Positions 1 to 64,000 of a stretch of 64,000 bases of DNA are shown here, one piece after another. Origin of the DNA: Rubripirellula reticaptiva (GTDB lineage Bacteria; Planctomycetota; Planctomycetia; Pirellulales; Pirellulaceae); NCBI RefSeq assembly GCF_007860175.1, contig NZ_SJPX01000005.1, forward strand, positions 868,001-932,000. Reading direction: 5' to 3'. The notes below the pieces were generated by a model. The model worked only from the letters and a program-made list of their open reading frames with translations, was not told the DNA's origin and did no database searches. Position 1 is the first letter of the stretch. Every line of letters begins with the position of its first letter. The translations under genes were made by a program, and so were the position numbers.

Positions 1-101
1 TCTTCCTGCGTCGCAACGCAATCACCCATCACGGAACCGTCGTCACCGATCACAGCCGCAGCAGTTTCATCGCAGGTCGATTCGATGGTCAAAATCGGCA
101 T
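1..101 (-). CDS. tsaD: tRNA threonylcarbamoyladenosine transferase TsaD (N-terminal fragment at window edge)
   Basis: TsaD (Kae1/Gcp family) transfers the threonylcarbamoyl group to A37 of ANN-reading tRNAs in the cytoplasm, working with TsaB and TsaE. Read leftwards from an ATG at 101, the 33 codons in view contain IESTCDETAAAVI, the first strand and phosphate loop of the ASKHA fold found at the N-terminus of this family. The gene runs off the left edge, so it is incomplete by position rather than damaged. It lies 93 bases downstream of the ugd stop on the same strand. Only the N-terminus is visible, but this motif is distinctive. Confidence 0.85.
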   Translation of the reverse strand, partial: MPILTIESTCDETAAAVIGDDGSVMGDCVATQE

Positions 102-194
102 TGGCGATGAACCATGGGCAGCAGTTTACAGGAAACGAAACGAAAATCTTTACGGGCGAGCGAATCCAAAGGCAAGGTCGTCGAAACACGAAAC

Positions 195-1592
195 CTAGAC
201 CGTAGCCGATTTTCCGATCGCATGAATCTCGAAACCGAGCAACGCAAGTTTTTTGTGATCCAGCAGGTTTCGGCCGTCAAACACGAACGCCGGTTGCTGC
301 ATTGATTGATAAATTTTTGTGAAGTCGAATTCTTTGAATTCGTCCCACTCTGTCATCACTACAATCGCATGCGAAGAATCCGCAGCCGACATGCCGTCCT
401 TCTCGATCGTCACATTTGTTTCGATCAACTTCAAATCCGATTCGCAGATCTGTCCTTGCAAGTCCGAACAAGCCGTGACCAGATCAGCACGAATTTGTTT
501 CTCAGAAACTCGCGGATCATAGATCGACAACCTCGCTCTTTCGCGAAGCAAGTCGCGACAAATGTACATCGCCGCTGACTCACGCGTATCGTTGGTGTCC
601 TTCTTGAACGCGAATCCCCAAACTGCAATCTTTTTATCACTGACGGTGTTAAACATGGTCCGTACGATTCGTTCCGAGAACCGTCTTTTTTGGTAGTCGT
701 TCATGCTGACGACTTGTTCCCAATACGCGGCGACTTCTCGCAAGCCAAAGTGCTCGCACAGGTAAACCAAATTCAAAATATCTTTTTGAAAGCAACTGCC
801 TCCGAACCCGACGGATGACTTCAAGAACTTGGGGCCAATGCGCGAGTCAGTGCCGATCGCTCGCGCCACCTCGTCAACGTCTGCACCAGTCGCTTCGCAA
901 AGTGCCGAGATCGCGTTGATCGACGACACGCGTTGGGCCAGAAATGCGTTGGCGGTTAATTTCGAAAGCTCACTGCTCCACAAATTCGTTGTCAGAATTC
1001 GATCGCGTGAAATCCAAGTCGCATAGATGTTCGCAAGCGCTGCGATCGCGACCGGCGACTCGCCGCCGATCAGAACCCGATCGGGCGACAACAAATCTTC
1101 GACGGCAGTTCCTTCGGCCAAGAATTCGGGGTTCGAAAGGACGTCGAACGTGGCACCATTCTCGGCACTCGAAAGAATGCGTTTGACCGCTTCAGCCGTG
1201 CGGACCGGCAGCGTCGATTTTTCGACCACGATCTTGTGACCGGTCGCCACTCGAGCGATCTGACGAGCGCACTTTTCGATGAACTCTAGGTTGGCTGCTC
1301 GGCCTGCACCGATGCCAAACGTTTTCGTTGGCGTGTTGACCGAAATGAAGATGATGTCGGCCGCTGCGATTGCTTCGTCGACTCGGGTTGAAAAAGTCAG
1401 ATTTCGCGATCGAGCCTCGGCAACCACTTCGTCGAGCCCCGGTTCATAGATCGGCAACTTGTCCGAGTTCCAAGCATCGATGCGTGCCTGATTCAAATCG
1501 ACGACATGCACGTCGATGTCCGGGCATTGTTTGGCGATCATGGCCATTGTGGGGCCGCCAACGTAACCAGCGCCAATACAGCAGATTTTCAT
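195..1592 (-). CDS. ugd: UDP-glucose 6-dehydrogenase
   Basis: This enzyme oxidises UDP-glucose twice with NAD+ to UDP-glucuronate, a precursor of acidic polysaccharides. The 465-residue protein has the Rossmann motif GAGYVG at residues 7-12, EKSTLPVRT near 124-132, [10 protein letters not shown] near 154-163, the [12 protein letters not shown] helix with Lys211, and [10 protein letters not shown] with the catalytic Cys267. Length and the NTPTKTFG segment resemble the animal-type UGDH branch more than the short Enterobacteria form. The frame is open 26 codons further upstream, but ATG at 1592 starts directly on the first Rossmann strand ([12 protein letters not shown]) and is chosen. It could be co-transcribed with tsaD, which follows on the same strand. 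Confidence 0.95.
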
Positions 1593-1891
1593 AAGACCAA
1601 CGAGACAAGTACGAGCGAGAAAGAAGGCTGCTATCCCTCGGCGGTGCGGCACGAGGGCTGAATCGAACAAGGATAATAGCCCAACATCGCGAGATTGAAT
1701 CGAGGGGGGGAGAAAGCGACGTCAAATTTTCGAAAACCTCCCGTCAGTCTGCGCAATCGTTGTCATCGACGCATCAGGCACATCCAGCGTGTTCCGGCAA
1801 ATTTAACTTCTTCCGAATCGGAGGCTCCGTCGTGCCGATCCAAACGGATGAAACTCTGCCGATTCTCTTCTCTCTGTCGAGCCCTCCTTCG

Positions 1892-2383
1892 ATGAAACGA
1901 TTTTCGATCACCATGCACTTGTCCGCAAAATTAGGACTGCCGGTCCTGATTGCCAGCGTGACGGTGGGCTGCGGCAGTGACCCTGATACGTTGGGCACCC
2001 TTCGCGAAATCGTCAGCCAGACTTCCCACAGCACAAAGTCCGGCAACTTCGGCTCAGATCGGGACACGGTAGCCAGCGGCGCCGATGTTCGGAAATTCAC
2101 TGCACCCTATCCCGATCGACAGGACGCATTCGCATACCCCGGGCAATCGCCGGAAGCCAATGTTGCCGTTGTGTCAGCAACATCGGTGGCTGAATTCAAG
2201 GTTCTGGGATTCGCAAATGTTGGTGAGCCACGGGTTTTTTTAAAGTCGAAGTCGGCGACAAAATCAGTGGCTGTGGGCGAAAAATTCGACGGAGTCCATG
2301 TGCTGGAAATCAATCCACCGCGTGTTGAGTTACAGATGGGAACGCTGGTTTGGACCGCGACGATGTTCGATAACTCTCGATAG
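1892..2383 (+). CDS. Small putative lipoprotein of unknown function
   Basis: A 163-residue protein with a Lys-Arg n-region, a hydrophobic stretch and TVGC at residues 24-27, which fits a lipoprotein signal with Cys27 as lipidation site. It would be exported and membrane-anchored. The middle is Ser/Thr/Asp-rich. The C-terminal 60 residues (VLGFANVGEPRVFL, then VAVGEKFDGVHVLEI and PRVELQ) form a beta-rich pattern that loosely recalls the small domain of GspC/PilP secretion proteins, but the match is too weak for a function. The frame is open from 1760; the ATG at 1892 is chosen because the signal sequence begins there, and an ATG at 1913 is also possible. It is divergent from ugd across about 300 bases with no feature I recognise. 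Confidence 0.6.
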   Translation: MKRFSITMHLSAKLGLPVLIASVTVGCGSDPDTLGTLREIVSQTSHSTKSGNFGSDRDTVASGADVRKFTAPYPDRQDAFAYPGQSPEANVAVVSATSVAEFKVLGFANVGEPRVFLKSKSATKSVAVGEKFDGVHVLEINPPRVELQMGTLVWTATMFDNSR

Positions 2384-2615
2384 GCTTGGCAACCGGAAAA
2401 CTTCGCCATACTTGACATGACATCGCAGCGTAGCCACCCAGCCGAAAAAGATTACCCGAGCGGTGGCTTTAATGCGGCTTAAGTCGCAATTCTAGCGAAC
2501 TGCCCAGCACTTTCTCGCGAAATCTCTGCTATCGTGTGCGACGCTGGTTTGAGCTCACCCGAGCGTCAAATCAAGGCGTTTACAGCATGTCGATTGCAAT
2601 CAGAGTTAGGTTGGG

Positions 2616-3719
2616 ATGAGCGAGTCAATTTGTCGGTGGGGTTTCTTGGGTAGTGCCGCGATCTCGCGAAAAGTCTGGAAAGCGATTCGGTACAGCGGCA
2701 ACGGCCGAGTCGCCGCGGTGGCTAGTCGTTCAGCCGTTCGTGCCCAAGCCTATATCGACACCTGCTCGGCCGAAGTTCCTCAGACCGGCCCGGTGACGGC
2801 GTTCGAGTCCTACGAGGCTCTGATCGCTCGCGACGATATCGATGCGGTCTACATTCCGCTGCCGACGGGGCTTCGCAAACCATGGGTCATCGCCGCAGCC
2901 AAGGCCGGCAAGCACGTCCTTTGCGAAAAGCCGGCGGCCGTTCACGCTGATGACGTCCGAGAAATGATTGACGCCTGCCAATCCGCGGGCGTTCAGTTCA
3001 TGGACGGAGTCATGTTCGACCACAGTGCGCGAATGAACGAACTGCACCGCCAACTGCGTGACGAATCGCCCATCGGAACCGTTCGCCGGATCCAAAGTCA
3101 CTTTTCGTTCCCCGGTGACAACTCGTTCCAAAAATCCAACATCCGCACCGACGCCGGTCTGGAACCGCACGGTGCGCTTGGAGACTTGGGCTGGTATTGC
3201 ATCCGGCTGACGCTGCGTGCCACCAACTTGGAAATGCCAACGTCGGTACGTGGCCAAACTTTGACCGCTTTAAAAGGCGCCGATTCGGACGGAGAGGTGC
3301 CGGGCGAGTTCACGGGCGAAATGAAGTTCAGCAGCGGGTTAACGTCATCGTTCTATTGCTCGTTTCTGTCGTCGAACCAGCAAACAGCCACGATATCGGG
3401 CGATCAAGGCTATATCCAACTGAACGACTTTGTGCTTCCGTTTTACAGCGGCGAGTCGAGCTGGACCAAGAACCATCACGTGCTGGAAATCGACAATTGT
3501 CGGTGGAACTTTTCACAACACGCCGAGCGCAAAAGTGTCGCCGAGTTTGCATCGGGCGAACGCAACTCTCAAGAAGTCAACATGGTTCGGCGATTCGCAG
3601 AAGCAGTGCTGTCGAAAACAATCGATCCCATGTTTCCCGAGCTGACGTTAAAAACACAGACGATCCTGGACGGCTGCCGACGAAGCGATGCGGGCGGCGG
3701 CAACTGGATCGACCTCTAA
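2616..3719 (+). CDS. Gfo/Idh/MocA family NAD(P)-dependent oxidoreductase
   Basis: A 367-residue cytoplasmic sugar- or cyclitol-type dehydrogenase. The N-terminal Rossmann half begins WGFLGSAAISRKVW, followed by YIPLPTGLRKPWVIAA and CEKPAAVHADDV around residue 105, where the Lys of EKP is the conserved catalytic or cofactor-contacting residue. The C-terminal half carries GALGDLGWYCI around residue 190, as in the family's alpha/beta domain. Length is normal. The sodium/solute symporter starts 71 bases downstream on the same strand, which suggests uptake and oxidation of one carbohydrate, but no substrate can be read from the sequence. Confidence 0.9.
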   Translation: MSESICRWGFLGSAAISRKVWKAIRYSGNGRVAAVASRSAVRAQAYIDTCSAEVPQTGPVTAFESYEALIARDDIDAVYIPLPTGLRKPWVIAAAKAGKHVLCEKPAAVHADDVREMIDACQSAGVQFMDGVMFDHSARMNELHRQLRDESPIGTVRRIQSHFSFPGDNSFQKSNIRTDAGLEPHGALGDLGWYCIRLTLRATNLEMPTSVRGQTLTALKGADSDGEVPGEFTGEMKFSSGLTSSFYCSFLSSNQQTATISGDQGYIQLNDFVLPFYSGESSWTKNHHVLEIDNCRWNFSQHAERKSVAEFASGERNSQEVNMVRRFAEAVLSKTIDPMFPELTLKTQTILDGCRRSDAGGGNWIDL

Positions 3720-3790
3720 CAAGCTTTTCGCATTTGAATCAGCTCGCCTGATATTCGGATCCCACTTACCCACTCTCTCGAGCGCCACCG

Positions 3791-5542
3791 ATGCTTACCC
3801 TTGTCTCCTTCATCTTCTTTACCGCCCTGGTCGGCGTGCTGACTTATCTATTGGTTCGTGGAAAAGAAAGTGAGTCGAGCGATGGTTACTTCCTCGCCGG
3901 TCGTTCGCTGACGGCCGGTGTGATCGCGGGATCGTTGCTACTAACGAATCTTTCGACCGAGCAGTTGGTCGGTCTCAACGGTGCAGCGTTCGGTGACGGA
4001 TTGGCGGTGATGGCTTGGGAAGTCGTCGCCGGGTTGTCGTTGGTTTTAATGGCAATCTACTTTTTGCCTCGCTACTTGGCTCGCGGTATCACGACCATTC
4101 CGCAATTCCTTGCCGGGCGATTCAACGACACGACCGAGTCGATCACCAACGCGATTTTCATTCTCGCCTACGCTGCGATTCTGTTGCCGATCATCTTGTA
4201 CACCGGTGCACGTGGATTGAGCGGCATTTTGGATCTGCATGAACTCACTGGCATCCAAGACGATCGAACGATTCTGTGGATCGTGGTTTGGATGATCGGC
4301 ATCATCGGTTCGATCTACGCCATTTTTGGCGGTCTTCGAACGGTCGCGATCAGCGACACGCTGAACGGCTTCGGATTGTTGGTCGGCGGCGTGCTGATCG
4401 CCTACCTGGGCCTAAACTGGGTCGGCGACGGGAACGCGATGGAAGGCTGGTCGACGATGCGAGATGCCGAACCGGAACGTTTCAATTCGCTAGGCGGCCC
4501 CGAGTCATCGGTGCCTTGGCCAACTTTGTTTACCGGCGTGTTGCTGTTGAACATGTTTTACTGGACCACGAACCAACAAATCATCCAGCGGACGTTCGCA
4601 GCCAAGTCGCTCGCTGAAGGACAAAAGGGCGTTTTGTTGGCCGCCGGGATCAAGATTTTTGCACCGCTGATTTTGGTGCTGCCTGGCATGATGGCCTTCC
4701 ATCTGGACAGCCGCGGTCAATTGTTTGACGACGAACGCGTGGCCATCATGCAAACCGAAGCGTCGGCGGAATTGGAAGCGATGGAGCCAGACGCAAGGGC
4801 CGCTGCAATCGCTGACCTTGGCGATGGGGCAAGCGAAGAAAACTGGATCAACAAGACGGTTCAAAGCAAAAAGAAAGACAAGGCTTACGGCACTCTCGTT
4901 CGCCAGGTCTTGCCGTGGCAATTGACAGGCTTCTTTGCCGCCGTGATGGTCGGTGCCATTCTCAGCTCGTTCAACTCAGCACTCAACGCAACGGCGACCC
5001 TGTTCAGTCTAGGCATCTATCAACGTTACCTTCGCCCCGATGCCGATGAAAAAGCAGTCGTTGGCAGCGGCCGAATCTTTGGTACCGTGATCGCGATCGT
5101 GGCCATGTTTGTCGGTCCCATGTTGGCGGGCCAAGACAGCATTTTCGGTTATCTGCAAAAGATGAACGGGCTGTACTTCATTCCGATATTCGCCGTCGTG
5201 CTCGTCGGAATGCTAGACCGGCGCGTGCCAGCCTGGATCGCCAACGTTTCGTTGGTCCTAGGTTTTTCTGCGATTGCCCTCGGATATTTCGTATTTGACG
5301 AAGCGATGACCAGCCTGAATATTCACGAGTTTCACTTTCTGGGCATCGTATTCGTCGCCTTGGTGATTCTGATGGAAATCGTTGCGATGACGAATCCGCG
5401 TGTGATTCCCGAAGGTGGTGCACCGGACGAAGATGAATCAAAATCGCCGATTCCAATGGAACGATGGGCTCTGGCTCGCCCCGTTGGTGCCCTTTTGGTG
5501 GTCGCGGTTTTGCTAATTTACGGGTATTTCGCCACAAGCTAG
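3791..5542 (+). CDS. Sodium:solute symporter family (SSS/SLC5) transporter
   Basis: A 583-residue inner-membrane protein with about 13-14 hydrophobic segments. Near the N-terminus it has DGYFLAGRSLTAGVIAGSLL and TNLSTEQLVG, the unwound TM1 region of sodium/solute symporters. PRYLARGITTIPQFLAGRF and later LPWQLTGFFAAVMVGAILSS are also typical. A hydrophilic, charged loop at about residues 310-370 (FDDERVAIM to KKKDKAYG) is longer than in most sugar symporters. It follows the Gfo/Idh/MocA gene on the same strand, so a sugar or polyol is a reasonable but unproved substrate. Confidence 0.92.
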   Translation: MLTLVSFIFFTALVGVLTYLLVRGKESESSDGYFLAGRSLTAGVIAGSLLLTNLSTEQLVGLNGAAFGDGLAVMAWEVVAGLSLVLMAIYFLPRYLARGITTIPQFLAGRFNDTTESITNAIFILAYAAILLPIILYTGARGLSGILDLHELTGIQDDRTILWIVVWMIGIIGSIYAIFGGLRTVAISDTLNGFGLLVGGVLIAYLGLNWVGDGNAMEGWSTMRDAEPERFNSLGGPESSVPWPTLFTGVLLLNMFYWTTNQQIIQRTFAAKSLAEGQKGVLLAAGIKIFAPLILVLPGMMAFHLDSRGQLFDDERVAIMQTEASAELEAMEPDARAAAIADLGDGASEENWINKTVQSKKKDKAYGTLVRQVLPWQLTGFFAAVMVGAILSSFNSALNATATLFSLGIYQRYLRPDADEKAVVGSGRIFGTVIAIVAMFVGPMLAGQDSIFGYLQKMNGLYFIPIFAVVLVGMLDRRVPAWIANVSLVLGFSAIALGYFVFDEAMTSLNIHEFHFLGIVFVALVILMEIVAMTNPRVIPEGGAPDEDESKSPIPMERWALARPVGALLVVAVLLIYGYFATS

Positions 5543-5634
5543 GGGGGCTTGGCATCTATAATCGGTGATCGATTCAATCCCACGGCACCGAGTCAGTGGG
5601 GTAGGCCGCCAATAAATCTTGCGTATCTTCCACC

Positions 5635-8600
5635 ATGTCTGATTTTTTCCGAAGCGACGACGACACGCCGCTTCGACGGCAGGGCGAAAAAGAAACTCAC
5701 GGCGACACCCACCGTGATCCTCCGCCATGGAAGGAAGGCGATACTCTGGGCGAATTCGTGCTGGAGCAGTTACTCGGCAGCGGCAGCAGCGGATTCGTCT
5801 ACCGCGTATTCGATAAGAAAACGCGACGCCAAATCGCGTTAAAGATTCTGCGAACGGGCGATTCGGATGCGTTGATGCGAAACCGATTGGGGTTCCGGCG
5901 CATGATGCAAATCGAACATCCCAATCTTTTGTATGTCGACCGAATTTACAAAATCGGCGACTACACTGCGCTTGCGATGGATCTGGTCAGTGGCGTCACA
6001 TTCAACATCGCCGTTCGTGGGCTAAGCACACTACCGCGCGACGAAGCGTTCCAGCAACTGCTGACCTGGATGCGTGATTTTTCGTCGGGACTAGCCGCGA
6101 TGCATGGGGCGGGACTGACCCACCGCGACATCAAGCCGCAAAACCTAATGGTCGACGACCAAGGACGCGGCCGGGTGATTGATTACGGACTAGTCGATAC
6201 CTTCAGTCTTGAACATTCCGAGGCCGAGTTTGGCAACGTAATCTTAGGGACGCCACACTACTTGGCCCCCGAAGTCATTTGCCGGCAACTCTATCTGCCG
6301 GCTGGTGACATTTTTGCACTCGGTATCGTGATGATCGAAGCGATGCAGTATGTCGCCTTGAACAATCTGCAAACCGATAATGCCAGCGGACGCGCGGACA
6401 CGCTCGCATTCTTGCATGTCGATGGCCCCGGCGTCGAACGCAACCAAACTCTGCAGATCGACGCTGAACTGATTCTGACGGCGCTTGATAGTTTGTCGGA
6501 ACACGTCCCTCAAGTCATCGGTGACGCCTGCCGCCAAATGCTCGATCGCGATGCCGCGGAACGTCCAACCGCATTGCGATTATCCCGGCTAGGAGCGCCG
6601 CCGAAAAGTCCGCCGATGCCCAGCGACAACACCATGGTCGGCCGCGCGGCACAGTTGGCGGAAATTCATCACTGGGCAGATTCGGTATTTGCGGGCAAGG
6701 TGTCACGACTAAACATCACCGGTCCATCGGGCATCGGCAAGACGCGTCTACTCGAGGAAGCGATTGCGTACATCGAATCCAAAAGGTGGGGGCAAGTCTT
6801 CCGCGGACGATGTCGGCTACGCGAAGATTCAGCACTGCAATCGTTCGAACAGATTTGTGATGCCATCGCCAATCGTTATCGGCAAGGCGACCGCGATCGA
6901 TTGAAAATGGACCCAGTCAGCTTTGAAGTGTTGTCGAGCATCTTTCCCGTGCTTGAAAACGTGATGGAAAACTGTTTAGAGATGCCGCCGGTATCTGCCG
7001 AAACACCGCGTTTGGTTTCGATGGAAGCTGCGATTCGATTGAGCAAACAAATCCGTGAAATTGGACCGCTGTTCATCATCATCGACGATGCCCAGTGGGC
7101 TGACCAAGACTCGTTGGTGACGATCGATGGATTGCAAACGGGCGGAGGCGATACAGGATTGGGAATCATTACGGTGTCGCGGTCGACGGTCGATCGACAA
7201 CAGACGCCGGCCGATGTTTCGATCGCACTGGGGCCCATCCCCACACGGTTTTTGGTTGATCACTTGGCCGCAACAGCCACGCGTTGGGGTATCCCGATAT
7301 CCGAAGACGCACTTTCAAAACTTGCTGATTCAACCGGCGGCAGCGCATTCCGATTGCAAGAACTAGCCAACGAGTTCCGGCCGGGCGGTGTGCTATCGCA
7401 AATTGATTTCGATGATGTTTCCGATCACGCCGTAACGGACATCGCCGGTATCGATCGGCTCTGGCAACGGCGTCTGGAACGACTAAGCGAGCACGCCAAG
7501 CAGGTCTTACTGTTCGTGGTGACGGCTGGTGGCATGGTTTCGACTTCACAACTGGGGGAATTGACCGGCCAAGGCGAAGACGTCGATGCTGCGGTGTCAG
7601 AATTGTCAAACCTGCGGTTGATCATCGACGAGGCTACCGGCGGAGAATGCATTTCGATCTTTCACGATCGATTTGCCGACCAATGCATCGCAACGCTTGA
7701 CCCAAAGGACAAACAGAAAGCCAATGCCGCCTGGGCATCATTGCTGGTACGCCAAGACCGCCCCGAAAGTCTGGCAGCTCGGATCGCCGGGCACTGGTTC
7801 GCAGCCGGTCAGCCGGGGCGTGCTGTATCGCATGCCATCCTAGCCGCCGAAGACGCCGAACGACGTGTTGCCAATACAGAGGCCGCTCGTTGGCACGCAC
7901 AGGCGACACCACATTTGACCGGTGCTGAAAAAATACACCATACTCGTCAAGCTGCGCGTTGCTATCACGCAGCTGACCGTACATTAGAAGCCGCACAGCA
8001 GTATCAGTTGCTCGCAAGCTTGGTTGACGAAGACGAACGTTTCGATTTTGAAGTCTTGGCGACCGTCATGCTGCTGCAATGTGGGCAATACCAGTTGGTT
8101 GCCAGCACTTTGAATGCGTTTGCAAAAAAGCTTGGCTTGCCTCGCCCCAAACCACAGTGGCTGGCACGACTATCGATTGTCGCTCGCGTGATCCGTTTGA
8201 AGATGCAGCGACGTTCATTGATTGACCTCATTCGATCGTCACCTACGTCGTCGCCCACATCATCGGTAACCGACCGTGACGCGCAATCCGCCGCGTCTGC
8301 TACCAACTTCACCGAGTTCGATTCACCCCAACCAACGACGGTTCCCCCATCGCCCGAAGAAACGAACCCAAAGCTCAGACAAAAAATCGACTTGTGCGTT
8401 GCGCTCGAACGTCCGATGTCGCTGTTCAACAATCTCTACGCTACCGAACTGAATCTCACCAGCGCAATGCTGGTTCGAAAACATGGCACGTTTGAACAAC
8501 GAGTGATCTCGGCAGTCGGTGAATCTGTTTTTGGTTCTTATGAATCTGGCCGCAACCGCGCCGAAGGCCTAGCGAATCTCATTGCGTTAGTGTCAATCGC

Positions 8601-9528
8601 GAATGAACGAGGAATCCCGAAACCAATCGGCGACGTGTGGGCAGGACTGACGTACTCGCACTTCATGGCTTGCCGATGGGATCAGATGGAAACTCCGTTG
8701 GCATCCTGTGTTGAAAACTACCGCAGAACAGAGCTGTCGCCTAACTTCGAGATCTTGCATGTGCAGTGGACAGGTTTGTGGGCCAATTGGCATCAGGGAC
8801 GCTGGGACCGAATGACATCGTCAAGCGACGAAATGTTCGAAACAGCAGTGCGTCGAAACGACGGTTTTGGAAAGCAAATCACATTGACAGGGTTGGCCGG
8901 AAACGCGTGGTTGGTGCGCGACCACGATTCCGAGCTGAACCATCTTCGCAACCAATTGGACCAGTCAGACGGCCCAGGCCCTGACGAAATGCTTAATCTG
9001 TTCGATCGCTTAGGACGCATCTACAGCGTCATCTATCGAGGTGATGACAAGCTCGCATGTGAACTACACGAGGATCTGCAGTTGCAAACCAGCCGATTGC
9101 CGTTTTCGAAAATCCAGTGTTTTCGAATCGCTTGCCAATCGCTCGGCGCATTGATTGGGCTGCATTGCCACACAAAAAATCCCACACCCGATGGGGTCAA
9201 ACGGATACGGCGTGAAACATCAAAGCTGCGGTCCGAAGGTATCCCTTTTTCCTGCCTATTGGCAAATTTCTATGACGGGATGCTGCAGTGGAATCTGGCA
9301 CGCCAATCAGGCAATTCATCGGACACCGAAGCGGCGGTGGCGTGGCTGACGCGAGCCCAGGCAGAGGCCGAGGAGGCCCGGGTCAGACCGATTCAGCTTG
9401 CCGCTGCCGATACGCTTGCTGAAATCGCGACGGGCACCCCGTCGCAGTCGCTGCGAAACCGCATGATTGCACGCGGAGTGGTTGCCCCCAACAAATTAGC
9501 CCGGCTTTACACCATCGTTCCAGAATAG
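5635..9528 (+). CDS. Serine/threonine protein kinase fused to an AAA ATPase and TPR-like region
   Basis: A 1297-residue signalling protein. The kinase domain (about residues 38-320) has a Gly-rich loop LGSGSSGFV, Lys70 in IALKIL, HRDIKPQN at 163-170 with catalytic Asp165, and DYG at 183-185 in place of DFG. An AAA/STAND-type ATPase follows, with Walker A GPSGIGKT near 363 and Walker B-like FIIIDDAQWAD near 480. The remaining ~600 residues are helical and TPR-like, with a low-complexity Ser/Thr/Pro linker (SPTSSPTSSV) near 870. The architecture matches PknK/MalT-like kinases that sense a ligand through the helical arm. No transmembrane segment is obvious. An unknown gene and an FHA gene lie just downstream. 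Confidence 0.92.
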   Translation: MSDFFRSDDDTPLRRQGEKETHGDTHRDPPPWKEGDTLGEFVLEQLLGSGSSGFVYRVFDKKTRRQIALKILRTGDSDALMRNRLGFRRMMQIEHPNLLYVDRIYKIGDYTALAMDLVSGVTFNIAVRGLSTLPRDEAFQQLLTWMRDFSSGLAAMHGAGLTHRDIKPQNLMVDDQGRGRVIDYGLVDTFSLEHSEAEFGNVILGTPHYLAPEVICRQLYLPAGDIFALGIVMIEAMQYVALNNLQTDNASGRADTLAFLHVDGPGVERNQTLQIDAELILTALDSLSEHVPQVIGDACRQMLDRDAAERPTALRLSRLGAPPKSPPMPSDNTMVGRAAQLAEIHHWADSVFAGKVSRLNITGPSGIGKTRLLEEAIAYIESKRWGQVFRGRCRLREDSALQSFEQICDAIANRYRQGDRDRLKMDPVSFEVLSSIFPVLENVMENCLEMPPVSAETPRLVSMEAAIRLSKQIREIGPLFIIIDDAQWADQDSLVTIDGLQTGGGDTGLGIITVSRSTVDRQQTPADVSIALGPIPTRFLVDHLAATATRWGIPISEDALSKLADSTGGSAFRLQELANEFRPGGVLSQIDFDDVSDHAVTDIAGIDRLWQRRLERLSEHAKQVLLFVVTAGGMVSTSQLGELTGQGEDVDAAVSELSNLRLIIDEATGGECISIFHDRFADQCIATLDPKDKQKANAAWASLLVRQDRPESLAARIAGHWFAAGQPGRAVSHAILAAEDAERRVANTEAARWHAQATPHLTGAEKIHHTRQAARCYHAADRTLEAAQQYQLLASLVDEDERFDFEVLATVMLLQCGQYQLVASTLNAFAKKLGLPRPKPQWLARLSIVARVIRLKMQRRSLIDLIRSSPTSSPTSSVTDRDAQSAASATNFTEFDSPQPTTVPPSPEETNPKLRQKIDLCVALERPMSLFNNLYATELNLTSAMLVRKHGTFEQRVISAVGESVFGSYESGRNRAEGLANLIALVSIANERGIPKPIGDVWAGLTYSHFMACRWDQMETPLASCVENYRRTELSPNFEILHVQWTGLWANWHQGRWDRMTSSSDEMFETAVRRNDGFGKQITLTGLAGNAWLVRDHDSELNHLRNQLDQSDGPGPDEMLNLFDRLGRIYSVIYRGDDKLACELHEDLQLQTSRLPFSKIQCFRIACQSLGALIGLHCHTKNPTPDGVKRIRRETSKLRSEGIPFSCLLANFYDGMLQWNLARQSGNSSDTEAAVAWLTRAQAEAEEARVRPIQLAAADTLAEIATGTPSQSLRNRMIARGVVAPNKLARLYTIVPE

Positions 9529-9681
9529 GGCTTCCGACCACCGAAATTCACAACCCTATTGCCGTTAGCGTTTCAGCTTCGGTAGCCTGGGCGATCACGG
9601 ATCGACGTCCACTGCGAATGCCTTGCCCTGCGATCCGGGCGCCACTTCTCTTCGACCTCTCCTCGCTTTACCCGTTTTACG

Positions 9682-11046
9682 TTGACTGACCCAGCAAATC
9701 CGGCCGCTCAATCGAATGCAAAGGCATGGTCCGATCGCATCGCCGACCGGTATGCATGTGCCCTGTCGCCAGCGCTGGCCGATTGGTTTGACTCGGAAAT
9801 TTGGGCCCAGACAGGCATCCACGAATACTGCGATCCGGTCTCGCCGGCGACGTTGCTCGACGAGACGCCCGACGTGATCTGGCCCGGGCTGATGAACGCC
9901 AATTTGGTCCCGCTGATTGCCAATATGGCGGGCGATTGGTTGTGCGGCCGAATCGATCCCGACAACCGGATTGGCCAAATCGTCCAGTGGTACCACGGTG
10001 GTGGCGACTGGATCATTTGGGGTAACGACCTGCCCGAAGCAATCGCGTTCGATGCCTTGGTGTCACGGCTTCCCGGACAACGACGAAGGCATGCGATTCC
10101 GGCAGATGACTTTTTTGCCAACTCAACTGCAAGCTCAACAGCGGGATCAACTGCCAGTGAAAACACGGGGCCGCTGGTGCAGTGGGCTAGCCGTCATCTT
10201 CCCGATGCGATCCAAAAACTAGTGAACTCACCTGAGTCGTCAAAGCTCGATGATGCGAATCGAGTTGCCAATCAGCTGATCGAACATGGGATCGCCGAAG
10301 TCACAGTTCGTTGTGAATTGGTGCAAGACGCGTTACAGCTTTCGACCTTGGCCTTGCTTGAACGTGACGTGTTGCTTGATCTTGAAATCGATCCGGGTTC
10401 GATCGCGCAGTGGGCATTCGACCATGACACCATTCCTGAACGTCATCGCGACGCAATCGTGACGGCACTAAAGTCTCGCGACCTTGCCGATGGATTTGTT
10501 CAGCAATGGGACGTCGCCGAAACACATGCAGAAGTCGTCACGCGAATTGCGCCCGATACGGCGTGGGGATGGGATATCGCTGGCTACGCGGCGCTTCGTC
10601 GTGGTGATCGCGAGCTCGCAAAGCGACGTTTTCTATCAGGCATCGATTGCTCCTGTTTCTCCGATCAATCGATTCGACTTGAAACTCATTGGACTTCACA
10701 AGACGCCAGTAAGTTTTCGGCTGCGATGTTGGCAAAGGCGTTCCCTGAAACGTTGAAAGAATCGGAGTACCTGCGATGCCTATGCATCCCTAATTTGATC
10801 GAGCGAAGTGACAGCGTCAGCGAGCATTGGCGAGGGCTAGCAGAGGCTGCGACATCATCGGGACGAAACCGCGATGCCCATGACCACTTGGTTGCTGCCG
10901 GATGGGACATCGGAATGCGGCCAATCACCGCGTTCGGCGAATTGATTCAGCGGATCGGCGATACGGCCGATCGATCCGGGCAAAAAGCACGTGCCGCGAC
11001 AGCAAGGATTCATCGCGCGTGCTTGAAAGATCGATACGGTGCGTGA
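9682..11046 (+). CDS. Conserved-looking protein of unknown function
   Basis: A 454-residue protein I do not recognise. It starts with TTG at 9682 (MTDPANPAAQSN); no in-frame ATG is better placed. It lacks a signal peptide and membrane segments, so it is probably cytoplasmic. The N-terminal third is rich in Trp and acidic residues (ALADWFDSEIW, GDWLCGRI, WYHGGGDWIIWGNDLPEAI), then a short Ala/Ser/Thr-rich linker follows (ANSTASSTAGSTAS). The C-terminal half is helical with a TPR-like pair around GYAALRRGDRELAKRRFLSG. It sits between the kinase-ATPase and the FHA gene, so a link to that pathway is possible, by position only. Confidence 0.7.
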   Translation: MTDPANPAAQSNAKAWSDRIADRYACALSPALADWFDSEIWAQTGIHEYCDPVSPATLLDETPDVIWPGLMNANLVPLIANMAGDWLCGRIDPDNRIGQIVQWYHGGGDWIIWGNDLPEAIAFDALVSRLPGQRRRHAIPADDFFANSTASSTAGSTASENTGPLVQWASRHLPDAIQKLVNSPESSKLDDANRVANQLIEHGIAEVTVRCELVQDALQLSTLALLERDVLLDLEIDPGSIAQWAFDHDTIPERHRDAIVTALKSRDLADGFVQQWDVAETHAEVVTRIAPDTAWGWDIAGYAALRRGDRELAKRRFLSGIDCSCFSDQSIRLETHWTSQDASKFSAAMLAKAFPETLKESEYLRCLCIPNLIERSDSVSEHWRGLAEAATSSGRNRDAHDHLVAAGWDIGMRPITAFGELIQRIGDTADRSGQKARAATARIHRACLKDRYGA

Positions 11047-11116
11047 AGTGAAACTCGGTTCCCTCGCGCACCGAACATTCGGGATTAGCCGCTAAAGACC
11101 ACCAGCGGCATCGTTG

Positions 11117-11575
11117 CTATTTGCGTTTTCCGTCGGGCTTGCCGCCTTTGCCATCGTCGCGACGACTCAAACCGGCACGGTCCATCAACGAGCTTCGCAT
11201 CAATTCGTCCATGTAGTCGTCATCAGCCGGCGGTGGACCATAGGCTCCCAACTTCTGTGGCTCGTATTCGACGATATAATGATGTTTCGCAATCGACAAT
11301 TTGCAGTTCGGATCCAATCGCTTCCGAAGCGCCGGTCGATCGTCCACCTTGATGCCGTTGCGGCTATTGAGGTCCTTGACAAACCAATAGCCGTGTTCCA
11401 ACGTTAGCCGACAATGTTGAGTCGATACGTTGGGAAACTTCAATTGGATATCGGCTTCGCCACGACGACCAATCAGTAACCGATCCTTCACTAGCGGAAT
11501 CGGATCGCCGCCGCCGATCGGCGTCAATTGGCCGTAGGCGCCAGCGTAATCGAGTACTTGTTCTTCAAATGACAC
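11117..11575 (-). CDS. FHA domain protein
   Basis: A 152-residue protein that is mostly one forkhead-associated domain, a phosphothreonine-peptide reader. Visible features are LLIGRRGEADIQL, then PNVSTQHCRLTL and VKDLNSRNGIKVD, the canonical G-R, S-x-x-H and N-G contacts. After residue 110 comes a disordered, charged tail ending GKGGKPDGKRK. The start is GTG at 11575. It is convergent with the upstream unknown gene and lies close to the kinase gene at 5635-9528; a role as a reader of that kinase's products is an inference from proximity. Confidence 0.9.
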   Translation of the reverse strand: MSFEEQVLDYAGAYGQLTPIGGGDPIPLVKDRLLIGRRGEADIQLKFPNVSTQHCRLTLEHGYWFVKDLNSRNGIKVDDRPALRKRLDPNCKLSIAKHHYIVEYEPQKLGAYGPPPADDDYMDELMRSSLMDRAGLSRRDDGKGGKPDGKRK

Positions 11576-11612
11576 AGTAAATTCCCATTCGTGGAAACAT
11601 GACGCGGAATGA

Positions 11613-12821
11613 ATGAAGTTAAAATTCCGTCAGTACGGAATGCGATTTTACCCTCGGGGAAGCAACTTCGCTCCTCCTAATCCGCCACCACCCCCCCGTT
11701 TGGTCGTTTTTCCAGTGAATCGAGACTCCGATTCTGACGCCTCGAAGTCCTGTAACGATCAGGCTTGGATTGCCGAAGGACTGCCAATCAACGCGTTCGG
11801 TAAAGCCCTGCGTCGCCGATTTGGTGGTCGCGTCCAACGTGTCAGCATTGATGCGGGATTCACATGCCCGAACGTCGACGGAGCCGTCACGCGGGGCGGA
11901 TGCAATTTTTGCGACAATCGATCATTCAGCCCGTCCCGGCGAGTTCGACTGAAACAGGTCCACGACCAACTCACCGGCGGGATCATCACGGTCCGCAAGC
12001 GGTACAACAAAGTCGCCGGGTTTATCGCGTATTTCCAGCCTGCCACCAACACCTACGCGCCGGTTGAACAGCTACGTGAAGTTTACGAGTTAGCGCTCAG
12101 CCTCAACGACTCACCGGATTTTCACGACGAAGTGGTAGGACTTGCGATCGGGACGCGACCGGATTGTCTGCCCGAGTCGGTGTTGTCGTTGATCGAAGAA
12201 CTTGCCCAGCGGACCTATGTTTCGCTGGAATACGGTATGCAAACGATCCACGACGCGGGATTGGTTTGGATGAATCGGGCTCACACCCACGCCGACATGG
12301 TCAACGCGATCGACCGCAGCCGAGGCCGTGGGTTTGAGATGTGCGGTCACGTGATCCTGGGGATTCCCGGTGAAACGCACGAAATGATGATGCAAACCGC
12401 TGCCGAAATCGGACGCCTTGGTTTCGATGCAATCAAACTGCACAATCTTTACGCCGTCCACGGCACGCCGCTTGGGGATCAAGTCTTGGCCGGCGAAGTT
12501 CGGATGATGGAACGCGAAATCTACTTACAAACGGTCGTCGATTTTCTTGAACGCATTCCGCCTGATGTAGTGGTCGAGCGGATCAGCGGCGACGCTCCGT
12601 CCGACTTTCTGATCGAGCCAAAATGGTGCCTCGAAAAATCTTCTTTACGCAGCGACGTCGAAGCCGAACTCGCTCGCCGTGGAACTCGCCAGGGCAGCCA
12701 CTTTGTGCCTCCGGCGCAGCCACCAGCAGATCGCCCCGTTCCGGAGGACAAGACACCGGATTCGATCCGGGCTAAAATCGAGACGCGAGGCCGCTTGCCA
12801 GTACTTAAGATGGAATCGTAA
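11613..12821 (+). CDS. TIGR01212-type (YhcC-like) radical SAM protein
   Basis: A 402-residue radical SAM protein. The iron-sulphur cluster motif is in FTCPNVDGAVTRGGCNFCDN (about residues 88-107), with the widely spaced Cys-x11-Cys-x2-Cys pattern of the YhcC/TIGR01212 family rather than plain CxxxCxxC. YFQPATNTYAP, LAIGTRPDCL and MCGHVILGIPGETHEMM follow, all typical of this family. Its substrate is not firmly established. The first 50 residues are Pro- and Asp-rich and not part of the family core, so translation may start downstream of the ATG at 11613; an ATG at 11640 is also possible. The start lies 37 bases from the divergent FHA gene. Confidence 0.9.
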   Translation: MKLKFRQYGMRFYPRGSNFAPPNPPPPPRLVVFPVNRDSDSDASKSCNDQAWIAEGLPINAFGKALRRRFGGRVQRVSIDAGFTCPNVDGAVTRGGCNFCDNRSFSPSRRVRLKQVHDQLTGGIITVRKRYNKVAGFIAYFQPATNTYAPVEQLREVYELALSLNDSPDFHDEVVGLAIGTRPDCLPESVLSLIEELAQRTYVSLEYGMQTIHDAGLVWMNRAHTHADMVNAIDRSRGRGFEMCGHVILGIPGETHEMMMQTAAEIGRLGFDAIKLHNLYAVHGTPLGDQVLAGEVRMMEREIYLQTVVDFLERIPPDVVVERISGDAPSDFLIEPKWCLEKSSLRSDVEAELARRGTRQGSHFVPPAQPPADRPVPEDKTPDSIRAKIETRGRLPVLKMES

Positions 12822-12844
12822 ACGGATTGGCGTCGGTCGCGGGT

Positions 12845-12908
12845 GCAAGCTTACGACCGAGCAAGCTTACGACCGAGCAAGGTTGCTACCGAGCGAGGTT
12901 GCTACCGA
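12845..12908. repeat. Tandem repeat, four 16-bp units
   Basis: Four head-to-tail 16-base units. Units one and two (12845-12860, 12861-12876) are both GCAAGCTTACGACCGA. Unit three (12877-12892) is GCAAGGTTGCTACCGA, and unit four (12893-12908) differs from unit three by one base. It lies in the gap between the radical SAM gene stop and the next start. There are no spacers between units, so it is not a CRISPR array. Confidence 0.95.
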
Positions 12909-12950
12909 ACAGTCGCTCAGTATTTGATCGCATAGGATTTGACCTCACTC

Positions 12951-13448
12951 ATGGCACGCGTCGGTATCGTTTTTGGATTGCTCCTTTGTGGCCTCTCGGC
13001 ACTTGGGATGTCGGCTACCGTGGTCAAAGATCCCGTTCAATTCCTGCCACTGATGCTTGGCATTCCCATCCTGTTTGGTGGGGTGGTTGCGTTGAATCCT
13101 CACCGTCGTCGGATTGCGATGCAGTCCGCCACTGCGATTGGACTAGTTGGAATATTGATTGGATCAGCTCAGGCGGCAAACCTTGGTTTCCAATGGTCCG
13201 ATGGTGAAACCGTTAGCGACATCAGCTGGAAATTGATCGCCACGATGACTTGGCTTTGCGCAACGTTCGTCATCATTTGTTTGATCGTGCTCGTTCGCGA
13301 ACATCGTCGACGACAAACCTCGATCATCAGCAAGTCGTCGCCAGGCGGCGAGTCGTCTCAATCGATGGTCTGCCTGCCACCAAATTCAGAAACCTTGTCG
13401 ATTCAATCCGAACCGAATCGGTCGAGCACTGGGCAAGACGTTGCCTGA
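12951..13448 (+). CDS. Small four-helix membrane protein of unknown function
   Basis: A 165-residue protein with four hydrophobic stretches: GIVFGLLLCGLSALGM, FLPLMLGIPILFGGVVAL, AIGLVGILIGSAQAANLG and LIATMTWLCATFVIICLIVLV. A Ser/Gln-rich cytoplasmic-type tail follows the fourth after a basic REHRRRQ anchor. I do not recognise a family. The frame is open from a TTG at 12939; the ATG at 12951 is preferred. The following gene overlaps its 3' end by 8 bases, suggesting translational coupling. Confidence 0.65.
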   Translation: MARVGIVFGLLLCGLSALGMSATVVKDPVQFLPLMLGIPILFGGVVALNPHRRRIAMQSATAIGLVGILIGSAQAANLGFQWSDGETVSDISWKLIATMTWLCATFVIICLIVLVREHRRRQTSIISKSSPGGESSQSMVCLPPNSETLSIQSEPNRSSTGQDVA

Positions 13449-13854
13449 ACATAAGCCCGCCTCAGATCCGTTGCTGCTGGACAAGCTCGTACAAGCGTTC
13501 GCCAATGAGGATCCGCTACGCGATCGCGTTCTGCAGGTTTTGAAGGCAATCCCCGCAAACGTCCAGAAAGATTTCATCGATGATCCGCGATTCAGCATCA
13601 TCAAACTGAACTTCCATCGCGGCACAGGATCTAAACTCTACATGGCACTGCCGTTACCCGATGGATCTAGCAGCCGGTGTGTCGCGTTGAAGCCGCGACT
13701 ATCCGAATGCGCCGAACCATTCGGGTTGTACGTCATCGCTCACGAACTGGCCCACGCCTTTCTAAGAAACGGACCTTGGGGTGACATCACCGACCCCGAA
13801 GACGCAGCCGACGCCATGGCAGCCGACTGGGGGTTTCCCCGTCCATTGTTTTAG
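13441..13854 (+). CDS. Small HExxH-motif (metalloprotease-like) protein
   Basis: A 137-residue protein with GLYVIAHELAHAFLRNG near its C-terminus. HELAH is the zinc-binding and catalytic HExxH motif of gluzincin and metzincin-type peptidases; an acidic PEDAADAMAADWGF downstream could supply the third ligand, as in minigluzincins and COG-type small metalloproteases. No signal peptide is visible. The start is TTG at 13441, overlapping the upstream membrane-protein gene by 8 bases; the pair may form a unit. The exact family is uncertain, and protease activity is inferred from the motif only. Confidence 0.7.
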   Translation: MPEHKPASDPLLLDKLVQAFANEDPLRDRVLQVLKAIPANVQKDFIDDPRFSIIKLNFHRGTGSKLYMALPLPDGSSSRCVALKPRLSECAEPFGLYVIAHELAHAFLRNGPWGDITDPEDAADAMAADWGFPRPLF

Positions 13855-13870
13855 TTCGCGTTCATGTTGG

Positions 13871-14755
13871 TCAGGCACCAGTCGGGACTTCGGTTGAATC
13901 CATGGTCTTTGTTGGCGTCGCGACTGCAATCGACTGCACTCGATTGACGATATGGTTGACCAATACTGCTCGGTCTTCGGCCAGGATTGCGACGTGGTCC
14001 ATGGCAGCAAAGTAATGACTCGACACGTACGGTTCGCCGGCGAGTTCTGGAAACATTTCGGTGAACTGTCCGGCATAATTGAAGTATTCACCGACTCCGC
14101 CAGTGTAGACAAAATGCATTTGCACTTTGCGACGAGCCAACTGCTTCAGTTCTTGAACCGATTGATCACGTGAAGGGAATTCACGGACGTCCGTACCGGG
14201 TTGCAGTGAACTTGAAATCTCGTTGTCGTCCACACCGATTCGTTTTACCAGCTTCATCCATTTGCTAGGTCGCAGAATCCGTGGCAACGTATGACCGATA
14301 AACCGATGAACGTGAAATCCTGGCGTGCGATAGCCACAACCGTCCATCGCAATCACGCCAACCACGCGTTCATCAGATAACGCCGCATGAACCGAATCGT
14401 CTGCACCGCTGCACAAACCAAACAACACGACTTGTCGCGATTTTGTATGTTTCAAAATCCAGTCAATCGCTTGAGCAATCTCGTTTGCGGCACGGTCAAT
14501 CGATCTGCCTGTTACACCGACGCCAAGACTCTCGCCAATTCCCGATAAATCGAATCGCAACGACGGAATACCGATCGTCGACAATTCGTTTGCTAAATCA
14601 ACGTGCAATCGAAACGGGCCGCTGTGATGCAACATACCCGGTGTAACCATCACCACAGCAACGCCAGACATTGACTCGGCATCTGCGTTCTTCCAAACAC
14701 CGAGCAGGTGCTCGTACTTCCCAAACACGATCGCTTGTTGGTCTGGCATGTTCAT
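13871..14755 (-). CDS. Alpha/beta hydrolase, exosortase-A-hydrolase-1-like
   Basis: A 294-residue alpha/beta-hydrolase-fold protein. VVMVTPGMLHHSGPFRLH, PSLRFDLSGIGES (residues 64-76) and VVLFGLCSGADDS (109-121) mark the oxyanion strand, the strand before helix A and the nucleophile elbow. The elbow reads Gly113-Leu-Cys115-Ser-Gly117, so Cys occupies the usual Ser position. The pattern resembles hydrolase 1 of exosortase A loci, where GLCDAAS is usual. It is the last gene of a three-gene operon; its ATG overlaps the stop of the adenylation-carrier gene (14752-14755). It probably acts on the product bound to that carrier, but no substrate is known. An ATG at 14749 is an alternative start. Confidence 0.85.
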   Translation of the reverse strand: MNMPDQQAIVFGKYEHLLGVWKNADAESMSGVAVVMVTPGMLHHSGPFRLHVDLANELSTIGIPSLRFDLSGIGESLGVGVTGRSIDRAANEIAQAIDWILKHTKSRQVVLFGLCSGADDSVHAALSDERVVGVIAMDGCGYRTPGFHVHRFIGHTLPRILRPSKWMKLVKRIGVDDNEISSSLQPGTDVREFPSRDQSVQELKQLARRKVQMHFVYTGGVGEYFNYAGQFTEMFPELAGEPYVSSHYFAAMDHVAILAEDRAVLVNHIVNRVQSIAVATPTKTMDSTEVPTGA

Positions 14756-17484
14756 TGTGCTCGCTCCGGCCGACCGAATTGATTTAAAATCGCACGAAAA
14801 CTTTCTGGCGAAGAAAATGCGCTCTCGGTGTAGCGAGATTCATCCCACGCTGCGACGTCCGCAGTTTGAATCACATAACGTTGGTCTCGTACTTGTCGTG
14901 CCAACCACTGCGCCGCCTCTTCCGAAGTGTCCCAGTGATCGGTCAACACGGTCGTGTACTTTTCATCCAGACTTGATGCCTGATCCAAACAAAGCCCAGA
15001 CAAGCTGACACGTTTTTCGGAACTCATTCGTTGCCCATAGCACTGATCAATCGGCCCAGCCTCGCGAACAACGTTGAATCGGGACAGCGACGTCAGCGCC
15101 TCGTGATGGAATCGATCCACCGTTTCCAAAAACCGCTGCCCACTGACCACAGGATCCCAAAGAACAACCCGATCAAACGTTTCCGGATCCACTGTCGCAG
15201 CGATCGTCGCACCGATTCGCAATCCGATTGCCGAGACGTTCTCGATCCCGGTTCGGGTAACCAAAAAGTTCTTGGCGTCCACCAAGTTTTGACGCATCAA
15301 GTCGGCGGTTAGTTTTTCGCAGTCGCCTTCGGAATTTCCTGTCGACGCGTAATCGAACCTCAAGACTTCATGCCCCGCCTTGCACAACTGGATCGCCAGT
15401 TGCTGCAAATTCCGGTGCCCGCGAGCGTACTCATGACCGATCGAATGGCACATCACAATCGCTCGTCCCGTCGAACCGGCCCCAATCGATTTCGACCGAG
15501 GCGAATAGCGAACCGCGTATAGTCGATCAGCGCCGCTGACAAAATAGTCGGCATCCACCATCGGCAACTGATTTCGGAAGACCCGAATGTCTTCGTCACT
15601 GTCCTGTGACGATTGATTCGGACCACAACCACTCGTGAGTTGTTCCAAATGACGGGCGGATGCAGCGATGGTTGGATTGGCGAAGAAGTCGCGAACGGGC
15701 AACTCGACGTTCCGTTCGGTTGTCAAACGAGCCACCACCTGGGTGACTAGCAATGAACTGCCGCCAAGCAAAAAGAAGTCATCGTGAATGCCGATCTCGG
15801 GGACGTTCAACACGTCCTGCCACAACTCGACCAAGTAACGTTCGACATCGCTGCGTGGCGCCACGTAAGCGTCGTCTCGGGGCACCACACCCTCGCTAGG
15901 CGATGGCAATTGCGGGCGGTCAATTTTTCCGTTAATCGTTTTCGGAAAGGATTTGATAAACACGTACCGCGTCGGGACCATGTAGGCTGGCAACTTTTGC
16001 CGCAGAAAGTTTGCGATATCGCGTGCTGAGTCTTCTTTGCGATGGTTCGCCTGTTCAACGGCAACGTAAGCGACCAAGTACTTTTTCCCGTCGACTTCGT
16101 CATAGCTGACCAACGACTCGAGAACTCGTTCGTGTTCATTTACGACTGCCTCGATTTCCGCTGGTTCGATTCGGTACGATCCTAATTTGATTTGATGATC
16201 CATCCGACCGCCAAAATCAATGTTCCCATCCGGCAACCAGCGGGCCACGTCACCGGTTCGATACAATCGGCGCGAATGGCCATTGATGTCCGTTTCAATG
16301 AACGCGGCCTCGGTCAGGTCAGGCCGATTGTGGTATCCCAACGCTAATGCCGGTCCCGCCAGAAACAGTTGTCCCGTTTCACCTTCACCAAGCACTTTGC
16401 GGTCTTTGTCCAAAATGAACGCCTCGTAACGCTTCATCGGTTTGCCGATCGGCATGTTGGCGGCGTCGAACTGATCGTTGGGGATGAACACAGTTGCGCT
16501 AACGGTGGCTTCGGTTGGCCCGTAAGCATTGCACCAAAGCACCGGGTGATCACACAGATGCTGCCAACGCCGATAGTGCTGTACCGATACCTTTTCGCCG
16601 GTCACGATCATCAGCCGAATCGATGCGGGAACTTTGGCACCGGTAGCCACCATCAGGTCAACCCACTGGTGCCAGTACGCGGTGGCCAAGTGAATCGCAG
16701 TCACATCAAAGCGATCAACCAATGACGAAAGTTCATTGCGATCGTTCGCTCGTTCACGCGGGCGGACCACGACACAACCACCGGTCAACAGTGGCGGAAA
16801 GATCTCTTCGATTGCGATGTCAAAGTTCAATGTCGAAAACTGTAACGTTCGATCGTCGGGACTGATTTGATAACACTCGATGTCGGCAAAGCAATAGGTC
16901 GCCAGCGCCGAGTGCTGGATCTCGACACCTTTTGGCTTCCCCGTCGATCCAGACGTGTACATGATGTACGCCAAATCGTCCGGCGATATTGAAGGGAACA
17001 ACAGATCGGTTTCGCTGACCGCATCACTCGCAACGAATGCCGAATCGCAATTGATCCACTGGCAAAGCGAAGCTTCATCACCAACAAGCTTCTTACCGAT
17101 CGGTTCTTCGTAGTGAGGATGCCCCAGAATCGTCGCGATCGCAGCATCGCTGACCATGTAACGAAGCCGATCTACGGGGTATTCGGGATCGAGTGGAACG
17201 AAAATGGCACCAAGCTTCATGACCGCGATCATCGCCGCGATCGCTTCGGGGGAACGGTCAACGCACATGCCGACGCATTGCCGTGGCCCAATACCGGTCA
17301 AACGCAGCCGCATCGCAATTGCGTTGGCCATCGCATCAAGTTGCGAGTAAGTCCACTGGCCGTCTTCGGAAACAATCGCAGTTCGATCCGGCGTTTGCGT
17401 CCATTGACGCATCCACAGGATCGGAAACGCAATCAGTTCTTCGGCCACGACTGCGTCATCGGTTTCGTATCGGCCAGCCATCAT
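14752..17484 (-). CDS. NRPS-like adenylation-carrier protein with C-terminal alpha/beta hydrolase domain
   Basis: A 910-residue protein with three parts. Residues 20-530 form an amino-acid adenylation domain: A3 YTSGSTGKPKG (176-186), A5 NAYGPTEA (319-326), A7 YRTGD (408-412), and A10 NGKID with Lys520. Asp222 in NFDIAIEEIF sits where NRPS domains bind the alpha-amino group. Residues 545-615 are a carrier domain with LGGSSL, phosphopantetheine Ser577. Residues 640-910 are an alpha/beta-hydrolase fold (VMCHSIGHEYARG, LRFDYASTGNSEG) whose elbow reads GLRIG, with Arg756 where Ser is expected, as in exosortase-A hydrolase 2. No condensation, thioesterase or reductase domain is present. It is coupled by ATGA overlaps to both operon neighbours. 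Confidence 0.9.
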   Translation of the reverse strand: MMAGRYETDDAVVAEELIAFPILWMRQWTQTPDRTAIVSEDGQWTYSQLDAMANAIAMRLRLTGIGPRQCVGMCVDRSPEAIAAMIAVMKLGAIFVPLDPEYPVDRLRYMVSDAAIATILGHPHYEEPIGKKLVGDEASLCQWINCDSAFVASDAVSETDLLFPSISPDDLAYIMYTSGSTGKPKGVEIQHSALATYCFADIECYQISPDDRTLQFSTLNFDIAIEEIFPPLLTGGCVVVRPRERANDRNELSSLVDRFDVTAIHLATAYWHQWVDLMVATGAKVPASIRLMIVTGEKVSVQHYRRWQHLCDHPVLWCNAYGPTEATVSATVFIPNDQFDAANMPIGKPMKRYEAFILDKDRKVLGEGETGQLFLAGPALALGYHNRPDLTEAAFIETDINGHSRRLYRTGDVARWLPDGNIDFGGRMDHQIKLGSYRIEPAEIEAVVNEHERVLESLVSYDEVDGKKYLVAYVAVEQANHRKEDSARDIANFLRQKLPAYMVPTRYVFIKSFPKTINGKIDRPQLPSPSEGVVPRDDAYVAPRSDVERYLVELWQDVLNVPEIGIHDDFFLLGGSSLLVTQVVARLTTERNVELPVRDFFANPTIAASARHLEQLTSGCGPNQSSQDSDEDIRVFRNQLPMVDADYFVSGADRLYAVRYSPRSKSIGAGSTGRAIVMCHSIGHEYARGHRNLQQLAIQLCKAGHEVLRFDYASTGNSEGDCEKLTADLMRQNLVDAKNFLVTRTGIENVSAIGLRIGATIAATVDPETFDRVVLWDPVVSGQRFLETVDRFHHEALTSLSRFNVVREAGPIDQCYGQRMSSEKRVSLSGLCLDQASSLDEKYTTVLTDHWDTSEEAAQWLARQVRDQRYVIQTADVAAWDESRYTESAFSSPESFRAILNQFGRPERAQ

Positions 17485-18815
17485 TGTCCGGTTGCACCCG
17501 CCGAAAAGGATGCCATGAACGCAGGCGACGCCTGACCTGCACTGAGATCCAGCACCACTGCCTGTGGTCGTTCCGCTGCGGCGGCATCGATCGCCGAGCC
17601 TAAAATCTGCAGTCCTTCGATAAGCAATGGAACTTCGATTGTCAGAGCGGGCAATAATTTCAGCACCTGATCGTCGGCGCCAGCACCTTCAATCAACAGA
17701 CCGTTTGCGAAACAATGGCGAATCACTTTGCCTGCAAACTCACCTTGCTGCACATCCAGTCCCCAGATCAGTCCGCGACCGCGACGCTGGAACCCCAGAC
17801 TCGCGTGCTGATCACAGACCTTCGCCAGCCAAGCCTGCACAATCTCGCTGCGTTCCTGGATTTGCGACTCAAAAGTGGGATCGGCCCAATGCTGAAGCAC
17901 CGCAGCGGCTGCAACGAACGCCAAGTTGTTTCCGCGAAACGTTCCGGTGTGTTCACCGGGACGCCACGTGTCTCGATCACGACGGATCAGCACCAACGAC
18001 ATCGGCAAACCGCCACCGATCGATTTGGACAAGCAAACCACGTCCGGCTTGATGCCTGAAGCCTCGAAACTAAAGAATGCACCGGTGCGACCGTTGCCGA
18101 CTTGAATGTCATCAATGATCAGCATGATTTGATGTTTGTGACAAATGCCTGCGATCCGTTTTAGCCACGCTTCGCTGGCCACGTTGATTCCGCCTTCGCC
18201 TTGAACGGTTTCCAAGATCACTGCCGCCGGCAGCGGCAATCCGCTGCTGCCATCCGACAGCATTTTGGCAAACAGCTCCGACGTATCGGTATCCCCCATG
18301 TATCCGTCAAAGGGCAAGTGAGTCACGTTGTTTCGTGCCCCATAAAATTCGCTATGAAAGTACCGGTTTCCCGTTAGCGCGAGCGACCCGAGCGAGTGGC
18401 CGTGGTAGGCGTTAGTGAACGCTATGACGTGGGAACGCTGAGTCTGTTTGCGAGCAAGTTTAATCGCTGCTTCAACCGCATTGGTACCGGTTGGCCCTGT
18501 GAACTGAACGAGATAGTCGAGATTGCGCGGTTGCAGAATCAATCGCTCGAACGATTTCAAAAAATTGACTTTCGCCGTTGTTACCGTATCAAGCGAATGT
18601 TGAATCCCGTTGCGCGAGATGTAGTCCAACAAAGCTTGCTTAGCACCAGGATGATTGTGACCATAATTCAGAGCTCCGGCACCGCAAAAAAAGTCAATGA
18701 AGCGCTTGCCATTGGCATCGAAAAGCTGTGAACCAATCGCGGTGTCAAAAACAGTGGGAAACAAACGCGAATAGCCGCGAACGTTCGATTCGATGTGCTC
18801 GATGGGATTCGTCAT
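17481..18815 (-). CDS. EctB-like diaminobutyrate--2-oxoglutarate aminotransferase
   Basis: A class III PLP aminotransferase of 444 residues, predicted to make L-2,4-diaminobutyrate from aspartate semialdehyde and glutamate. It follows EctB closely: SNVRGYSRLFPTVFD, FFCGAGALNYGHNHP, VQFTGPTGTNAVEAA, AFTNAYHGHSLGSLALTGN, ILETVQGEGGINVAS, IIDDIQVGNGRTG, and the PLP Lys in LSKSIGGGLPMS. The ATG at 18815 is chosen because AGGA lies six bases upstream; another ATG at 18818 is adjacent. No ectA or ectC is nearby, so diaminobutyrate is more likely passed to the adenylation-carrier protein whose ATG overlaps this gene's stop. A related omega-amino acid substrate cannot be excluded. Confidence 0.88.
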   Translation of the reverse strand: MTNPIEHIESNVRGYSRLFPTVFDTAIGSQLFDANGKRFIDFFCGAGALNYGHNHPGAKQALLDYISRNGIQHSLDTVTTAKVNFLKSFERLILQPRNLDYLVQFTGPTGTNAVEAAIKLARKQTQRSHVIAFTNAYHGHSLGSLALTGNRYFHSEFYGARNNVTHLPFDGYMGDTDTSELFAKMLSDGSSGLPLPAAVILETVQGEGGINVASEAWLKRIAGICHKHQIMLIIDDIQVGNGRTGAFFSFEASGIKPDVVCLSKSIGGGLPMSLVLIRRDRDTWRPGEHTGTFRGNNLAFVAAAAVLQHWADPTFESQIQERSEIVQAWLAKVCDQHASLGFQRRGRGLIWGLDVQQGEFAGKVIRHCFANGLLIEGAGADDQVLKLLPALTIEVPLLIEGLQILGSAIDAAAAERPQAVVLDLSAGQASPAFMASFSAGATGQ

Positions 18816-18826
18816 CATGTGTCCTC

Positions 18827-18839
18827 GGGGAAATTCCCC
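18827..18839. promoter_or_regulatory. Inverted repeat in the leader of the diaminobutyrate operon
   Basis: GGGGAAATTCCCC, two 6-base arms around one central base, lies 12 bases upstream of the aminotransferase start, just before the AGGA ribosome-binding site. It could be an operator or a small hairpin that affects ribosome access. The role is inference. Confidence 0.35.
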
Positions 18840-19005
18840 CTGTCATTCTAAAATAGATAGCCTCTCTTGAAGTTAGATTCCAATTGGCGGCAGTCATAAA
18901 TATCGACGACACCATCGTGAATGTCACCGCGGCTGCTGCGCAGCATGACGGTTGCAACGAATGTAAGACGCTTGGTCGCAAAATCGGCACCTAGCCTATC
19001 GACAA

Positions 19006-19353
19006 TTAGGCTTGAAAGTCGATGTGTTCCAGCGGTGGATCGGTTGGTGTCGAAGTCGCCTGTGACTTCGCAGCGACTGCGGCGGCATCGGAATCACTGT
19101 CGTCGTCGGCGGGTTGCTCTTCGTCGGATTGCCGCTGGAACGAATCCAACATTTGGCGACCATCGCCGCCACGATCGCCGATCGGATCCCCTTTGCTAAG
19201 CGCATTCACTTCGCTGCCTTTTCCGGCCGAGTTATCGGCCGCAGACTGCTTTTGGGCGGCATCCGACGCCAGCTTATCGCTGTCACCTCCCTTGGCTGCC
19301 GCCAGCGAAGTTCCCGCGACTTGCGACGCGGCAGAAGTTGGTTGAATGTTCAC
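19006..19353 (-). CDS. Small acidic, Ala/Ser/Asp-rich protein of unknown function
   Basis: A 115-residue protein of low complexity (NIQPTSAASQVAGTSLAAAKGG at the start, EEQPADDDSDSDAAAVAAKS in the middle, PPLEHIDFQA at the end). It looks largely disordered, with no signal peptide or membrane segment. The GTG start at 19353 is chosen because GGAGG (19363-19367 on the opposite strand) lies nine bases upstream. A TTG at 19359 and a longer TTG start at 19386 are less well supported. It follows the AsmA-like gene by about 50 bases on the same strand. I do not recognise it. The clean ribosome-binding site, rare in this window, is the main argument that it is real. Confidence 0.5.
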   Translation of the reverse strand: MNIQPTSAASQVAGTSLAAAKGGDSDKLASDAAQKQSAADNSAGKGSEVNALSKGDPIGDRGGDGRQMLDSFQRQSDEEQPADDDSDSDAAAVAAKSQATSTPTDPPLEHIDFQA

Positions 19354-19403
19354 TTTCAATGGCCTCCGACAATTATCATCAGTCAAATGTCATCAGTCGA
19401 GCA

Positions 19404-22400
19404 TCATTGGAACCATCGGCCACCCGAACGTGCCGAAGCTGAACTCGAATCATCCTCGTCTTCACTTTTACCCATCCCCGGGAACAATCGCCCCAAAGTC
19501 TGTCCAACGCCGTCAAGCGTCCGACGTTCAATTTGAACATCACTTACAGGCCCGGTCACGTCGATCGTCATCAATGTATACCGCTGACTGCGTAGAGGAC
19601 GAACAATTTTGGTGAACGTATTTTGTGGACTGACGCGAGTATTGAAAGTCAAATCCAATTCTTGCCGCCGATTCATCGTTCCGCCACCTTCCAGAGAGAC
19701 CAACGCGCCCCAAAGATGCATTTGGTTGAAGGTGAGGGAATCACCAAAAACAGTAAATTCAACCTCGCCATCAGTGAACGCAACATCCTCGGTTGGGGTG
19801 ACACTGATCAAATTCATGACCTTTACAATAAACGGCAGCTGGTACAGATTCGCGCCCGTCACTCGAGCCGCTCCGTTGCCCTTGAGCAGGTCGCTGGTGC
19901 CAAGATTCCCTTGAAGTTTTGTTTGACCGCTAAGCGTGCCAGTCCACCCGTCATCGATGTGGCCAAAATCGGCAAGTACCGTTGGAAGTTTTGCATCCTT
20001 GATCGCGACACCAACATCAAAATCGCCCGTCGACAACACAACCTGTCCGTCCAAGTCGATCGTTCCGTCGAATAGCTTGCCGCGAATTGATGGGGTACCG
20101 TTCGGTGTAGTTCCGGCCGCGCGTCCGCCCAAATCCATGCGGTCATCGTCGATCGAGAACGGGCCGCGGATGCCTGTGATCTGCAAATCGTCAACGTGCA
20201 TCGAATCGATTCGAACCTCACCTTCGGCTCGCAAAATCGATTCGTTCCGGACGCCCTTGACCGAAATTTCACCACGCAACGAATGCACGGGACCGACGTC
20301 TGCGATCCGATTGCCTTCCAATTGCAAGTCCAAGTCCCAGTTGATTGTCGGCTCGGGACGGCTCTCGTCCGGGATCGTCAATTCAGTTGTTCCGCGAACA
20401 CTGACGGGACCTCGCAACTGCAAACGTCGCATTGCTTCACGCATCTGCTCAGGCAGCGCCGCAATCAATTCGGCATCCGGTCGCAATCGGCTGCCGCTAT
20501 GCAGGTTGGTTGCCAAAACCCATCGCCCATCCGCCCCCTGAACGCAGCGACCATTCAGCGACACCTTGGATGCATCATGGCTGGCCTGCAACGATTCAAT
20601 AGTCACTTCCGAACCGTCAAACTGAACGACGCCACCGGTGACGTCCAAGCGATACGGCAGCGACGGTGGCCGGATGCTGAGAATACGATTGGTGACTTGA
20701 CCGTGTTCCCACTGACTCGCCTTCATGTTTAACGTGACCGGAGCGCTGCCGAACTTGCCAAGGGTCAGCTTGACTTCGTCCAAAACTCCGCTTGGCGAAA
20801 TGGCATCCCAGACCTGCTGAGTGGAATATGGCAACGATGAACGAAGCGATTCGTCCATGGGGACGTTCTGAGCAGTAAAGTTAAGCTGCAACTGCGAATC
20901 TTCCTTATAGCTCAACGCGGTGTCAGAGATTCGGTATTGAGCCACAAGCGGTTTTGGCGACGGCATCTGATACGCGCCGTCGCACAAAATCACTCCGGCG
21001 TTTGCATTGGTAGCCCGAAAGCCAATCAGTTTGACCAGCTGGTCTTGAACGTGAATCTTTCCCGCAACGTTGTAGAGCGGGTAGGCAAAGTTGTCGTACC
21101 GCATGTGACCATCAATCACATCAAGTTCGATCGACCGTGACTGATGTCCGTTGGCATCCGTTGCGAAGACGCCCATCGTTAACTTCATCGATCCACGCGG
21201 ATGCAGAGACCGAACGAATGATTCCAGCCCCGATGTTTCGCTAGCTCGCGGTGACAACGACTCCAACAGAGTCTTGTCGATCGGAATTGGCCCGTCGGTT
21301 TGAACGATGAACGATTTTTCTTGCGTGATGGACGGATCGATAGGCAAACGAAACGCACACAACATGCGATTGCTTGAAACACGACCACTCAGCCCCGGTG
21401 TTTCGACGATTCCGTTTCGAAGCCGAAGTTTTCCGACCACCTGCTCGATCGGATAGGGAAACTTCTCGTATCGAACATCGACACCATGGCACGTCAAGTC
21501 GGCGGCGGTTTGCCACTTTCCGTTACGAAATTCCAGAGTCGCGTCCGCATCAACTCGACCGACCGGTTGCAGTTTATGCCACTTTTGCTGCAAGTCGACG
21601 GGTAGCGTTGAGGCGAACCGATCGTCCAGCAACAACCCGCGCGTCTTCAATTCAATGTCAACGGCACCAGGCCAGCGGTGTCCGTCAAGCCGCGCCTTGG
21701 GGATCTGCAACAGAGCATCACCCAGATACGCTTGAGCGTTGCTGACCGAAATGCCCTGAGGATCACAAACGATGGCGCCGCGCAACTGAGATATCGGCTG
21801 AGGTAGAACATTGTGTTCAATTCGCCCGTCTAGAACCTTTGCTTCGACGCGGTAGTTGATTTGCCCGGACGCGGTTTGGTGATACGACAGCGAAGCGTTG
21901 CTCGTACAAGTCAAGTCCTTGGAATGCTGCAGCACGTTACACCAAGCAAGCGGTAACGCGTCGTAGAGCCGACGGTTGAAGTGCAAATTGTTTGCGGAAC
22001 AGCGTACGTCCAGCGAACCTTCTTTCTTAACGACTTTCGCATGAATGCTGCCTGCGAAATCGGCTGTACCAATGATCTCGACATCCATGTTGATGGTGCC
22101 GTCCAGCTTTTCGTCATTTAAAATCGTTATGCTGGTGAACTCGGCATCGACGGAACGGTCGACCAGTGCGTCGCCGAACATGCGGACATGAACCTGCCTC
22201 AGATCGATGCGAGGCGCTGCCGGTCCAAGCTTTGGCAGCGGCAGCAGCGATGCAAGCGAAGGTTTCCCGTCGTCCTGCATCCAAACGTTGGCGGTGACGC
22301 CTTCGACAATGACGCGGCGAGTCACCAACGGGCTCTGTTGATCAAGCAGCTTTTCGGCGTGCAGGTCACCCACCACTGTCAGGCGTTCGACACGAACCAA

Positions 22401-22730
22401 ATCGCGGCCGCCGATTCCCAACATCGACGTTGGTTCGCTGATCCGAAGGTCTTCGACAACCAGACCAACTTTGGGATCAAAGTGGCCGCGACGAATGGCG
22501 ACGTGATGATTGGGGTAGTGAGCTTGAAGCTGGCACAGAAGTTGTCGTCGCGCCGTTTCACCGATCGTCTGTGGTGCCAGCGACCAGATCGCAAAACCGG
22601 CGGCAGCAAAGATCAGCGCAGCAAGCAACCACCGCGACAGTCGTCCCGATGAATGAGGCTTCGCAGCGTCCTTGTTGCCGGCCAAATCTTCCTTGCCTTC
22701 CGGTGGCGATGCTCGAACCCACGACAACAT
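19404..22730 (-). CDS. Large AsmA/TamB-like membrane-anchored protein
   Basis: A 1108-residue protein with one N-terminal membrane anchor (WLLAALIFAAAGFAIWSL, residues 34-51) followed by a very long beta-rich region of repeating short strands with motifs such as GHFDPKVGLVVEDLRIS, LDGHRWPGAVDIELKTRGL and SIRGKLFDGTIDLDGQV. The C-terminal part (KLQGNLGTSDLLKGNGAARV, INLISVTPTEDVAF-like strands, GGGTMNRRQELDLTFNTRV) is the AsmA C-terminal pattern. Such proteins form grooved bridges for lipid transfer to the outer membrane or otherwise affect envelope assembly. The frame continues upstream into the glycosyltransferase gene; the ATG at 22730 avoids that overlap. GTG at 22757 is an alternative. 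The Ser-rich C-terminus (SEDEDDSSSASARSGG) looks disordered. Confidence 0.8.
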   Translation of the reverse strand: MLSWVRASPPEGKEDLAGNKDAAKPHSSGRLSRWLLAALIFAAAGFAIWSLAPQTIGETARRQLLCQLQAHYPNHHVAIRRGHFDPKVGLVVEDLRISEPTSMLGIGGRDLVRVERLTVVGDLHAEKLLDQQSPLVTRRVIVEGVTANVWMQDDGKPSLASLLPLPKLGPAAPRIDLRQVHVRMFGDALVDRSVDAEFTSITILNDEKLDGTINMDVEIIGTADFAGSIHAKVVKKEGSLDVRCSANNLHFNRRLYDALPLAWCNVLQHSKDLTCTSNASLSYHQTASGQINYRVEAKVLDGRIEHNVLPQPISQLRGAIVCDPQGISVSNAQAYLGDALLQIPKARLDGHRWPGAVDIELKTRGLLLDDRFASTLPVDLQQKWHKLQPVGRVDADATLEFRNGKWQTAADLTCHGVDVRYEKFPYPIEQVVGKLRLRNGIVETPGLSGRVSSNRMLCAFRLPIDPSITQEKSFIVQTDGPIPIDKTLLESLSPRASETSGLESFVRSLHPRGSMKLTMGVFATDANGHQSRSIELDVIDGHMRYDNFAYPLYNVAGKIHVQDQLVKLIGFRATNANAGVILCDGAYQMPSPKPLVAQYRISDTALSYKEDSQLQLNFTAQNVPMDESLRSSLPYSTQQVWDAISPSGVLDEVKLTLGKFGSAPVTLNMKASQWEHGQVTNRILSIRPPSLPYRLDVTGGVVQFDGSEVTIESLQASHDASKVSLNGRCVQGADGRWVLATNLHSGSRLRPDAELIAALPEQMREAMRRLQLRGPVSVRGTTELTIPDESRPEPTINWDLDLQLEGNRIADVGPVHSLRGEISVKGVRNESILRAEGEVRIDSMHVDDLQITGIRGPFSIDDDRMDLGGRAAGTTPNGTPSIRGKLFDGTIDLDGQVVLSTGDFDVGVAIKDAKLPTVLADFGHIDDGWTGTLSGQTKLQGNLGTSDLLKGNGAARVTGANLYQLPFIVKVMNLISVTPTEDVAFTDGEVEFTVFGDSLTFNQMHLWGALVSLEGGGTMNRRQELDLTFNTRVSPQNTFTKIVRPLRSQRYTLMTIDVTGPVSDVQIERRTLDGVGQTLGRLFPGMGKSEDEDDSSSASARSGGRWFQ

Positions 22731-22800
22731 CCAGTCGCCAAGATCACGAGAATCCACGCGAAATGATCGCGTTATCCGAAAGCCGATAGTACGCCCGGCG

Positions 22801-24426
22801 TCAGGCGTCAATCCAGCCCAAAAACTGCCAAAACCGATACAACCACGGTGATTGCCAAGGTGACGACAGAGCCGTCGACATGGAAATGGCACTTAAAGCT
22901 AGCAATCCAATGGCAACTCGTCGCAACCACGGCGACTCACTCCAATCATCCAGCACCGGCGCGATCATCATCAACCACAGCGGTGAAAACCACAGCATCC
23001 AACGGAAGCACGTGCTGACGCCCCCGTAATTGCGGTCAATCATTGGCCGGCTGATGTAGAAGGCCGCACACACCAATGTTGCTAGCAATATCGCAGCCGA
23101 CATGCGGCGATAGTCATCCGGACCCATCCGCAGCGAAATGAAGAACCCGATCGGCAGCAGCAGCCAGATCGGCGTCAGCGAAAACAGACCGTAGTGCCCA
23201 ACGGTCATGTTCAAAAAATATTTCACCCGCGAAGGCTCTCCAAGATCGACACCGCGGCGGTTTCCGTCCTGCCAATAGCTTCCTGGATACTCGTACCAGT
23301 CATCCCATTTTGCCAACCGCCAGCCTTCGCCGGTTGGAATCAAAGCAAACAAGTCGTCGTTGGCACGAACAACATACCGTTTTGCTTCGTCCGACGGATA
23401 AATGGTAAAAACAGCATCGTCCTCGATTAACCTGTTTGCTAGCAGCGCCGATTTCACCTGTCCCGCCAATGCAGAATTTGCTTGAGGAAGGTCAGCTTGC
23501 TTGGCCGTCGGATCCAAAACCGCGATCGTTTCGCCGACACCACGGTGGGCATACGGCGGTCGAAAGCTTTGATGGGCAATCCAGTTGGTTCCGAAAAATG
23601 CGATCGCGACTAGAGTTAGGCCGCCGACAAACGGAACAATCGAACGGCGATCCAGCCACGCACACAACACAAACCAAAACGCGGTCATCGACAAAGCTGG
23701 CAACTCGTTTGCGGCGGCGAATCCGGCAGCCAATCCAATCACTAGCCAAGCCCCTGGATTCACCGTCAATGAATCGCCTCGTTCGATCCCGGCGATACGA
23801 TCGGCCACATAAACATAGAATGCTGCTGCGACCGCCATCGCTGCCGCCGCTGGCAAGTGGTTATTCAGCGACACCGTGAACGGTAACATCATGGTGCCAA
23901 AACAAGTGAATGCGACTGCGAGTGCCTTTCCTTCCGTCGTCTGACAGACGCGGCCGATGACAAATGTAGTGCACACTAAAAACAAAGCTAAGATCGGCAG
24001 ATTGACAATCGCCAAAATCATTCGCGGCACATAAATCGGCTGTGCCGTCATCGTCATGCCGGTGCTCAGGTGCATGACCTTGTAAACACCTGCGATCATG
24101 GTCGGAAACAACGGAGGCTTGCTGCTATAGTAGTGCAGTTTTCCATCGGCGCCGGTGTGACGAACCTTGTCAATCGTTCCCCAGGGCCGTCGATTTCGGT
24201 GAATCGGATTGGCGATCGCAACTTGGCGATCGATCGCATAGGTGCCGTCTTCGACCAGACTTGCGATCGTGCACCATCGACTGCGATCATTTGCTGAAAG
24301 GAACGCCGTGTCACCTTCGGGGCTTGTCACGCAGGCGATCCGTCCCGCAGCAATTGCGATCGCAATCACGATCATGACTTGCAAAGAAACAGGTGCTAAC
24401 GTTTTGCGTTGGTTCGACAAGATCAT
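22801..24426 (-). CDS. Polytopic membrane protein, probable GT39-like glycosyltransferase
   Basis: A 541-residue inner-membrane protein with about 10-11 hydrophobic helices. An early loop contains SPEGDTAFLSANDRSRW, an acidic loop placed as in GT-C (GT39/GT83) enzymes that use polyprenyl-phosphate sugars, and YYSSKPPLFPTMIAGVYK follows, resembling their SKPPL motif. A large extracytoplasmic domain lies between LIEDDAVFTIYPSD and FLNMTVGHYG. Its start overlaps the stop of the GT2 gene (24423-24426), so the two are translationally coupled. GT2 would charge the polyprenyl phosphate and this protein would use it. The acceptor, lipid or protein, is not evident. Confidence 0.75.
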   Translation of the reverse strand: MILSNQRKTLAPVSLQVMIVIAIAIAAGRIACVTSPEGDTAFLSANDRSRWCTIASLVEDGTYAIDRQVAIANPIHRNRRPWGTIDKVRHTGADGKLHYYSSKPPLFPTMIAGVYKVMHLSTGMTMTAQPIYVPRMILAIVNLPILALFLVCTTFVIGRVCQTTEGKALAVAFTCFGTMMLPFTVSLNNHLPAAAAMAVAAAFYVYVADRIAGIERGDSLTVNPGAWLVIGLAAGFAAANELPALSMTAFWFVLCAWLDRRSIVPFVGGLTLVAIAFFGTNWIAHQSFRPPYAHRGVGETIAVLDPTAKQADLPQANSALAGQVKSALLANRLIEDDAVFTIYPSDEAKRYVVRANDDLFALIPTGEGWRLAKWDDWYEYPGSYWQDGNRRGVDLGEPSRVKYFLNMTVGHYGLFSLTPIWLLLPIGFFISLRMGPDDYRRMSAAILLATLVCAAFYISRPMIDRNYGGVSTCFRWMLWFSPLWLMMIAPVLDDWSESPWLRRVAIGLLALSAISMSTALSSPWQSPWLYRFWQFLGWIDA

Positions 24427-25418
24427 GGCAATCGTTCGGCAATGCTGTAGACGCTGTTGCGGTCGTCGGAACGCGAGACAATCAGTTCAGCCAGCAAACC
24501 GGCCAGCAGAAACTGTGCCCCCAGCAGCACCGAGAGGATGCAGTAATAGAAAATCGCCGTCTCGTGCAGGTGCAAATCCATCATTGAATCCGACAACCGC
24601 GAGACACACCAACGGACCGTCAAATAACAGATCCCAACTCCACCGGCCCCAAAAAAGAACATACCGATGCCGCCGATCAAGTGCAGCGGCCGCCCTGAAA
24701 ATCCCGTTAGCAAATAAATTGTGATCAAGTCGAGAAAGCCCTTCAACAAACGCGACACACCGTATTTGGATTGACCAAATTCACGAGCGTGGTGCAAGAC
24801 TTCGATCTCAGTGACCTTCCATCCTCGCGCCGCCGCCAACACGGGCACGAATCGATGGCGTTCGCCATACAAACGAACTTCATCAAAGATTTCGCGCCGA
24901 TACGATTTGTAACCACAATTGTGGTCATGCAACTTCACACCCGTCATGCCGCTAACCAAACCGTTGAACACGCGGCTCGGCAGCACCTTGTGCCAGGGAT
25001 CGTGCCGAACCCGTTTCCAACCGCTGACGACGTCAAATCCGTCGTCCATCTTGTTTAAGAAACGCGGAATCTCATCAGGATCATCCTGCAGGTCGGCGTC
25101 CATCGTGATCGCGATCTCGCCCTTGCACTGGGCGAAACCAGCTTCGAGTGCGGCGGCCTTGCCGAAGTTACGTCGAAACCGAATCGCGGCGGTATCGGTG
25201 TCTCGCTGCGCGAGCGACTGCATCACTTGCCACGTCCGATCGGTCGATCCATCATCGATAAAAACGATCTCACGGCGAACACCGTGTTCATTGCAGACCC
25301 TGCAAATCTCAGCATGCAGTTTTTCCAAAGAACCTTGTTCGTTCATCGCTGGGATGACAAACGACACCAACTGTTCTGCATGCTTGGTTGCCGTGGGAAG
25401 ATTGCTCGAATCACTCAA
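24423..25418 (-). CDS. GT2 polyprenyl-phosphate glycosyltransferase
   Basis: A 331-residue family 2 glycosyltransferase of the DPM1/GtrB/ArnC type that transfers a sugar from a nucleotide donor to polyprenyl phosphate at the inner membrane. VSFVIPAMNEQGSLEKL, IVFIDDGSTDRTWQVM, TMDADLQDDPDEIPRFL (the DxD motif) and CGYKSYRREIFDEVRLYG are characteristic, and two C-terminal membrane helices (GRPLHLIGGIGMFFFGAGGV, FYYCILSVLLGAQFLLAGLL) follow. The first in-frame start compatible with strand 1 is TTG at 25418. It is the first gene of a co-directional run with the GT39-like and AsmA-like genes. Confidence 0.92.
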   Translation of the reverse strand: MSDSSNLPTATKHAEQLVSFVIPAMNEQGSLEKLHAEICRVCNEHGVRREIVFIDDGSTDRTWQVMQSLAQRDTDTAAIRFRRNFGKAAALEAGFAQCKGEIAITMDADLQDDPDEIPRFLNKMDDGFDVVSGWKRVRHDPWHKVLPSRVFNGLVSGMTGVKLHDHNCGYKSYRREIFDEVRLYGERHRFVPVLAAARGWKVTEIEVLHHAREFGQSKYGVSRLLKGFLDLITIYLLTGFSGRPLHLIGGIGMFFFGAGGVGICYLTVRWCVSRLSDSMMDLHLHETAIFYYCILSVLLGAQFLLAGLLAELIVSRSDDRNSVYSIAERLP

Positions 25419-25484
25419 AACAGTGCCCAGTAGGTTGGGTATTATTTAACCGGCTATGCCGGGGGGATGACATATTAACAAAAC

Positions 25485-25512
25485 GCACCGCCGAAGTTGT
25501 CTTCGGCGGTGC
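25485..25512 (-). terminator. Strong hairpin downstream of the small lipoprotein gene
   Basis: A perfect 12-base-pair stem, GCACCGCCGAAG with a four-base loop and CTTCGGCGGTGC, lies 50 bases past the stop at 25562. On the minus strand it is followed by GTTTTGTT, a weak U-tract. It probably ends the DUF1559/lipoprotein transcript. Confidence 0.75.
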
Positions 25513-25561
25513 ATCGTTGTTTTGAGTTTGGAACGGTTTCCAAGGCAATGGATAGCCGAGA

Positions 25562-25747
25562 TTATTTCGACTTTGCTTTTGCAGCAGCACCGCTTGCTGC
25601 TTCTTTCATCGCTTTTTCCAGCTCGCCAGGCGGAATTCGGTATTGGTCAATTTCGCTCTTATCAACCACGACGCTTGCCTTCTTTTCCTCGCAGCCGACA
25701 AAGCTAAACGTAGAAATCGCGACCAACACTAATAGGGCTCGAGTCAT
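25562..25747 (-). CDS. Small lipoprotein downstream of a DUF1559 gene
   Basis: A 61-residue protein with a classic lipoprotein signal: basic n-region, ALLVLVAISTFSF, then FVGC with Cys19 as lipidation site. The mature part is about 43 residues, Lys/Glu/Ala-rich (CEEKKASVVVDKSEIDQYRI, KAMKEAASGAAAKAKSK). It lies 115 bases downstream of the DUF1559 gene on the same strand, with a hairpin on each side. Short lipoproteins in this position are common after DUF1559 genes in planctomycetes; no function is known to me. Confidence 0.8.
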   Translation of the reverse strand: MTRALLVLVAISTFSFVGCEEKKASVVVDKSEIDQYRIPPGELEKAMKEAASGAAAKAKSK

Positions 25748-25771
25748 TTATCATTCCAAAAATTAAGGTGT

Positions 25772-25817
25772 AAAAAAAGAGGCTCACCAGGTTCTGTGAC
25801 GATCCTAGCGAGCCCTC
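25772..25817 (-). terminator. Terminator-like hairpin after the DUF1559 gene
   Basis: On the minus strand GAGGGCTC pairs imperfectly with GAGCCTC across a 24-base loop and is followed by seven T. It lies 46 bases past the DUF1559 stop and could terminate or process the transcript before the small lipoprotein gene. Confidence 0.5.
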
Positions 25818-25862
25818 TCGAAGTGAAACGTGAACTTACACGCGACCAGACACGAGTTCCAA

Positions 25863-27116
25863 TTAGAACTCTTCGCTGATCGTTTCCTTGCTTGCACGGG
25901 TACCAAGAGCACCCCACAGACCGAACGGGCTAGCCGAACCGACTTGCGACTTGGCGGCCGTTGCGTGACGGTTGACTTGTTCGGCGCTTGAATCGCCAGC
26001 TTCGATCGAGTCAGTGATAAACTTCACCGCTCCGTCGGCCATCAAAACGTGAGCACCACCTTGGTGACGGCTGCTGGCAGTGTAGTTACCACCGTGAACA
26101 TCCGGGAACCAGTCGCCTTCGTTGAAACCGCAAGAAGGGCTGTTAGGAGGCAGAACAGTGCTGAATCCGGTGCACGCTTGGAAGCCGTTGTACCAACGGT
26201 ATCCACGACCGTAACGCGAGGTCCAACCAACGCTCGAGTTGACTGAAAGATCGGGGGCCGAGACGTCCCAGAACAATGGACGAAGTGGATCACCGTAATT
26301 GGTCTTGGCGAAATCGACATCCGTGCGGCATTGGACTGAATTCAATGCATTGGTGCGACGATCGCTGTCGCCCAAGTCCGTCGCGATTTCGCCGCAGGCG
26401 ATCGTGTTGGACAGGCCGTCAAGAATGTCGCGGAACTTGCTTGAATCGCGAGGCATGAAACAACCACGGTTCGATTCTCGGGCGGTCGTTGACGTCCAGC
26501 TGCTCTTCTTGTAACCGACAAAGTTCCATTCCCATGGACCATAGTCAAACGAAGTGTCAGTGTTGTAACTCGCTGGCCACCACGAATCGCCATGGCTAGC
26601 GGCGTAGTTGGTACGACCACTAGCAGGAAGTCCGACACCTGGATCGCTTGGACAACGGAGAGTTGGCAATTCGGTCAACCATGGATCGTAGTTGTAACCT
26701 TGGTCCGAGTCTGCGGCGGGACCGAACGGAAGCCACGTGAAACCGTTTCCGTCGTTGTAGGGATTCGAGATCTGTTCCCAAATTGCCTGCTGTTCCATGA
26801 ACGGAGTCAGACCAACAAGAAAGCTGTTTTGCATCATGCAAGTATTCTTGCCTTGGTCATTTCCCCAGAATCCGCCAGCCCCTTCGTACGTCGCAGGGCC
26901 CGACATCTGTTGGGGCAATTGCTTGAACGCAGAGTGGTAATTGTGCAAACTCAAGCCAATTTGCTTGAAGTTATTGCTGCAGCTCATTCGCCGAGCCGCT
27001 TCGCGGGCCGCTTGGACGGCTGGCAAAAGCAGCCCCACCAAGACGCCAATGATGGCGATCACAACTAGTAATTCTACTAGCGTGAAACCACCAGAAACTT
27101 TTGAACGTAACTTCAT
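25863..27116 (-). CDS. DUF1559 family protein with type IV pilin-like N-terminus
   Basis: A 417-residue protein of the planctomycete DUF1559 family, exported and membrane-anchored by a type IV pilin-like segment. GGFTLVELLVVIAIIGVLVG at residues 9-28 is the prepilin methylation and anchor motif, with cleavage expected after Gly10 and Glu at position 5 of the mature protein. AAREAARRMSC follows. Near the C-terminus, His and Asp-Gly spaced by nine residues (RHQGGAHVLMADGAVKFI) form the H-x9-DG signature. ATG at 27116 is chosen over upstream codons because GAGGG lies four bases before it and the protein begins MKLRSKVSGGFTLVEL. These proteins are numerous in planctomycetes and their role is unproved. 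Confidence 0.95.
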   Translation of the reverse strand: MKLRSKVSGGFTLVELLVVIAIIGVLVGLLLPAVQAAREAARRMSCSNNFKQIGLSLHNYHSAFKQLPQQMSGPATYEGAGGFWGNDQGKNTCMMQNSFLVGLTPFMEQQAIWEQISNPYNDGNGFTWLPFGPAADSDQGYNYDPWLTELPTLRCPSDPGVGLPASGRTNYAASHGDSWWPASYNTDTSFDYGPWEWNFVGYKKSSWTSTTARESNRGCFMPRDSSKFRDILDGLSNTIACGEIATDLGDSDRRTNALNSVQCRTDVDFAKTNYGDPLRPLFWDVSAPDLSVNSSVGWTSRYGRGYRWYNGFQACTGFSTVLPPNSPSCGFNEGDWFPDVHGGNYTASSRHQGGAHVLMADGAVKFITDSIEAGDSSAEQVNRHATAAKSQVGSASPFGLWGALGTRASKETISEEF

Positions 27117-27514
27117 AATTCCCTCGCAAGACAGTGAAAAAATCTGAGACACAAAAAGTGCTCACAGGTACATTGTGATACACATAAAGCCAATTGAACA
27201 CATGTTAAGTGCTAAATTGCCGACATTCAACCGCTTTTAAGAGAATCCAACCGCCACTATCCCGCCGAAAGAGCCAGCATAACACCCCGCCAACAGGAGG
27301 GTTTTCAGATCCCAGTCCGCAAAATCGGATTAACAAGCGATTCATCGGTTCGCCAGGCACGGCTTGCATAGGACGCCGTCGAAGGGACTTATCAATGCCC
27401 AAATTCAGCAACCCGACAATTCCATTTCGCTAATCAGGCTCAACAAAGTGAGAGTTTGGCCACCCTGTTTTCCATCAATTTACCTTCGCAAATACTCGAA
27501 TCCAGATTCGCACG
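27117..27514. other. Intergenic region between divergent DUF1559 and FG-GAP genes
   Basis: This stretch of 398 bases is AT-richer than the flanking genes and must hold two divergent promoters. It contains the GAGGG ribosome-binding site of the DUF1559 gene at 27121-27125 and an imperfect small hairpin (CCCGCC, AACA, GGAGGG, then TTTT) near 27286-27305. I see no credible gene, tRNA or riboswitch. Confidence 0.6.
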
Positions 27515-30500
27515 ATGCTGAAATCGAGACCTGATAGCAGCTGGCTGAACACCCGATCCGCACGCGGAGCGATCATGACATGCCTTTGGGTGCCGATATT
27601 GGCCGGATGCCAAACGGAATCCAAGCCGGTCACCAAGACGGCGTCAGCGAAAATCAGTCGCCCCGGTGGCGTTGAGCGCCAAGAGAAAACCACCGCCACC
27701 GACGGCGCGGACATGGCGTCGCTTGATGTCTTGATCAGCAAGGGCGAGGCGTCCTTTTTGAAAGGAGACTTTCAAGCAGCCGAACAGCACTACCGCACCG
27801 CGGCGTTGATGGACGCTTCCCGCGCCGACGTCCTCTTTGCTCTGGCGCAAACAAAGTGGCAACTCGGTGATACGGATCACGCGATCAAATTGATTGCAGA
27901 CATTCCTGCCGATGACGCGCACTGGGGCTTCGCCGCACGCGGCCAAATGGCAGATTGGCTGATGCAGACCAGCCAGACCCAAAAAGCGGTCGTCGTCTAC
28001 CGAGAACTAATCGAAGCACGTCCTGATTTCACTCCCCTTCGTCATCGATTGGTCAGCGCGCTCAACTCGATCGGCTTTCGCGCAGCCGCGGCAAAAGTTC
28101 TGATGCCTTTGGTCAAGGAAAAGCAAGCCAGCGAAGACGAGTTGCGAACGTTGCTAAACCTTTCCCGTCCGGCCGATTTTGCACAACGTCAGCCTGAACC
28201 ATTCGATGAAACGTCGGCAACCGTGGACTCGATGCGATTAACACTGACTCGTTTTGATCGAAGCGAACTGCGTGACGCCGCCGACTGGCAACAGCAAGTC
28301 ATCGATGCCGCCCCCGACAACCCCGAAGCCGCTGCTTGGATGTTGTGGCTGAGGGCTCAGTTGATGCAGTGGGATCAGTGGACTTTGGCGATGCAGACCT
28401 TGCCGTCGGGGACACAAGATTACGCCATGTTTTGGTTAGCGGCTGGCGACTATGAAATCAGTAAAGATCGTCACGAAAGCGCCGTGCGATGTTACTTGGA
28501 ATCGATGCGGCGTGACGACACGGTCGTCGAAACTCATCAACGTCTAACCGCCGCACTGCTGGTGCTGGGCCAACCTGACGTTGCGCAAGCTTTTGACGAG
28601 CGGCGTTTTGCACAGACGGATACGATCGAGGCTGGCAAAGCCATTGGGAAACAACAACCCGACGATCGCGTTGCTGGCGAAGCGATCGTTAGGGATATGA
28701 TCCGGTTTGGGCGGATGGACCAGGCCGCCGCTTGGTACCGAGTTTTAGCCAGTCGCCATCCAGAGTCCAGGAACGAGGTGATCGAATCGCGACTGCGGGT
28801 GCCACTTGATGAACCGGAGTACGAGCAGGCAAAGTTCTGTGGACTTTCCGCCGAGAATTTCGCTCTGCCCGAATGGATTGACGAGGACCGAAAAATCGCG
28901 GTCGACTCTTTCGGGCCGCCCACGCTCCTGGGCCCGAAAACCAGCGATGAAAACGCGTCGCCACGAATCTCGCGACCGATTGCAGCGACCATGGTCGAGG
29001 TCGCTGCAGAACGAGGAATCCATTTCCAATATCGAAACCACTCGACTCATCGCACCAAGTTCATGCGAATCCATGAATCGCTGGTAGGCGGCGTGGCGGC
29101 ATTTGATTTCGACCGCGACGGCCGCATTGATTTGTACTTCAACCAGGGCGCCGGAATCCCACCCAGCAAACCCGGCATTTTGCCGAATCAACTCTATCGC
29201 AATCTAGGGTCGGTTTTTGAACTGGTGACGGACCTGGCCGCGACGGACGATCGTGGATACTCATTAGGCGTGACCGCAGGCGATTTGAATCAGGACGGAT
29301 GGCCCGACTTAGTCGTTGCCAACCTTGGAACCAATCGAGTGTTCATCAACCAAGGCGACGGAACATTTCGCGACGAAGCCAGCCACAACCAAAATCGACA
29401 AATCACCGAAACGTTCACGACATCGATTGGTATCGCAGATGTAACGGGCGATTCGTTACCGGATCTGGTTTCGGTGCGTTATGTGACCGATCCAAAGATT
29501 TTTCAAGAAGTCGAAGTGGGACCCGATGGTGTTGCCTTGCGTTTTCCGGGACCGTTGCAATTCACACCTGCGGTTGATTCAGTGGCAGTTTGCAAGCCGA
29601 CCGGCGAACGAACGATCGTTGATCTGGGGCAGACGAAGAGCAATGGGATCGCGATGGTTGGCGAGGCTGCCCAACCGGGACTCGGCCTGATGATCAGCGA
29701 CTTTGATGGTAAACCGGGCGCAGAGTTCTTTGTCGCCAACGACCAGCGTCCGAACCAACTGTGGAAGTTCGTATCACCAGAAAATGACGGCATACCCGTA
29801 AGCGGCGAGTCACCGTTTACCGACATCGCAGTCGCGATGGGCACGGCGTTGAACCTGCATGGTCGTGCGACTGCCTGCATGGGCATCGCCTGGGCGGACT
29901 TTGACAACGTCAATGGCGACGATTTGATGGTCACCAATTGGTACAACGAATGGATCAATGCGTATCGGTCGGGACCGGTCGCAGGATTCCGTGACGACCC
30001 GATCCGGTTTGGCCTCGATGTGCTGAGCGAAAAAAGAGTTGGATTTGGGATCCAGCCGATCGATTTTGACAACGACGGCTGGAACGATTTGATTATCGGC
30101 AACGGCCATATCGAAGACCTCAGCCACACCGGCACTGCGTTCGCGATGCCGACTCAATTGTTGGCTAATCAAAACGGACATTTCGTGGATGCCCACCCCA
30201 CAGAATCGGCGACGGTTGATGCCACACACAATGACTATTGGTCGACTCTGCATCATGGCCGATGTGTGATCACGTGTGACTTTAACCAGGACGGTCGAAT
30301 GGATGCCGTGATCAGCGACTTGAATGGACCAGCCGCGGTGATCGAGAACCAAACGGTGACGCCCAATCACTTTTTGCAAATCGAATTGGTGGGACGATCG
30401 GTCGAACGCGATGCGGTGGCAACGATCATCCAGGTCACTAGCGGGCCAACGAAACTGCGCCATGCCACGGCAACAGGTGATGGTTACGAAGGAAAAAACG

Positions 30501-30655
30501 AAACCGTGACTCATTTCGGATTGGGTTCCGCCAGCGATCGAGTCGATGTCACCGTGACCTGGCCCAACGGGCAAGCGGACGAGTACAAGCAACTGAGCGT
30601 CGACCACCGCTGGCTGATCACGGAAGGCGATCCCGAAGCGTGGCAACTGCGATAA
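27515..30655 (+). CDS. Lipoprotein with TPR, FG-GAP repeats and ASPIC/UnbV C-terminal domain
   Basis: A 1046-residue exported protein. PILAGC with Cys32 is a lipobox. Residues 60-370 are TPR-like (EASFLKGDFQAAEQHYRTA, VLFALAQTKWQLGDTDHAI). From about 480 come FG-GAP/VCBS beta-propeller repeats with Ca-binding loops such as DFDRDGRIDLYFNQG, DLNQDGWPDLVVANLG, DFDNDGWNDLIIGNG and DFNQDGRMDAVISD. The last 100 residues (NHFLQIELVGRS, HFGLGSASDRVDVTVTWPNG) are the ASPIC/UnbV domain that often caps such propellers (CRTAC1-like). Such proteins are abundant in planctomycetes and are probably surface or periplasmic binding proteins. The ATG at 27515 is kept; an ATG at 27575 would leave almost no n-region. 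Confidence 0.92.
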   Translation: MLKSRPDSSWLNTRSARGAIMTCLWVPILAGCQTESKPVTKTASAKISRPGGVERQEKTTATDGADMASLDVLISKGEASFLKGDFQAAEQHYRTAALMDASRADVLFALAQTKWQLGDTDHAIKLIADIPADDAHWGFAARGQMADWLMQTSQTQKAVVVYRELIEARPDFTPLRHRLVSALNSIGFRAAAAKVLMPLVKEKQASEDELRTLLNLSRPADFAQRQPEPFDETSATVDSMRLTLTRFDRSELRDAADWQQQVIDAAPDNPEAAAWMLWLRAQLMQWDQWTLAMQTLPSGTQDYAMFWLAAGDYEISKDRHESAVRCYLESMRRDDTVVETHQRLTAALLVLGQPDVAQAFDERRFAQTDTIEAGKAIGKQQPDDRVAGEAIVRDMIRFGRMDQAAAWYRVLASRHPESRNEVIESRLRVPLDEPEYEQAKFCGLSAENFALPEWIDEDRKIAVDSFGPPTLLGPKTSDENASPRISRPIAATMVEVAAERGIHFQYRNHSTHRTKFMRIHESLVGGVAAFDFDRDGRIDLYFNQGAGIPPSKPGILPNQLYRNLGSVFELVTDLAATDDRGYSLGVTAGDLNQDGWPDLVVANLGTNRVFINQGDGTFRDEASHNQNRQITETFTTSIGIADVTGDSLPDLVSVRYVTDPKIFQEVEVGPDGVALRFPGPLQFTPAVDSVAVCKPTGERTIVDLGQTKSNGIAMVGEAAQPGLGLMISDFDGKPGAEFFVANDQRPNQLWKFVSPENDGIPVSGESPFTDIAVAMGTALNLHGRATACMGIAWADFDNVNGDDLMVTNWYNEWINAYRSGPVAGFRDDPIRFGLDVLSEKRVGFGIQPIDFDNDGWNDLIIGNGHIEDLSHTGTAFAMPTQLLANQNGHFVDAHPTESATVDATHNDYWSTLHHGRCVITCDFNQDGRMDAVISDLNGPAAVIENQTVTPNHFLQIELVGRSVERDAVATIIQVTSGPTKLRHATATGDGYEGKNETVTHFGLGSASDRVDVTVTWPNGQADEYKQLSVDHRWLITEGDPEAWQLR

Positions 30656-30731
30656 AGAGAATCGCGGATCGGGGTGCAAAGCCGAACAAGCCTACCGAAT
30701 CCAAGATCACCAGAAATCGCGACGTCGGTGT

Positions 30732-31598
30732 CTACCGTGCCGGTGCTCGCGCAACGGTCAAATCACTCGACTTGGTGCGATCGGTTGCCATCAGTGCTCG
30801 AAGCTTCATTTCCGCTGATGCTTCGCCAGGCAATTCCATTCCGGGCGGACTACCCCAATAATGACGTGCATTGTTTTGCATGGTCAATTCCAACTGAGGC
30901 ACTTGGACGCGGCGAGGGTCACCGGTGACCGAGATGCCGACGACACCAGTTTGTTCGCGGATCGGCGCAAGCGCTTCGGCAAGGATCGCTGCCGCCGCGA
31001 CTCGCGTATCCCCGAAAGGCATTCCTTCGGCGTTGGCCGAGTCGGCGCCGGGGACGTCGATGTGGATGAACTGGGCGGTTTCCGATCGAGTGAACTCGCT
31101 GGTCGGCAACAGCACGCTTTGACCATCGACGGGAAAGAAGAATCGATCGCGAACCCCATCGACGCTTCGGTAAACCTGGACCATGGCAACAGGACGGCGA
31201 TAGTCCAAACGCACATCAACAATTCCGCCGGACAGTTTGCGTACACTGGTGACGCTGCGGACCCACGGATGCATCGAAAAGGCCGAGGCAATTTTTGCAG
31301 TCGCTTGCCGATCCATCAACGACAAGCCTTCCATCGCGGTATCGCGATAGACACTTTTGACGATGTCGCTGCGCACGAAAGGCGGCGGCGGGCTGATATG
31401 GATCTGTTCCACCGCAACGCCCTGGTAGGGTCCCACGACATGCTCGGCACCCCACTGGTGCCATGAAACGTACCCACCGACGATCATCAACGCCGGCCAA
31501 AGAACCGACAGCGCCGCAGGCGCCTTGATCAACCGACGCAGTGCATCATGCAGCGGTCGAGTCTGGTCAGGTTCGGACGATCGCATCGCCACAGGCAC
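30732..31598 (-). CDS. ftsQ: FtsQ/DivIB-like single-pass membrane protein with POTRA-type domain
   Basis: A 288-residue protein with a short cytoplasmic N-terminus, one membrane helix (APAALSVLWPALMIVGGYVSW) and an extracytoplasmic region laid out like FtsQ: a POTRA-like part (VEQIHISPPPPFVRSDIVKSV, IASAFSMHPWVRSVTSVRKL, GIVDVRLDYRRPVAMV) then a beta domain (FFFPVDGQSVLLP, FIHIDVPG). FtsQ links the divisome to the wall machinery. The neighbour immediately upstream is murB, the order found in many division and cell wall clusters, which supports the call. The start is ambiguous: GTG at 31598, GTG at 31592 or ATG at 31586, with GAGG just before the first. Sequence similarity is modest, so another POTRA protein is possible. 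Confidence 0.65.
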   Translation of the reverse strand: MPVAMRSSEPDQTRPLHDALRRLIKAPAALSVLWPALMIVGGYVSWHQWGAEHVVGPYQGVAVEQIHISPPPPFVRSDIVKSVYRDTAMEGLSLMDRQATAKIASAFSMHPWVRSVTSVRKLSGGIVDVRLDYRRPVAMVQVYRSVDGVRDRFFFPVDGQSVLLPTSEFTRSETAQFIHIDVPGADSANAEGMPFGDTRVAAAAILAEALAPIREQTGVVGISVTGDPRRVQVPQLELTMQNNARHYWGSPPGMELPGEASAEMKLRALMATDRTKSSDLTVARAPAR

Positions 31599-31715
31599 GT
31601 CCTCGGGCTGACAACCACAAATTCACGCGTTCGGTTCGTGAAACTGTAACGTCGGCAGTTAAATCGAAATCTGGTTTTACGAATCGGGCGACAATCGCCA
31701 TCCGATGATCAACAG

Positions 31716-32594
31716 TTACCAGATTTGCAGGTTCAACTGCAAGTCGACCCCGGTTTGCAGCAACACTTGTTCACGTACCCGCTCAATCAAACGCAAGCAT
31801 TGATCGCTGGTCGCACCAGGATGCGCGACGACAAAGTGCGGTTTGCCAGTATCCAGCGAAACGTCGCCCTCACGCAGCCCCGCCAGCCCAACTTGTTGGA
31901 TCAAATCGCTAGTCGGCATTCCGTCGGGATCGACAAACGGCATCGCGATGCGGCGTTCTTCGGTCGGTCGCGACGCATTGTAGCCGATCCACAGTTTCTG
32001 CATCCGTTTGGTCAACGCGGCAGCATCACGCGACTCGAGCTCGAAAACAACATTCATCACGATCAAACCACCCAGCGATGTCTTGCGGTGCGAGAAACCG
32101 ATTTCATCCTGAGAAAGCACCCGCCGAGTGCCGCCTTTTTCCAAAACTTCGATCGAATGAACCGTTGACCCGATGTCTCGGCCGCCGCTCGATACGTTGC
32201 CAACAACGGCACCACCGACGCTGCCGGGGATTCCGACCAAGTGTTCTAGTCCTGCCAACCCCGCGCCGACCGCCTTGATCACGGCGTGCGACAGCTTGGC
32301 GCCGGCTCCCACGGTCATCAAATTTCCTTCGATCGACATGCCGCTGGTTTCAGCCGCTGCTAGCGAGATTACCAACCCATCGACGCCCGCTTCGCGGACC
32401 AAAACGTTGCTGCCATCGCCCAAAACTCGAACCGGCAGGCTGGCTTTCGAGGCAGCCACGACCAGTCGCTCGATATCCGATTCTTCAACCGGCTCGGCAA
32501 AATAATGAGCCGGTCCACCGATCCCCAACCAAACCAGCGGGCCCAACGGTTCATCGGTGCGAATCAAGTGATTCAAATCGTCCGGAAAGGTCAT
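31716..32594 (-). CDS. murB: UDP-N-acetylenolpyruvoylglucosamine reductase (MurB-like, atypical active site)
   Basis: MurB reduces UDP-GlcNAc-enolpyruvate to UDP-MurNAc with FAD and NADPH. The 292-residue protein has FAD-binding features VLGDGSNVLVRE (58-68) and GIPGSVGGAVVGNVSSGG (121-138), FSHRK with the conserved Arg170, and the C-terminal LIQQVGLAGLREGDVSL. By eye, two catalytic residues are missing: the Ser of the usual GS-x-F-K-x-P block aligns with Met218 (RIAMPFVDPDG), and the Glu near the end aligns with Asn288 (TGVDLQLNLQIW). The protein also ends right after that strand. ATG at 32594 is used; TTG at 32600 is possible. It sits between the ftsQ-like gene and the ATP-grasp gene. Confidence 0.85.
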   Translation of the reverse strand: MTFPDDLNHLIRTDEPLGPLVWLGIGGPAHYFAEPVEESDIERLVVAASKASLPVRVLGDGSNVLVREAGVDGLVISLAAAETSGMSIEGNLMTVGAGAKLSHAVIKAVGAGLAGLEHLVGIPGSVGGAVVGNVSSGGRDIGSTVHSIEVLEKGGTRRVLSQDEIGFSHRKTSLGGLIVMNVVFELESRDAAALTKRMQKLWIGYNASRPTEERRIAMPFVDPDGMPTSDLIQQVGLAGLREGDVSLDTGKPHFVVAHPGATSDQCLRLIERVREQVLLQTGVDLQLNLQIW

Positions 32595-32606
32595 CGGCAA
32601 ACAGTC

Positions 32607-33896
32607 TCAGATGGCGTCGGGGGAAGTGATCGGGGTCGTTTCAACGACGAACGGCAGTTTCTGTCCCGATAGGATAGCGAATCGTCGGCCGATTTTGCGA
32701 GACGCCCGAACAACGTCCGACGGATTTCCAATCAGCGAACAAACGGGCCAGCCTGCGAGAATCTCGGTGCCTTCGGCGGGGATGTCCGCGATTTGTACAG
32801 CCGGCGGCAATCCGTCCACGACCGGTTCCAGTCGAAAACGAAAACCGACGCTGGCGAATACGACTTTTTTGAGAACTGCGTCACGGTGTGGCGAATCGGT
32901 CTGAAACAGTTTTTTTTGATTGATCGCCAATGCCAGCAACGACGGAATTTCCCGGCCCCGCTCGACCAATTCGCTTGAACCGCTCCACCGCGGATTGATT
33001 TCAATCAGCCATGGCGTCTGGTTTCGATCCACCAAGAAATCGACGTTACACAATCCGGCTAATCCCGACGCGTCCCTGATCGAATGCCCCAGCGAAATCA
33101 GCCGATCAGCCAGACCTGGATCACAGGCGACTGGATTACAGGCGACTGGATTACAGGCGACTGGATCACAGGCGATCGGCCCAAACGATCCACCGTAGAC
33201 AAACGGATAAACCGATTCGTCGGCAGCCGAAATCCGGTGAAATGTCGATCGGCAGACTCCCAACAACTGCGAAAGCCCTGGTCGAACCAGAAGCGTGGCA
33301 CCAAAACTGCGTCCGGCAACCCATCGCTGGATCCACCCGTCTTTTTCCGGACGCGGCCGGTCAAGCCATTGAATCCCGATCCCGCCGGAACCGCTCCGTG
33401 GCTTGTAGAGCCAACGCCCAGTCGGAATCGCACCTTTCGGTGGATCGTCCACCGCTTCGAGCGCCAGGGGATTCGCTTCCAGCGTCTGAGGAAACGAAAA
33501 ACCGGATTCGTTGGCCAGTTTCCTAAGCACGTTCGGATCGGCCAATTGCTCTTGGATCTCGATCGAAGGCGACAATCGAGGCCGTGCCACGGGGTGGGTG
33601 CCGAGCCAATCCTGGATCCCAGACAGCCCACCGACTTGGATCAACGGCGTTTCCGCGTATCGACTGAGCAATTCGGCGACTCGATCCACGTCATCCAGCA
33701 ACGCAAATTCGTCGCAGGCCGCCACGGCGTCTCGGTCGCCGAACTGATCGATTCCGACCACGCGATATCCACCGGCAGACGCCGATTGAGCAGCTGCCCG
33801 CACCGATGCCCCAACCATCAAAACCGTTCGGCCGGCCGGTTCATCCGCCGATTCGTGGTGCAAACGGGCTTCGTTTAGGGCAGCGGGTGGTTGCAT
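32607..33896 (-). CDS. ATP-grasp protein next to H4MPT genes
   Basis: A 429-residue ATP-grasp-fold protein. TVLMVGASVRAAAQSASAGG opens a Rossmann-like pre-ATP-grasp domain; GRWLYKPRSGSGGIGIQWL (around residue 160) is the ATP-binding loop, and LIEINPRWSGSSELVERG near 295-312 is the metal-binding strand of the grasp. ATP-grasp genes of this type occur beside fae and H4MPT genes in methylotrophs and planctomycetes, and fae lies 149 bases away, divergently. A ligase step in cofactor synthesis is a fair inference. A tandem-repeat insertion (four 15-base units at 33118-33177) adds PVACN/PVACD repeats in the middle of the protein. Confidence 0.85.
   Translation of the reverse strand: MQPPAALNEARLHHESADEPAGRTVLMVGASVRAAAQSASAGGYRVVGIDQFGDRDAVAACDEFALLDDVDRVAELLSRYAETPLIQVGGLSGIQDWLGTHPVARPRLSPSIEIQEQLADPNVLRKLANESGFSFPQTLEANPLALEAVDDPPKGAIPTGRWLYKPRSGSGGIGIQWLDRPRPEKDGWIQRWVAGRSFGATLLVRPGLSQLLGVCRSTFHRISAADESVYPFVYGGSFGPIACDPVACNPVACNPVACDPGLADRLISLGHSIRDASGLAGLCNVDFLVDRNQTPWLIEINPRWSGSSELVERGREIPSLLALAINQKKLFQTDSPHRDAVLKKVVFASVGFRFRLEPVVDGLPPAVQIADIPAEGTEILAGWPVCSLIGNPSDVVRASRKIGRRFAILSGQKLPFVVETTPITSPDAI
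33118..33177. repeat. Tandem repeat inside the ATP-grasp gene, four 15-bp units
   Basis: Units at 33118-33132, 33133-33147, 33148-33162 and 33163-33177 vary around GGATTACAGGCGACT. The length is a multiple of three, so the frame stays open, and the minus-strand product reads DPVACNPVACNPVACDP. It lies between GSFGPIA and GLADRLISLG, probably a surface loop. Confidence 0.95.
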
Positions 33897-34045
33897 CAGC
33901 GGTGGGGTCTGCTACTTTTGGCATCGGTTTATGAGGACCGGCGGATAGCGAAATCGCTGCCGATGGAGTCTCCGAACGATTTGCATTGAACAAATCTGCA
34001 AGCCTGGATTTTTGTCCCTCAACCCACGAATAGGTAGTCCCCACA

Positions 34046-34543
34046 ATGCATTTGAATGTTGGTGAAGCGCTGGTCGGCGATGGTAACGAAGTCGCACACA
34101 TTGACCTGATGATCGGCAGCAAGAGCGGCCCCGTCGGAGTCGCATTTGCAAACGCACTTGCAACTCAAAGCGAAGGCCACACGAACCTGATGGCCGTTTT
34201 GGCCCCCAACGTTGCCGTCAAGCCATCAACTGTCATGGTGACCAAGGTCACGATGAAGGGCATGAAGCAAGTTGTACAAATGTTCGGTCCTGCACAAGCA
34301 GCCGTCGCGAAAGCCGTTGCCGACTCGGTCGCCGAAGGAATCATTCCTAAGGATCAAGCCGAAGACTTGGTTTGCGTCTGCGGTGTGTTCATTCACCCTG
34401 CTGCCGAAGACGACGAAAAGATCTATCAGTACAACTACGAAGCCGTCAAGCAATCGCTAGCAAACGCGATGGGCTGCAAGCCAAGTGCTGACGAAATGAT
34501 CGCCCAAAAGGACACAGCGGCCCACCCTTTCAAGGGTTTCTAG
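34046..34543 (+). CDS. fae: Formaldehyde-activating enzyme Fae
   Basis: Fae condenses formaldehyde with tetrahydromethanopterin to methylene-H4MPT in the cytoplasm. The 165-residue protein matches the family throughout: VGEALVGDGNEVAHIDLMIG with the catalytic His (His18 here), GPVGVAFANALATQSEGHTN, VAVKPSTVMVTKVTMKG and GPAQAAVAKAVADSVAEG. Length is standard. It is divergent from the ATP-grasp gene and followed, after a terminator-like hairpin, by a methylene-H4MPT dehydrogenase gene, which supplies the next step. Confidence 0.97.
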   Translation: MHLNVGEALVGDGNEVAHIDLMIGSKSGPVGVAFANALATQSEGHTNLMAVLAPNVAVKPSTVMVTKVTMKGMKQVVQMFGPAQAAVAKAVADSVAEGIIPKDQAEDLVCVCGVFIHPAAEDDEKIYQYNYEAVKQSLANAMGCKPSADEMIAQKDTAAHPFKGF

Positions 34544-34580
34544 TCCGCTGAAATTGGCGAACATGCCAATGTCAAAACAG

Positions 34581-34614
34581 AGCTTTCCGGTTTCAATGCC
34601 GGGAAGCTTTTTTT
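34581..34614 (+). terminator. Rho-independent terminator between fae and the H4MPT dehydrogenase gene
   Basis: AGCTTTCCGG and CCGGGAAGCT pair over ten positions (one G-U) around an eight-base loop, and seven T follow. It starts 38 bases after the fae stop. The dehydrogenase ATG lies only 28 bases beyond, so read-through must feed it or its promoter overlaps this site. Confidence 0.85.
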
Positions 34615-34641
34615 ATGCACCGCCTTCCAGTAGAAATCGCC

Positions 34642-35505
34642 ATGACCAAAAAAATCCTGCTCCAGCTCGACATCGATCCGCAACCTAGCTCATTCGATTC
34701 GGTCGTTGCGATCGATGCTGGCGTTGATCAATTACTGCGATACGAAGGCGTCCAAGTCACTGGCGTCACTTCAATCGTTCACGGTGCCATGTTCACCCGT
34801 GGCGGGGACAACCTAAAAAACACTGCGATCTTCATTGGCGGCAGCGACGTCGGAGCCGCCGAACGACTATTGACTGCCTGCCAAGAAGCATTCTTTGGCC
34901 CCGTCCGAGTCTCGTTGATGCTGGACGCCAACGGCTGCAACACCACCGCGTCGGCCGCAGTCGTCGCAGCCAGCCGGCACATCGACCTTGCTGGCGCAAA
35001 AGCAGTCGTGCTTGGCGGCACCGGACCGGTCGGTCGACGGGTTGCCCAACTGCTCGCCAGCGACGGTGCGGACGTCATCCTGACCAGCCGATCGCTGGAC
35101 CGCGCTGCGTCAGCGGCTAAAGAAATCAGCGAACAAGTTCAGTCGGGTTCCGTCAACGCTGGCGAGGCTGGTTCACCAGCGCAAACGGCAGGCGTCTTGG
35201 CCGGCGCCCAAATCGTCATCGCCTGCGGCGCCGCAGGCATCGAACTAGCTGACGAAAAAACGATGCAATCGCTTTCAACTTTGAAAGTCGCGATCGACCT
35301 GAACGCCGTTCCCCCAGCGGGCATCGAAGGCATCGGCGTCGCCGACAAAGCCAAATCATTCGGCCAGGGTGTCGGATACGGCGCGATCGGTGTTGGTGGT
35401 TTAAAAATGAAAACCCACCGCGCAGCAATCGAATCGTTGTTCACCAGCAACGACAAAGTTCTGAACGCCGCCGAAATCTACGCGATCGCAAAATCAATCG
35501 GATAG
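34642..35505 (+). CDS. mtdB: NAD(P)-dependent methylene-tetrahydromethanopterin dehydrogenase (MtdB-like)
   Basis: This enzyme oxidises methylene-H4MPT to methenyl-H4MPT, the step after Fae. The 287-residue protein begins MTKKILLQLDIDPQPSSFDS and has IVHGAMFTRGG, LDANGCNTTASAAVVAA and the dinucleotide loop VVLGGTGPVGRRVAQLL (GGTGPVG at 125-131), then GYGAIGVGGLKMKTHR near the C-terminus, all MtdA/MtdB-like. The ATG at 34642 is chosen because the family starts there; the frame is open from 34615, which lies on the edge of the terminator. MtdB is favoured over MtdA or MtdC by the fae neighbour, but cofactor preference cannot be read. Confidence 0.9.
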   Translation: MTKKILLQLDIDPQPSSFDSVVAIDAGVDQLLRYEGVQVTGVTSIVHGAMFTRGGDNLKNTAIFIGGSDVGAAERLLTACQEAFFGPVRVSLMLDANGCNTTASAAVVAASRHIDLAGAKAVVLGGTGPVGRRVAQLLASDGADVILTSRSLDRAASAAKEISEQVQSGSVNAGEAGSPAQTAGVLAGAQIVIACGAAGIELADEKTMQSLSTLKVAIDLNAVPPAGIEGIGVADKAKSFGQGVGYGAIGVGGLKMKTHRAAIESLFTSNDKVLNAAEIYAIAKSIG

Positions 35506-35541
35506 ACTTGCCGCCGGACACAGCGGAAACCTGCCGCGCAC

Positions 35542-35578
35542 AAAAAAAGACGGAGGCGTCACAAACAACGCCTCCGTC
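35542..35578 (-). terminator. Rho-independent terminator of the tail-specific protease gene
   Basis: GACGGAGGCGT and ACGCCTCCGTC form a perfect 11-base-pair stem with an eight-base loop; on the minus strand the stem is followed by seven T. It lies 32 bases past the protease stop and also 37 bases past the converging dehydrogenase stop. Confidence 0.88.
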
Positions 35579-35609
35579 TCGTATCTCTTGCTTTCTACGA
35601 ACTTTCGAC

Positions 35610-37712
35610 TCAGTCGGCCTTGGCCAAGTTTTGCTTTCGCAATCCGTCGATATAGTCGTGGGTCACGTTCAAGACTTCTTGGTTGTAAAAGTTGTCACGG
35701 TAGATTTTCTCGTCGCTCAACTGAGTCTCGAGAGTTTCTTCTTCCTCTTCTTTTTGAGAATCTAGTTCCTTGCGACGAGCCATGAACTGCTCTTCGTCTA
35801 ACGAAACCGTATTCTGTTCTTTCTGAGCAACGTACAACTCGATGCGTCGGAGCAGATCCCCGAACTCTTTATCAGCAGCCACTCGCGTCATTGATCGCTG
35901 GCGAAGCATTCCGATCAGATCAGCAGGCTTCATGTTGTAGAGATCGTGACGAGCTTGTTTGACGCGGTCATGTTCCAACGCGAACTTCAAATCGCCTTCG
36001 CTGACATCCATTTTCGAAGTAATGCTTGGCAAGATCACGTCTGCCAAAACGCCCTTCCGCTGAGTGCTTTCACCATCGGGCAGATAGAACTGCTGCAGCG
36101 TGACCTTCAATGCACCGTAGTTCGCACGGTTGCTTCGGAACAATTGCTGTCCAAGGTCCATCAACGTTTGAACAGTTCCCTTGCCGTGAGTCGCAGGATC
36201 GCCGACGACGATGCCGCGACGATAGTCTTGGATCGCACCTGCAAAAATCTCGCTAGCACTGGCACTGAACTTACTGGTCAAAACGACAAGCGGGCCACTC
36301 CAAGCTGTACCGGCTTCCTCATCAGCATATTGTTGCACGCTGCCGTCCGAATTTTTGACTTGCACAACGGGGCCGCGGTCGATGAACAAACCAGTCAGAT
36401 TGATCGCTTCGGTCAAGCTGCCGCCACCATTCTTGCTAAGGTCCAAGACGATGCCGTCGACACCCTGAGCATTGAAATCGTCCAAGATTCGATGAACGTC
36501 GCGAGTGCTGCTGCGGAAGTTCTGCTTGTCTTGGCGAGCCGACTCCATGTCCAAGTAGAAACTTGGCAGGTTGATATAGCCGATCTTCAGCGTGTTGTTG
36601 GTATCGGGCGAGACATGTTCGATAACTTCACCGCGAGCGGCGGATTCTTCCAATTCAATCCGAGCTCGCGTGATTTTGTAGACCTCGACCGCGCCGACAC
36701 CACCTGCTTTGACGCCCAACCGAACGGTCGAACCAGCTCGCCCGCGAATCAGAGTCACGACGTCATTGAGCGGCATTTCAACCACGTCAACCATTTCGCC
36801 GGATTCGTCCTGACCAACCGTAACAATCACATCGTCGGTCTTCAATTTGCCATGCTTGGCCGCCGCACCACCAGGGATCACTCGAGTGACCGTTGTCTTG
36901 CCGTCTTTTTCGCTAAGCTGGGCACCGATTCCATCCAGATTCAAACGCATTTGAATGTTGAAATCTTCGAGCGTTTGCGGCGACATGTAAGTCGAATGCG
37001 GGTCGTACCCCATCGTGACGGCGGTCAAATACATTTCCAACAAATCGTCGCTGTCGGTTTGTTTCCAGCGGCGAGCATAACGCGTGTATCGTCGCTTCAA
37101 TTGCTCGATCGCTTCTGGCCCCGTGGTTTCGTCATCTTTAAGATCCAGCAACGAATACTTGATCTGGCGGCGCCAACGATCACGAGCTTCATCGGCGTTG
37201 GTAGCGTAATGGGTTGACTTGGGGTCGATCACGATCGCTTCGTCGGTCGTAAATTCGAACTCGCCGCGCAGCAGTTCTTGGGCCACGGCCACACGCTCGT
37301 CGACTCGCTGAATGAATCGGCCGAAGATGTCGTACGCCAATTTCAGGTCGCCTTTGCGAACCATGTCGTCAATCGAGTTTTCGCTGGCGGCGAACTCGTC
37401 GATGTCGCTTTGCAGAAAGTAAAGTTTCAGCGGATCAAGTGAATCAATAAACAGCTGTAAAGCGCGTTTGCTAATCGTGTCGTTAAGACCTTGCGCGGAA
37501 ATGTGATTCTCCGGCATCAACTTCGCGATCATCTTCGCGACGACCGTGTCACGCACTGACGGAACGGCCAATTGAGCCGGCGCGGGAGCTTCGACAGCGG
37601 CAGGTTGAGCATTGGCCAGCGGACTGGCACCAGTCACAAACAGACTAGCTGCCAATAACGGCAACAACGCACCAGCGCGGAAAGTGAGATTCGGACACAG
37701 ACGACAGTCCAT
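35610..37712 (-). CDS. prc: Tail-specific (C-terminal processing) protease, S41 family
   Basis: A 700-residue periplasmic protease of the Prc/Tsp type. A signal peptide (ALLPLLAASLFVTGASPLANA) is followed by an N-terminal helical domain, a PDZ domain (NIQMRLNLDGIGAQLSEKDG to VDVVEMPLNDVVTLIRG), and the S41 core with the Ser block SKFSASASEIFAGA and the Lys in THGKGTVQTLMDLG, the Ser/Lys dyad. The last 130 residues are the charged helical C-terminal domain of Prc. Length fits E. coli Prc. It probably processes exported or wall-associated proteins. It is a single transcription unit ending at a clear terminator. A second, shorter S41 protease lies at 60.9-62.7 kb. Confidence 0.95.
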   Translation of the reverse strand: MDCRLCPNLTFRAGALLPLLAASLFVTGASPLANAQPAAVEAPAPAQLAVPSVRDTVVAKMIAKLMPENHISAQGLNDTISKRALQLFIDSLDPLKLYFLQSDIDEFAASENSIDDMVRKGDLKLAYDIFGRFIQRVDERVAVAQELLRGEFEFTTDEAIVIDPKSTHYATNADEARDRWRRQIKYSLLDLKDDETTGPEAIEQLKRRYTRYARRWKQTDSDDLLEMYLTAVTMGYDPHSTYMSPQTLEDFNIQMRLNLDGIGAQLSEKDGKTTVTRVIPGGAAAKHGKLKTDDVIVTVGQDESGEMVDVVEMPLNDVVTLIRGRAGSTVRLGVKAGGVGAVEVYKITRARIELEESAARGEVIEHVSPDTNNTLKIGYINLPSFYLDMESARQDKQNFRSSTRDVHRILDDFNAQGVDGIVLDLSKNGGGSLTEAINLTGLFIDRGPVVQVKNSDGSVQQYADEEAGTAWSGPLVVLTSKFSASASEIFAGAIQDYRRGIVVGDPATHGKGTVQTLMDLGQQLFRSNRANYGALKVTLQQFYLPDGESTQRKGVLADVILPSITSKMDVSEGDLKFALEHDRVKQARHDLYNMKPADLIGMLRQRSMTRVAADKEFGDLLRRIELYVAQKEQNTVSLDEEQFMARRKELDSQKEEEEETLETQLSDEKIYRDNFYNQEVLNVTHDYIDGLRKQNLAKAD

Positions 37713-38027
37713 AGCGGTTTCCTAGAAGGTTGAAATCAAACGGGGGTTGCCGACCGGACGGGCAATATGCGTTGCGGTTGCCCACGTTCGTACAGCATAC
37801 GGATCGTAGGAAAGCAGCGAAGTTCGGGCAACTCCGTTTCTCTTCCTATCTTACCACCTCGGCGACCGCTGAATTGTCGCCGCAATCACCGAATCGAGCA
37901 AATTTGAGCTGCAGTCAATCCAAAATTCTCGCTATTGGCCGAGGAAACCCATCTGCCTCGGCAATCGAGGCATCATGAGGCCAAATTCCAGGATCCAGTT
38001 CTGAAGTCTTGCGAATGAGTGCTGCGA
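37713..38027. other. Intergenic region between prc and yhaN-like genes
   Basis: These 315 bases hold the prc promoter region and the 3' end of the yhaN-like transcript. A 7-base-pair stem (GCCGAGG, 11-base loop, CCTCGGC) lies at 37938-37962, without a U-tract. I see no gene here. Confidence 0.5.
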
Positions 38028-41000
38028 TCAGTGGTTGGCGACCTTATCGCCTTGCCACCATTGACCGCCACGGTTTTCGGCGGCGCGTTGGTCATGGTCG
38101 TCGGATCGACTGTCTCTCGAACGATTGTCACGGTTCCAGACATCATCAGGAACGACACTGTCACGAACGTCTAACCATTCATCTCGGGCAATCGCGGCTA
38201 GCGCGTCTTCGGCGTCCGTGATACGGCGGCCCGGTTCTTGTTCGAACCAAGCCCAACCGATCGCAGGCTCTCGTTCGACGTATTGTTCCTCTTCGAATTC
38301 GGGCTCGTCATATTCTGGCTCGAGCAGACGTTCCGGCTTGACGTATTTTGGCTCGACACGCTCAACGTATTCGACCACCCGTTTCTTTGCCGCAGGTTTG
38401 GGAACAGGTTTCGGCTCGGGCGCGCGTTCGACGTAGATGATCTTCGTTTTTGCTGGCTCGGGTTTGGGCTCTGGCTCCGGCGCGGCGGTGACCAAGACAG
38501 GCTCCGGCTCAGGAACTTCCTCGACAGGTTCTTCTTCCGCGACCGGCTCTTCTTCCTCTTCCATCACTTCGTCTTCGTAAACCTCCTCGTACTCAACTTC
38601 TTCTTCGTATTCTTCCTCTTCGACTTCCTCAGGCAACAAAATCGTCGCTCGGCCAGGCGTCCCTTGTGCGGGCATCAGCCGAACTTCGACGTCGATATCA
38701 TGGAAGATATCAACGATGTGATGGTGGCATGTGAACATCATTACTTGATGGCCAAGTTCCGCAAACGTCTTCAACGTCCGTGCCGCATGAATGGCTCGGT
38801 CCCGGTCAAAGTTGACAAGCACATCGTCAAGCACCAACGGCAACATGACTCCGCGTCGTGCGTACGCGGCCGCCAGCGACAATCGCAGCGCGATGAATAC
38901 CGCTTCACGTGTCCCGCGACTGAGCACTTCCAGCGGCAACGATTTTTTGTCGTCCGCGTCGATCTTCAATTGGTTTGTGCCCAGTGGCGTCCAAATGCGT
39001 TTGTACTTGCCGTTGGTCAATTGGCTTAGGAAGCTCGACGCTTCGCGTAGCGTTTCGGGCTGACGTTCGCGTTCGAACGTTCCGCAGACGTCTTCTAACA
39101 GACAACTGGCCATTCCCATGGTTTGCCAACGATGAGCCGTCGCTTCAATTTTTCGTTCGACACAGCCAAGTTCTAGCTGAGCGATCGACAAACGATTGTC
39201 ATCGCCGAGGTGTTTCATCTCTTGAGCCAACTCACCGAGCGAAGTCCGTAACTGACCGACGCGTTCGTCCGTTTCCGTCATCCGACTGGTCAACGAATCC
39301 CAGCGTCGTTCCAAATCGGCAGCGGTCGCGCCTTCGATCTCGCGAGCGACTTCGTCATATTCAATGTGTTGTCCGATGATCGACTTGATTTGCTTGTCAA
39401 GTTCCTCTCGCTCTTTCCGCAACTCGCCCAGGACGACCTTGCTGTCGACCATTTCATAAAACTGTTCGGGGGTTGCAACACCACACTTTGCCCACAAAGC
39501 ACGGCGTTGTTGTTCGGCCCGTTCGAGGGCGCGATGGTGAACACTTTGTTGACGTTTAAGCTGGACGTCGGCTTCTTTGTATTCGCGACGTCGCTTGATC
39601 CAGTGCGATTGCCGCGACAATTCCTCGTGCAAATGGTTCAGTTGGTCCAGCGGGCTGGTCCGCGTCTTCATTCGCGATGACGCAAGTTCCACTTGCGGGT
39701 CCGATTGCCGATCATTGCGTCCGTCGCGGTTTCGATCTCCGTCGCGATCACGTTTCCGGTCATTTTTGCGATCGCCATTGCGATCATTGCCACGCTCGTC
39801 ATGCCGTTCGCTATCTCGACCCACCAGCCGATCCACTTGGCTGTCATCTTGGTACTCGTCTTCAGATTCACGCAGCGAGTCGCGTGCCGCTTCTTCGTTG
39901 ACTTCCAAGGCTTCGAAATACAACGCTTCGATACGCTTTGCGATTGCGCCTCGCTCACGCCGACGTTGCTCTTTCTCGGTCGACAATTCTTCCAAACGAC
40001 GGCGACTGGCTTGTAATGTTTCATATCCGTCGCCCAGCTTGCGGACGCTTGATGGCGAAAGCGATTCGCTAAGCCCAAGACTTTGCAACGTTCCCGACCA
40101 CTGACGACGTGCCTCCTTCAATCCGTCGGCCGCCTTCGAGGCGCGGGCTCGCGATGACTTGTACGCCTCCATCGCGGCTTGGTGGCTGTGATAAACCGGT
40201 AAAGAAGCATCCAGATCCGCCAACAAACGCTCGGCTTCGCGGACTCGCAATTCCAACGACTCGTTGCTGGTCGGCATCGTCGAGTCAATGCTTGATCGTT
40301 CACCTTCGATTTCGCGAATCTGTCGGCGCAGCGTATCGATTTGACGTTCGCAGTCTTCGCGATCATGCGAGGTCGAACGTTTGCCGTTTTCCAGCCCCCA
40401 ATAGAACGCAAGCAGTGCCAAGAACCCGATCAGCATGCACAGCATGCCCCATGTCGGATCCGGACGGCTGACCAACCACTGAATATTGAAGAAGTTGGCA
40501 AATCCGTAGATCATCGCCATTCCGCCGGCGATAAACGGAACCGCCAACAAAATGAAACGGTCGACCGGCAAGACTTCGTCGGTCGTCAAGTCGACGGTCT
40601 CGCGTTCGAGTTCACGGTAGTGACGCTTGAGTTTTTCGAGATGCTCGCCAACCTGGATTCGGTGCTTCAGCGCCGTCACCATTTCGGTTTGGCTGCGGAT
40701 GGCTTCCTGCAAATTGGTGGCACGCGCCCGCTGCAGCACTTCGGTTAGCGATTCGTTCAGCTTGTCTGCACGTGTCTTGTGATCGGCGCCTTCCCCGCGA
40801 GACTGTTTCAGCCGGAACGCTTGCTCCTTGACCAACTTGGCTGGTTCGGACAGTGCCGCCAGTGTTTGACGCGACAGATCGGGCAATTGGCTGGTATCGC
40901 CACTGATTAGCGCCGCACGATCTTCTTCGTCCAACCCCAAACGGTCGGCGTCGACCTCGAGTTGCTTTTTGGCTTTTGCGATCTGGTCGTCGATACGTTC

Positions 41001-42035
41001 AATTTGCTCTTCGAGCGCTTCGACCCAAGTCGCCTGCTGCGAAGCGGCTTCGATCTTGCCTTGCAGATCCAGCATGCGGCGACTGACCGGCAACTGGCCC
41101 GCCTTGTCGCGCAATCCGCGCCGCTTGGACTTGATCTCTTCGATCTTTTGTTTGCGTTCTTCCATCATCGCGTCGATTTGCACCAGTTGGCCGGGTGCTT
41201 CGTCGGGCAGATGAATGTCGGATTCGCGTTCAGCAATTTGCTTGATGATTTGTTCGCGTTTTCGCCAGACTTCGTGAACACTCGTCGCCGTTTCGACGGT
41301 TCGTCCTTCACGTTCCCAAACGCCCATGCGTTCGGTTAGCTGCTCGATTTCCTGTTGCTGGCTGCGGCGTTGAGAGGCTAGTTCGCTCCAGCGGCGACCA
41401 CCGCGAGTCAGAACGGCGACTTCGTCACGCAACTTTTCACGCTTGGTGATCAACGTCGACAGCTTTGCGGCTTCCGCTTCGTCTTCGGCCGATGCCTTTC
41501 CAACCAAGGCTCTGCGTCCACTGCGCAAATTACGCAGCACGTCGACCAACGAGACACGGTCCAGACCGCTGGACAGTTTGTAAAGTTCATCGGCGGCGGA
41601 CGTGTCATCGAGTGTCGACAACTCTTGCAGTTCGCGCATGCCGATCGCGAACACATTGGTAAAAATGGGTTCGTCGATTTGCCCCAACAGGCTCTGTAAA
41701 CGGTGCTGGCCTTGGCTCAACCCGTCTTGGCCGGTGACCGTCAATTGCCCCGTCACGCCATTGTCGGTCAGCTGGCTGTGGCGGCGAATTTGGTAACCGC
41801 CACCCGGCCCGGTGACGCGAATCGCACCGCCCGGGGTGCCGCCATGAACCGGCGGCAAGTACTTTTCGCGGCGATCGGGTGTGAATCCGTAAAGCATCGC
41901 GCGGACGAACTGCATCAGCGTTGTCTTGCCAGCCTCGTTAGGACCGTAGAACAACGTCATGCCGTCGGGCAGCGAGTCGACCGATAGTCCCGACCAGACG
42001 CCGAAGCCATCAACTTGGATGTCTTTGATTCTCAT
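38028..42035 (-). CDS. YhaN-like SMC/SbcC-type ATPase with long acidic-proline tail
   Basis: A 1335-residue coiled-coil ATPase. FYGPNEAGKTTLMQF (residues 29-43) is Walker A; the other half-site is near 1090-1140 with LSRGTREAVFIALRLSLA (signature) and LPLVLDDVLVNFD (Walker B). Between them lie long coiled coils interrupted by two membrane helices (FILLAVPFIAGGMAMIYGFA, MLCMLIGFLALLAFYWGL), as in Bacillus YhaN. Two features are unusual: an Arg/Asp/Asn-rich insert of about 45 residues in the second coil (RKNDRKRDRDGDRNRDG) and a tail of about 200 residues rich in Glu, Pro, Val and Lys (EEEEPVAEEEPVEEVPEPEP). It overlaps the upstream yhaO-like gene by 4 bases. A role in DNA repair or in membrane-linked DNA handling is inferred. 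Confidence 0.88.
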   Translation of the reverse strand: MRIKDIQVDGFGVWSGLSVDSLPDGMTLFYGPNEAGKTTLMQFVRAMLYGFTPDRREKYLPPVHGGTPGGAIRVTGPGGGYQIRRHSQLTDNGVTGQLTVTGQDGLSQGQHRLQSLLGQIDEPIFTNVFAIGMRELQELSTLDDTSAADELYKLSSGLDRVSLVDVLRNLRSGRRALVGKASAEDEAEAAKLSTLITKREKLRDEVAVLTRGGRRWSELASQRRSQQQEIEQLTERMGVWEREGRTVETATSVHEVWRKREQIIKQIAERESDIHLPDEAPGQLVQIDAMMEERKQKIEEIKSKRRGLRDKAGQLPVSRRMLDLQGKIEAASQQATWVEALEEQIERIDDQIAKAKKQLEVDADRLGLDEEDRAALISGDTSQLPDLSRQTLAALSEPAKLVKEQAFRLKQSRGEGADHKTRADKLNESLTEVLQRARATNLQEAIRSQTEMVTALKHRIQVGEHLEKLKRHYRELERETVDLTTDEVLPVDRFILLAVPFIAGGMAMIYGFANFFNIQWLVSRPDPTWGMLCMLIGFLALLAFYWGLENGKRSTSHDREDCERQIDTLRRQIREIEGERSSIDSTMPTSNESLELRVREAERLLADLDASLPVYHSHQAAMEAYKSSRARASKAADGLKEARRQWSGTLQSLGLSESLSPSSVRKLGDGYETLQASRRRLEELSTEKEQRRRERGAIAKRIEALYFEALEVNEEAARDSLRESEDEYQDDSQVDRLVGRDSERHDERGNDRNGDRKNDRKRDRDGDRNRDGRNDRQSDPQVELASSRMKTRTSPLDQLNHLHEELSRQSHWIKRRREYKEADVQLKRQQSVHHRALERAEQQRRALWAKCGVATPEQFYEMVDSKVVLGELRKEREELDKQIKSIIGQHIEYDEVAREIEGATAADLERRWDSLTSRMTETDERVGQLRTSLGELAQEMKHLGDDNRLSIAQLELGCVERKIEATAHRWQTMGMASCLLEDVCGTFERERQPETLREASSFLSQLTNGKYKRIWTPLGTNQLKIDADDKKSLPLEVLSRGTREAVFIALRLSLAAAYARRGVMLPLVLDDVLVNFDRDRAIHAARTLKTFAELGHQVMMFTCHHHIVDIFHDIDVEVRLMPAQGTPGRATILLPEEVEEEEYEEEVEYEEVYEDEVMEEEEEPVAEEEPVEEVPEPEPVLVTAAPEPEPKPEPAKTKIIYVERAPEPKPVPKPAAKKRVVEYVERVEPKYVKPERLLEPEYDEPEFEEEQYVEREPAIGWAWFEQEPGRRITDAEDALAAIARDEWLDVRDSVVPDDVWNRDNRSRDSRSDDHDQRAAENRGGQWWQGDKVANH

Positions 42036-43288
42036 GATTTTTGCACCAGGTTTGGCTTACCACCGCGGAGCAGTTCAACGCCCAGCAGGGTGGCTTGATC
42101 GAGCAAGTCAGCGCGCGCCGAAGGCGAAACTTCGGCTAACATCGTCGCGGTCGTTGACGGCATCGCGGACGATCCCGACATGGATTCTTCGGTGAACGGT
42201 GCCAAATTCAGGTCGCGTCCGTCCGATTTGCGATGCTTTTCTGCAGCTCGCAAAAAGTCACCCAAAATTGTGTCTTCGTCATTCCACGACTTGGGATAGG
42301 TGCGTGGCGGACGGACCTTCAAGTGACAGGTCCAGGCCGACGGCGAACCGTGACCGAATTCGCGGCGCACCCATGACAACAGTTCTTCGCTGTCGCCGAT
42401 TGACAACATCGAATCATTGTCGGTGATCGAAATATCCCAGCCCACCAACAGGTTTCGGCCACCGTTTTCGTGTTGCAGACGAACGATGCGTTCGCCCATC
42501 ACGTTACGAATGCCGCCAACGGCATTGATGTCCGACGCGGTCAGCGCGACTTCGCAGTAACGGAACGAGTCACATTCAACCGAATGCACCCGAGTGGTTC
42601 GGTCGGCATCGACGTCGACGATCGAGTAACCGTGGACGCCCGACTCTTCCAAGCATCGGCCTTGCGGCGATCCACAATAGACCGCGGCACCCTCGGCACC
42701 GCCTTCGATGACTTCGCGATTGTGCTGACCACCGAGTGCCCAGTAATCAAATCGCCCTTCGGCTAGGGCGTTCGCGTCGGCCGTGCCGTAACCGACGGCA
42801 ACGGTGTACTCGTCGGTCGGATCGGTGCGATAACTGGGCACATGCAAAACGCTGCGTCCGTCGGCGCTTCGCCCCACAACTGAACAGATCGTCCGTCCGG
42901 CTCGCTCGACTGGAATCGCGACCGCGCGATTTTTGGGGAACATGGTCACGTTGGGCGGCAACGGCACCGCTTCGGGCCACTTGGCAGGATCGTCGGCAAT
43001 GCCGGCCGTCCAAAATACGGGTTTCTTTTTGGCGTGCAGTTTGTCGAAATAATCCAACAGCAGCGACATGCCGTGCGGCCCAGCGGCCTGGGGTGCCAGC
43101 AAGTCGCCCGACAAGACTAGGAAATCAACGTTTTCGACCAAAGCGGCTTCAAAGACAGCCGCCGCGGAACGCCGAGGAGCCTCGGCCATGGCTTCGCGAA
43201 GGTGTGGCGGTAGCGAATCGAGGTCTCCTAGAGGAGTCTCAAGATGAAAGTCGCTAGCGTGAATGAAGCGGAATGACTCGCCCGGCAT
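42032..43288 (-). CDS. YhaO-like metallophosphoesterase with degenerate second-metal site
   Basis: A 418-residue partner of the YhaN-like ATPase, related to SbcD/Mre11 nucleases. FIHASDFHLE (Asp13, His15) and LVLSGDLL (Asp62) are intact. The usual GNHD motif reads GIAD (96-99), the internal His strand reads VAVGYGT (163-169) and GHxH reads GGQH (186-189), keeping only the last His. Set against Mre11, the first-metal ligands are present but the second-metal ligands and catalytic His are gone. The capping segment YCGSPQGRCLEESGVHGYSIVDVD is family-typical. ATG at 43288 is supported by GGAGG seven bases upstream. Its stop overlaps the yhaN-like start, so both subunits are coupled. Confidence 0.85.
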   Translation of the reverse strand: MPGESFRFIHASDFHLETPLGDLDSLPPHLREAMAEAPRRSAAAVFEAALVENVDFLVLSGDLLAPQAAGPHGMSLLLDYFDKLHAKKKPVFWTAGIADDPAKWPEAVPLPPNVTMFPKNRAVAIPVERAGRTICSVVGRSADGRSVLHVPSYRTDPTDEYTVAVGYGTADANALAEGRFDYWALGGQHNREVIEGGAEGAAVYCGSPQGRCLEESGVHGYSIVDVDADRTTRVHSVECDSFRYCEVALTASDINAVGGIRNVMGERIVRLQHENGGRNLLVGWDISITDNDSMLSIGDSEELLSWVRREFGHGSPSAWTCHLKVRPPRTYPKSWNDEDTILGDFLRAAEKHRKSDGRDLNLAPFTEESMSGSSAMPSTTATMLAEVSPSARADLLDQATLLGVELLRGGKPNLVQKS

Positions 43289-43768
43289 TGGATCCCTCCC
43301 TGCTTGTCATGACGTACTCACATCGTGTGAGCGTGTTGCGGAAGTCTAAACGATTTCGTGAAACCGGGCCAAGACCGTTTTTTTCGGACAATTGGGCAAA
43401 TGTTCCACGAAAAATCCACCCGGACCCTTGCTCGGGGCGGTGGGAACCAGATGGCAGCAACAAAGCTACTGAGTTGGCGTTAAGGTTGCCAAAGTTGCCT
43501 GAACGAATCGACGAGCGATAACGGCAACTCGGCTTGCCGACGCTAAAGCACTCAATAACACTTCTTTTCTGAAATTGCCCGCTAGACCCCTGCGCGGACA
43601 ATGCGATAATTAATGCCTCCTGGAATTCGCTTCTGGAATTTAGCTCCAAGGTCTGATCTTCAGAGTTCCAGCTTTTCAATTTGAGCGTGCCGTTTCTGTC
43701 GGCATCCGAGCGTGGCGGATCGACCACTCTATTATTCGCATTCGCGAAGGTAAACAAAACACAACTCG
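43289..43768. other. Intergenic region between divergent yhaO-like and pgsB genes
   Basis: A stretch of 480 bases that must hold promoters for both operons. It includes the GGAGG site of the yhaO-like gene. An open frame crosses it on the minus strand (43254-43781) but its translation is Ser/Arg-rich, without family features, and it runs into both flanking genes, so I do not call it. I see no RNA gene. Confidence 0.55.
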
Positions 43769-44968
43769 ATGGACGGATCACTCGCCCTTCTAGGCACTAC
43801 CGGTGCGCTAGTTGGTCTCGGAGCACTCGAATCGCTGGTTCACCAGCGTCGGCTTCACACCATCCCGCTGCGAATTCACGTCAACGGGACTCGCGGAAAA
43901 TCGTCAGTCACTCGACTGATCGCCGCAGGTTTGCGAAGCGGTGGAGTCCGAACCTGTGCAAAGACGACCGGCACATTGGCTCGCATGATTCTGCCCGACG
44001 GATCGGAATACCCGGTCTTTCGCCCGGCTCGCGCCAATGTCATTGAACAGGTCCGGATTGTCCGCGCCGCGGCCGAATCGGAAAGCGAAGCTTTAGTCAT
44101 GGAATGCATGGCGCTTGTCCCGTACCTGCAATGGCTGTGCGAGTTCCGGTTGGTTCACGCAACTCACGCCGTGATCACCAACGCTCGCGCCGACCACTTG
44201 GATGTGATGGGGCCGACCGAACACGACGTCGCGTTAGCGTTGTTGGGCATGGTCCCCAAAAACGGTCGCCTGTACACCGCCGAACGACGTCACCTGGAAA
44301 CGTTCCAGCGTGCCGCCGACGAACGGAACACGGAATTGATCGCTGTCACCGAGGACGAAGTCAACGCGATCACCCCGCTTGAACTGTCGCAGTTCTCGTT
44401 CATCGAACATGCTGAAAACGTGGCGCTTGCTCTGCGAGTCTTGAAAGACCTCGAAATCGATCGCAGCAAGGCGTTGCAAGGCATGTGGGCGGCAACGCCC
44501 GACCCGGGCATCATGACGACGGCCGAGATCAATTTCTTCGGACGTGAGATCGTGTTCGTCAACGGATTCGCGGCCAACGACCCCGAATCCACCGAACGGA
44601 TCTGGGATATGGCCTGTGATCGCTATCCCGATTCGGGCAAGCGAATCATTATCTTCAACTGTCGATTTGACCGCCCTGATCGCTCGAAACAATTGGCCGA
44701 GGTCTGTGCGAAGTGGCGGCCAGCCGATCACTACATCCTGATTGGCTCGGGAACGTACATCTTTGCAAAGTACGCGACCGCGGCTGGGCTGGACCACCGC
44801 AAGTTGGTGATGGCCGAAGACGATTCGCCACAGGAAATCTTTGAAAAAGCCGTCGAACTGGGCGGGCGCAATTCGATGGTCATGGGCATGATGAACATCG
44901 GCGGCATTGGGCTGGAAATTGTTCGTTATTTCCGAAACCGCAGCTCTGTCGGCGAACGTGCATTTTAA
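43769..44968 (+). CDS. pgsB: Poly-gamma-glutamate synthase PgsB/CapB
   Basis: PgsB is the ATP-dependent amide ligase that polymerises glutamate through the gamma carboxyl at the inner membrane. The 399-residue protein has one N-terminal membrane segment (LALLGTTGALVGLGALESLV) and a Mur-ligase-like core: RIHVNGTRGKSSVTRLIAAG (P-loop GTRGKSS), CAKTTGTLARMILPDG, ALVMECMALVPYLQ and AVITNARADHLDVMGPT. Length and motif order match PgsB of Bacillus and Fusobacterium. It is followed by pgsC and pgsW on the same strand and is divergent from the yhaO-like gene. Confidence 0.95.
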   Translation: MDGSLALLGTTGALVGLGALESLVHQRRLHTIPLRIHVNGTRGKSSVTRLIAAGLRSGGVRTCAKTTGTLARMILPDGSEYPVFRPARANVIEQVRIVRAAAESESEALVMECMALVPYLQWLCEFRLVHATHAVITNARADHLDVMGPTEHDVALALLGMVPKNGRLYTAERRHLETFQRAADERNTELIAVTEDEVNAITPLELSQFSFIEHAENVALALRVLKDLEIDRSKALQGMWAATPDPGIMTTAEINFFGREIVFVNGFAANDPESTERIWDMACDRYPDSGKRIIIFNCRFDRPDRSKQLAEVCAKWRPADHYILIGSGTYIFAKYATAAGLDHRKLVMAEDDSPQEIFEKAVELGGRNSMVMGMMNIGGIGLEIVRYFRNRSSVGERAF

Positions 44969-45094
44969 AACGCCGCTTGCAAAGACACAAACATAGCCGA
45001 GCTGTTTTGTGGCGAACGATTTCTATAGCGCCATAGCGACACCACGGCTTTCCCCCAAAGTCATCTCTCTCACAACAAAAAAACGCGAACTCTC

Positions 45095-45577
45095 ATGGAT
45101 ACTCTTACCGTTGCAATCGGGATCGGCTTGGCGGTCAGCCTGCTGTTCTCGGAATTGTTTGGCCTAGCGGCCGGCGGGATGGTCGTGCCGGGCTACATCG
45201 CCCTGTCGCTCGACAAACCGCTTAATGTGATCGTTACCTTTGCCGCGGCGATCATCACTTATTACATCGTCTACACACTATCCAACATGATCGCGATCTA
45301 CGGCAAACGCCGGACGGTGCTGATGGTCTTGATTGGTTTCTTGGTCGGCGTGACTTTAGAACGATTCAGTCTGTTTCAATCGCAAGCGATTGATCCGTCG
45401 GACCTTAGCCTGCTTGATGACTCGGTCGACTATGAAGTCATCGGTTACATCATTCCCGGCCTGATTGCGATTTGGATCGACCGGCAGGGGATGGTGGAAA
45501 CACTTGGCATCCTGCTGACGGCTTCGACGGTGGTTCGTTTGGTTTTGATCCTGATGGGATTGGAGTTGGTACTATGA
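45095..45577 (+). CDS. pgsC: Poly-gamma-glutamate biosynthesis protein PgsC/CapC
   Basis: A 160-residue membrane protein with about five helices. It forms the synthase with PgsB. FGLAAGGMVVPGYIALSLDKP, ITYYIVYTLSNMIAIYGKRR and LIGFLVGVTLERF match the family; EVIGYIIPGLIAIWIDRQG is also typical. The last codons overlap the pgsW start by four bases (45574-45577), so translation is coupled. It lies 126 bases after pgsB. Confidence 0.93.
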   Translation: MDTLTVAIGIGLAVSLLFSELFGLAAGGMVVPGYIALSLDKPLNVIVTFAAAIITYYIVYTLSNMIAIYGKRRTVLMVLIGFLVGVTLERFSLFQSQAIDPSDLSLLDDSVDYEVIGYIIPGLIAIWIDRQGMVETLGILLTASTVVRLVLILMGLELVL

Positions 45578-46719
45578 AGCGACTCTTTTGGCGTCCTCGG
45601 CAAGTCTCGCAAACGGTCATTTGGTTGATGGCAGGCTTTTCGCTGCTTGGCCTAGCCACGATCGAACACTTCCGCACCAAGGCGCCGCAATCGGACCTCG
45701 ACATTAAAATGACGGCGTCAACGTACGCGTCAGAAATGATGCGTGCGATCAAAGCGGAAAAAATGAATATGGCTCAGGCTTCCGACGCCGCAGTCGACCC
45801 AGCCGGGTCGGGCATGATCGGGCAATTGATGAGCCCCGTGACCACGCTGACCGGACGACTGAGCGCGAAGCAAACCGCGGTCAACCCGAATTTTGCGGCT
45901 GTCGTTGTCGAACAACTGATCGGCGCCGGCGTCGAATCTGGCGATTTGGTTGCCGTCGGATACTCCGGTTCATTCCCTGGCATGAACGCCAACGTCTGCG
46001 CGGCTCTGAAAGCCATTGGTGCCCAGCCAGTCATCATTGCCAGTGCCGGATCAAGCCAGTGGGGCGCGAATAACCCCGACATGATGTGGATCGATATGGA
46101 GAGCCTGCTTTTCGAAGAAGGCCTGTTGCCGTTCAAAGCGGTGGCATGTTCGATCGGTGGTTACGAAGACATCGGATTGGGAATGACCGTCGAAGCCAAA
46201 GACTTGGTCAAGAAAGCGATCAAGCGGAACGGCCTGCCGCTGTTGACGTCAACGGACTTCGTCGAAGCAATCGACGAACGCATGCAAATTTATCGCAAGC
46301 AAGCCGGCGGTCGCGATTACAAGGCATACATCAATGTCGGCGGCGGAACGATTTCGGTCGGACGAAGCATGGGCAAGCGGGCTTACAAGCCAGGCCTGAA
46401 CCTATCGGCAAAGCACGAGGTGCTGCGAATCGACTCGGTCATGACTCGGTTCATGAGCAAAGGTACCCCAGTAATCCACGTGGTCGAAATCGACCGCATG
46501 GCAAGCAAATACGGCCTACCGCTAGCACCCCAACAAATGCCGCCAATCGGCGAAGGCGGCATCTACCAGCAAACTCGCTATAACAAGTTGCTGACCGCGA
46601 CGGTGTTGGTCTTGATCCTGCTGTCGCTACGAGCACTCGTGCTGACCGACTTTGGATATCGATTCGTCAAAGGGCGCGGCGGAAAGAAAACCGCCTCTTC
46701 GCCCGAACCGATGGTCTAG
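45574..46719 (+). CDS. pgsW: Poly-gamma-glutamate system protein PgsW
   Basis: A 381-residue protein with an N-terminal membrane helix (TVIWLMAGFSLLGLATIEHF) and a C-terminal one (LTATVLVLILLSLRALVLTD). The middle contains VAVGYSGSFPGMNANVCAAL, IASAGSSQWGANNPDMMWID and AYINVGGGTISVGRS, which I associate with PgsW, the third gene of pgsBCW systems outside Bacillus. Its biochemical role is not settled. The frame is open from 45472 inside pgsC; ATG at 45574 is chosen because it overlaps the pgsC stop as ATGA and begins directly before the helix. No pgsA (capA) exporter or hydrolase gene follows, and a terminator lies 28 bases downstream. Confidence 0.85.
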   Translation: MKRLFWRPRQVSQTVIWLMAGFSLLGLATIEHFRTKAPQSDLDIKMTASTYASEMMRAIKAEKMNMAQASDAAVDPAGSGMIGQLMSPVTTLTGRLSAKQTAVNPNFAAVVVEQLIGAGVESGDLVAVGYSGSFPGMNANVCAALKAIGAQPVIIASAGSSQWGANNPDMMWIDMESLLFEEGLLPFKAVACSIGGYEDIGLGMTVEAKDLVKKAIKRNGLPLLTSTDFVEAIDERMQIYRKQAGGRDYKAYINVGGGTISVGRSMGKRAYKPGLNLSAKHEVLRIDSVMTRFMSKGTPVIHVVEIDRMASKYGLPLAPQQMPPIGEGGIYQQTRYNKLLTATVLVLILLSLRALVLTDFGYRFVKGRGGKKTASSPEPMV

Positions 46720-46747
46720 CACATCTGCGTCGCTAGTCCACAAACCA

Positions 46748-46777
46748 CGCTTGGCCTAATCAGCCAAGCGTTTTTTT
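46748..46777 (+). terminator. Rho-independent terminator of the pgsBCW operon
   Basis: CGCTTGGC and GCCAAGCG form a perfect 8-base-pair stem around a seven-base loop and are followed by seven T, 28 bases after the pgsW stop. Confidence 0.88.
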
Positions 46778-46794
46778 CGACTCACTGCGACCGT

Positions 46795-46839
46795 TTCACT
46801 CTGGCTCGCTTCACTCTGGCTGACTTCACTCTGGCTCGA
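46795..46839. repeat. Tandem repeat, three 15-bp units, spanning the pyrE stop
   Basis: Units at 46795-46809, 46810-46824 and 46825-46839 share TTCACTCTGGCT and differ in the last three bases. On the minus strand the third unit contains the last codons and TGA stop of pyrE, and the other two lie just downstream, each carrying a further copy of the same stop context. Confidence 0.9.
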
Positions 46840-47380
46840 TGCCGAAGTCGCGGATCGTGGTCAAAGTCGTTAGCTCGATACCCTTGGCGGCGAAGGCTTC
46901 GCGCCCGCCCGCCAACCGGTCGATGATTGCGATCACGTGATCAACGACCAGGCCGTATTCACGAACGGCGTCGACCGCTTTGATCGCGCTTCCACCGCTA
47001 GTGATGACGTCTTCGACAATGACGACGCGTTGGCCGGGCTGAACGGGCCCTTCGACTTGCTTGCCGGTGCCATGTCCCTTGGCTTCTTTGCGAACCATGA
47101 ACCCCTTTAGCGGCAGGTCACGCTGGCCAGCAATGGTCACGATCGACGCCGTGATTGGGTCGGCACCGATCGCCATGCCACCAACCGCAGCGGGCAAGTC
47201 GCCCAGCGACTGCAAAACTTCCAACATTCCTTCGGCGACCACATTGGCACCCTTGGGATGCAGGGTCAGCGTTCGACAATCCAGATAGAAACTGGCCTTT
47301 TTGCCGCTCGCCAGCGTGAAGTCGCCGCGGCGCAAGGACTCGGATTGGATCAGTCGGATCAGTTCGTCGCGGTCGTACAT
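46826..47380 (-). CDS. pyrE: Orotate phosphoribosyltransferase
   Basis: PyrE joins orotate to PRPP to give OMP in pyrimidine synthesis. The 184-residue protein has FTLASGKKASFYLDCR, LPAAVGGMAIGADPIT, GFMVRKEAKGHGTGKQVEG (the flexible catalytic loop) and the PRPP motif VVIVEDVITSGGSAI. The frame continues 14 codons upstream, but ATG at 47380 (MYDRDELIRLI) matches the usual PyrE start. Its 3' end lies in a three-unit 15-base repeat, so the last residues (GIEPE) come from repeat sequence. Confidence 0.95.
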   Translation of the reverse strand: MYDRDELIRLIQSESLRRGDFTLASGKKASFYLDCRTLTLHPKGANVVAEGMLEVLQSLGDLPAAVGGMAIGADPITASIVTIAGQRDLPLKGFMVRKEAKGHGTGKQVEGPVQPGQRVVIVEDVITSGGSAIKAVDAVREYGLVVDHVIAIIDRLAGGREAFAAKGIELTTLTTIRDFGIEPE

Positions 47381-47502
47381 GAAAAAGGTATTAGCGTTGA
47401 GGTGTTCGGTGTCGGAATACACAAGCCAGCAAGCTTAGCAAACATAATCGCCGGCTTCGACGTCCCTGTGTTCACAGCAACACCGCACTCTCGCAGCAAT
47501 TC

Positions 47503-48876
47503 CTACTTTCGGATCGTCACGGACGAACCTTGGGAAATGATTCCGTACAAATCATCGGCAAAATCGCCGGCTAGGCTGATGCAACCCTTTTCGGTCGGCC
47601 GTGTGGCATCAGGACTGCCGTGAATGCACAACTGGCCACCCAAATCGATCCATGCGGCACCGTACGGATTGTCGGGGCTGCCCGGCGGAATCGGCGAGCC
47701 AGCCGCATCGTAAAACGTCCGCGACTCTTGCTTGTCCTGAACCGTAAACGTGCCCGGTTTTGGCATTGGATCGTTGCCAACACCGATCGGAAAACGACCG
47801 GAATAAAGATCACCCAAAAACAAAGTCAATTCTTGGTTCGTCAGATCGACTTCGGCGCGGAACGGGCCACGAACAACCTTCAACTCGGTGCCTGGCAAAA
47901 CCGCGACCGGATCTTGGATCTGGTTGATGTTGGCCAGCAATTGCCAAGGCACTTCATAGCGACTGGCGATCTCCATCAGGGTTTCGCTTTGACCGACTCG
48001 GTGGGCACTTTCAAGCAGATGACGCTTGGAATAAATAACTTCCTTTGCCAACCAATCAAGTCGCTGAACCAACTCGCTGCGTTCTTCGCCCGACAAATTT
48101 GGCGTCGAATAGAACAGACTTAGTGTCGCCAAAGCATCCTTCAACTGGTCCTTGCTGTACTGGCGATCGGCAATTTGAATCGCATTGACCAACCCCAGAT
48201 TCGAATTGCCGCCAAGCGATGCTCCTTGCGTCAGCAAATCGGAATCGCGGCTCACGTTCATGGCCGAGACTTGCGCGACCGGAGCCGACGCATCATCGGA
48301 GTTCGACGCGAATCGAGTGCCGAAATTTGGATCAAATTTAGATTGCGCTTCGTTCGGATCGGGCACCTCGAACGCTCGATTGGTCGTAGGATATTCGCGA
48401 GCACTATCGGCCGATGACGAAATCGCGTCGCTTGCCGCAGCACCCAAATCGGCGCCAACGGCACCAACCGAAGCCACAGCGGCGTTCGCCGATTCCTCGA
48501 CATCGCTCATCGAGAAGCTAGCCGAACTCGCCGGTGTTCCATTGGTAGGCAATTCGATCGAACGGTTGGCAAAGTCGGGCACTGAATACGCCGAAGCATT
48601 CCCCATCGCCGGTTCAGGCGACATCAAACTGGCCGCGACCGTGTCGGCGGGCTGAGTGACTTCGGGGAAACCACCCAGACTGCCGGCATTGATTTCCAGT
48701 TCGCCAAGCGACGGTGGCAACGCTGAATCGATCATCAACGATCCATCATCGCTCATCACCAACATGTCTTCGACACCAAGCGGCAATGGTTCCGGTGGTG
48801 TGGTCAGAGATACGTACGCACCGTAAATGACGGTCATTAGCAGTACGACGATGGCTGCGGTTTTCAGCGTTTGCAC
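47503..48876 (-). CDS. LysM and L,D-transpeptidase (YkuD) domain protein
   Basis: A 457-residue envelope protein. An N-terminal anchor (TAAIVVLLMTVIYGAYV) is followed by about 230 residues of Ser/Ala/Pro-rich, probably disordered sequence, then a LysM domain (HRVGQSETLMEIASRYEVPW, PGTELKVV) and a C-terminal YkuD catalytic domain with CIHGSPDATRP and EKGCISLAGDFADDLY. The Cys of KGCISL is the expected nucleophile; the Arg common after it (GCxR) is Ser here, a variant seen in some family members. Such enzymes crosslink peptidoglycan or attach proteins to it. GTG at 48876 is chosen because GGAGG lies six bases upstream (48883-48887); TTG at 48903 is not preceded by such a site. Confidence 0.9.
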   Translation of the reverse strand: MQTLKTAAIVVLLMTVIYGAYVSLTTPPEPLPLGVEDMLVMSDDGSLMIDSALPPSLGELEINAGSLGGFPEVTQPADTVAASLMSPEPAMGNASAYSVPDFANRSIELPTNGTPASSASFSMSDVEESANAAVASVGAVGADLGAAASDAISSSADSAREYPTTNRAFEVPDPNEAQSKFDPNFGTRFASNSDDASAPVAQVSAMNVSRDSDLLTQGASLGGNSNLGLVNAIQIADRQYSKDQLKDALATLSLFYSTPNLSGEERSELVQRLDWLAKEVIYSKRHLLESAHRVGQSETLMEIASRYEVPWQLLANINQIQDPVAVLPGTELKVVRGPFRAEVDLTNQELTLFLGDLYSGRFPIGVGNDPMPKPGTFTVQDKQESRTFYDAAGSPIPPGSPDNPYGAAWIDLGGQLCIHGSPDATRPTEKGCISLAGDFADDLYGIISQGSSVTIRK

Positions 48877-49228
48877 GACTGTCCTCCATGACTGGGCAGG
48901 CAAACACGACGAAGCCCAGGTCGTTGATCCGATTTTGTTGATCTGTTTTTACAGACCGTTTTTCACTGATCTGTGCAGATTTACATCTGCAAGGAATCAT
49001 TCCACCGCGAAGCCTACTCAATCGCCGGAGATTCCATCTAGCCCAATTTTCAGGATCGGCTTCGAAGCCAACGGCAAAGTGCCGTGACGACGACGGAAGA
49101 ATTGCTGCCATAGCTAGCAATTCAACGCATTTAGCCCACCGAGTTGGCGGGGCTACGCCTACGCTTTGACCGTAAACGGGTATACACTCCGGTGAAAAAT
49201 TCGTTGGCACGGCAAGCAAGCAGGCGTA
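48877..49228. other. Intergenic region between ldt and uvrA
   Basis: These 352 bases separate divergent genes. They contain the GGAGG site of the transpeptidase gene and a 7-base-pair perfect stem with four-base loop (TGCAGAT, TTAC, ATCTGCA) at 48974-48991, possibly an operator or RNA hairpin in the transpeptidase leader. I recognise no LexA-like box before uvrA and no gene. Confidence 0.5.
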
Positions 49229-52200
49229 ATGACAACTACGGAAATCACGGTCAAAGGCGCTCGAGAACACAATCTTCGCGATGTCAATTTGACGCTGCCA
49301 CGAGGGCAACTGATCTGCTTCTCGGGTGTCTCGGGCAGCGGTAAGTCCTCACTCGCTTTTGACACGCTGTACGCCGAGGGCCAACGGCGATACGTCGAAA
49401 GCCTGTCGAACTACGCGCGCCAGTTCATGGGCCAGATGCCCAAGCCAGACGTCGATCTTGTCAGCGGCCTGTCGCCATCGATTTCGATCAGCCAAAAATC
49501 CAGCGGCAACAATCCTCGTTCGACCGTTGGCACGATTACCGAAATCTATGATTTCCTGCGAGTCCTGTTCGCTCGCGTCGGCACGGGTTTCTGTCCCAAA
49601 TGCGAAGAACCGATCACCGCGCAAAGCCGCGATGCGATCGCGTCGCGCATTTTGTCGCTGCCCGACGAGGCGACGGTGTGGATCATGGCGCCGCTGGTGC
49701 GCGGTCAGAAAGGTGAATTCCGCGACCTGTTCGAAGACCTTCGCAAACAAGGCTTCACGCGCGCTCGGGTCGACGGCGAAACCATCCGGCTGTCCGAACC
49801 GCCATCGCTCGATCGCAACAGCCGCCACGACGTCGAAGTCATCATCGATCGTATTGAACCCGATGCCCGCGACCGCGGCCGAGTCACCGAAGCGGTTGAA
49901 ACGGGTTTGAAGCTCGGCGAAGCCACCTTGATCGTGTCGCTTTCTGAAGCCAACGATCACTCGACCGGTCCTGTCAAACAAGACGTGCTTTACTCGTCAA
50001 AGTATGCATGCCATTCATGCGGCACCAGCTTCAAGCCACCAACGCCGCAGCTTTTCTCGTTCAATTCGCCGCAAGGAATGTGCACGACCTGTGACGGGCT
50101 CGGTCGGTTGTACACGTTCGTACCAAATCTGCTGATTCCCGACGAGTCGCTATCAGTCAAGAAAGGTGCGATCTGCCTGCTTGGCAAGTGGGCAGACTTG
50201 GGCCGCTATCGCCAACACATCTACAAGGGTGTCGCCGAATCGTTCGAAGCTGCGTTTGGTTTCGACAAAGGCACGATGTTGGACAAGCCCTGGCGTGACC
50301 TTTCGGAAGAGGCAAAACACGTTTGGTTGTGGGGTGCCGACGAATCGGTGGAATTCACATGGAAGGCCGGATCGAAGGCGACCAAGTACTCCGGTGATTT
50401 CGATGGCTTCATCCCCGAACTGGTCGATCGCTACAAGACCAGCAAGAACAAAATGCAACTGCGTCAGTTCGAAAAGCACATGGCAACGCTCGATTGCCCG
50501 GACTGTCACGGCAAACGACTGAACGAACAAGCCAGTGCCGTTCGAATCACGTCAGCTGGCGAACGATCGCCCGCTGCGAAAGACATTGGTGCGACTCAAA
50601 CCGCTTCCAAGACTCTACCCGAACTTTGCGAACTTCCCGTCGATGAACTCGCAGACTTCTTCGCTGAGATTGTCTTGGGCAAGACCGAAGCTAAGATTGC
50701 GTCGGAAGCACTCAAAGAGATCCGCGCTCGCATCGGTTTCCTGCTCGGCGTGGGACTCGAATACCTGACGCTCGGCCGGACCGCGCCGACGCTTTCAGGT
50801 GGCGAATCACAGCGAATTCGTCTGGCAGGCCAGATCGGCAGCGGCTTGGTTGGTGTGCTCTACATTTTGGACGAGCCTTCGATCGGGCTACACCCGCGCG
50901 ACAACGACCGCTTGATCGAAACGCTCGAGCGACTTCGCGACACGGGCAACACATTGATCGTCGTCGAGCACGATGAAGACACGATGCGGGCCAGCGACTT
51001 GATTGTCGACTTCGGCCCCGGCCCCGGCGTCAAAGGCGGCCGCGTTGTGGCGACGGGGACCGTCGACGACGTGATGAACTCGACTCGCAGCGTGACGGGC
51101 CAGTTCTTGGCCGGCACCCGCGCGATCACGCCCGCCGAAACGTTACGTCCAATCGACAAAGCATCGATGCTGTCGATCCGCGGCGCTCGATTCCACAACC
51201 TAAAAAACGTCGATGTCGACATCCCGCTTGGTGGAGTGGTTTGCGTCACCGGCGTGTCAGGCAGCGGCAAGAGTTCACTGATCGGCGGTATTCTGGAACC
51301 GGCACTTCGAAACGCCCTCAATGGAGCCGAACAAGAAATCGGCGAACACGATTCGATTTCCGGACTCGAACATCTCGACAAAACGATTGCGATCGACCAA
51401 TCGCCAATCGGACGCACACCGCGAAGCAACCCAGCAACGTATGTGAAGGTCTTCGATGAAATTCGCAACCTGTACGCGAAAATGCCAGAAGCAAAAACTC
51501 GCGGTTACACGTCAAGCCGATTCAGTTTCAACGTTGACGGTGGCCGCTGTTCAGCCTGCGAAGGCAACGGAGCTACCAAGCTAGAAATGGATTTCTTGGC
51601 CGACATTTGGGTCACATGCCCAATATGCCAGGGCCGACGATACAACCGCGAAACATTGTCCGTCCAGTTCAAAGGCGCATCGATCGCCGACGTGCTGGAA
51701 ATGGACATTTCGCAAGCACTGAAACTGTTCAAGAACATTCCTAAAGTCGCCGAGAAACTGCAAACGCTCGTCGACGTGGGACTGGAATACCTAAAACTCG
51801 GCCAACCTTCGCCGACGCTTTCGGGTGGCGAAGCCCAACGCATCAAGTTGTCACGCGAGCTGAGCAAACGCGAAACCGGCAAGACGTTGTACGTGTTGGA
51901 CGAGCCGACGACGGGATTGCACTTCGCCGACATCGAAATGCTGTTGAAGGTGATTCACCGGTTGGCCGACCATGGCAACACGATCGTGATCGTTGAACAC
52001 AATACCGACGTGATCAAGACAGCCGACTGGGTCATCGATCTCGGTCCCGAAGGCGGCGCCGGCGGCGGCCGCATCATCGCTCAAGGACGACCAGCCGAAG
52101 TCGCGACGGTTACTGAAAGCTACACCGGCGCGGCGTTAGCCAAGTCGCTGGGCATCAAGCGATCGGCACCTCCGAAGCCAGTCGTCCGGCGAGAGATCGC

Positions 52201-55200
52201 TCAGGTGAGCCCGCGTGCGCGAACACACGTGATCGTCGAAGCGGCGTGCGAACACAACTTGAAATCGGTCGATGTCGAAATCCCGCGCGACGCAATGACC
52301 GTTTTTTGCGGCCCCAGCGGCAGCGGCAAGTCGTCGATGGCGATGGACACGATTTACGCCGAAGGTCAACGACGATATGTCGAATCGTTGTCTTCGTACG
52401 CAAGACAGTTCATTGGGCAAGTCCAGAAACCTCGCGTAGACCGCATCGAAGGGCTCTCGCCTGCGGTTGCATTAGAACAAAAGAATCTTGGTCACAGCCC
52501 GCGTAGCACTGTCGGCACGGTGACGGAAGTCTATGACTACCTGCGCATTTTGATGGCTCGGCTGGGCACGATGTACTGCCCTGATTGCCAGATCCCGATC
52601 GGCACGCAGACGCCCGACCAAATCGTCGACAAGGTCATGGCGATGCCCGAGGGCACGCGTGCCTTGCTGATGTCACCGATCGAAGTTCAAGCTGGTGAAG
52701 GCGCTAAAGACACCTGGCAAAGTCTGCGCAGTACCGGATACCAACGTGTTCGCATCGACGGTGTCACGGTGGCACTCGACAACGCACCGGCGCTTGACCC
52801 GCGTAAGAAACAAAAAGTGCAAGTCGTTGTCGACCGCATCGTTGTTCAAGAATCGGACCAGTCGCGGATCAGCGATTCAATCGAACAAGCATTGTCGCTT
52901 GGCGTCGGAGTCTTGGAAGTCGCGATCGCCGATGACGAGCGTGACGAACCGAAGTGGAAAACGATCATTCACAGCCAGCACTTGGTGTGCAGTTGCTGTG
53001 GCCGTTCGTTCAACGACTTAACGCCTCACCACTTCTCGTTCAACTCGGCTGTCGGCTGGTGCCCGAGCTGCGAGGGCCTAGGCACGCAAACCGGAACCAA
53101 CCCGACGGCGCTGATCGGCTTATCCAGTTCGTCACTTTCCGAAGGCGCAACGCTGCTGTGGCCGAGTGTCGACAAGTCAGTATCGATGTGGATGCTGAAG
53201 GCACTGTCGCGTCACACCGACATTCGAATCGATGTCCCGTATGACGAACTGTCGGTGTCTGAAAAACGAGTGCTGTTTCGCGGAACCGGCCCGGCTTGGA
53301 TCGAAGTCAAACAGTCGGACACGGACAACGATCCAGCCAAGTCAAAATCTAGCTCCTTAAAATCGGACCTATCGACTCCGATCTTTCGTTTTCAGTTCAA
53401 GGGTTTCTATCCGGCGCTCGAAGAAGCATCGCGGCTGACGCCTGGGCTTCGCGGCAAGCTGGAACAGTTCACTGACGAAATCGACTGTGCCGCGTGTGAT
53501 GGGTCAAGGCTGCGCGAAGAAGCTGCCGCAGTTCACTTTCGTGGTCGAACGATCGCTGACCTTGTCCATATGCCGCTGAACCGTTTGGCGGACGAAGTCA
53601 AATCGTGGAAGCTTGACAAACGCGAAAAGAAAATTGCCGGCGAACTGGTTCGCGAAGTTCAATCTCGCGTGCGATTTCTGCTGGACGTCGGACTGAATTA
53701 CCTGACGCTGCACCGAGGCGCGGCCACGTTGTCGGGTGGCGAGGCGCAGCGGATTCGTTTGGCCGGACAACTAGGCAGCGGTCTTTGCGGTGTGCTTTAT
53801 GTTCTGGACGAACCGACGATCGGGCTGCACCCACGTGACAACCTGCGTTTGCTCGGAGCGCTGCATCGACTGCGTGACCAGGGCAACACGTTGTTGGTGG
53901 TCGAACACGATCACGATGTCATCAAAGGCAGCGACTACCTCTGTGACTTTGGTCCCAAGGCTGGCCGCAACGGCGGTCGCATCGTCGCACGCGGAGCCCC
54001 CGACGCCGTCGAACCTCTAGATGAGAGCGTCACTGCTGGCTACATCAACGGCGCCGAATCGATCCCGATCCCACCGTCGCGTCGACCGGTGACGTCGGCC
54101 AACGGCCAGATCATGGTCAACCAACTAAAAGTCATCGGCGCTCGTGAACACAACCTAAAGAACGTCAACTTCGAACTTCCGCTCGGCACATTCACGGCGA
54201 TCACTGGCCCCAGCGGCAGCGGCAAGAGTTCGTTGATCGACGGCATTCTGTATCCGGTTCTGGCTCGTCGCTTGCACCGCGCACGGCTGCGACCGGGACG
54301 CCACGAAAAGGTCGAAGGTGTTCGCTACATCGACAAAGTGATCGAAGTCGATCAGTCACCACTTGGCAACACGCCCAGCAGCAACCCGGCGACGTACACC
54401 GGCGTGTTCGACCTGATCCGCAATCTCTTCGCCAGCATCCCCGAAGCCGCCCAGCGCAAGTTCACCGCCCGCACATTCAGCTTCAACGTGCCCGGCGGAC
54501 GTTGCGAAACCTGCGAAGGGAGCGGGCAACTGAAGATCGAAATGCACTTTCTGCCGGACGTGTGGGTACCGTGCGAAGATTGCCAATCTCGGCGATACCG
54601 TGACGATGTTTTGGAAGTCAAGCATCACGGCCAATCGATCGCGGACGTTCTCGACATGCAAATCGGCGACGCGGTTGAGTTGTTTGCCGGACACACCAAA
54701 ATCCAGCACATCCTGCAAACCATCTGCGATGTCGGACTCGATTACGTCACGCTTGGCCAATCCGCACCGACGTTGTCGGGCGGTGAAGCCCAGCGAGTCA
54801 AGTTGGCCGCTGAACTGGCCCGTCCGGTTACCGGCAACACTCTTTACTTATTGGATGAACCCACCACCGGACTTCACTTTCACGACATTGAAAAACTGTT
54901 GGGCGTGCTGCAGCGTCTCGTCGATCTTGGGAACACGGTTGTTGTGATCGAACACAACCTGGACGTCATCAAGTGTGCCGACTGGGTCGTCGACATGGGC
55001 CCAGGCGCGGGCGTCGACGGTGGCCAGATCGTGTTTGCGGGAACTCCCGAGGGACTCGCAAAGTCGCGAAAGTCACTGACGGCACCGTTCATGGCCGAAG
55101 CACTCGGACAACCCAAGGTGTCCCCGCAGCGACGATCGCCAACGGAAAAACCGAAGCCAACTGGAAAACCGAAACCAGCGAAAACCGAAACGCCATTGCC

Positions 55201-55651
55201 TGCTTGCGACGCGCCAATCGACGAAGCGTCCGCGATCACGGATCCCTGGAAAGTGCTGGGCCGAAAATGGCATTCACTTGGCAAAGGATTTCCTGCGGGC
55301 CAGAAACCAGACTGGCCGCTCGAGATCGCTGACCAAACCCTAGCGCTGTTAGAAAACGTCGCCGGCGACAATTCGCTCGACTTTATTTCCCCGACCAGCG
55401 TATCGGTGAAGCCCGAAGGTTCAAAAACGCCCTGGGCAGAAGTCGAAACGAAGACACCAGAATCGCTAAAAGTCACGCTGGCCGGCCCCACCGAAACGAT
55501 GGACTTAGAAGGACTGCCAAAGATGCGCGTCGATGGTCCGGTCGAGATGGGCGACTACACGTTCATCACACTTAATTTCACGGAAGAAAAACACGTGCGA
55601 AGCCGGAAACTAAAAACGTTTCTGAAGAGTCACCTGGAACGATCACAGTAG
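49229..55651 (+). CDS. uvrA: Tandem (double-length) excinuclease ABC subunit UvrA
   Basis: UvrA finds DNA damage and loads UvrB in nucleotide excision repair. This 2140-residue protein contains two complete UvrA units head to tail, about residues 1-975 and 998-1955. Each has two ABC ATPase modules: Walker A GVSGSGKSS and GPSGSGKSS forms, LSGGESQRIRLA or LSGGEAQRIKLS signatures, and LDEPSIGLHPRDN or LDEPTTGLHF. Each has its own zinc modules (CPKCEEP, CHSCGTSF with CTTCDGLG, CSACEGNG with CPICQGRR in unit one; CPDCQIP, CSCCGRSF, CETCEGSG with CEDCQSRR in unit two). All four ATP sites look intact. A Pro/Lys linker and about 140 residues of unknown tail follow. Canonical UvrA, a dimer, is about 950 residues. 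Confidence 0.95.
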   Translation: MTTTEITVKGAREHNLRDVNLTLPRGQLICFSGVSGSGKSSLAFDTLYAEGQRRYVESLSNYARQFMGQMPKPDVDLVSGLSPSISISQKSSGNNPRSTVGTITEIYDFLRVLFARVGTGFCPKCEEPITAQSRDAIASRILSLPDEATVWIMAPLVRGQKGEFRDLFEDLRKQGFTRARVDGETIRLSEPPSLDRNSRHDVEVIIDRIEPDARDRGRVTEAVETGLKLGEATLIVSLSEANDHSTGPVKQDVLYSSKYACHSCGTSFKPPTPQLFSFNSPQGMCTTCDGLGRLYTFVPNLLIPDESLSVKKGAICLLGKWADLGRYRQHIYKGVAESFEAAFGFDKGTMLDKPWRDLSEEAKHVWLWGADESVEFTWKAGSKATKYSGDFDGFIPELVDRYKTSKNKMQLRQFEKHMATLDCPDCHGKRLNEQASAVRITSAGERSPAAKDIGATQTASKTLPELCELPVDELADFFAEIVLGKTEAKIASEALKEIRARIGFLLGVGLEYLTLGRTAPTLSGGESQRIRLAGQIGSGLVGVLYILDEPSIGLHPRDNDRLIETLERLRDTGNTLIVVEHDEDTMRASDLIVDFGPGPGVKGGRVVATGTVDDVMNSTRSVTGQFLAGTRAITPAETLRPIDKASMLSIRGARFHNLKNVDVDIPLGGVVCVTGVSGSGKSSLIGGILEPALRNALNGAEQEIGEHDSISGLEHLDKTIAIDQSPIGRTPRSNPATYVKVFDEIRNLYAKMPEAKTRGYTSSRFSFNVDGGRCSACEGNGATKLEMDFLADIWVTCPICQGRRYNRETLSVQFKGASIADVLEMDISQALKLFKNIPKVAEKLQTLVDVGLEYLKLGQPSPTLSGGEAQRIKLSRELSKRETGKTLYVLDEPTTGLHFADIEMLLKVIHRLADHGNTIVIVEHNTDVIKTADWVIDLGPEGGAGGGRIIAQGRPAEVATVTESYTGAALAKSLGIKRSAPPKPVVRREIAQVSPRARTHVIVEAACEHNLKSVDVEIPRDAMTVFCGPSGSGKSSMAMDTIYAEGQRRYVESLSSYARQFIGQVQKPRVDRIEGLSPAVALEQKNLGHSPRSTVGTVTEVYDYLRILMARLGTMYCPDCQIPIGTQTPDQIVDKVMAMPEGTRALLMSPIEVQAGEGAKDTWQSLRSTGYQRVRIDGVTVALDNAPALDPRKKQKVQVVVDRIVVQESDQSRISDSIEQALSLGVGVLEVAIADDERDEPKWKTIIHSQHLVCSCCGRSFNDLTPHHFSFNSAVGWCPSCEGLGTQTGTNPTALIGLSSSSLSEGATLLWPSVDKSVSMWMLKALSRHTDIRIDVPYDELSVSEKRVLFRGTGPAWIEVKQSDTDNDPAKSKSSSLKSDLSTPIFRFQFKGFYPALEEASRLTPGLRGKLEQFTDEIDCAACDGSRLREEAAAVHFRGRTIADLVHMPLNRLADEVKSWKLDKREKKIAGELVREVQSRVRFLLDVGLNYLTLHRGAATLSGGEAQRIRLAGQLGSGLCGVLYVLDEPTIGLHPRDNLRLLGALHRLRDQGNTLLVVEHDHDVIKGSDYLCDFGPKAGRNGGRIVARGAPDAVEPLDESVTAGYINGAESIPIPPSRRPVTSANGQIMVNQLKVIGAREHNLKNVNFELPLGTFTAITGPSGSGKSSLIDGILYPVLARRLHRARLRPGRHEKVEGVRYIDKVIEVDQSPLGNTPSSNPATYTGVFDLIRNLFASIPEAAQRKFTARTFSFNVPGGRCETCEGSGQLKIEMHFLPDVWVPCEDCQSRRYRDDVLEVKHHGQSIADVLDMQIGDAVELFAGHTKIQHILQTICDVGLDYVTLGQSAPTLSGGEAQRVKLAAELARPVTGNTLYLLDEPTTGLHFHDIEKLLGVLQRLVDLGNTVVVIEHNLDVIKCADWVVDMGPGAGVDGGQIVFAGTPEGLAKSRKSLTAPFMAEALGQPKVSPQRRSPTEKPKPTGKPKPAKTETPLPACDAPIDEASAITDPWKVLGRKWHSLGKGFPAGQKPDWPLEIADQTLALLENVAGDNSLDFISPTSVSVKPEGSKTPWAEVETKTPESLKVTLAGPTETMDLEGLPKMRVDGPVEMGDYTFITLNFTEEKHVRSRKLKTFLKSHLERSQ

Positions 55652-55664
55652 AACTTTCGGCAAC

Positions 55665-57035
55665 CTACCGAGATCCCTCGTGCTCGTCTTCACCTGGCAA
55701 ACTTGCGATCACGGGTGCATCCAGCGAAGCGCTGTTGAGACGAACCGAGACGGTTCGAACTTCGATGTCGTCGTTCCTGGTTTCAATCTTTGGCACTCGC
55801 GCGAGCAGGAACAACGTCCCGCCCCGAGCCACCGTCGAAACGCCGAAGATCACAAGGTAGCCAACGTAACTGGTTTCCAAAATCCAAAGAATGCTGCCGC
55901 CAATCAGCGCGCCGACGACAAACGCGATCGTGTTGATCAAGTTGTACATCGTCAACAAGCTTGTCCGTTCTTCGACTGCGATGGCGTCGAAAAACATCAA
56001 AAAGAACGCAAGCTCGTAGGCTGCCCAGACGACTCCGGCGCCCACTTGAATGGCGATCAACCAAGGCATTGCATCCGAGACAATCCAGGCCGCCGACATC
56101 GGAACGATACCGATGCCGCCGATCCATAACAACCTGTGGGGACCGATCCGGTGTGCCACATGGCCCCACATCGGCAATGTCACCACCTTGGCCAAGAACG
56201 TCATCGAAATCAGTGTGACGTACTGTGTGTAGCTATGACCAAGTTTCTGGAACATGAACGGCGTAAGATATGGCCCAGCGATCTGCGCGGCGACTTGAAC
56301 TGCGGCTAGGTACAACAGCAACCGCCCACTGCCCTCGTTCAAGAGATGTCGACACGCGCTAAGCAATGGGATTGATCGCATGTTCGCCGGAATCGGCGTC
56401 GGCTCGCTTTTGATTACGAGCATCGCTACCGACACGACTCGGCACGCCCCCGCCAGCCCAAAAACAATCGCATAGGCCGTCAATAGCTGTTCGCTCTGGC
56501 TCGCCCACTGCAGTCCAAATCCGCCCGCCAAAAAACCAGCAAACACCGCGGCTTGTGACGACCGCGTGCGAAACGCAAAGTAGCGAGACCGAATCGGTGG
56601 CGGAACGACGGTACCAATCCAAGTGTTCCACGCAGGACCACCGGCAAGTCCCGCGCCCCAGTAAATGCTGGCGATCAACATCAGCGACGTTCCGCTGATC
56701 GAACCTCGCAGCGCCGCGATGACAAGCGGCACAAACACCAAGGCCTGGATCGACGAGCAAAGCACGACCCAACGTTTGTGCGACCCGAGGGTTCGAATCA
56801 AACGTGGCGAAACGAGTTGCAGCACACCCCCGCACAGCAATGGCAAACTTCCCATCAGCCCGGCGGTCAGTTCGCTAATCCCAATCGCCAGCGCAAAGGC
56901 AACCAGATACGTTTCACCGAAGCCGACCATGCCACCCCAAGCCGTTGCGTCGGCGCAGCTTGCACGCAAGTTCGTTCGCAGTTCACGGCGACGCGCAAGA
57001 GAGCGTGCGATCGGATGGTTGCCGGCGTAGGTCAA
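55665..57035 (-). CDS. MFS transporter
   Basis: A 456-residue major facilitator protein with about 12 helices. AIGISELTAGLMGSLPLLCGGV is helix 2 and its loop, APRLIRTLGSHKRWVVLCS-like sequence gives the basic loop between helices 2 and 3, and RSRYFAFRTRSSQAAVFAGFL starts the fourth to fifth helices. The soluble C-terminus (ETRNDDIEVRTVSVRL) is short. The start is TTG at 57035; an ATG at GMVGFGETYL would remove a basic N-terminal segment. Substrate unknown. It lies 16 bases downstream of the aminotransferase gene on the same strand, so the pair may be one unit, perhaps handling an amino acid. It converges with uvrA. Confidence 0.88.
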   Translation of the reverse strand: MTYAGNHPIARSLARRRELRTNLRASCADATAWGGMVGFGETYLVAFALAIGISELTAGLMGSLPLLCGGVLQLVSPRLIRTLGSHKRWVVLCSSIQALVFVPLVIAALRGSISGTSLMLIASIYWGAGLAGGPAWNTWIGTVVPPPIRSRYFAFRTRSSQAAVFAGFLAGGFGLQWASQSEQLLTAYAIVFGLAGACRVVSVAMLVIKSEPTPIPANMRSIPLLSACRHLLNEGSGRLLLYLAAVQVAAQIAGPYLTPFMFQKLGHSYTQYVTLISMTFLAKVVTLPMWGHVAHRIGPHRLLWIGGIGIVPMSAAWIVSDAMPWLIAIQVGAGVVWAAYELAFFLMFFDAIAVEERTSLLTMYNLINTIAFVVGALIGGSILWILETSYVGYLVIFGVSTVARGGTLFLLARVPKIETRNDDIEVRTVSVRLNSASLDAPVIASLPGEDEHEGSR

Positions 57036-57050
57036 TGTCAGGAAGGAAGC

Positions 57051-58355
57051 TTAAGCTTTGACAATCGCCGGGGGTGACGACAAGCACTTCGAGATTTGAC
57101 GAACCGCTTGACGCAAGCGTTGCTCATTCTCGACCAGCGACATTCGCAGGAAGCCTTCGCCACCCTGACCGAAACCGCTGCCGGGGCTGACGGCGACGTT
57201 GCCTTCTTCCAGTAACTTCATCGCAAAGTCCATCGTCGACATCGCACTCTTCCAAGGCTCCGGAATCTCGGCCCACACGAACATGCCGGCCTTAGGCGGG
57301 TTCACCGTCCAACCTAATCGACGCAGCCCGCTGACCAGCGCATCGCGGCGACCTTGGTAGATCAGACTTTGCTTTTCAACCGCTTCTTCGGTGTCTCGCA
57401 GTGCCACGATCGCAGCAATCTGGATCGCCTGAAACATGCCATAGTCGTAATAGCCTTTGATCGTTCCCAGGCCACGAATCATGTCGGCGTTGCCGGCACA
57501 AAAACCGACTCGCCATCCGGCCATGTTGTAGCCCTTGCTCATCGTCGTGAATTCCACCCCAACATCCTTGGCGCCCTTGGCCGACAAGAAGCTTGGCGGC
57601 TTGTATCCGTCGAAGGCAACATCGGCGTAAGCAAAGTCATGAATGACCAAGAACCCATAACGTTTTGCCAATCGAACAACTTCGACAAAAAAGTCAGGTT
57701 CGATGACTGCCGATGATGGGTTGTGAGGGTAGTTAACGATCAAGATCTTAGGTCGCGGCGCCATGTGCTCGCACGTGTAAGCGACATTGCGCAGGAACAA
57801 ATCTGGGTCGGCAACGTCAAGCGACACGACATTGCCAGACGCCAAAATAACTCCATACATGTGCACTGGAAAATACGGCGACGGAATCATCGCCGTATCG
57901 CCAGGCCCCATTAGAGCCAAGCACATATGCGAGAAACCTTCTTTGCTGCCCAAACATGAAATCACTTCGTGTTCGGGATCCAGCGTCACGCCATACTTGC
58001 GTTCGTACTTCTTGGTGACTTCACGGCGCAAATTGGCGATGCCGTTCGATTTGCTGTATCCATGATTGGTCGGATCCGTCGCCGCGGTCATCAATTTGTC
58101 GATAACGACTTGTTCGGGTGGATCCGACGGATTGCCCATCCCCATGTCGATAACGTCATCACCCGCCCGACGCTTTTGGTACAGCAGATTGTTGATCCGC
58201 CCAAACATATAAGGCGGCAGACGCTCGACCCGCGAGGCGAACTTGACCGCAAACGGCTCCGGCACCGGATCGGTGATCGGCATATCGATGGCAGGCGCGT
58301 CGATATTGGGCGTGTCGTTGAACTTATTAGGATCGTTTTCGCGGGTATCGGTCAT
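57051..58355 (-). CDS. Class I/II aminotransferase (AlaC/DapL-like)
   Basis: A 434-residue PLP-dependent aminotransferase of fold type [65 protein letters not shown] and the PLP Lys in [16 protein letters not shown] are typical of the group that includes AlaC and LL-diaminopimelate aminotransferase. The Arg that binds the substrate carboxylate is in [15 protein letters not shown]. Substrate cannot be settled by eye: pyruvate or alanine transamination is most likely, diaminopimelate is possible. ATG at 58355 is used; the TTG two codons upstream is possible. The N-terminal 40 residues (Asp/Asn/Pro-rich) are extra. Confidence 0.92.
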
Positions 58356-58500
58356 GATCAAAACTGTGGGGATCGAAACTGAGCTGTCGGAACAGCGTCC
58401 ATTGTCAACGAGACACCAAATCTAGCCCAGGGGTTAGCCAAAATTTGTAGGTCGCTCTGCTCCCAGACCAACTGGGGCGGTAAACGTATCCAGATCCATC

Positions 58501-58529
58501 AAAAAACCCCGCCAGGACATGACGGGGTT
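58501..58529 (-). terminator. Rho-independent terminator of the parvulin gene
   Basis: On the minus strand AACCCCG, an 11-base loop and CGGGGTT form a 7-base-pair stem followed by a run of T (A run at 58501-58506). It lies 26 bases past the stop at 58555. Confidence 0.8.
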
Positions 58530-58554
58530 AAGTGATCGGGGAGATTCCAGCAAG

Positions 58555-60369
58555 TTATTGCCGAGCTTCAGCGACCCGAGGCGTTTCCTTGGACGCGGCA
58601 AGGAAATTGTCAATTTCAGCCTTTTCCCGAAGGTCTTCGATGCGTTCCGCCATCAGGCGACGCATTTTCCGTTCGGTCAGGTCGCGAACCAGTTCACCTT
58701 GAACGGCCGCAGGATCGGTCACGACAGGCTCGGTGAACCCTTGGCAACGCAAGATGATGTACTTGCCGCCGGTTGCGATGATTCCGCTAAGTTCGCCAGC
58801 CTTCAGAGCGAACGCTTCCTTTTCGACCGACGGTTGACCGCCGTGCTTTCGAATCGGTGGAACCTTGCCCATGTTGCCCGACGAAACAGGTTCGACGCTG
58901 TACTGTGAAGCCAAACGGCCAAAGAAATCGTCGGTTGGGTTGTCGCGAGCCATTTCCCAGATTTTTTGGGCACTGCGTTGATCCGACAGAACACACGCCA
59001 ACACTTCGACGCGAGGTCCGTAGGCAGCTTCGAAGCCTTCTTTCATATCGGCATCGGTCAACACCATGTCATCTTCGACCAACTTCGTCAGCGCGACGCT
59101 TGGCCAAACCGAATCAGCCATGTAGACACCACGAGTCACCTCGCCAGTCGACAAAACTTGTTCCATCCACGCTTCGGTATCGGGCGTCCCATCGGGATTG
59201 ACGATCCCATAACTAACTGCGGCACGCGAAATCTCAGCGTGCAGGTCAGCATCGGTGACCTGTTTGTTCATTTGACGCAGTGCTTGTGTCAACAATTTGC
59301 GATTGATTTCGCCTTCCAAGACTTCTTCGCCATGGCGTTTGATGCATTCTTCGCCGACCAAAGCCAACGTGATTTGTTCGCCGTTAATAATCGCGCCGGC
59401 ACCAGGGTATTGTTGTTCAAGTTCCTCGTTGCCAAGCACCTTGATGACGTTGGCTTCTTGTTGCAACTTGGAAAACAGTTCCGTTGCCGCCGAACGCATT
59501 TTCTCGTCGCGGATACGGTCAGTGATTTGTTCGCGGATCGCCGGCAAAGCCTGCGGACTTGGCGAGCTAGCGGGAATACGTCGAACCGCTTGCAACAGGA
59601 TCCATTGATCGCCCAACTGCAAGACTTGCGAAACTTCGCCGTCCTTCAGACCGAACGCGACTTCTTCCAATCGTGTGTCACCGCTGTGGCGTCGGATTGG
59701 CGGGATCAAGCCACCAACGCTTGCGCTGGCTTCGTCTTCGCTGAACTGCTTTGCCAAACTGGCGAACTTGTCCGGATCGGCTGCGGCTTGGGCGTGCAGC
59801 TTATTGGCTTTCGCTTCGTTGTCACACATGATCAAGCGACACTTGGCGGCTTCACCATACTGGGCCACAAACGATCGGTTGAATTCTTCTTGAGTGACTT
59901 CGACTTGATCGGCCACCAAGCGACGAAGTGCCAACATCGGCCAAATGATTTCGCGGCTGTATTGGTTGGGATCGATATTGCGTTCTTCTTTTAGAAGTTG
60001 CAGATAGCTTTCCATCGACAGACCAAACTTAGCCGACAAGCGACGGATTTCGTCGGTCACTTCTTGCTTGCTGACCTCGATGCCATTGTGCTGACAAGCT
60101 TGCATGATCAGGTGCCGGTTGATCATGTTGTCGATCACTTCGGTGCCGTAACGCTGGATCGATTGATCCGACAGCGTCTTGCGAGTGATTGGGTCTGCGT
60201 TGACGACCGCCACCACATTGCTGCGACTCGGTGCCGTTTCTTGTGCGATCGCCGACGATGTCAGCGTGGCGCCCAAAACGGCGGCCAGCGTGAGCGCTGG
60301 AAAACAACGACAGAGCGGGCGGATGGATTGGGTCATGAATTTTCGCGTGCGGGCGGTTTGCAGTGGCAT
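58555..60369 (-). CDS. Exported peptidyl-prolyl isomerase with two parvulin-type repeats
   Basis: A 604-residue periplasmic chaperone-type PPIase. A signal peptide (FPALTLAAVLGATLTSSAIA, cleavage likely before QE) is followed by two similar halves, each a SurA-like helical part and a parvulin domain. Half one has FASLAKQFSEDEASASVGGL and IPPIRRHSGD; half two has FFGRLASQYSVEPVSSGNMG and VPPIRKHGG. The halves resemble each other, so an internal duplication is likely. The role is folding of outer-membrane or exported proteins, as for SurA or PrsA. ATG at 60369 is chosen because AGGAG lies nine bases upstream (60379-60383); ATG at 60336 lacks one. A terminator follows the gene. Confidence 0.9.
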   Translation of the reverse strand: MPLQTARTRKFMTQSIRPLCRCFPALTLAAVLGATLTSSAIAQETAPSRSNVVAVVNADPITRKTLSDQSIQRYGTEVIDNMINRHLIMQACQHNGIEVSKQEVTDEIRRLSAKFGLSMESYLQLLKEERNIDPNQYSREIIWPMLALRRLVADQVEVTQEEFNRSFVAQYGEAAKCRLIMCDNEAKANKLHAQAAADPDKFASLAKQFSEDEASASVGGLIPPIRRHSGDTRLEEVAFGLKDGEVSQVLQLGDQWILLQAVRRIPASSPSPQALPAIREQITDRIRDEKMRSAATELFSKLQQEANVIKVLGNEELEQQYPGAGAIINGEQITLALVGEECIKRHGEEVLEGEINRKLLTQALRQMNKQVTDADLHAEISRAAVSYGIVNPDGTPDTEAWMEQVLSTGEVTRGVYMADSVWPSVALTKLVEDDMVLTDADMKEGFEAAYGPRVEVLACVLSDQRSAQKIWEMARDNPTDDFFGRLASQYSVEPVSSGNMGKVPPIRKHGGQPSVEKEAFALKAGELSGIIATGGKYIILRCQGFTEPVVTDPAAVQGELVRDLTERKMRRLMAERIEDLREKAEIDNFLAASKETPRVAEARQ

Positions 60370-60886
60370 CGTCGGTCACTCCTTTGAACCGAAGTTGGAA
60401 TCGATAGGTCGACCTTAGAAAAATTCCAACTTTCGCTCAAGTTCAATTCATTTCACGCCGGAGGCAACAAATCAGCTTGACCGCGTTCACTCGCTGGCGT
60501 CGCTAGCAAACTTTGATTTGCCCGCCGACTGGACAATGCGTATCGTGGTTGTGACGCCGCGACTTGCTGTGATGCGAGTCGTGATCCGCGCTGGGAAGCG
60601 CATGTGGTTCGAGTTGACGAGACGGTGAAACACACCGCCATGAAACTCGCTGGATTCCTGCAAATTATTCTCCTTCAATTTGCACGGATCACCGGAACAA
60701 CCTGAGCAACTAGGCATCGACTTTTCAGTCTTTGTCGGTCGCTCTCAATTTTCCAGGTAACCGCCTGATTGGTTTTTTGACCAAGCATTCTTTGTGACCT
60801 ATGTTTCCGTGGCCCTGCCTCCTGCATCAACTGCTGGGCCATGAAATGAGTGCGTCCAGATATGCACTTGTGAGCTTCCCCAAACG
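60370..60886. other. Intergenic region between divergent parvulin and S41 protease genes
   Basis: These 517 bases contain the AGGAG site for the parvulin gene and no convincing gene. Short open frames on both strands have Arg/Ser-rich translations without signal, membrane or domain features. No tRNA cloverleaf or riboswitch-like fold was evident. The length leaves room for a small RNA, but I see no hairpin with a U-tract to support one. Confidence 0.5.
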
Positions 60887-62653
60887 ATGCCGATGGATTT
60901 TTTGCGCATGGATCTTGTCGCTCGCCTAAACAACCTGTCGCGTTGTCGCAACCGCCTATCATTGCCTGCTTCGGCGGTCATTCTTATTCAGTCCTTCCTT
61001 GCGACGGGCACAGCAACAGCACAAGAATTCCCAGCGACGGATTCCCGATCGCCAGGCAATCTCACCAGCCAGGTCGCTAGCCCGGTTGCGATCACCGAAG
61101 CTGCGCCGATCCCGGTCGACGGCGAACAATCCGCCATCGTCAAAGGTCGCGAACTGGAAGCCAACCGCATGTGGGGCGAAGCCATTCGCCACTACGAAAA
61201 AGCGTCTCGCGACTACCCCGAAAGTACGTCGCTGTATCAACGGATGGTGATCAGCCGTTTGCACCACGACGTGAACCGTCGCTACCAAGATCAAAGCTAC
61301 CTAGCGTCGATCCGGGAAATGAGCACGGCACAAACGTTGGACGTGTACTCGGAAATCTTGGCAAACCTTCAAACGCACTACGTGGAAGACGTCGACTGGG
61401 CACGTGTCCAAGTTCACGGCACTGCGGCGCTTGAGGTTGCGTTATCGGAAGAAAAGTTTGTCGATCGCTTGTTGGCCAACGCCGACCCGGCCCGCGTCGA
61501 GAACTTTCGTCAAACCATTCACCACAAATTGCAAGGTCGCAGTACAGCAACGCGATTCGACTTGCGAGCCAGCGCGGCATTCGTCGCCGCCGAGGCCGAA
61601 GCCGAACTTGGTCTGTCTGGCACCGCAGTCGTGTTGGAATTCCTAAGCGGTGCAGTTTCGACGCTTGACCCCTATACCCGATTGCTTTCGCCCATGCAGT
61701 TGGACGAAATGTTTTCGAATATCGAGGGCAACTTTGTCGGCCTTGGACTTGAACTGAAAGCAAAGGCGGATTGTCTACAGATTCTGTCGGTGATCGAAAA
61801 AGGCCCTGCCGAAGAAATGGGCATCCGAGGCGGCGAGAAAATTATCGCGGTTGATGGTGTTCGAACGGATGAGGAAGAACCTGGTTATGTTGCCGACTTG
61901 CTGCGAGGCCCCGAGCACAGCTACGCTGCGGTTACGATCGTTGGCGTCGATGGGAACGAACGAACCATCAACGTCCAGCGTCGCCGCGTCGAAGTACCGT
62001 GCGTCGAAAACGTTCACTTCGTTGATCCGGTTAACCGAGTCGGATACCTTCGACTGACTAACTTTCAAAAGACCACCACTCGCGATGTCGAACGTGCTCT
62101 GTGGGATCTGCAACGACAAAAGATGCGTTCACTGATCATCGATGTTCGCGGCAACCCGGGCGGATTGCTGTCGGCGGCAGTCGAAGTTGCTGACCGCTTC
62201 ATGAGCGATGGTCGTATTCTGACCACTCGCGGTCGAAACGTTCGCGAAAACTTTGACTACGCGGCTCACCGCCCCAACACGTGGAACGTTCCGCTTGCCG
62301 TCTTGATCGACGGTGACAGTGCCAGTGCAAGCGAAATCTTCGCCGGTGCGATCGCCGACAGTGGTCGCGGTGTGATTGTCGGCGAAACCAGTTACGGCAA
62401 AGGCAGCGTGCAAGGGATTTTCCGGATGCAATCCGCGAAATTTGGCTTGTGCCTGACAACGGCAAAGTTTTACTCGCCAAGCGGCCGGGCGATCAGCCAC
62501 AACGGCGTCGTCCCGACCGTGCCAGTTCCAGCGACTCGTATCGCTGCTCGTCCAGACGACGAAGGTCGACTGACACTCGACGCCGAAGACGCAGTTCTGC
62601 AGAAAGCGGCCGAGCAACTGAGCGGCCGCAACATGATCAGCCGACTGCCGTAA
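60887..62653 (+). CDS. S41 family C-terminal processing protease (CtpA/CtpB-like)
   Basis: A 588-residue exported protease. After a signal-like N-terminus (SLPASAVILIQSFLATGTATA, cleavage before QE) comes a helical, TPR-like part (MWGEAIRHYEKASRDYP), a PDZ domain (FVGLGLELKAKADCLQILSV, AEEMGIRGGEKIIAVDGV) and the S41 core with IIDVRGNPGGLLSAAVEVAD, IDGDSASASEIFAGAIADSG for the Ser and SYGKGSVQG for the Lys. The order matches CtpA/CtpB rather than the longer Prc type at 35.6-37.7 kb. ATG at 60887 is used; ATG at 60908 is also possible. It converges with the next gene. Substrates are unknown. Confidence 0.93.
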   Translation: MPMDFLRMDLVARLNNLSRCRNRLSLPASAVILIQSFLATGTATAQEFPATDSRSPGNLTSQVASPVAITEAAPIPVDGEQSAIVKGRELEANRMWGEAIRHYEKASRDYPESTSLYQRMVISRLHHDVNRRYQDQSYLASIREMSTAQTLDVYSEILANLQTHYVEDVDWARVQVHGTAALEVALSEEKFVDRLLANADPARVENFRQTIHHKLQGRSTATRFDLRASAAFVAAEAEAELGLSGTAVVLEFLSGAVSTLDPYTRLLSPMQLDEMFSNIEGNFVGLGLELKAKADCLQILSVIEKGPAEEMGIRGGEKIIAVDGVRTDEEEPGYVADLLRGPEHSYAAVTIVGVDGNERTINVQRRRVEVPCVENVHFVDPVNRVGYLRLTNFQKTTTRDVERALWDLQRQKMRSLIIDVRGNPGGLLSAAVEVADRFMSDGRILTTRGRNVRENFDYAAHRPNTWNVPLAVLIDGDSASASEIFAGAIADSGRGVIVGETSYGKGSVQGIFRMQSAKFGLCLTTAKFYSPSGRAISHNGVVPTVPVPATRIAARPDDEGRLTLDAEDAVLQKAAEQLSGRNMISRLP

Positions 62654-62691
62654 CTGGCTCACTGATGGGATGGAAATTCAGACAGAACAGC

Positions 62692-63990
62692 CTATCGGCT
62701 CGATTCCAGTTTGGCGATCTTTTGACGTCGGCTAGCAACGGCAAGTGTGCTGGCGACGATTACGATGCCGGGATAAGCCATCCCTGCGACCCGCGATTCA
62801 ACGGACTTGGCGACCGATTCAATCTGCGCCGGTTGCTGTGCTGCGATCGCGGCAAGAATCGCATCTCGAACATTGTTGGGTAACAATTCGGGTTCAGCTT
62901 TGGCGATCAAACCAACGCTTCGGTGCATACCCAACGTCGCATCGAGAACCACATCAACCATCGACGGCATGCCCGCGTGAGCAATCGAGGGCAAATCACT
63001 TCCAAGTTGAATGTCGTCGATCAAACCCGTGGAATGACCGAACCACTCGGTGATAGCCACGTCGATCGAAATTGGATCTTCCACGATGCGGTTGTTTCGA
63101 CTCGAATCGCGAGCCATCTCACGAAGATCGTTCAGCAATTCCGAGTCAACTTCCCAAGCTTCGTCGGCCGATGCAATTTGGTCCCGATCAAATTCGTGAC
63201 GCAACAGCGGAATCGCAGCGATACTGCCACCGGTTTGATCGCGTCCGGCCGAATCGAGTTCAACCAAGCCGAAGCCAACGGCGTCAAACTCAACTGGGCT
63301 AATGGCATTTGGCCTCGCTTGAACCGAGGACTGATCGGCTGTCGATAAATCAGAAGTCACTTCTGCGACCGCGACTTCAGCCGCAAACGGAGCGATCAAA
63401 ACACCTTGCGAGTTTGAAACTAAACCGGGCGCCGGCGCACCCGGGTTGAGCTTATCTTCTGTCTTCACGGTTTGCGATCCAGTTGCGGCCTTCACGTCGG
63501 AGGGAATCGTTGCCGCCGCAACCGAAGTCATTATATCGCGTGACGCTGCCTTTTGAGCCGAACTCGAAACTGCGGCGCGACCCAAATCTAGGCTTGAAAG
63601 GTTCGCCGTGGATGGCGTCAAAACCACGATTGTGTCAACCGATAGCTTCGCCAAAGAAATTGAGAATGAATTGACGGGCGGCAGTGGTTCATTCTGCAAA
63701 GGATTGAATTGTGGTGAAGCAACTCGCAAACGATTCAGTGGTGCCGGATTGGATTGCAGCCGATTGGGCGCGTCCCCGCGGAACGGTGTAAACTGCGACG
63801 CACTTAGATTTGACCGACCAACATGTTGAAGAGAAGCGTTGTCGTGCCGCGAGTCGCGTCCCCGACTGTCGTGCTCGTCCATTCGGTTGGCAGCGTGAAG
63901 ATCCACCATTGCCGGACGGTCGCGGTCCGCGCCAACCAAATCATTGGCGGTGTTTCCGGTCGAAAACGAAATCAGACCCGCAGCGAGCAT
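62692..63990 (-). CDS. Exported protein of unknown function with C-terminal membrane anchor (N-terminus may lie beyond window)
   Basis: A protein of at least 432 residues that I do not recognise. The first visible residues (MLAAGLISFSTGNTA) resemble the end of a signal peptide; the frame stays open to the window edge (codons for Ser, Arg and Cys precede the ATG at 63990), so the true start may lie outside. The first 220 residues are low in structure, rich in Ser, Ala, Asn, Pro and Val. An acidic part with ASADEAWEVDSELLNDLREM follows, then TEWFGHSTGLIDDIQLGSDL. The C-terminus has one short hydrophobic stretch (YPGIVIVASTLAVASRRQK) ending in basic residues, a layout like a sorting or anchor signal, though no PEP motif precedes it. 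Confidence 0.65.
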   Translation of the reverse strand: MLAAGLISFSTGNTANDLVGADRDRPAMVDLHAANRMDEHDSRGRDSRHDNASLQHVGRSNLSASQFTPFRGDAPNRLQSNPAPLNRLRVASPQFNPLQNEPLPPVNSFSISLAKLSVDTIVVLTPSTANLSSLDLGRAAVSSSAQKAASRDIMTSVAAATIPSDVKAATGSQTVKTEDKLNPGAPAPGLVSNSQGVLIAPFAAEVAVAEVTSDLSTADQSSVQARPNAISPVEFDAVGFGLVELDSAGRDQTGGSIAAIPLLRHEFDRDQIASADEAWEVDSELLNDLREMARDSSRNNRIVEDPISIDVAITEWFGHSTGLIDDIQLGSDLPSIAHAGMPSMVDVVLDATLGMHRSVGLIAKAEPELLPNNVRDAILAAIAAQQPAQIESVAKSVESRVAGMAYPGIVIVASTLAVASRRQKIAKLESSR

Positions 63991-64000
63991 GCACCGAGAC

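Follow-up and report, generated by a model that had tools for sequence, protein, structure and literature searches.

A candidate diaminobutyrate-loading cassette with a paired hydrolase-fold system in Rubripirellula reticaptiva and its relatives

In the ectoine operon ectABC the transaminase EctB makes diaminobutyrate (Dab), the reaction also attributed to the EctB of the gene cassette described here. Among 163 planctomycete type strains, ect clusters have been found, by way of EctC, in 23 species (PMC13342039); the main text of that paper contains no word starting with 'NRPS' or 'orphan'. A literature search by title and start of abstract, with subscription papers outside its range, returned no description of the cassette.

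Carrier loading combined with a transferase is a known kind of system, and it is the paired hydrolase of the present cassette that is unusual. SyrB1 and SyrC provide a precedent for trans-loading; SyrC and CmaE use a cysteine, and PacP activates 2,3-diaminobutyrate. According to the available part of PMC8748450, CmaE, SyrC and LgnA (the last by means of Ser77) carry aminoacyl groups between carriers after A-T loading, and PacP, of the pacidamycin pathway, is a single A-T protein with a TE domain believed inactive (A-T-TE0), for which spontaneous transthiolation between T domains is reported; that part of the text makes no mention of pairing with a dead hydrolase. The cassette resembles the first three in that an A-T loading protein and an aminoacyl transferase are proposed for it, and resembles PacP in that adenylation, carrier and probably inactive thioesterase-like domains are joined in one protein. 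It would differ from PacP in substrate and in the transfer step proposed below, and from the others, as described in that text, in its pairing with a probably dead hydrolase. CmaE, SyrC and LgnA feed NRPS lines or carriers.

A further likeness is to the exosortase-A (XrtA) 'hydrolase 2' and 'hydrolase 1' families (TIGR03101 and TIGR03100), which are the respective best NCBIfam matches of the two hydrolase-fold regions of the cassette. A PLP decarboxylase partner belongs to the XrtA hydrolase/ligase set; in place of ligase and decarboxylase the cassette has an NRPS-type adenylation-carrier protein and EctB, its hydrolases score below the curated cut-offs, and it has no conserved exosortase neighbourhood.

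Gene layout and protein families

The window, a stretch of 64,000 nucleotides, comprises positions 868,001 to 932,000 of the forward strand of contig NZ_SJPX01000005.1 of Rubripirellula reticaptiva (genome G000). On its minus strand, at 13871-18818, lie three overlapping genes encoding EctB, a protein with adenylation, peptidyl carrier and hydrolase-fold domains (A-PCP-H2), and a separate hydrolase (H1):

17481..18818, minus strand: EctB-type diaminobutyrate--2-oxoglutarate transaminase (P0003), 445 aa; TIGR02407, Aminotran_3, EctB clade
14752..17484, minus strand: adenylation - carrier - probably dead alpha/beta hydrolase protein (P0002), 910 aa; AMP-binding (PF00501), AMP-binding_C (PF13193), PP-binding (PF00550), TIGR01733
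15907..17409, minus strand: adenylation domain, P0002 residues 26-526; pocket D I E H I T A V S K
15646..15837, minus strand: peptidyl carrier domain, P0002 residues 550-613; PF00550, phosphopantetheine serine S576 in LGGSS
14755..15624, minus strand: H2 hydrolase-fold domain, P0002 residues 621-910; Arg756 in a G-L-R-I-G elbow, placed by alignments, likeness to TIGR03101 and AlphaFold/Foldseek
13871..14755, minus strand: H1 Cys-nucleophile alpha/beta hydrolase (P0001), 294 aa; C115 in GLCSGADD

Both gene junctions are 4-base ATGA overlaps and the expected families were matched, which bears out the initial annotation in its picture of an EctB-like gene coupled by overlapping start and stop codons to an adenylation-carrier-hydrolase gene and a separate hydrolase gene. 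The EctB gene opens with two ATGs in a row, and the end given there, 18815, corresponds to the second. Its statement that condensation, thioesterase and reductase domains are missing also held, as none was matched in the three proteins (Pfam, E <= 0.01). P0002 classes as an NRPS adenylation-carrier didomain and, having no condensation or thioesterase match, not as an elongation or termination module. The genome holds two PPTase matches.

P0003 scores above the NCBIfam ectB cut-off (616.9 against 552.2 bits), and K265, in the motif SKSIGGG, is what we take to be its PLP lysine. P0002 likewise exceeds the amino acid adenylation cut-off of TIGR01733 (400.8 against 317.4 bits). With pocket positions assigned by presumed GrsA anchors, the pocket reads D-I-E-H-I/V-T-A-V-S/T-K in all 22 cassette domains, one row lacking the first two residues, and glutamate occupies position 239 in 22/22 of these domains as against 4/26 of the other adenylation domains examined. 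Glutamate at this position suits a cationic side chain and proves nothing about Dab; taken together with gene linkage, the glutamate-containing pocket suggests that the adenylation domain may activate Dab. Of the non-cassette pockets, pooled over loci, 12/26 start with DILQ, presumably a glycine-like code.

The two hydrolase-fold proteins of the initial annotation are both hydrolase-like, as proposed, but they are not equivalent and are better regarded as a pair, which several genomes encode as a single chain. In H2 the elbow is (G/A)-x-R-x-G, with arginine at the place of the nucleophile in 18 of 18 aligned rows (a second alignment comprised 15 rows); H2 therefore has no elbow nucleophile, neither Ser, Cys nor Asp, and is probably dead as judged from its residues. 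The H2 region of P0002 has no Pfam match, and its best NCBIfam match, TIGR03101 (E 1.5e-18), falls below the curated cut-off at 67.2 against 202.75. In H1 the elbow residue is cysteine in 18/18 aligned rows; H254 and D138 are invariant in the H1 alignments, and a Cys115-Asp138-His254 triad is predicted, in which D138 is a possible, uncertain acid. The best NCBIfam match of H1 is TIGR03100 (E 9.6e-19), again below the curated cut-off (67.7 against 168.45).

H1 and H2 were folded separately with AlphaFold (pLDDT 78.9 and 82.8), and a mixed H2+H1 MAFFT alignment meant for a two-domain fold was set aside, since it matched the H2 rows to the H1 half. The Foldseek matches of H2 are alpha/beta hydrolases, and the fold matches of both are mostly lipases and esterases of modest TM; the top matches of H1, presumably serine enzymes where they are lipases or esterases, lie at a query-normalised TM of about 0.4-0.6, and DcsB comes sixth and GrgF tenth among them. 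GrgF is also the nearest PDB sequence to H1 (E 8.8e-5), its cysteine aligning with C115; in the available part of its description it fuses two polyketide chains (PMC8902786).

Conservation of the cassette and its relation to ectoine loci

Co-conservation of the three genes had been set beforehand as a refutation test, and the trio was found in order in 19 loci: EctB, A-PCP-H2 and H1 keep order and strand in 19/19 loci holding all three, which excludes a chance arrangement. One of these, L005 (G021), was left out of the H1 and H2 alignments, leaving 18 of 19 rows; its alignment values are identical to those of L017, so it is likely a duplicate, maybe of one species. Long P0002 matches occur in 5 of 60 related genomes searched (G000, G001, G003, G021 and G034). 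Among 80 EctB-like loci from named genomes the trio is present in 14, of which 13 carry a planctomycete label (7 through a name or genus in the Pirellulaceae), the remaining one, L019, being a metagenome-assembled genome (MAG) labelled proteobacterium. The other 66 comprise 52 with EctC in the fetched stretch, L029, and 13 where the fetched stretch shows neither EctC nor the cassette; these 13 of the 80 loci are cases from outside planctomycetes.

When flanking ORFs were clustered in 18 regions (flanks of a few kb, some short), every other family occurred in at most 3/18, and since no flanking family exceeded that number the cassette appears self-contained within the fetched flanks. An exosortase/EPS neighbourhood was rejected as the general context of the cassette for want of conserved neighbours in the 18 regions; the four exosortase matches of the R. 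reticaptiva genome all lie on contig C2, not on the cassette contig C5. A one-chain A-PCP-H2-H1 protein is encoded in L004, L016 and L216 and, judged by frame length, in G513 and G539. A MAG labelled Granulosicoccaceae (gammaproteobacterial) encodes a fused A-PCP-H2-H1 of 1186 aa (L125), and that contig also carries, at a distance of some 15 kb, an EctB of the cassette clade (L124, tree row L029); no EctC was found in the genome of this MAG. A plasmid search with P0002 gave 35 records at E 1e-100. The five matches listed were four NRPS-type genes in Leptolyngbya and one unannotated, and the two records inspected held NRPS/PKS genes in one case and no annotation in the other; a plasmid search for relatives of the XrtA pair found none at E 1e-15.

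The absence of ectC, claimed from the sequence of the locus, extends to the entire R. reticaptiva genome, in which ectoine synthase (PF06339) has no match, and an ectoine pathway is rejected on that ground. Among the matches listed for 8 proteins of the trio and its surroundings there was no EctA, the list covering the best 25 families in two cases. A census of 199 genomes of the family to which R. reticaptiva belongs counted 51 EctB genes above cut-off in 50 genomes, EctC in 27/199 genomes, and an H1 match in 41/199, which is strong (E <= 1e-100) in 28. EctC is found within 2 kb of 22 of the 51 EctB genes and H1 within 6 kb of 26; no EctB gene has both in its vicinity, and 3 have neither. In five of the 27 EctC genomes (G188, G460, G486, G499 and G524) no counted EctB lies within 3 kb of EctC. 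A counted EctB is near 26 of the 28 strong H1 genes; as for the remaining two, the EctB of G559 is truncated where its contig starts, and the G568 contig begins inside the adenylation domain. The 27 EctC genomes and the 28 strong-H1 genomes show zero overlap in 199 (chance 0.012, two-sided Fisher 0.017, uncorrected for kinship or habitat).

In a 50-row EctB tree, from which the EctB of L155 (239 aa) was left out, 20 cassette rows and the 'neither' row G541 form one clade (100/97) that holds 0/11 planctomycete ectoine EctBs. Ten of these eleven group with a second 'neither' row, G458 (99/97), the eleventh, G509, stands apart, and G460, the last of the 'neither' rows, has a very long branch. The EctB of G541 sits in the cassette clade, yet its 4.7-kb contig is without the cassette. 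In an earlier tree, reduced from 81 to 62 rows by removal of 19 Thalassospira rows and not including planctomycete ectoine EctBs, a branch present in 100% of bootstrap trees separated the 16 cassette rows from the rest. By tree position, the EctB of the cassette belongs to a different lineage from the planctomycete ectoine EctB, and the cassette differs from ectABC in that its genome has no EctC and the ectoine EctBs of planctomycetes occupy other branches.

Arg/Cys hydrolase pairs at other loci

The H1 profile matches at least 27 of 392 genomes of the phylum, and regions were examined for 22 of these 27 (20 together with G000 and G048; G077, G081, G193, G212 and G407 were left out). The 20 matches and loci L108, L109, L123 and L125 make up a table of 24 loci; L113 and L114, with weak TIGR03100 matches, were left out as longer proteins with 20-26 bits to the H1/H2 profile and no Cys elbow. 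The H1 cysteine is present in 24/24, a count partly built in because loci were picked by H1-type or XrtA-type matches. H2 adjoins in 19/24, with the arginine in 18/19 (the exception is L169), and in 8/19 H2 has a carrier domain that is either fused to it or ends no more than about 250 bases away (L108, L125, L160, L161, L163, L164, L165 and L166), the order in L164 being Condensation, PP-binding, then H2. Five loci have H1 without H2, four of them with a GICSGG variant that perhaps represents another family.

At the XrtA locus L123 (G061, n=1) the pair is fused, scores above both curated cut-offs and has Arg and Cys elbows as in the cassette. It adjoins an asparagine synthase and an exosortase-associated acyltransferase, and the AMP ligase TIGR03098 is above cut-off in G061 on a different contig. 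A second group in the same family (L207-L211 and L213-L215, with L108 similar) has a protein weakly matching the EctB profile (class-III aminotransferase-like) and another, roughly 1110-1170 aa long, with an A-PCP match; H2 and H1 come next. In L209, the only locus of this group with a Pfam run, the first protein shows KS, AT, ACP and Aminotran_3 in its fetched part and the second is C-A-PCP, after which comes the H2/H1 pair; Pfam matched no thioesterase domain in the C-A-PCP protein, nor in what was fetched of the PKS before it. In L109 the pair occupies one 968-aa frame after acyl-CoA dehydrogenase, tRNA-synt_2b-like (below the Pfam cut-off) and DUF1839 proteins. Polysaccharide-type neighbours were seen at some H1-H2 loci (Poly_export at L159, GT2 at L109 and L171, MurJ-like at L175).

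TIGR03100 matched below cut-off in 45/60 relatives and 8/14 control genomes, and TIGR03101 matched in 8/8 genomes tried (one above cut-off) and, below cut-off, in 7/14 control genomes. A weak match to either family means little alone because such matches are common, and for the same reason the case rests on best-family rank, elbows and gene order. Tentatively, and with some doubt on our part, the Arg-elbow/Cys-elbow pair could be an off-loading machine of general occurrence, so far unrecognised, that acts on aminoacyl or acyl chains bound to carriers and is common to the Dab cassette, the TE-less PKS-NRPS lines, the tRNA-synthetase-like/DUF1839 locus and the 'hydrolase 1 and 2' of exosortase-A exopolysaccharide loci, with the cassette making a Dab conjugate of no known pathway.

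Proposed route and alternative readings

The three genes probably make Dab, load it on a carrier and pass it on by means of a dead and an active enzyme. In a more specific form, which we consider about evenly balanced, the cassette would make L-2,4-diaminobutyrate, load its carrier and off-load the residue onto an acceptor not encoded with it. By family, EctB would form Dab from aspartate semialdehyde and glutamate. The adenylation domain would then activate Dab with ATP and load it on the pantetheine thiol at S576, as its domain family, glutamate pocket and linkage suggest. H2, its nucleophile lost and its position beside the carrier, may serve as a docking or positioning partner, a role suggested by the Arg elbow and the fusions. 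H1 would take Dab from the carrier as a Cys115 thioester and hand it to a nucleophile, perhaps the amino or hydroxyl group of a glycan or small molecule, or a second carrier. It would act as an aminoacyltransferase, in the manner of SyrC or CmaE, and not as a hydrolase that uses water. Hydrolysis by H1 is possible, because its best fold matches are mostly lipases and esterases. A polymer seems the least likely product because no condensation domain was matched.

The strongest competitor, though an unlikely one, is a trans-loading unit in which H1 would carry Dab over from the cassette's carrier to a carrier domain of an NRPS whose gene lies elsewhere in the genome. Shuttles of hydrolase fold accompany A-T proteins in the pairs CmaA/CmaE and LgnB/LgnA (PMC8748450, in the part available), the R. 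reticaptiva genome has other adenylation-type matches, for example a 1617-aa frame on contig C1, and H2-H1 pairs lie inside NRPS clusters of other genomes; against this, no NRPS gene is conserved beside the cassette in the 18 regions. That lack of constant neighbours would suit a self-contained cassette whose carrier-bound Dab closes on itself or leaves as a small soluble derivative (such as 3-aminopyrrolidin-2-one, a five-membered lactam, or a dipeptide of Dab), which might be a solute replacing ectoine. Ornithine thioesters cyclise, and the zero overlap of EctC and strong-H1 genomes among the 199 agrees with such replacement, but that exclusion is uncorrected for kinship or habitat, and a dedicated Cys enzyme with a dead partner exceeds what self-release needs, so this outcome appears rather improbable.

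The hydrolase fold and esterase-like nearest structures of H1 would also fit a type II thioesterase that edits misloaded carriers, the true transfer enzyme being elsewhere; the occurrence of Cys, not Ser, in every H1 row, the usual presence of an Arg-elbow partner (18/24 other loci) and the fusion of H1 to the A-PCP protein in some genomes leave this with little probability. Similarly improbable is activation of another substrate, with EctB supplying the amine acceptor or a neighbouring pathway: the pocket code has no tie here to any measured Dab domain, yet EctB is closely linked to the cassette and a single Glu-bearing pocket type is found in 22/22 domains.

The cassette offers a minimal system of three genes, sometimes two, for measuring directly what the exosortase-associated hydrolase pair does, and EctB, known as the first ectoine enzyme, would gain a second conserved fate across a bacterial family.

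Neighbourhood of the trio in the window

The genes around the trio (EctB, A-PCP-H2 and H1) include the following.

11613-12821, radical SAM protein, matching TIGR01212 (tRNA modification MnmL/YtqA) above cut-off
19404-22892, 1162-aa protein, whose sole family match, to TIGR04411 (GspN), is weak
22801-24426, putative glycosyltransferase adjoining the 1162-aa protein
24423-25418, GT2 beside the 1162-aa protein

Among the 18 cassette loci whose flanking ORFs were clustered, the last three adjoin the trio in the window and otherwise only in L110 and L111 (L numbers denote loci fetched from other genomes). Four exosortase (PF09721) matches lie on another contig of the window's genome, C2, and are not linked to the cassette.

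EctB and ectoine synthase apart from each other

EctB genes lacking EctC in the fetched stretch were encountered in Alteromonadaceae, Halieaceae, Cellvibrionaceae and other hosts (L038, L042, L043, L045, L046, L049, L050, L051, L056 and L088), and these ten EctBs form a separate group in the 62-row EctB tree. An adenylation-like match is located near EctB in L045 and L046. Genomes G188, G486, G499 and G524 have ectoine synthase matches and no EctB match at E <= 1e-120.

Other contexts of H2 and H1

H1-like proteins of L170, L172, L174 and L176 carry a GICSGG elbow, have no H2 beside them, and perhaps represent a different Cys-hydrolase family. A second gene line is present in the window's family, and H2 and H1 also occur in L109.

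L209:1-10502, aminotransferase-like protein, C-A-PCP-sized protein, H2, H1 (also L207, L208, L210, L211, L213-L215 and L108)
L109:2823-11727, acyl-CoA dehydrogenase, tRNA-synthetase-like protein, DUF1839 protein, 968-aa frame, GT2

The C-A-PCP architecture is a Pfam result for L209, the other loci having a protein of that size; the aminotransferase-like member in L209 is a PKS with Aminotran_3, and no thioesterase domain was matched in the L209 line. In L109 both H2 and H1 are contained within the single 968-aa frame, and this locus is a further context of the pair.
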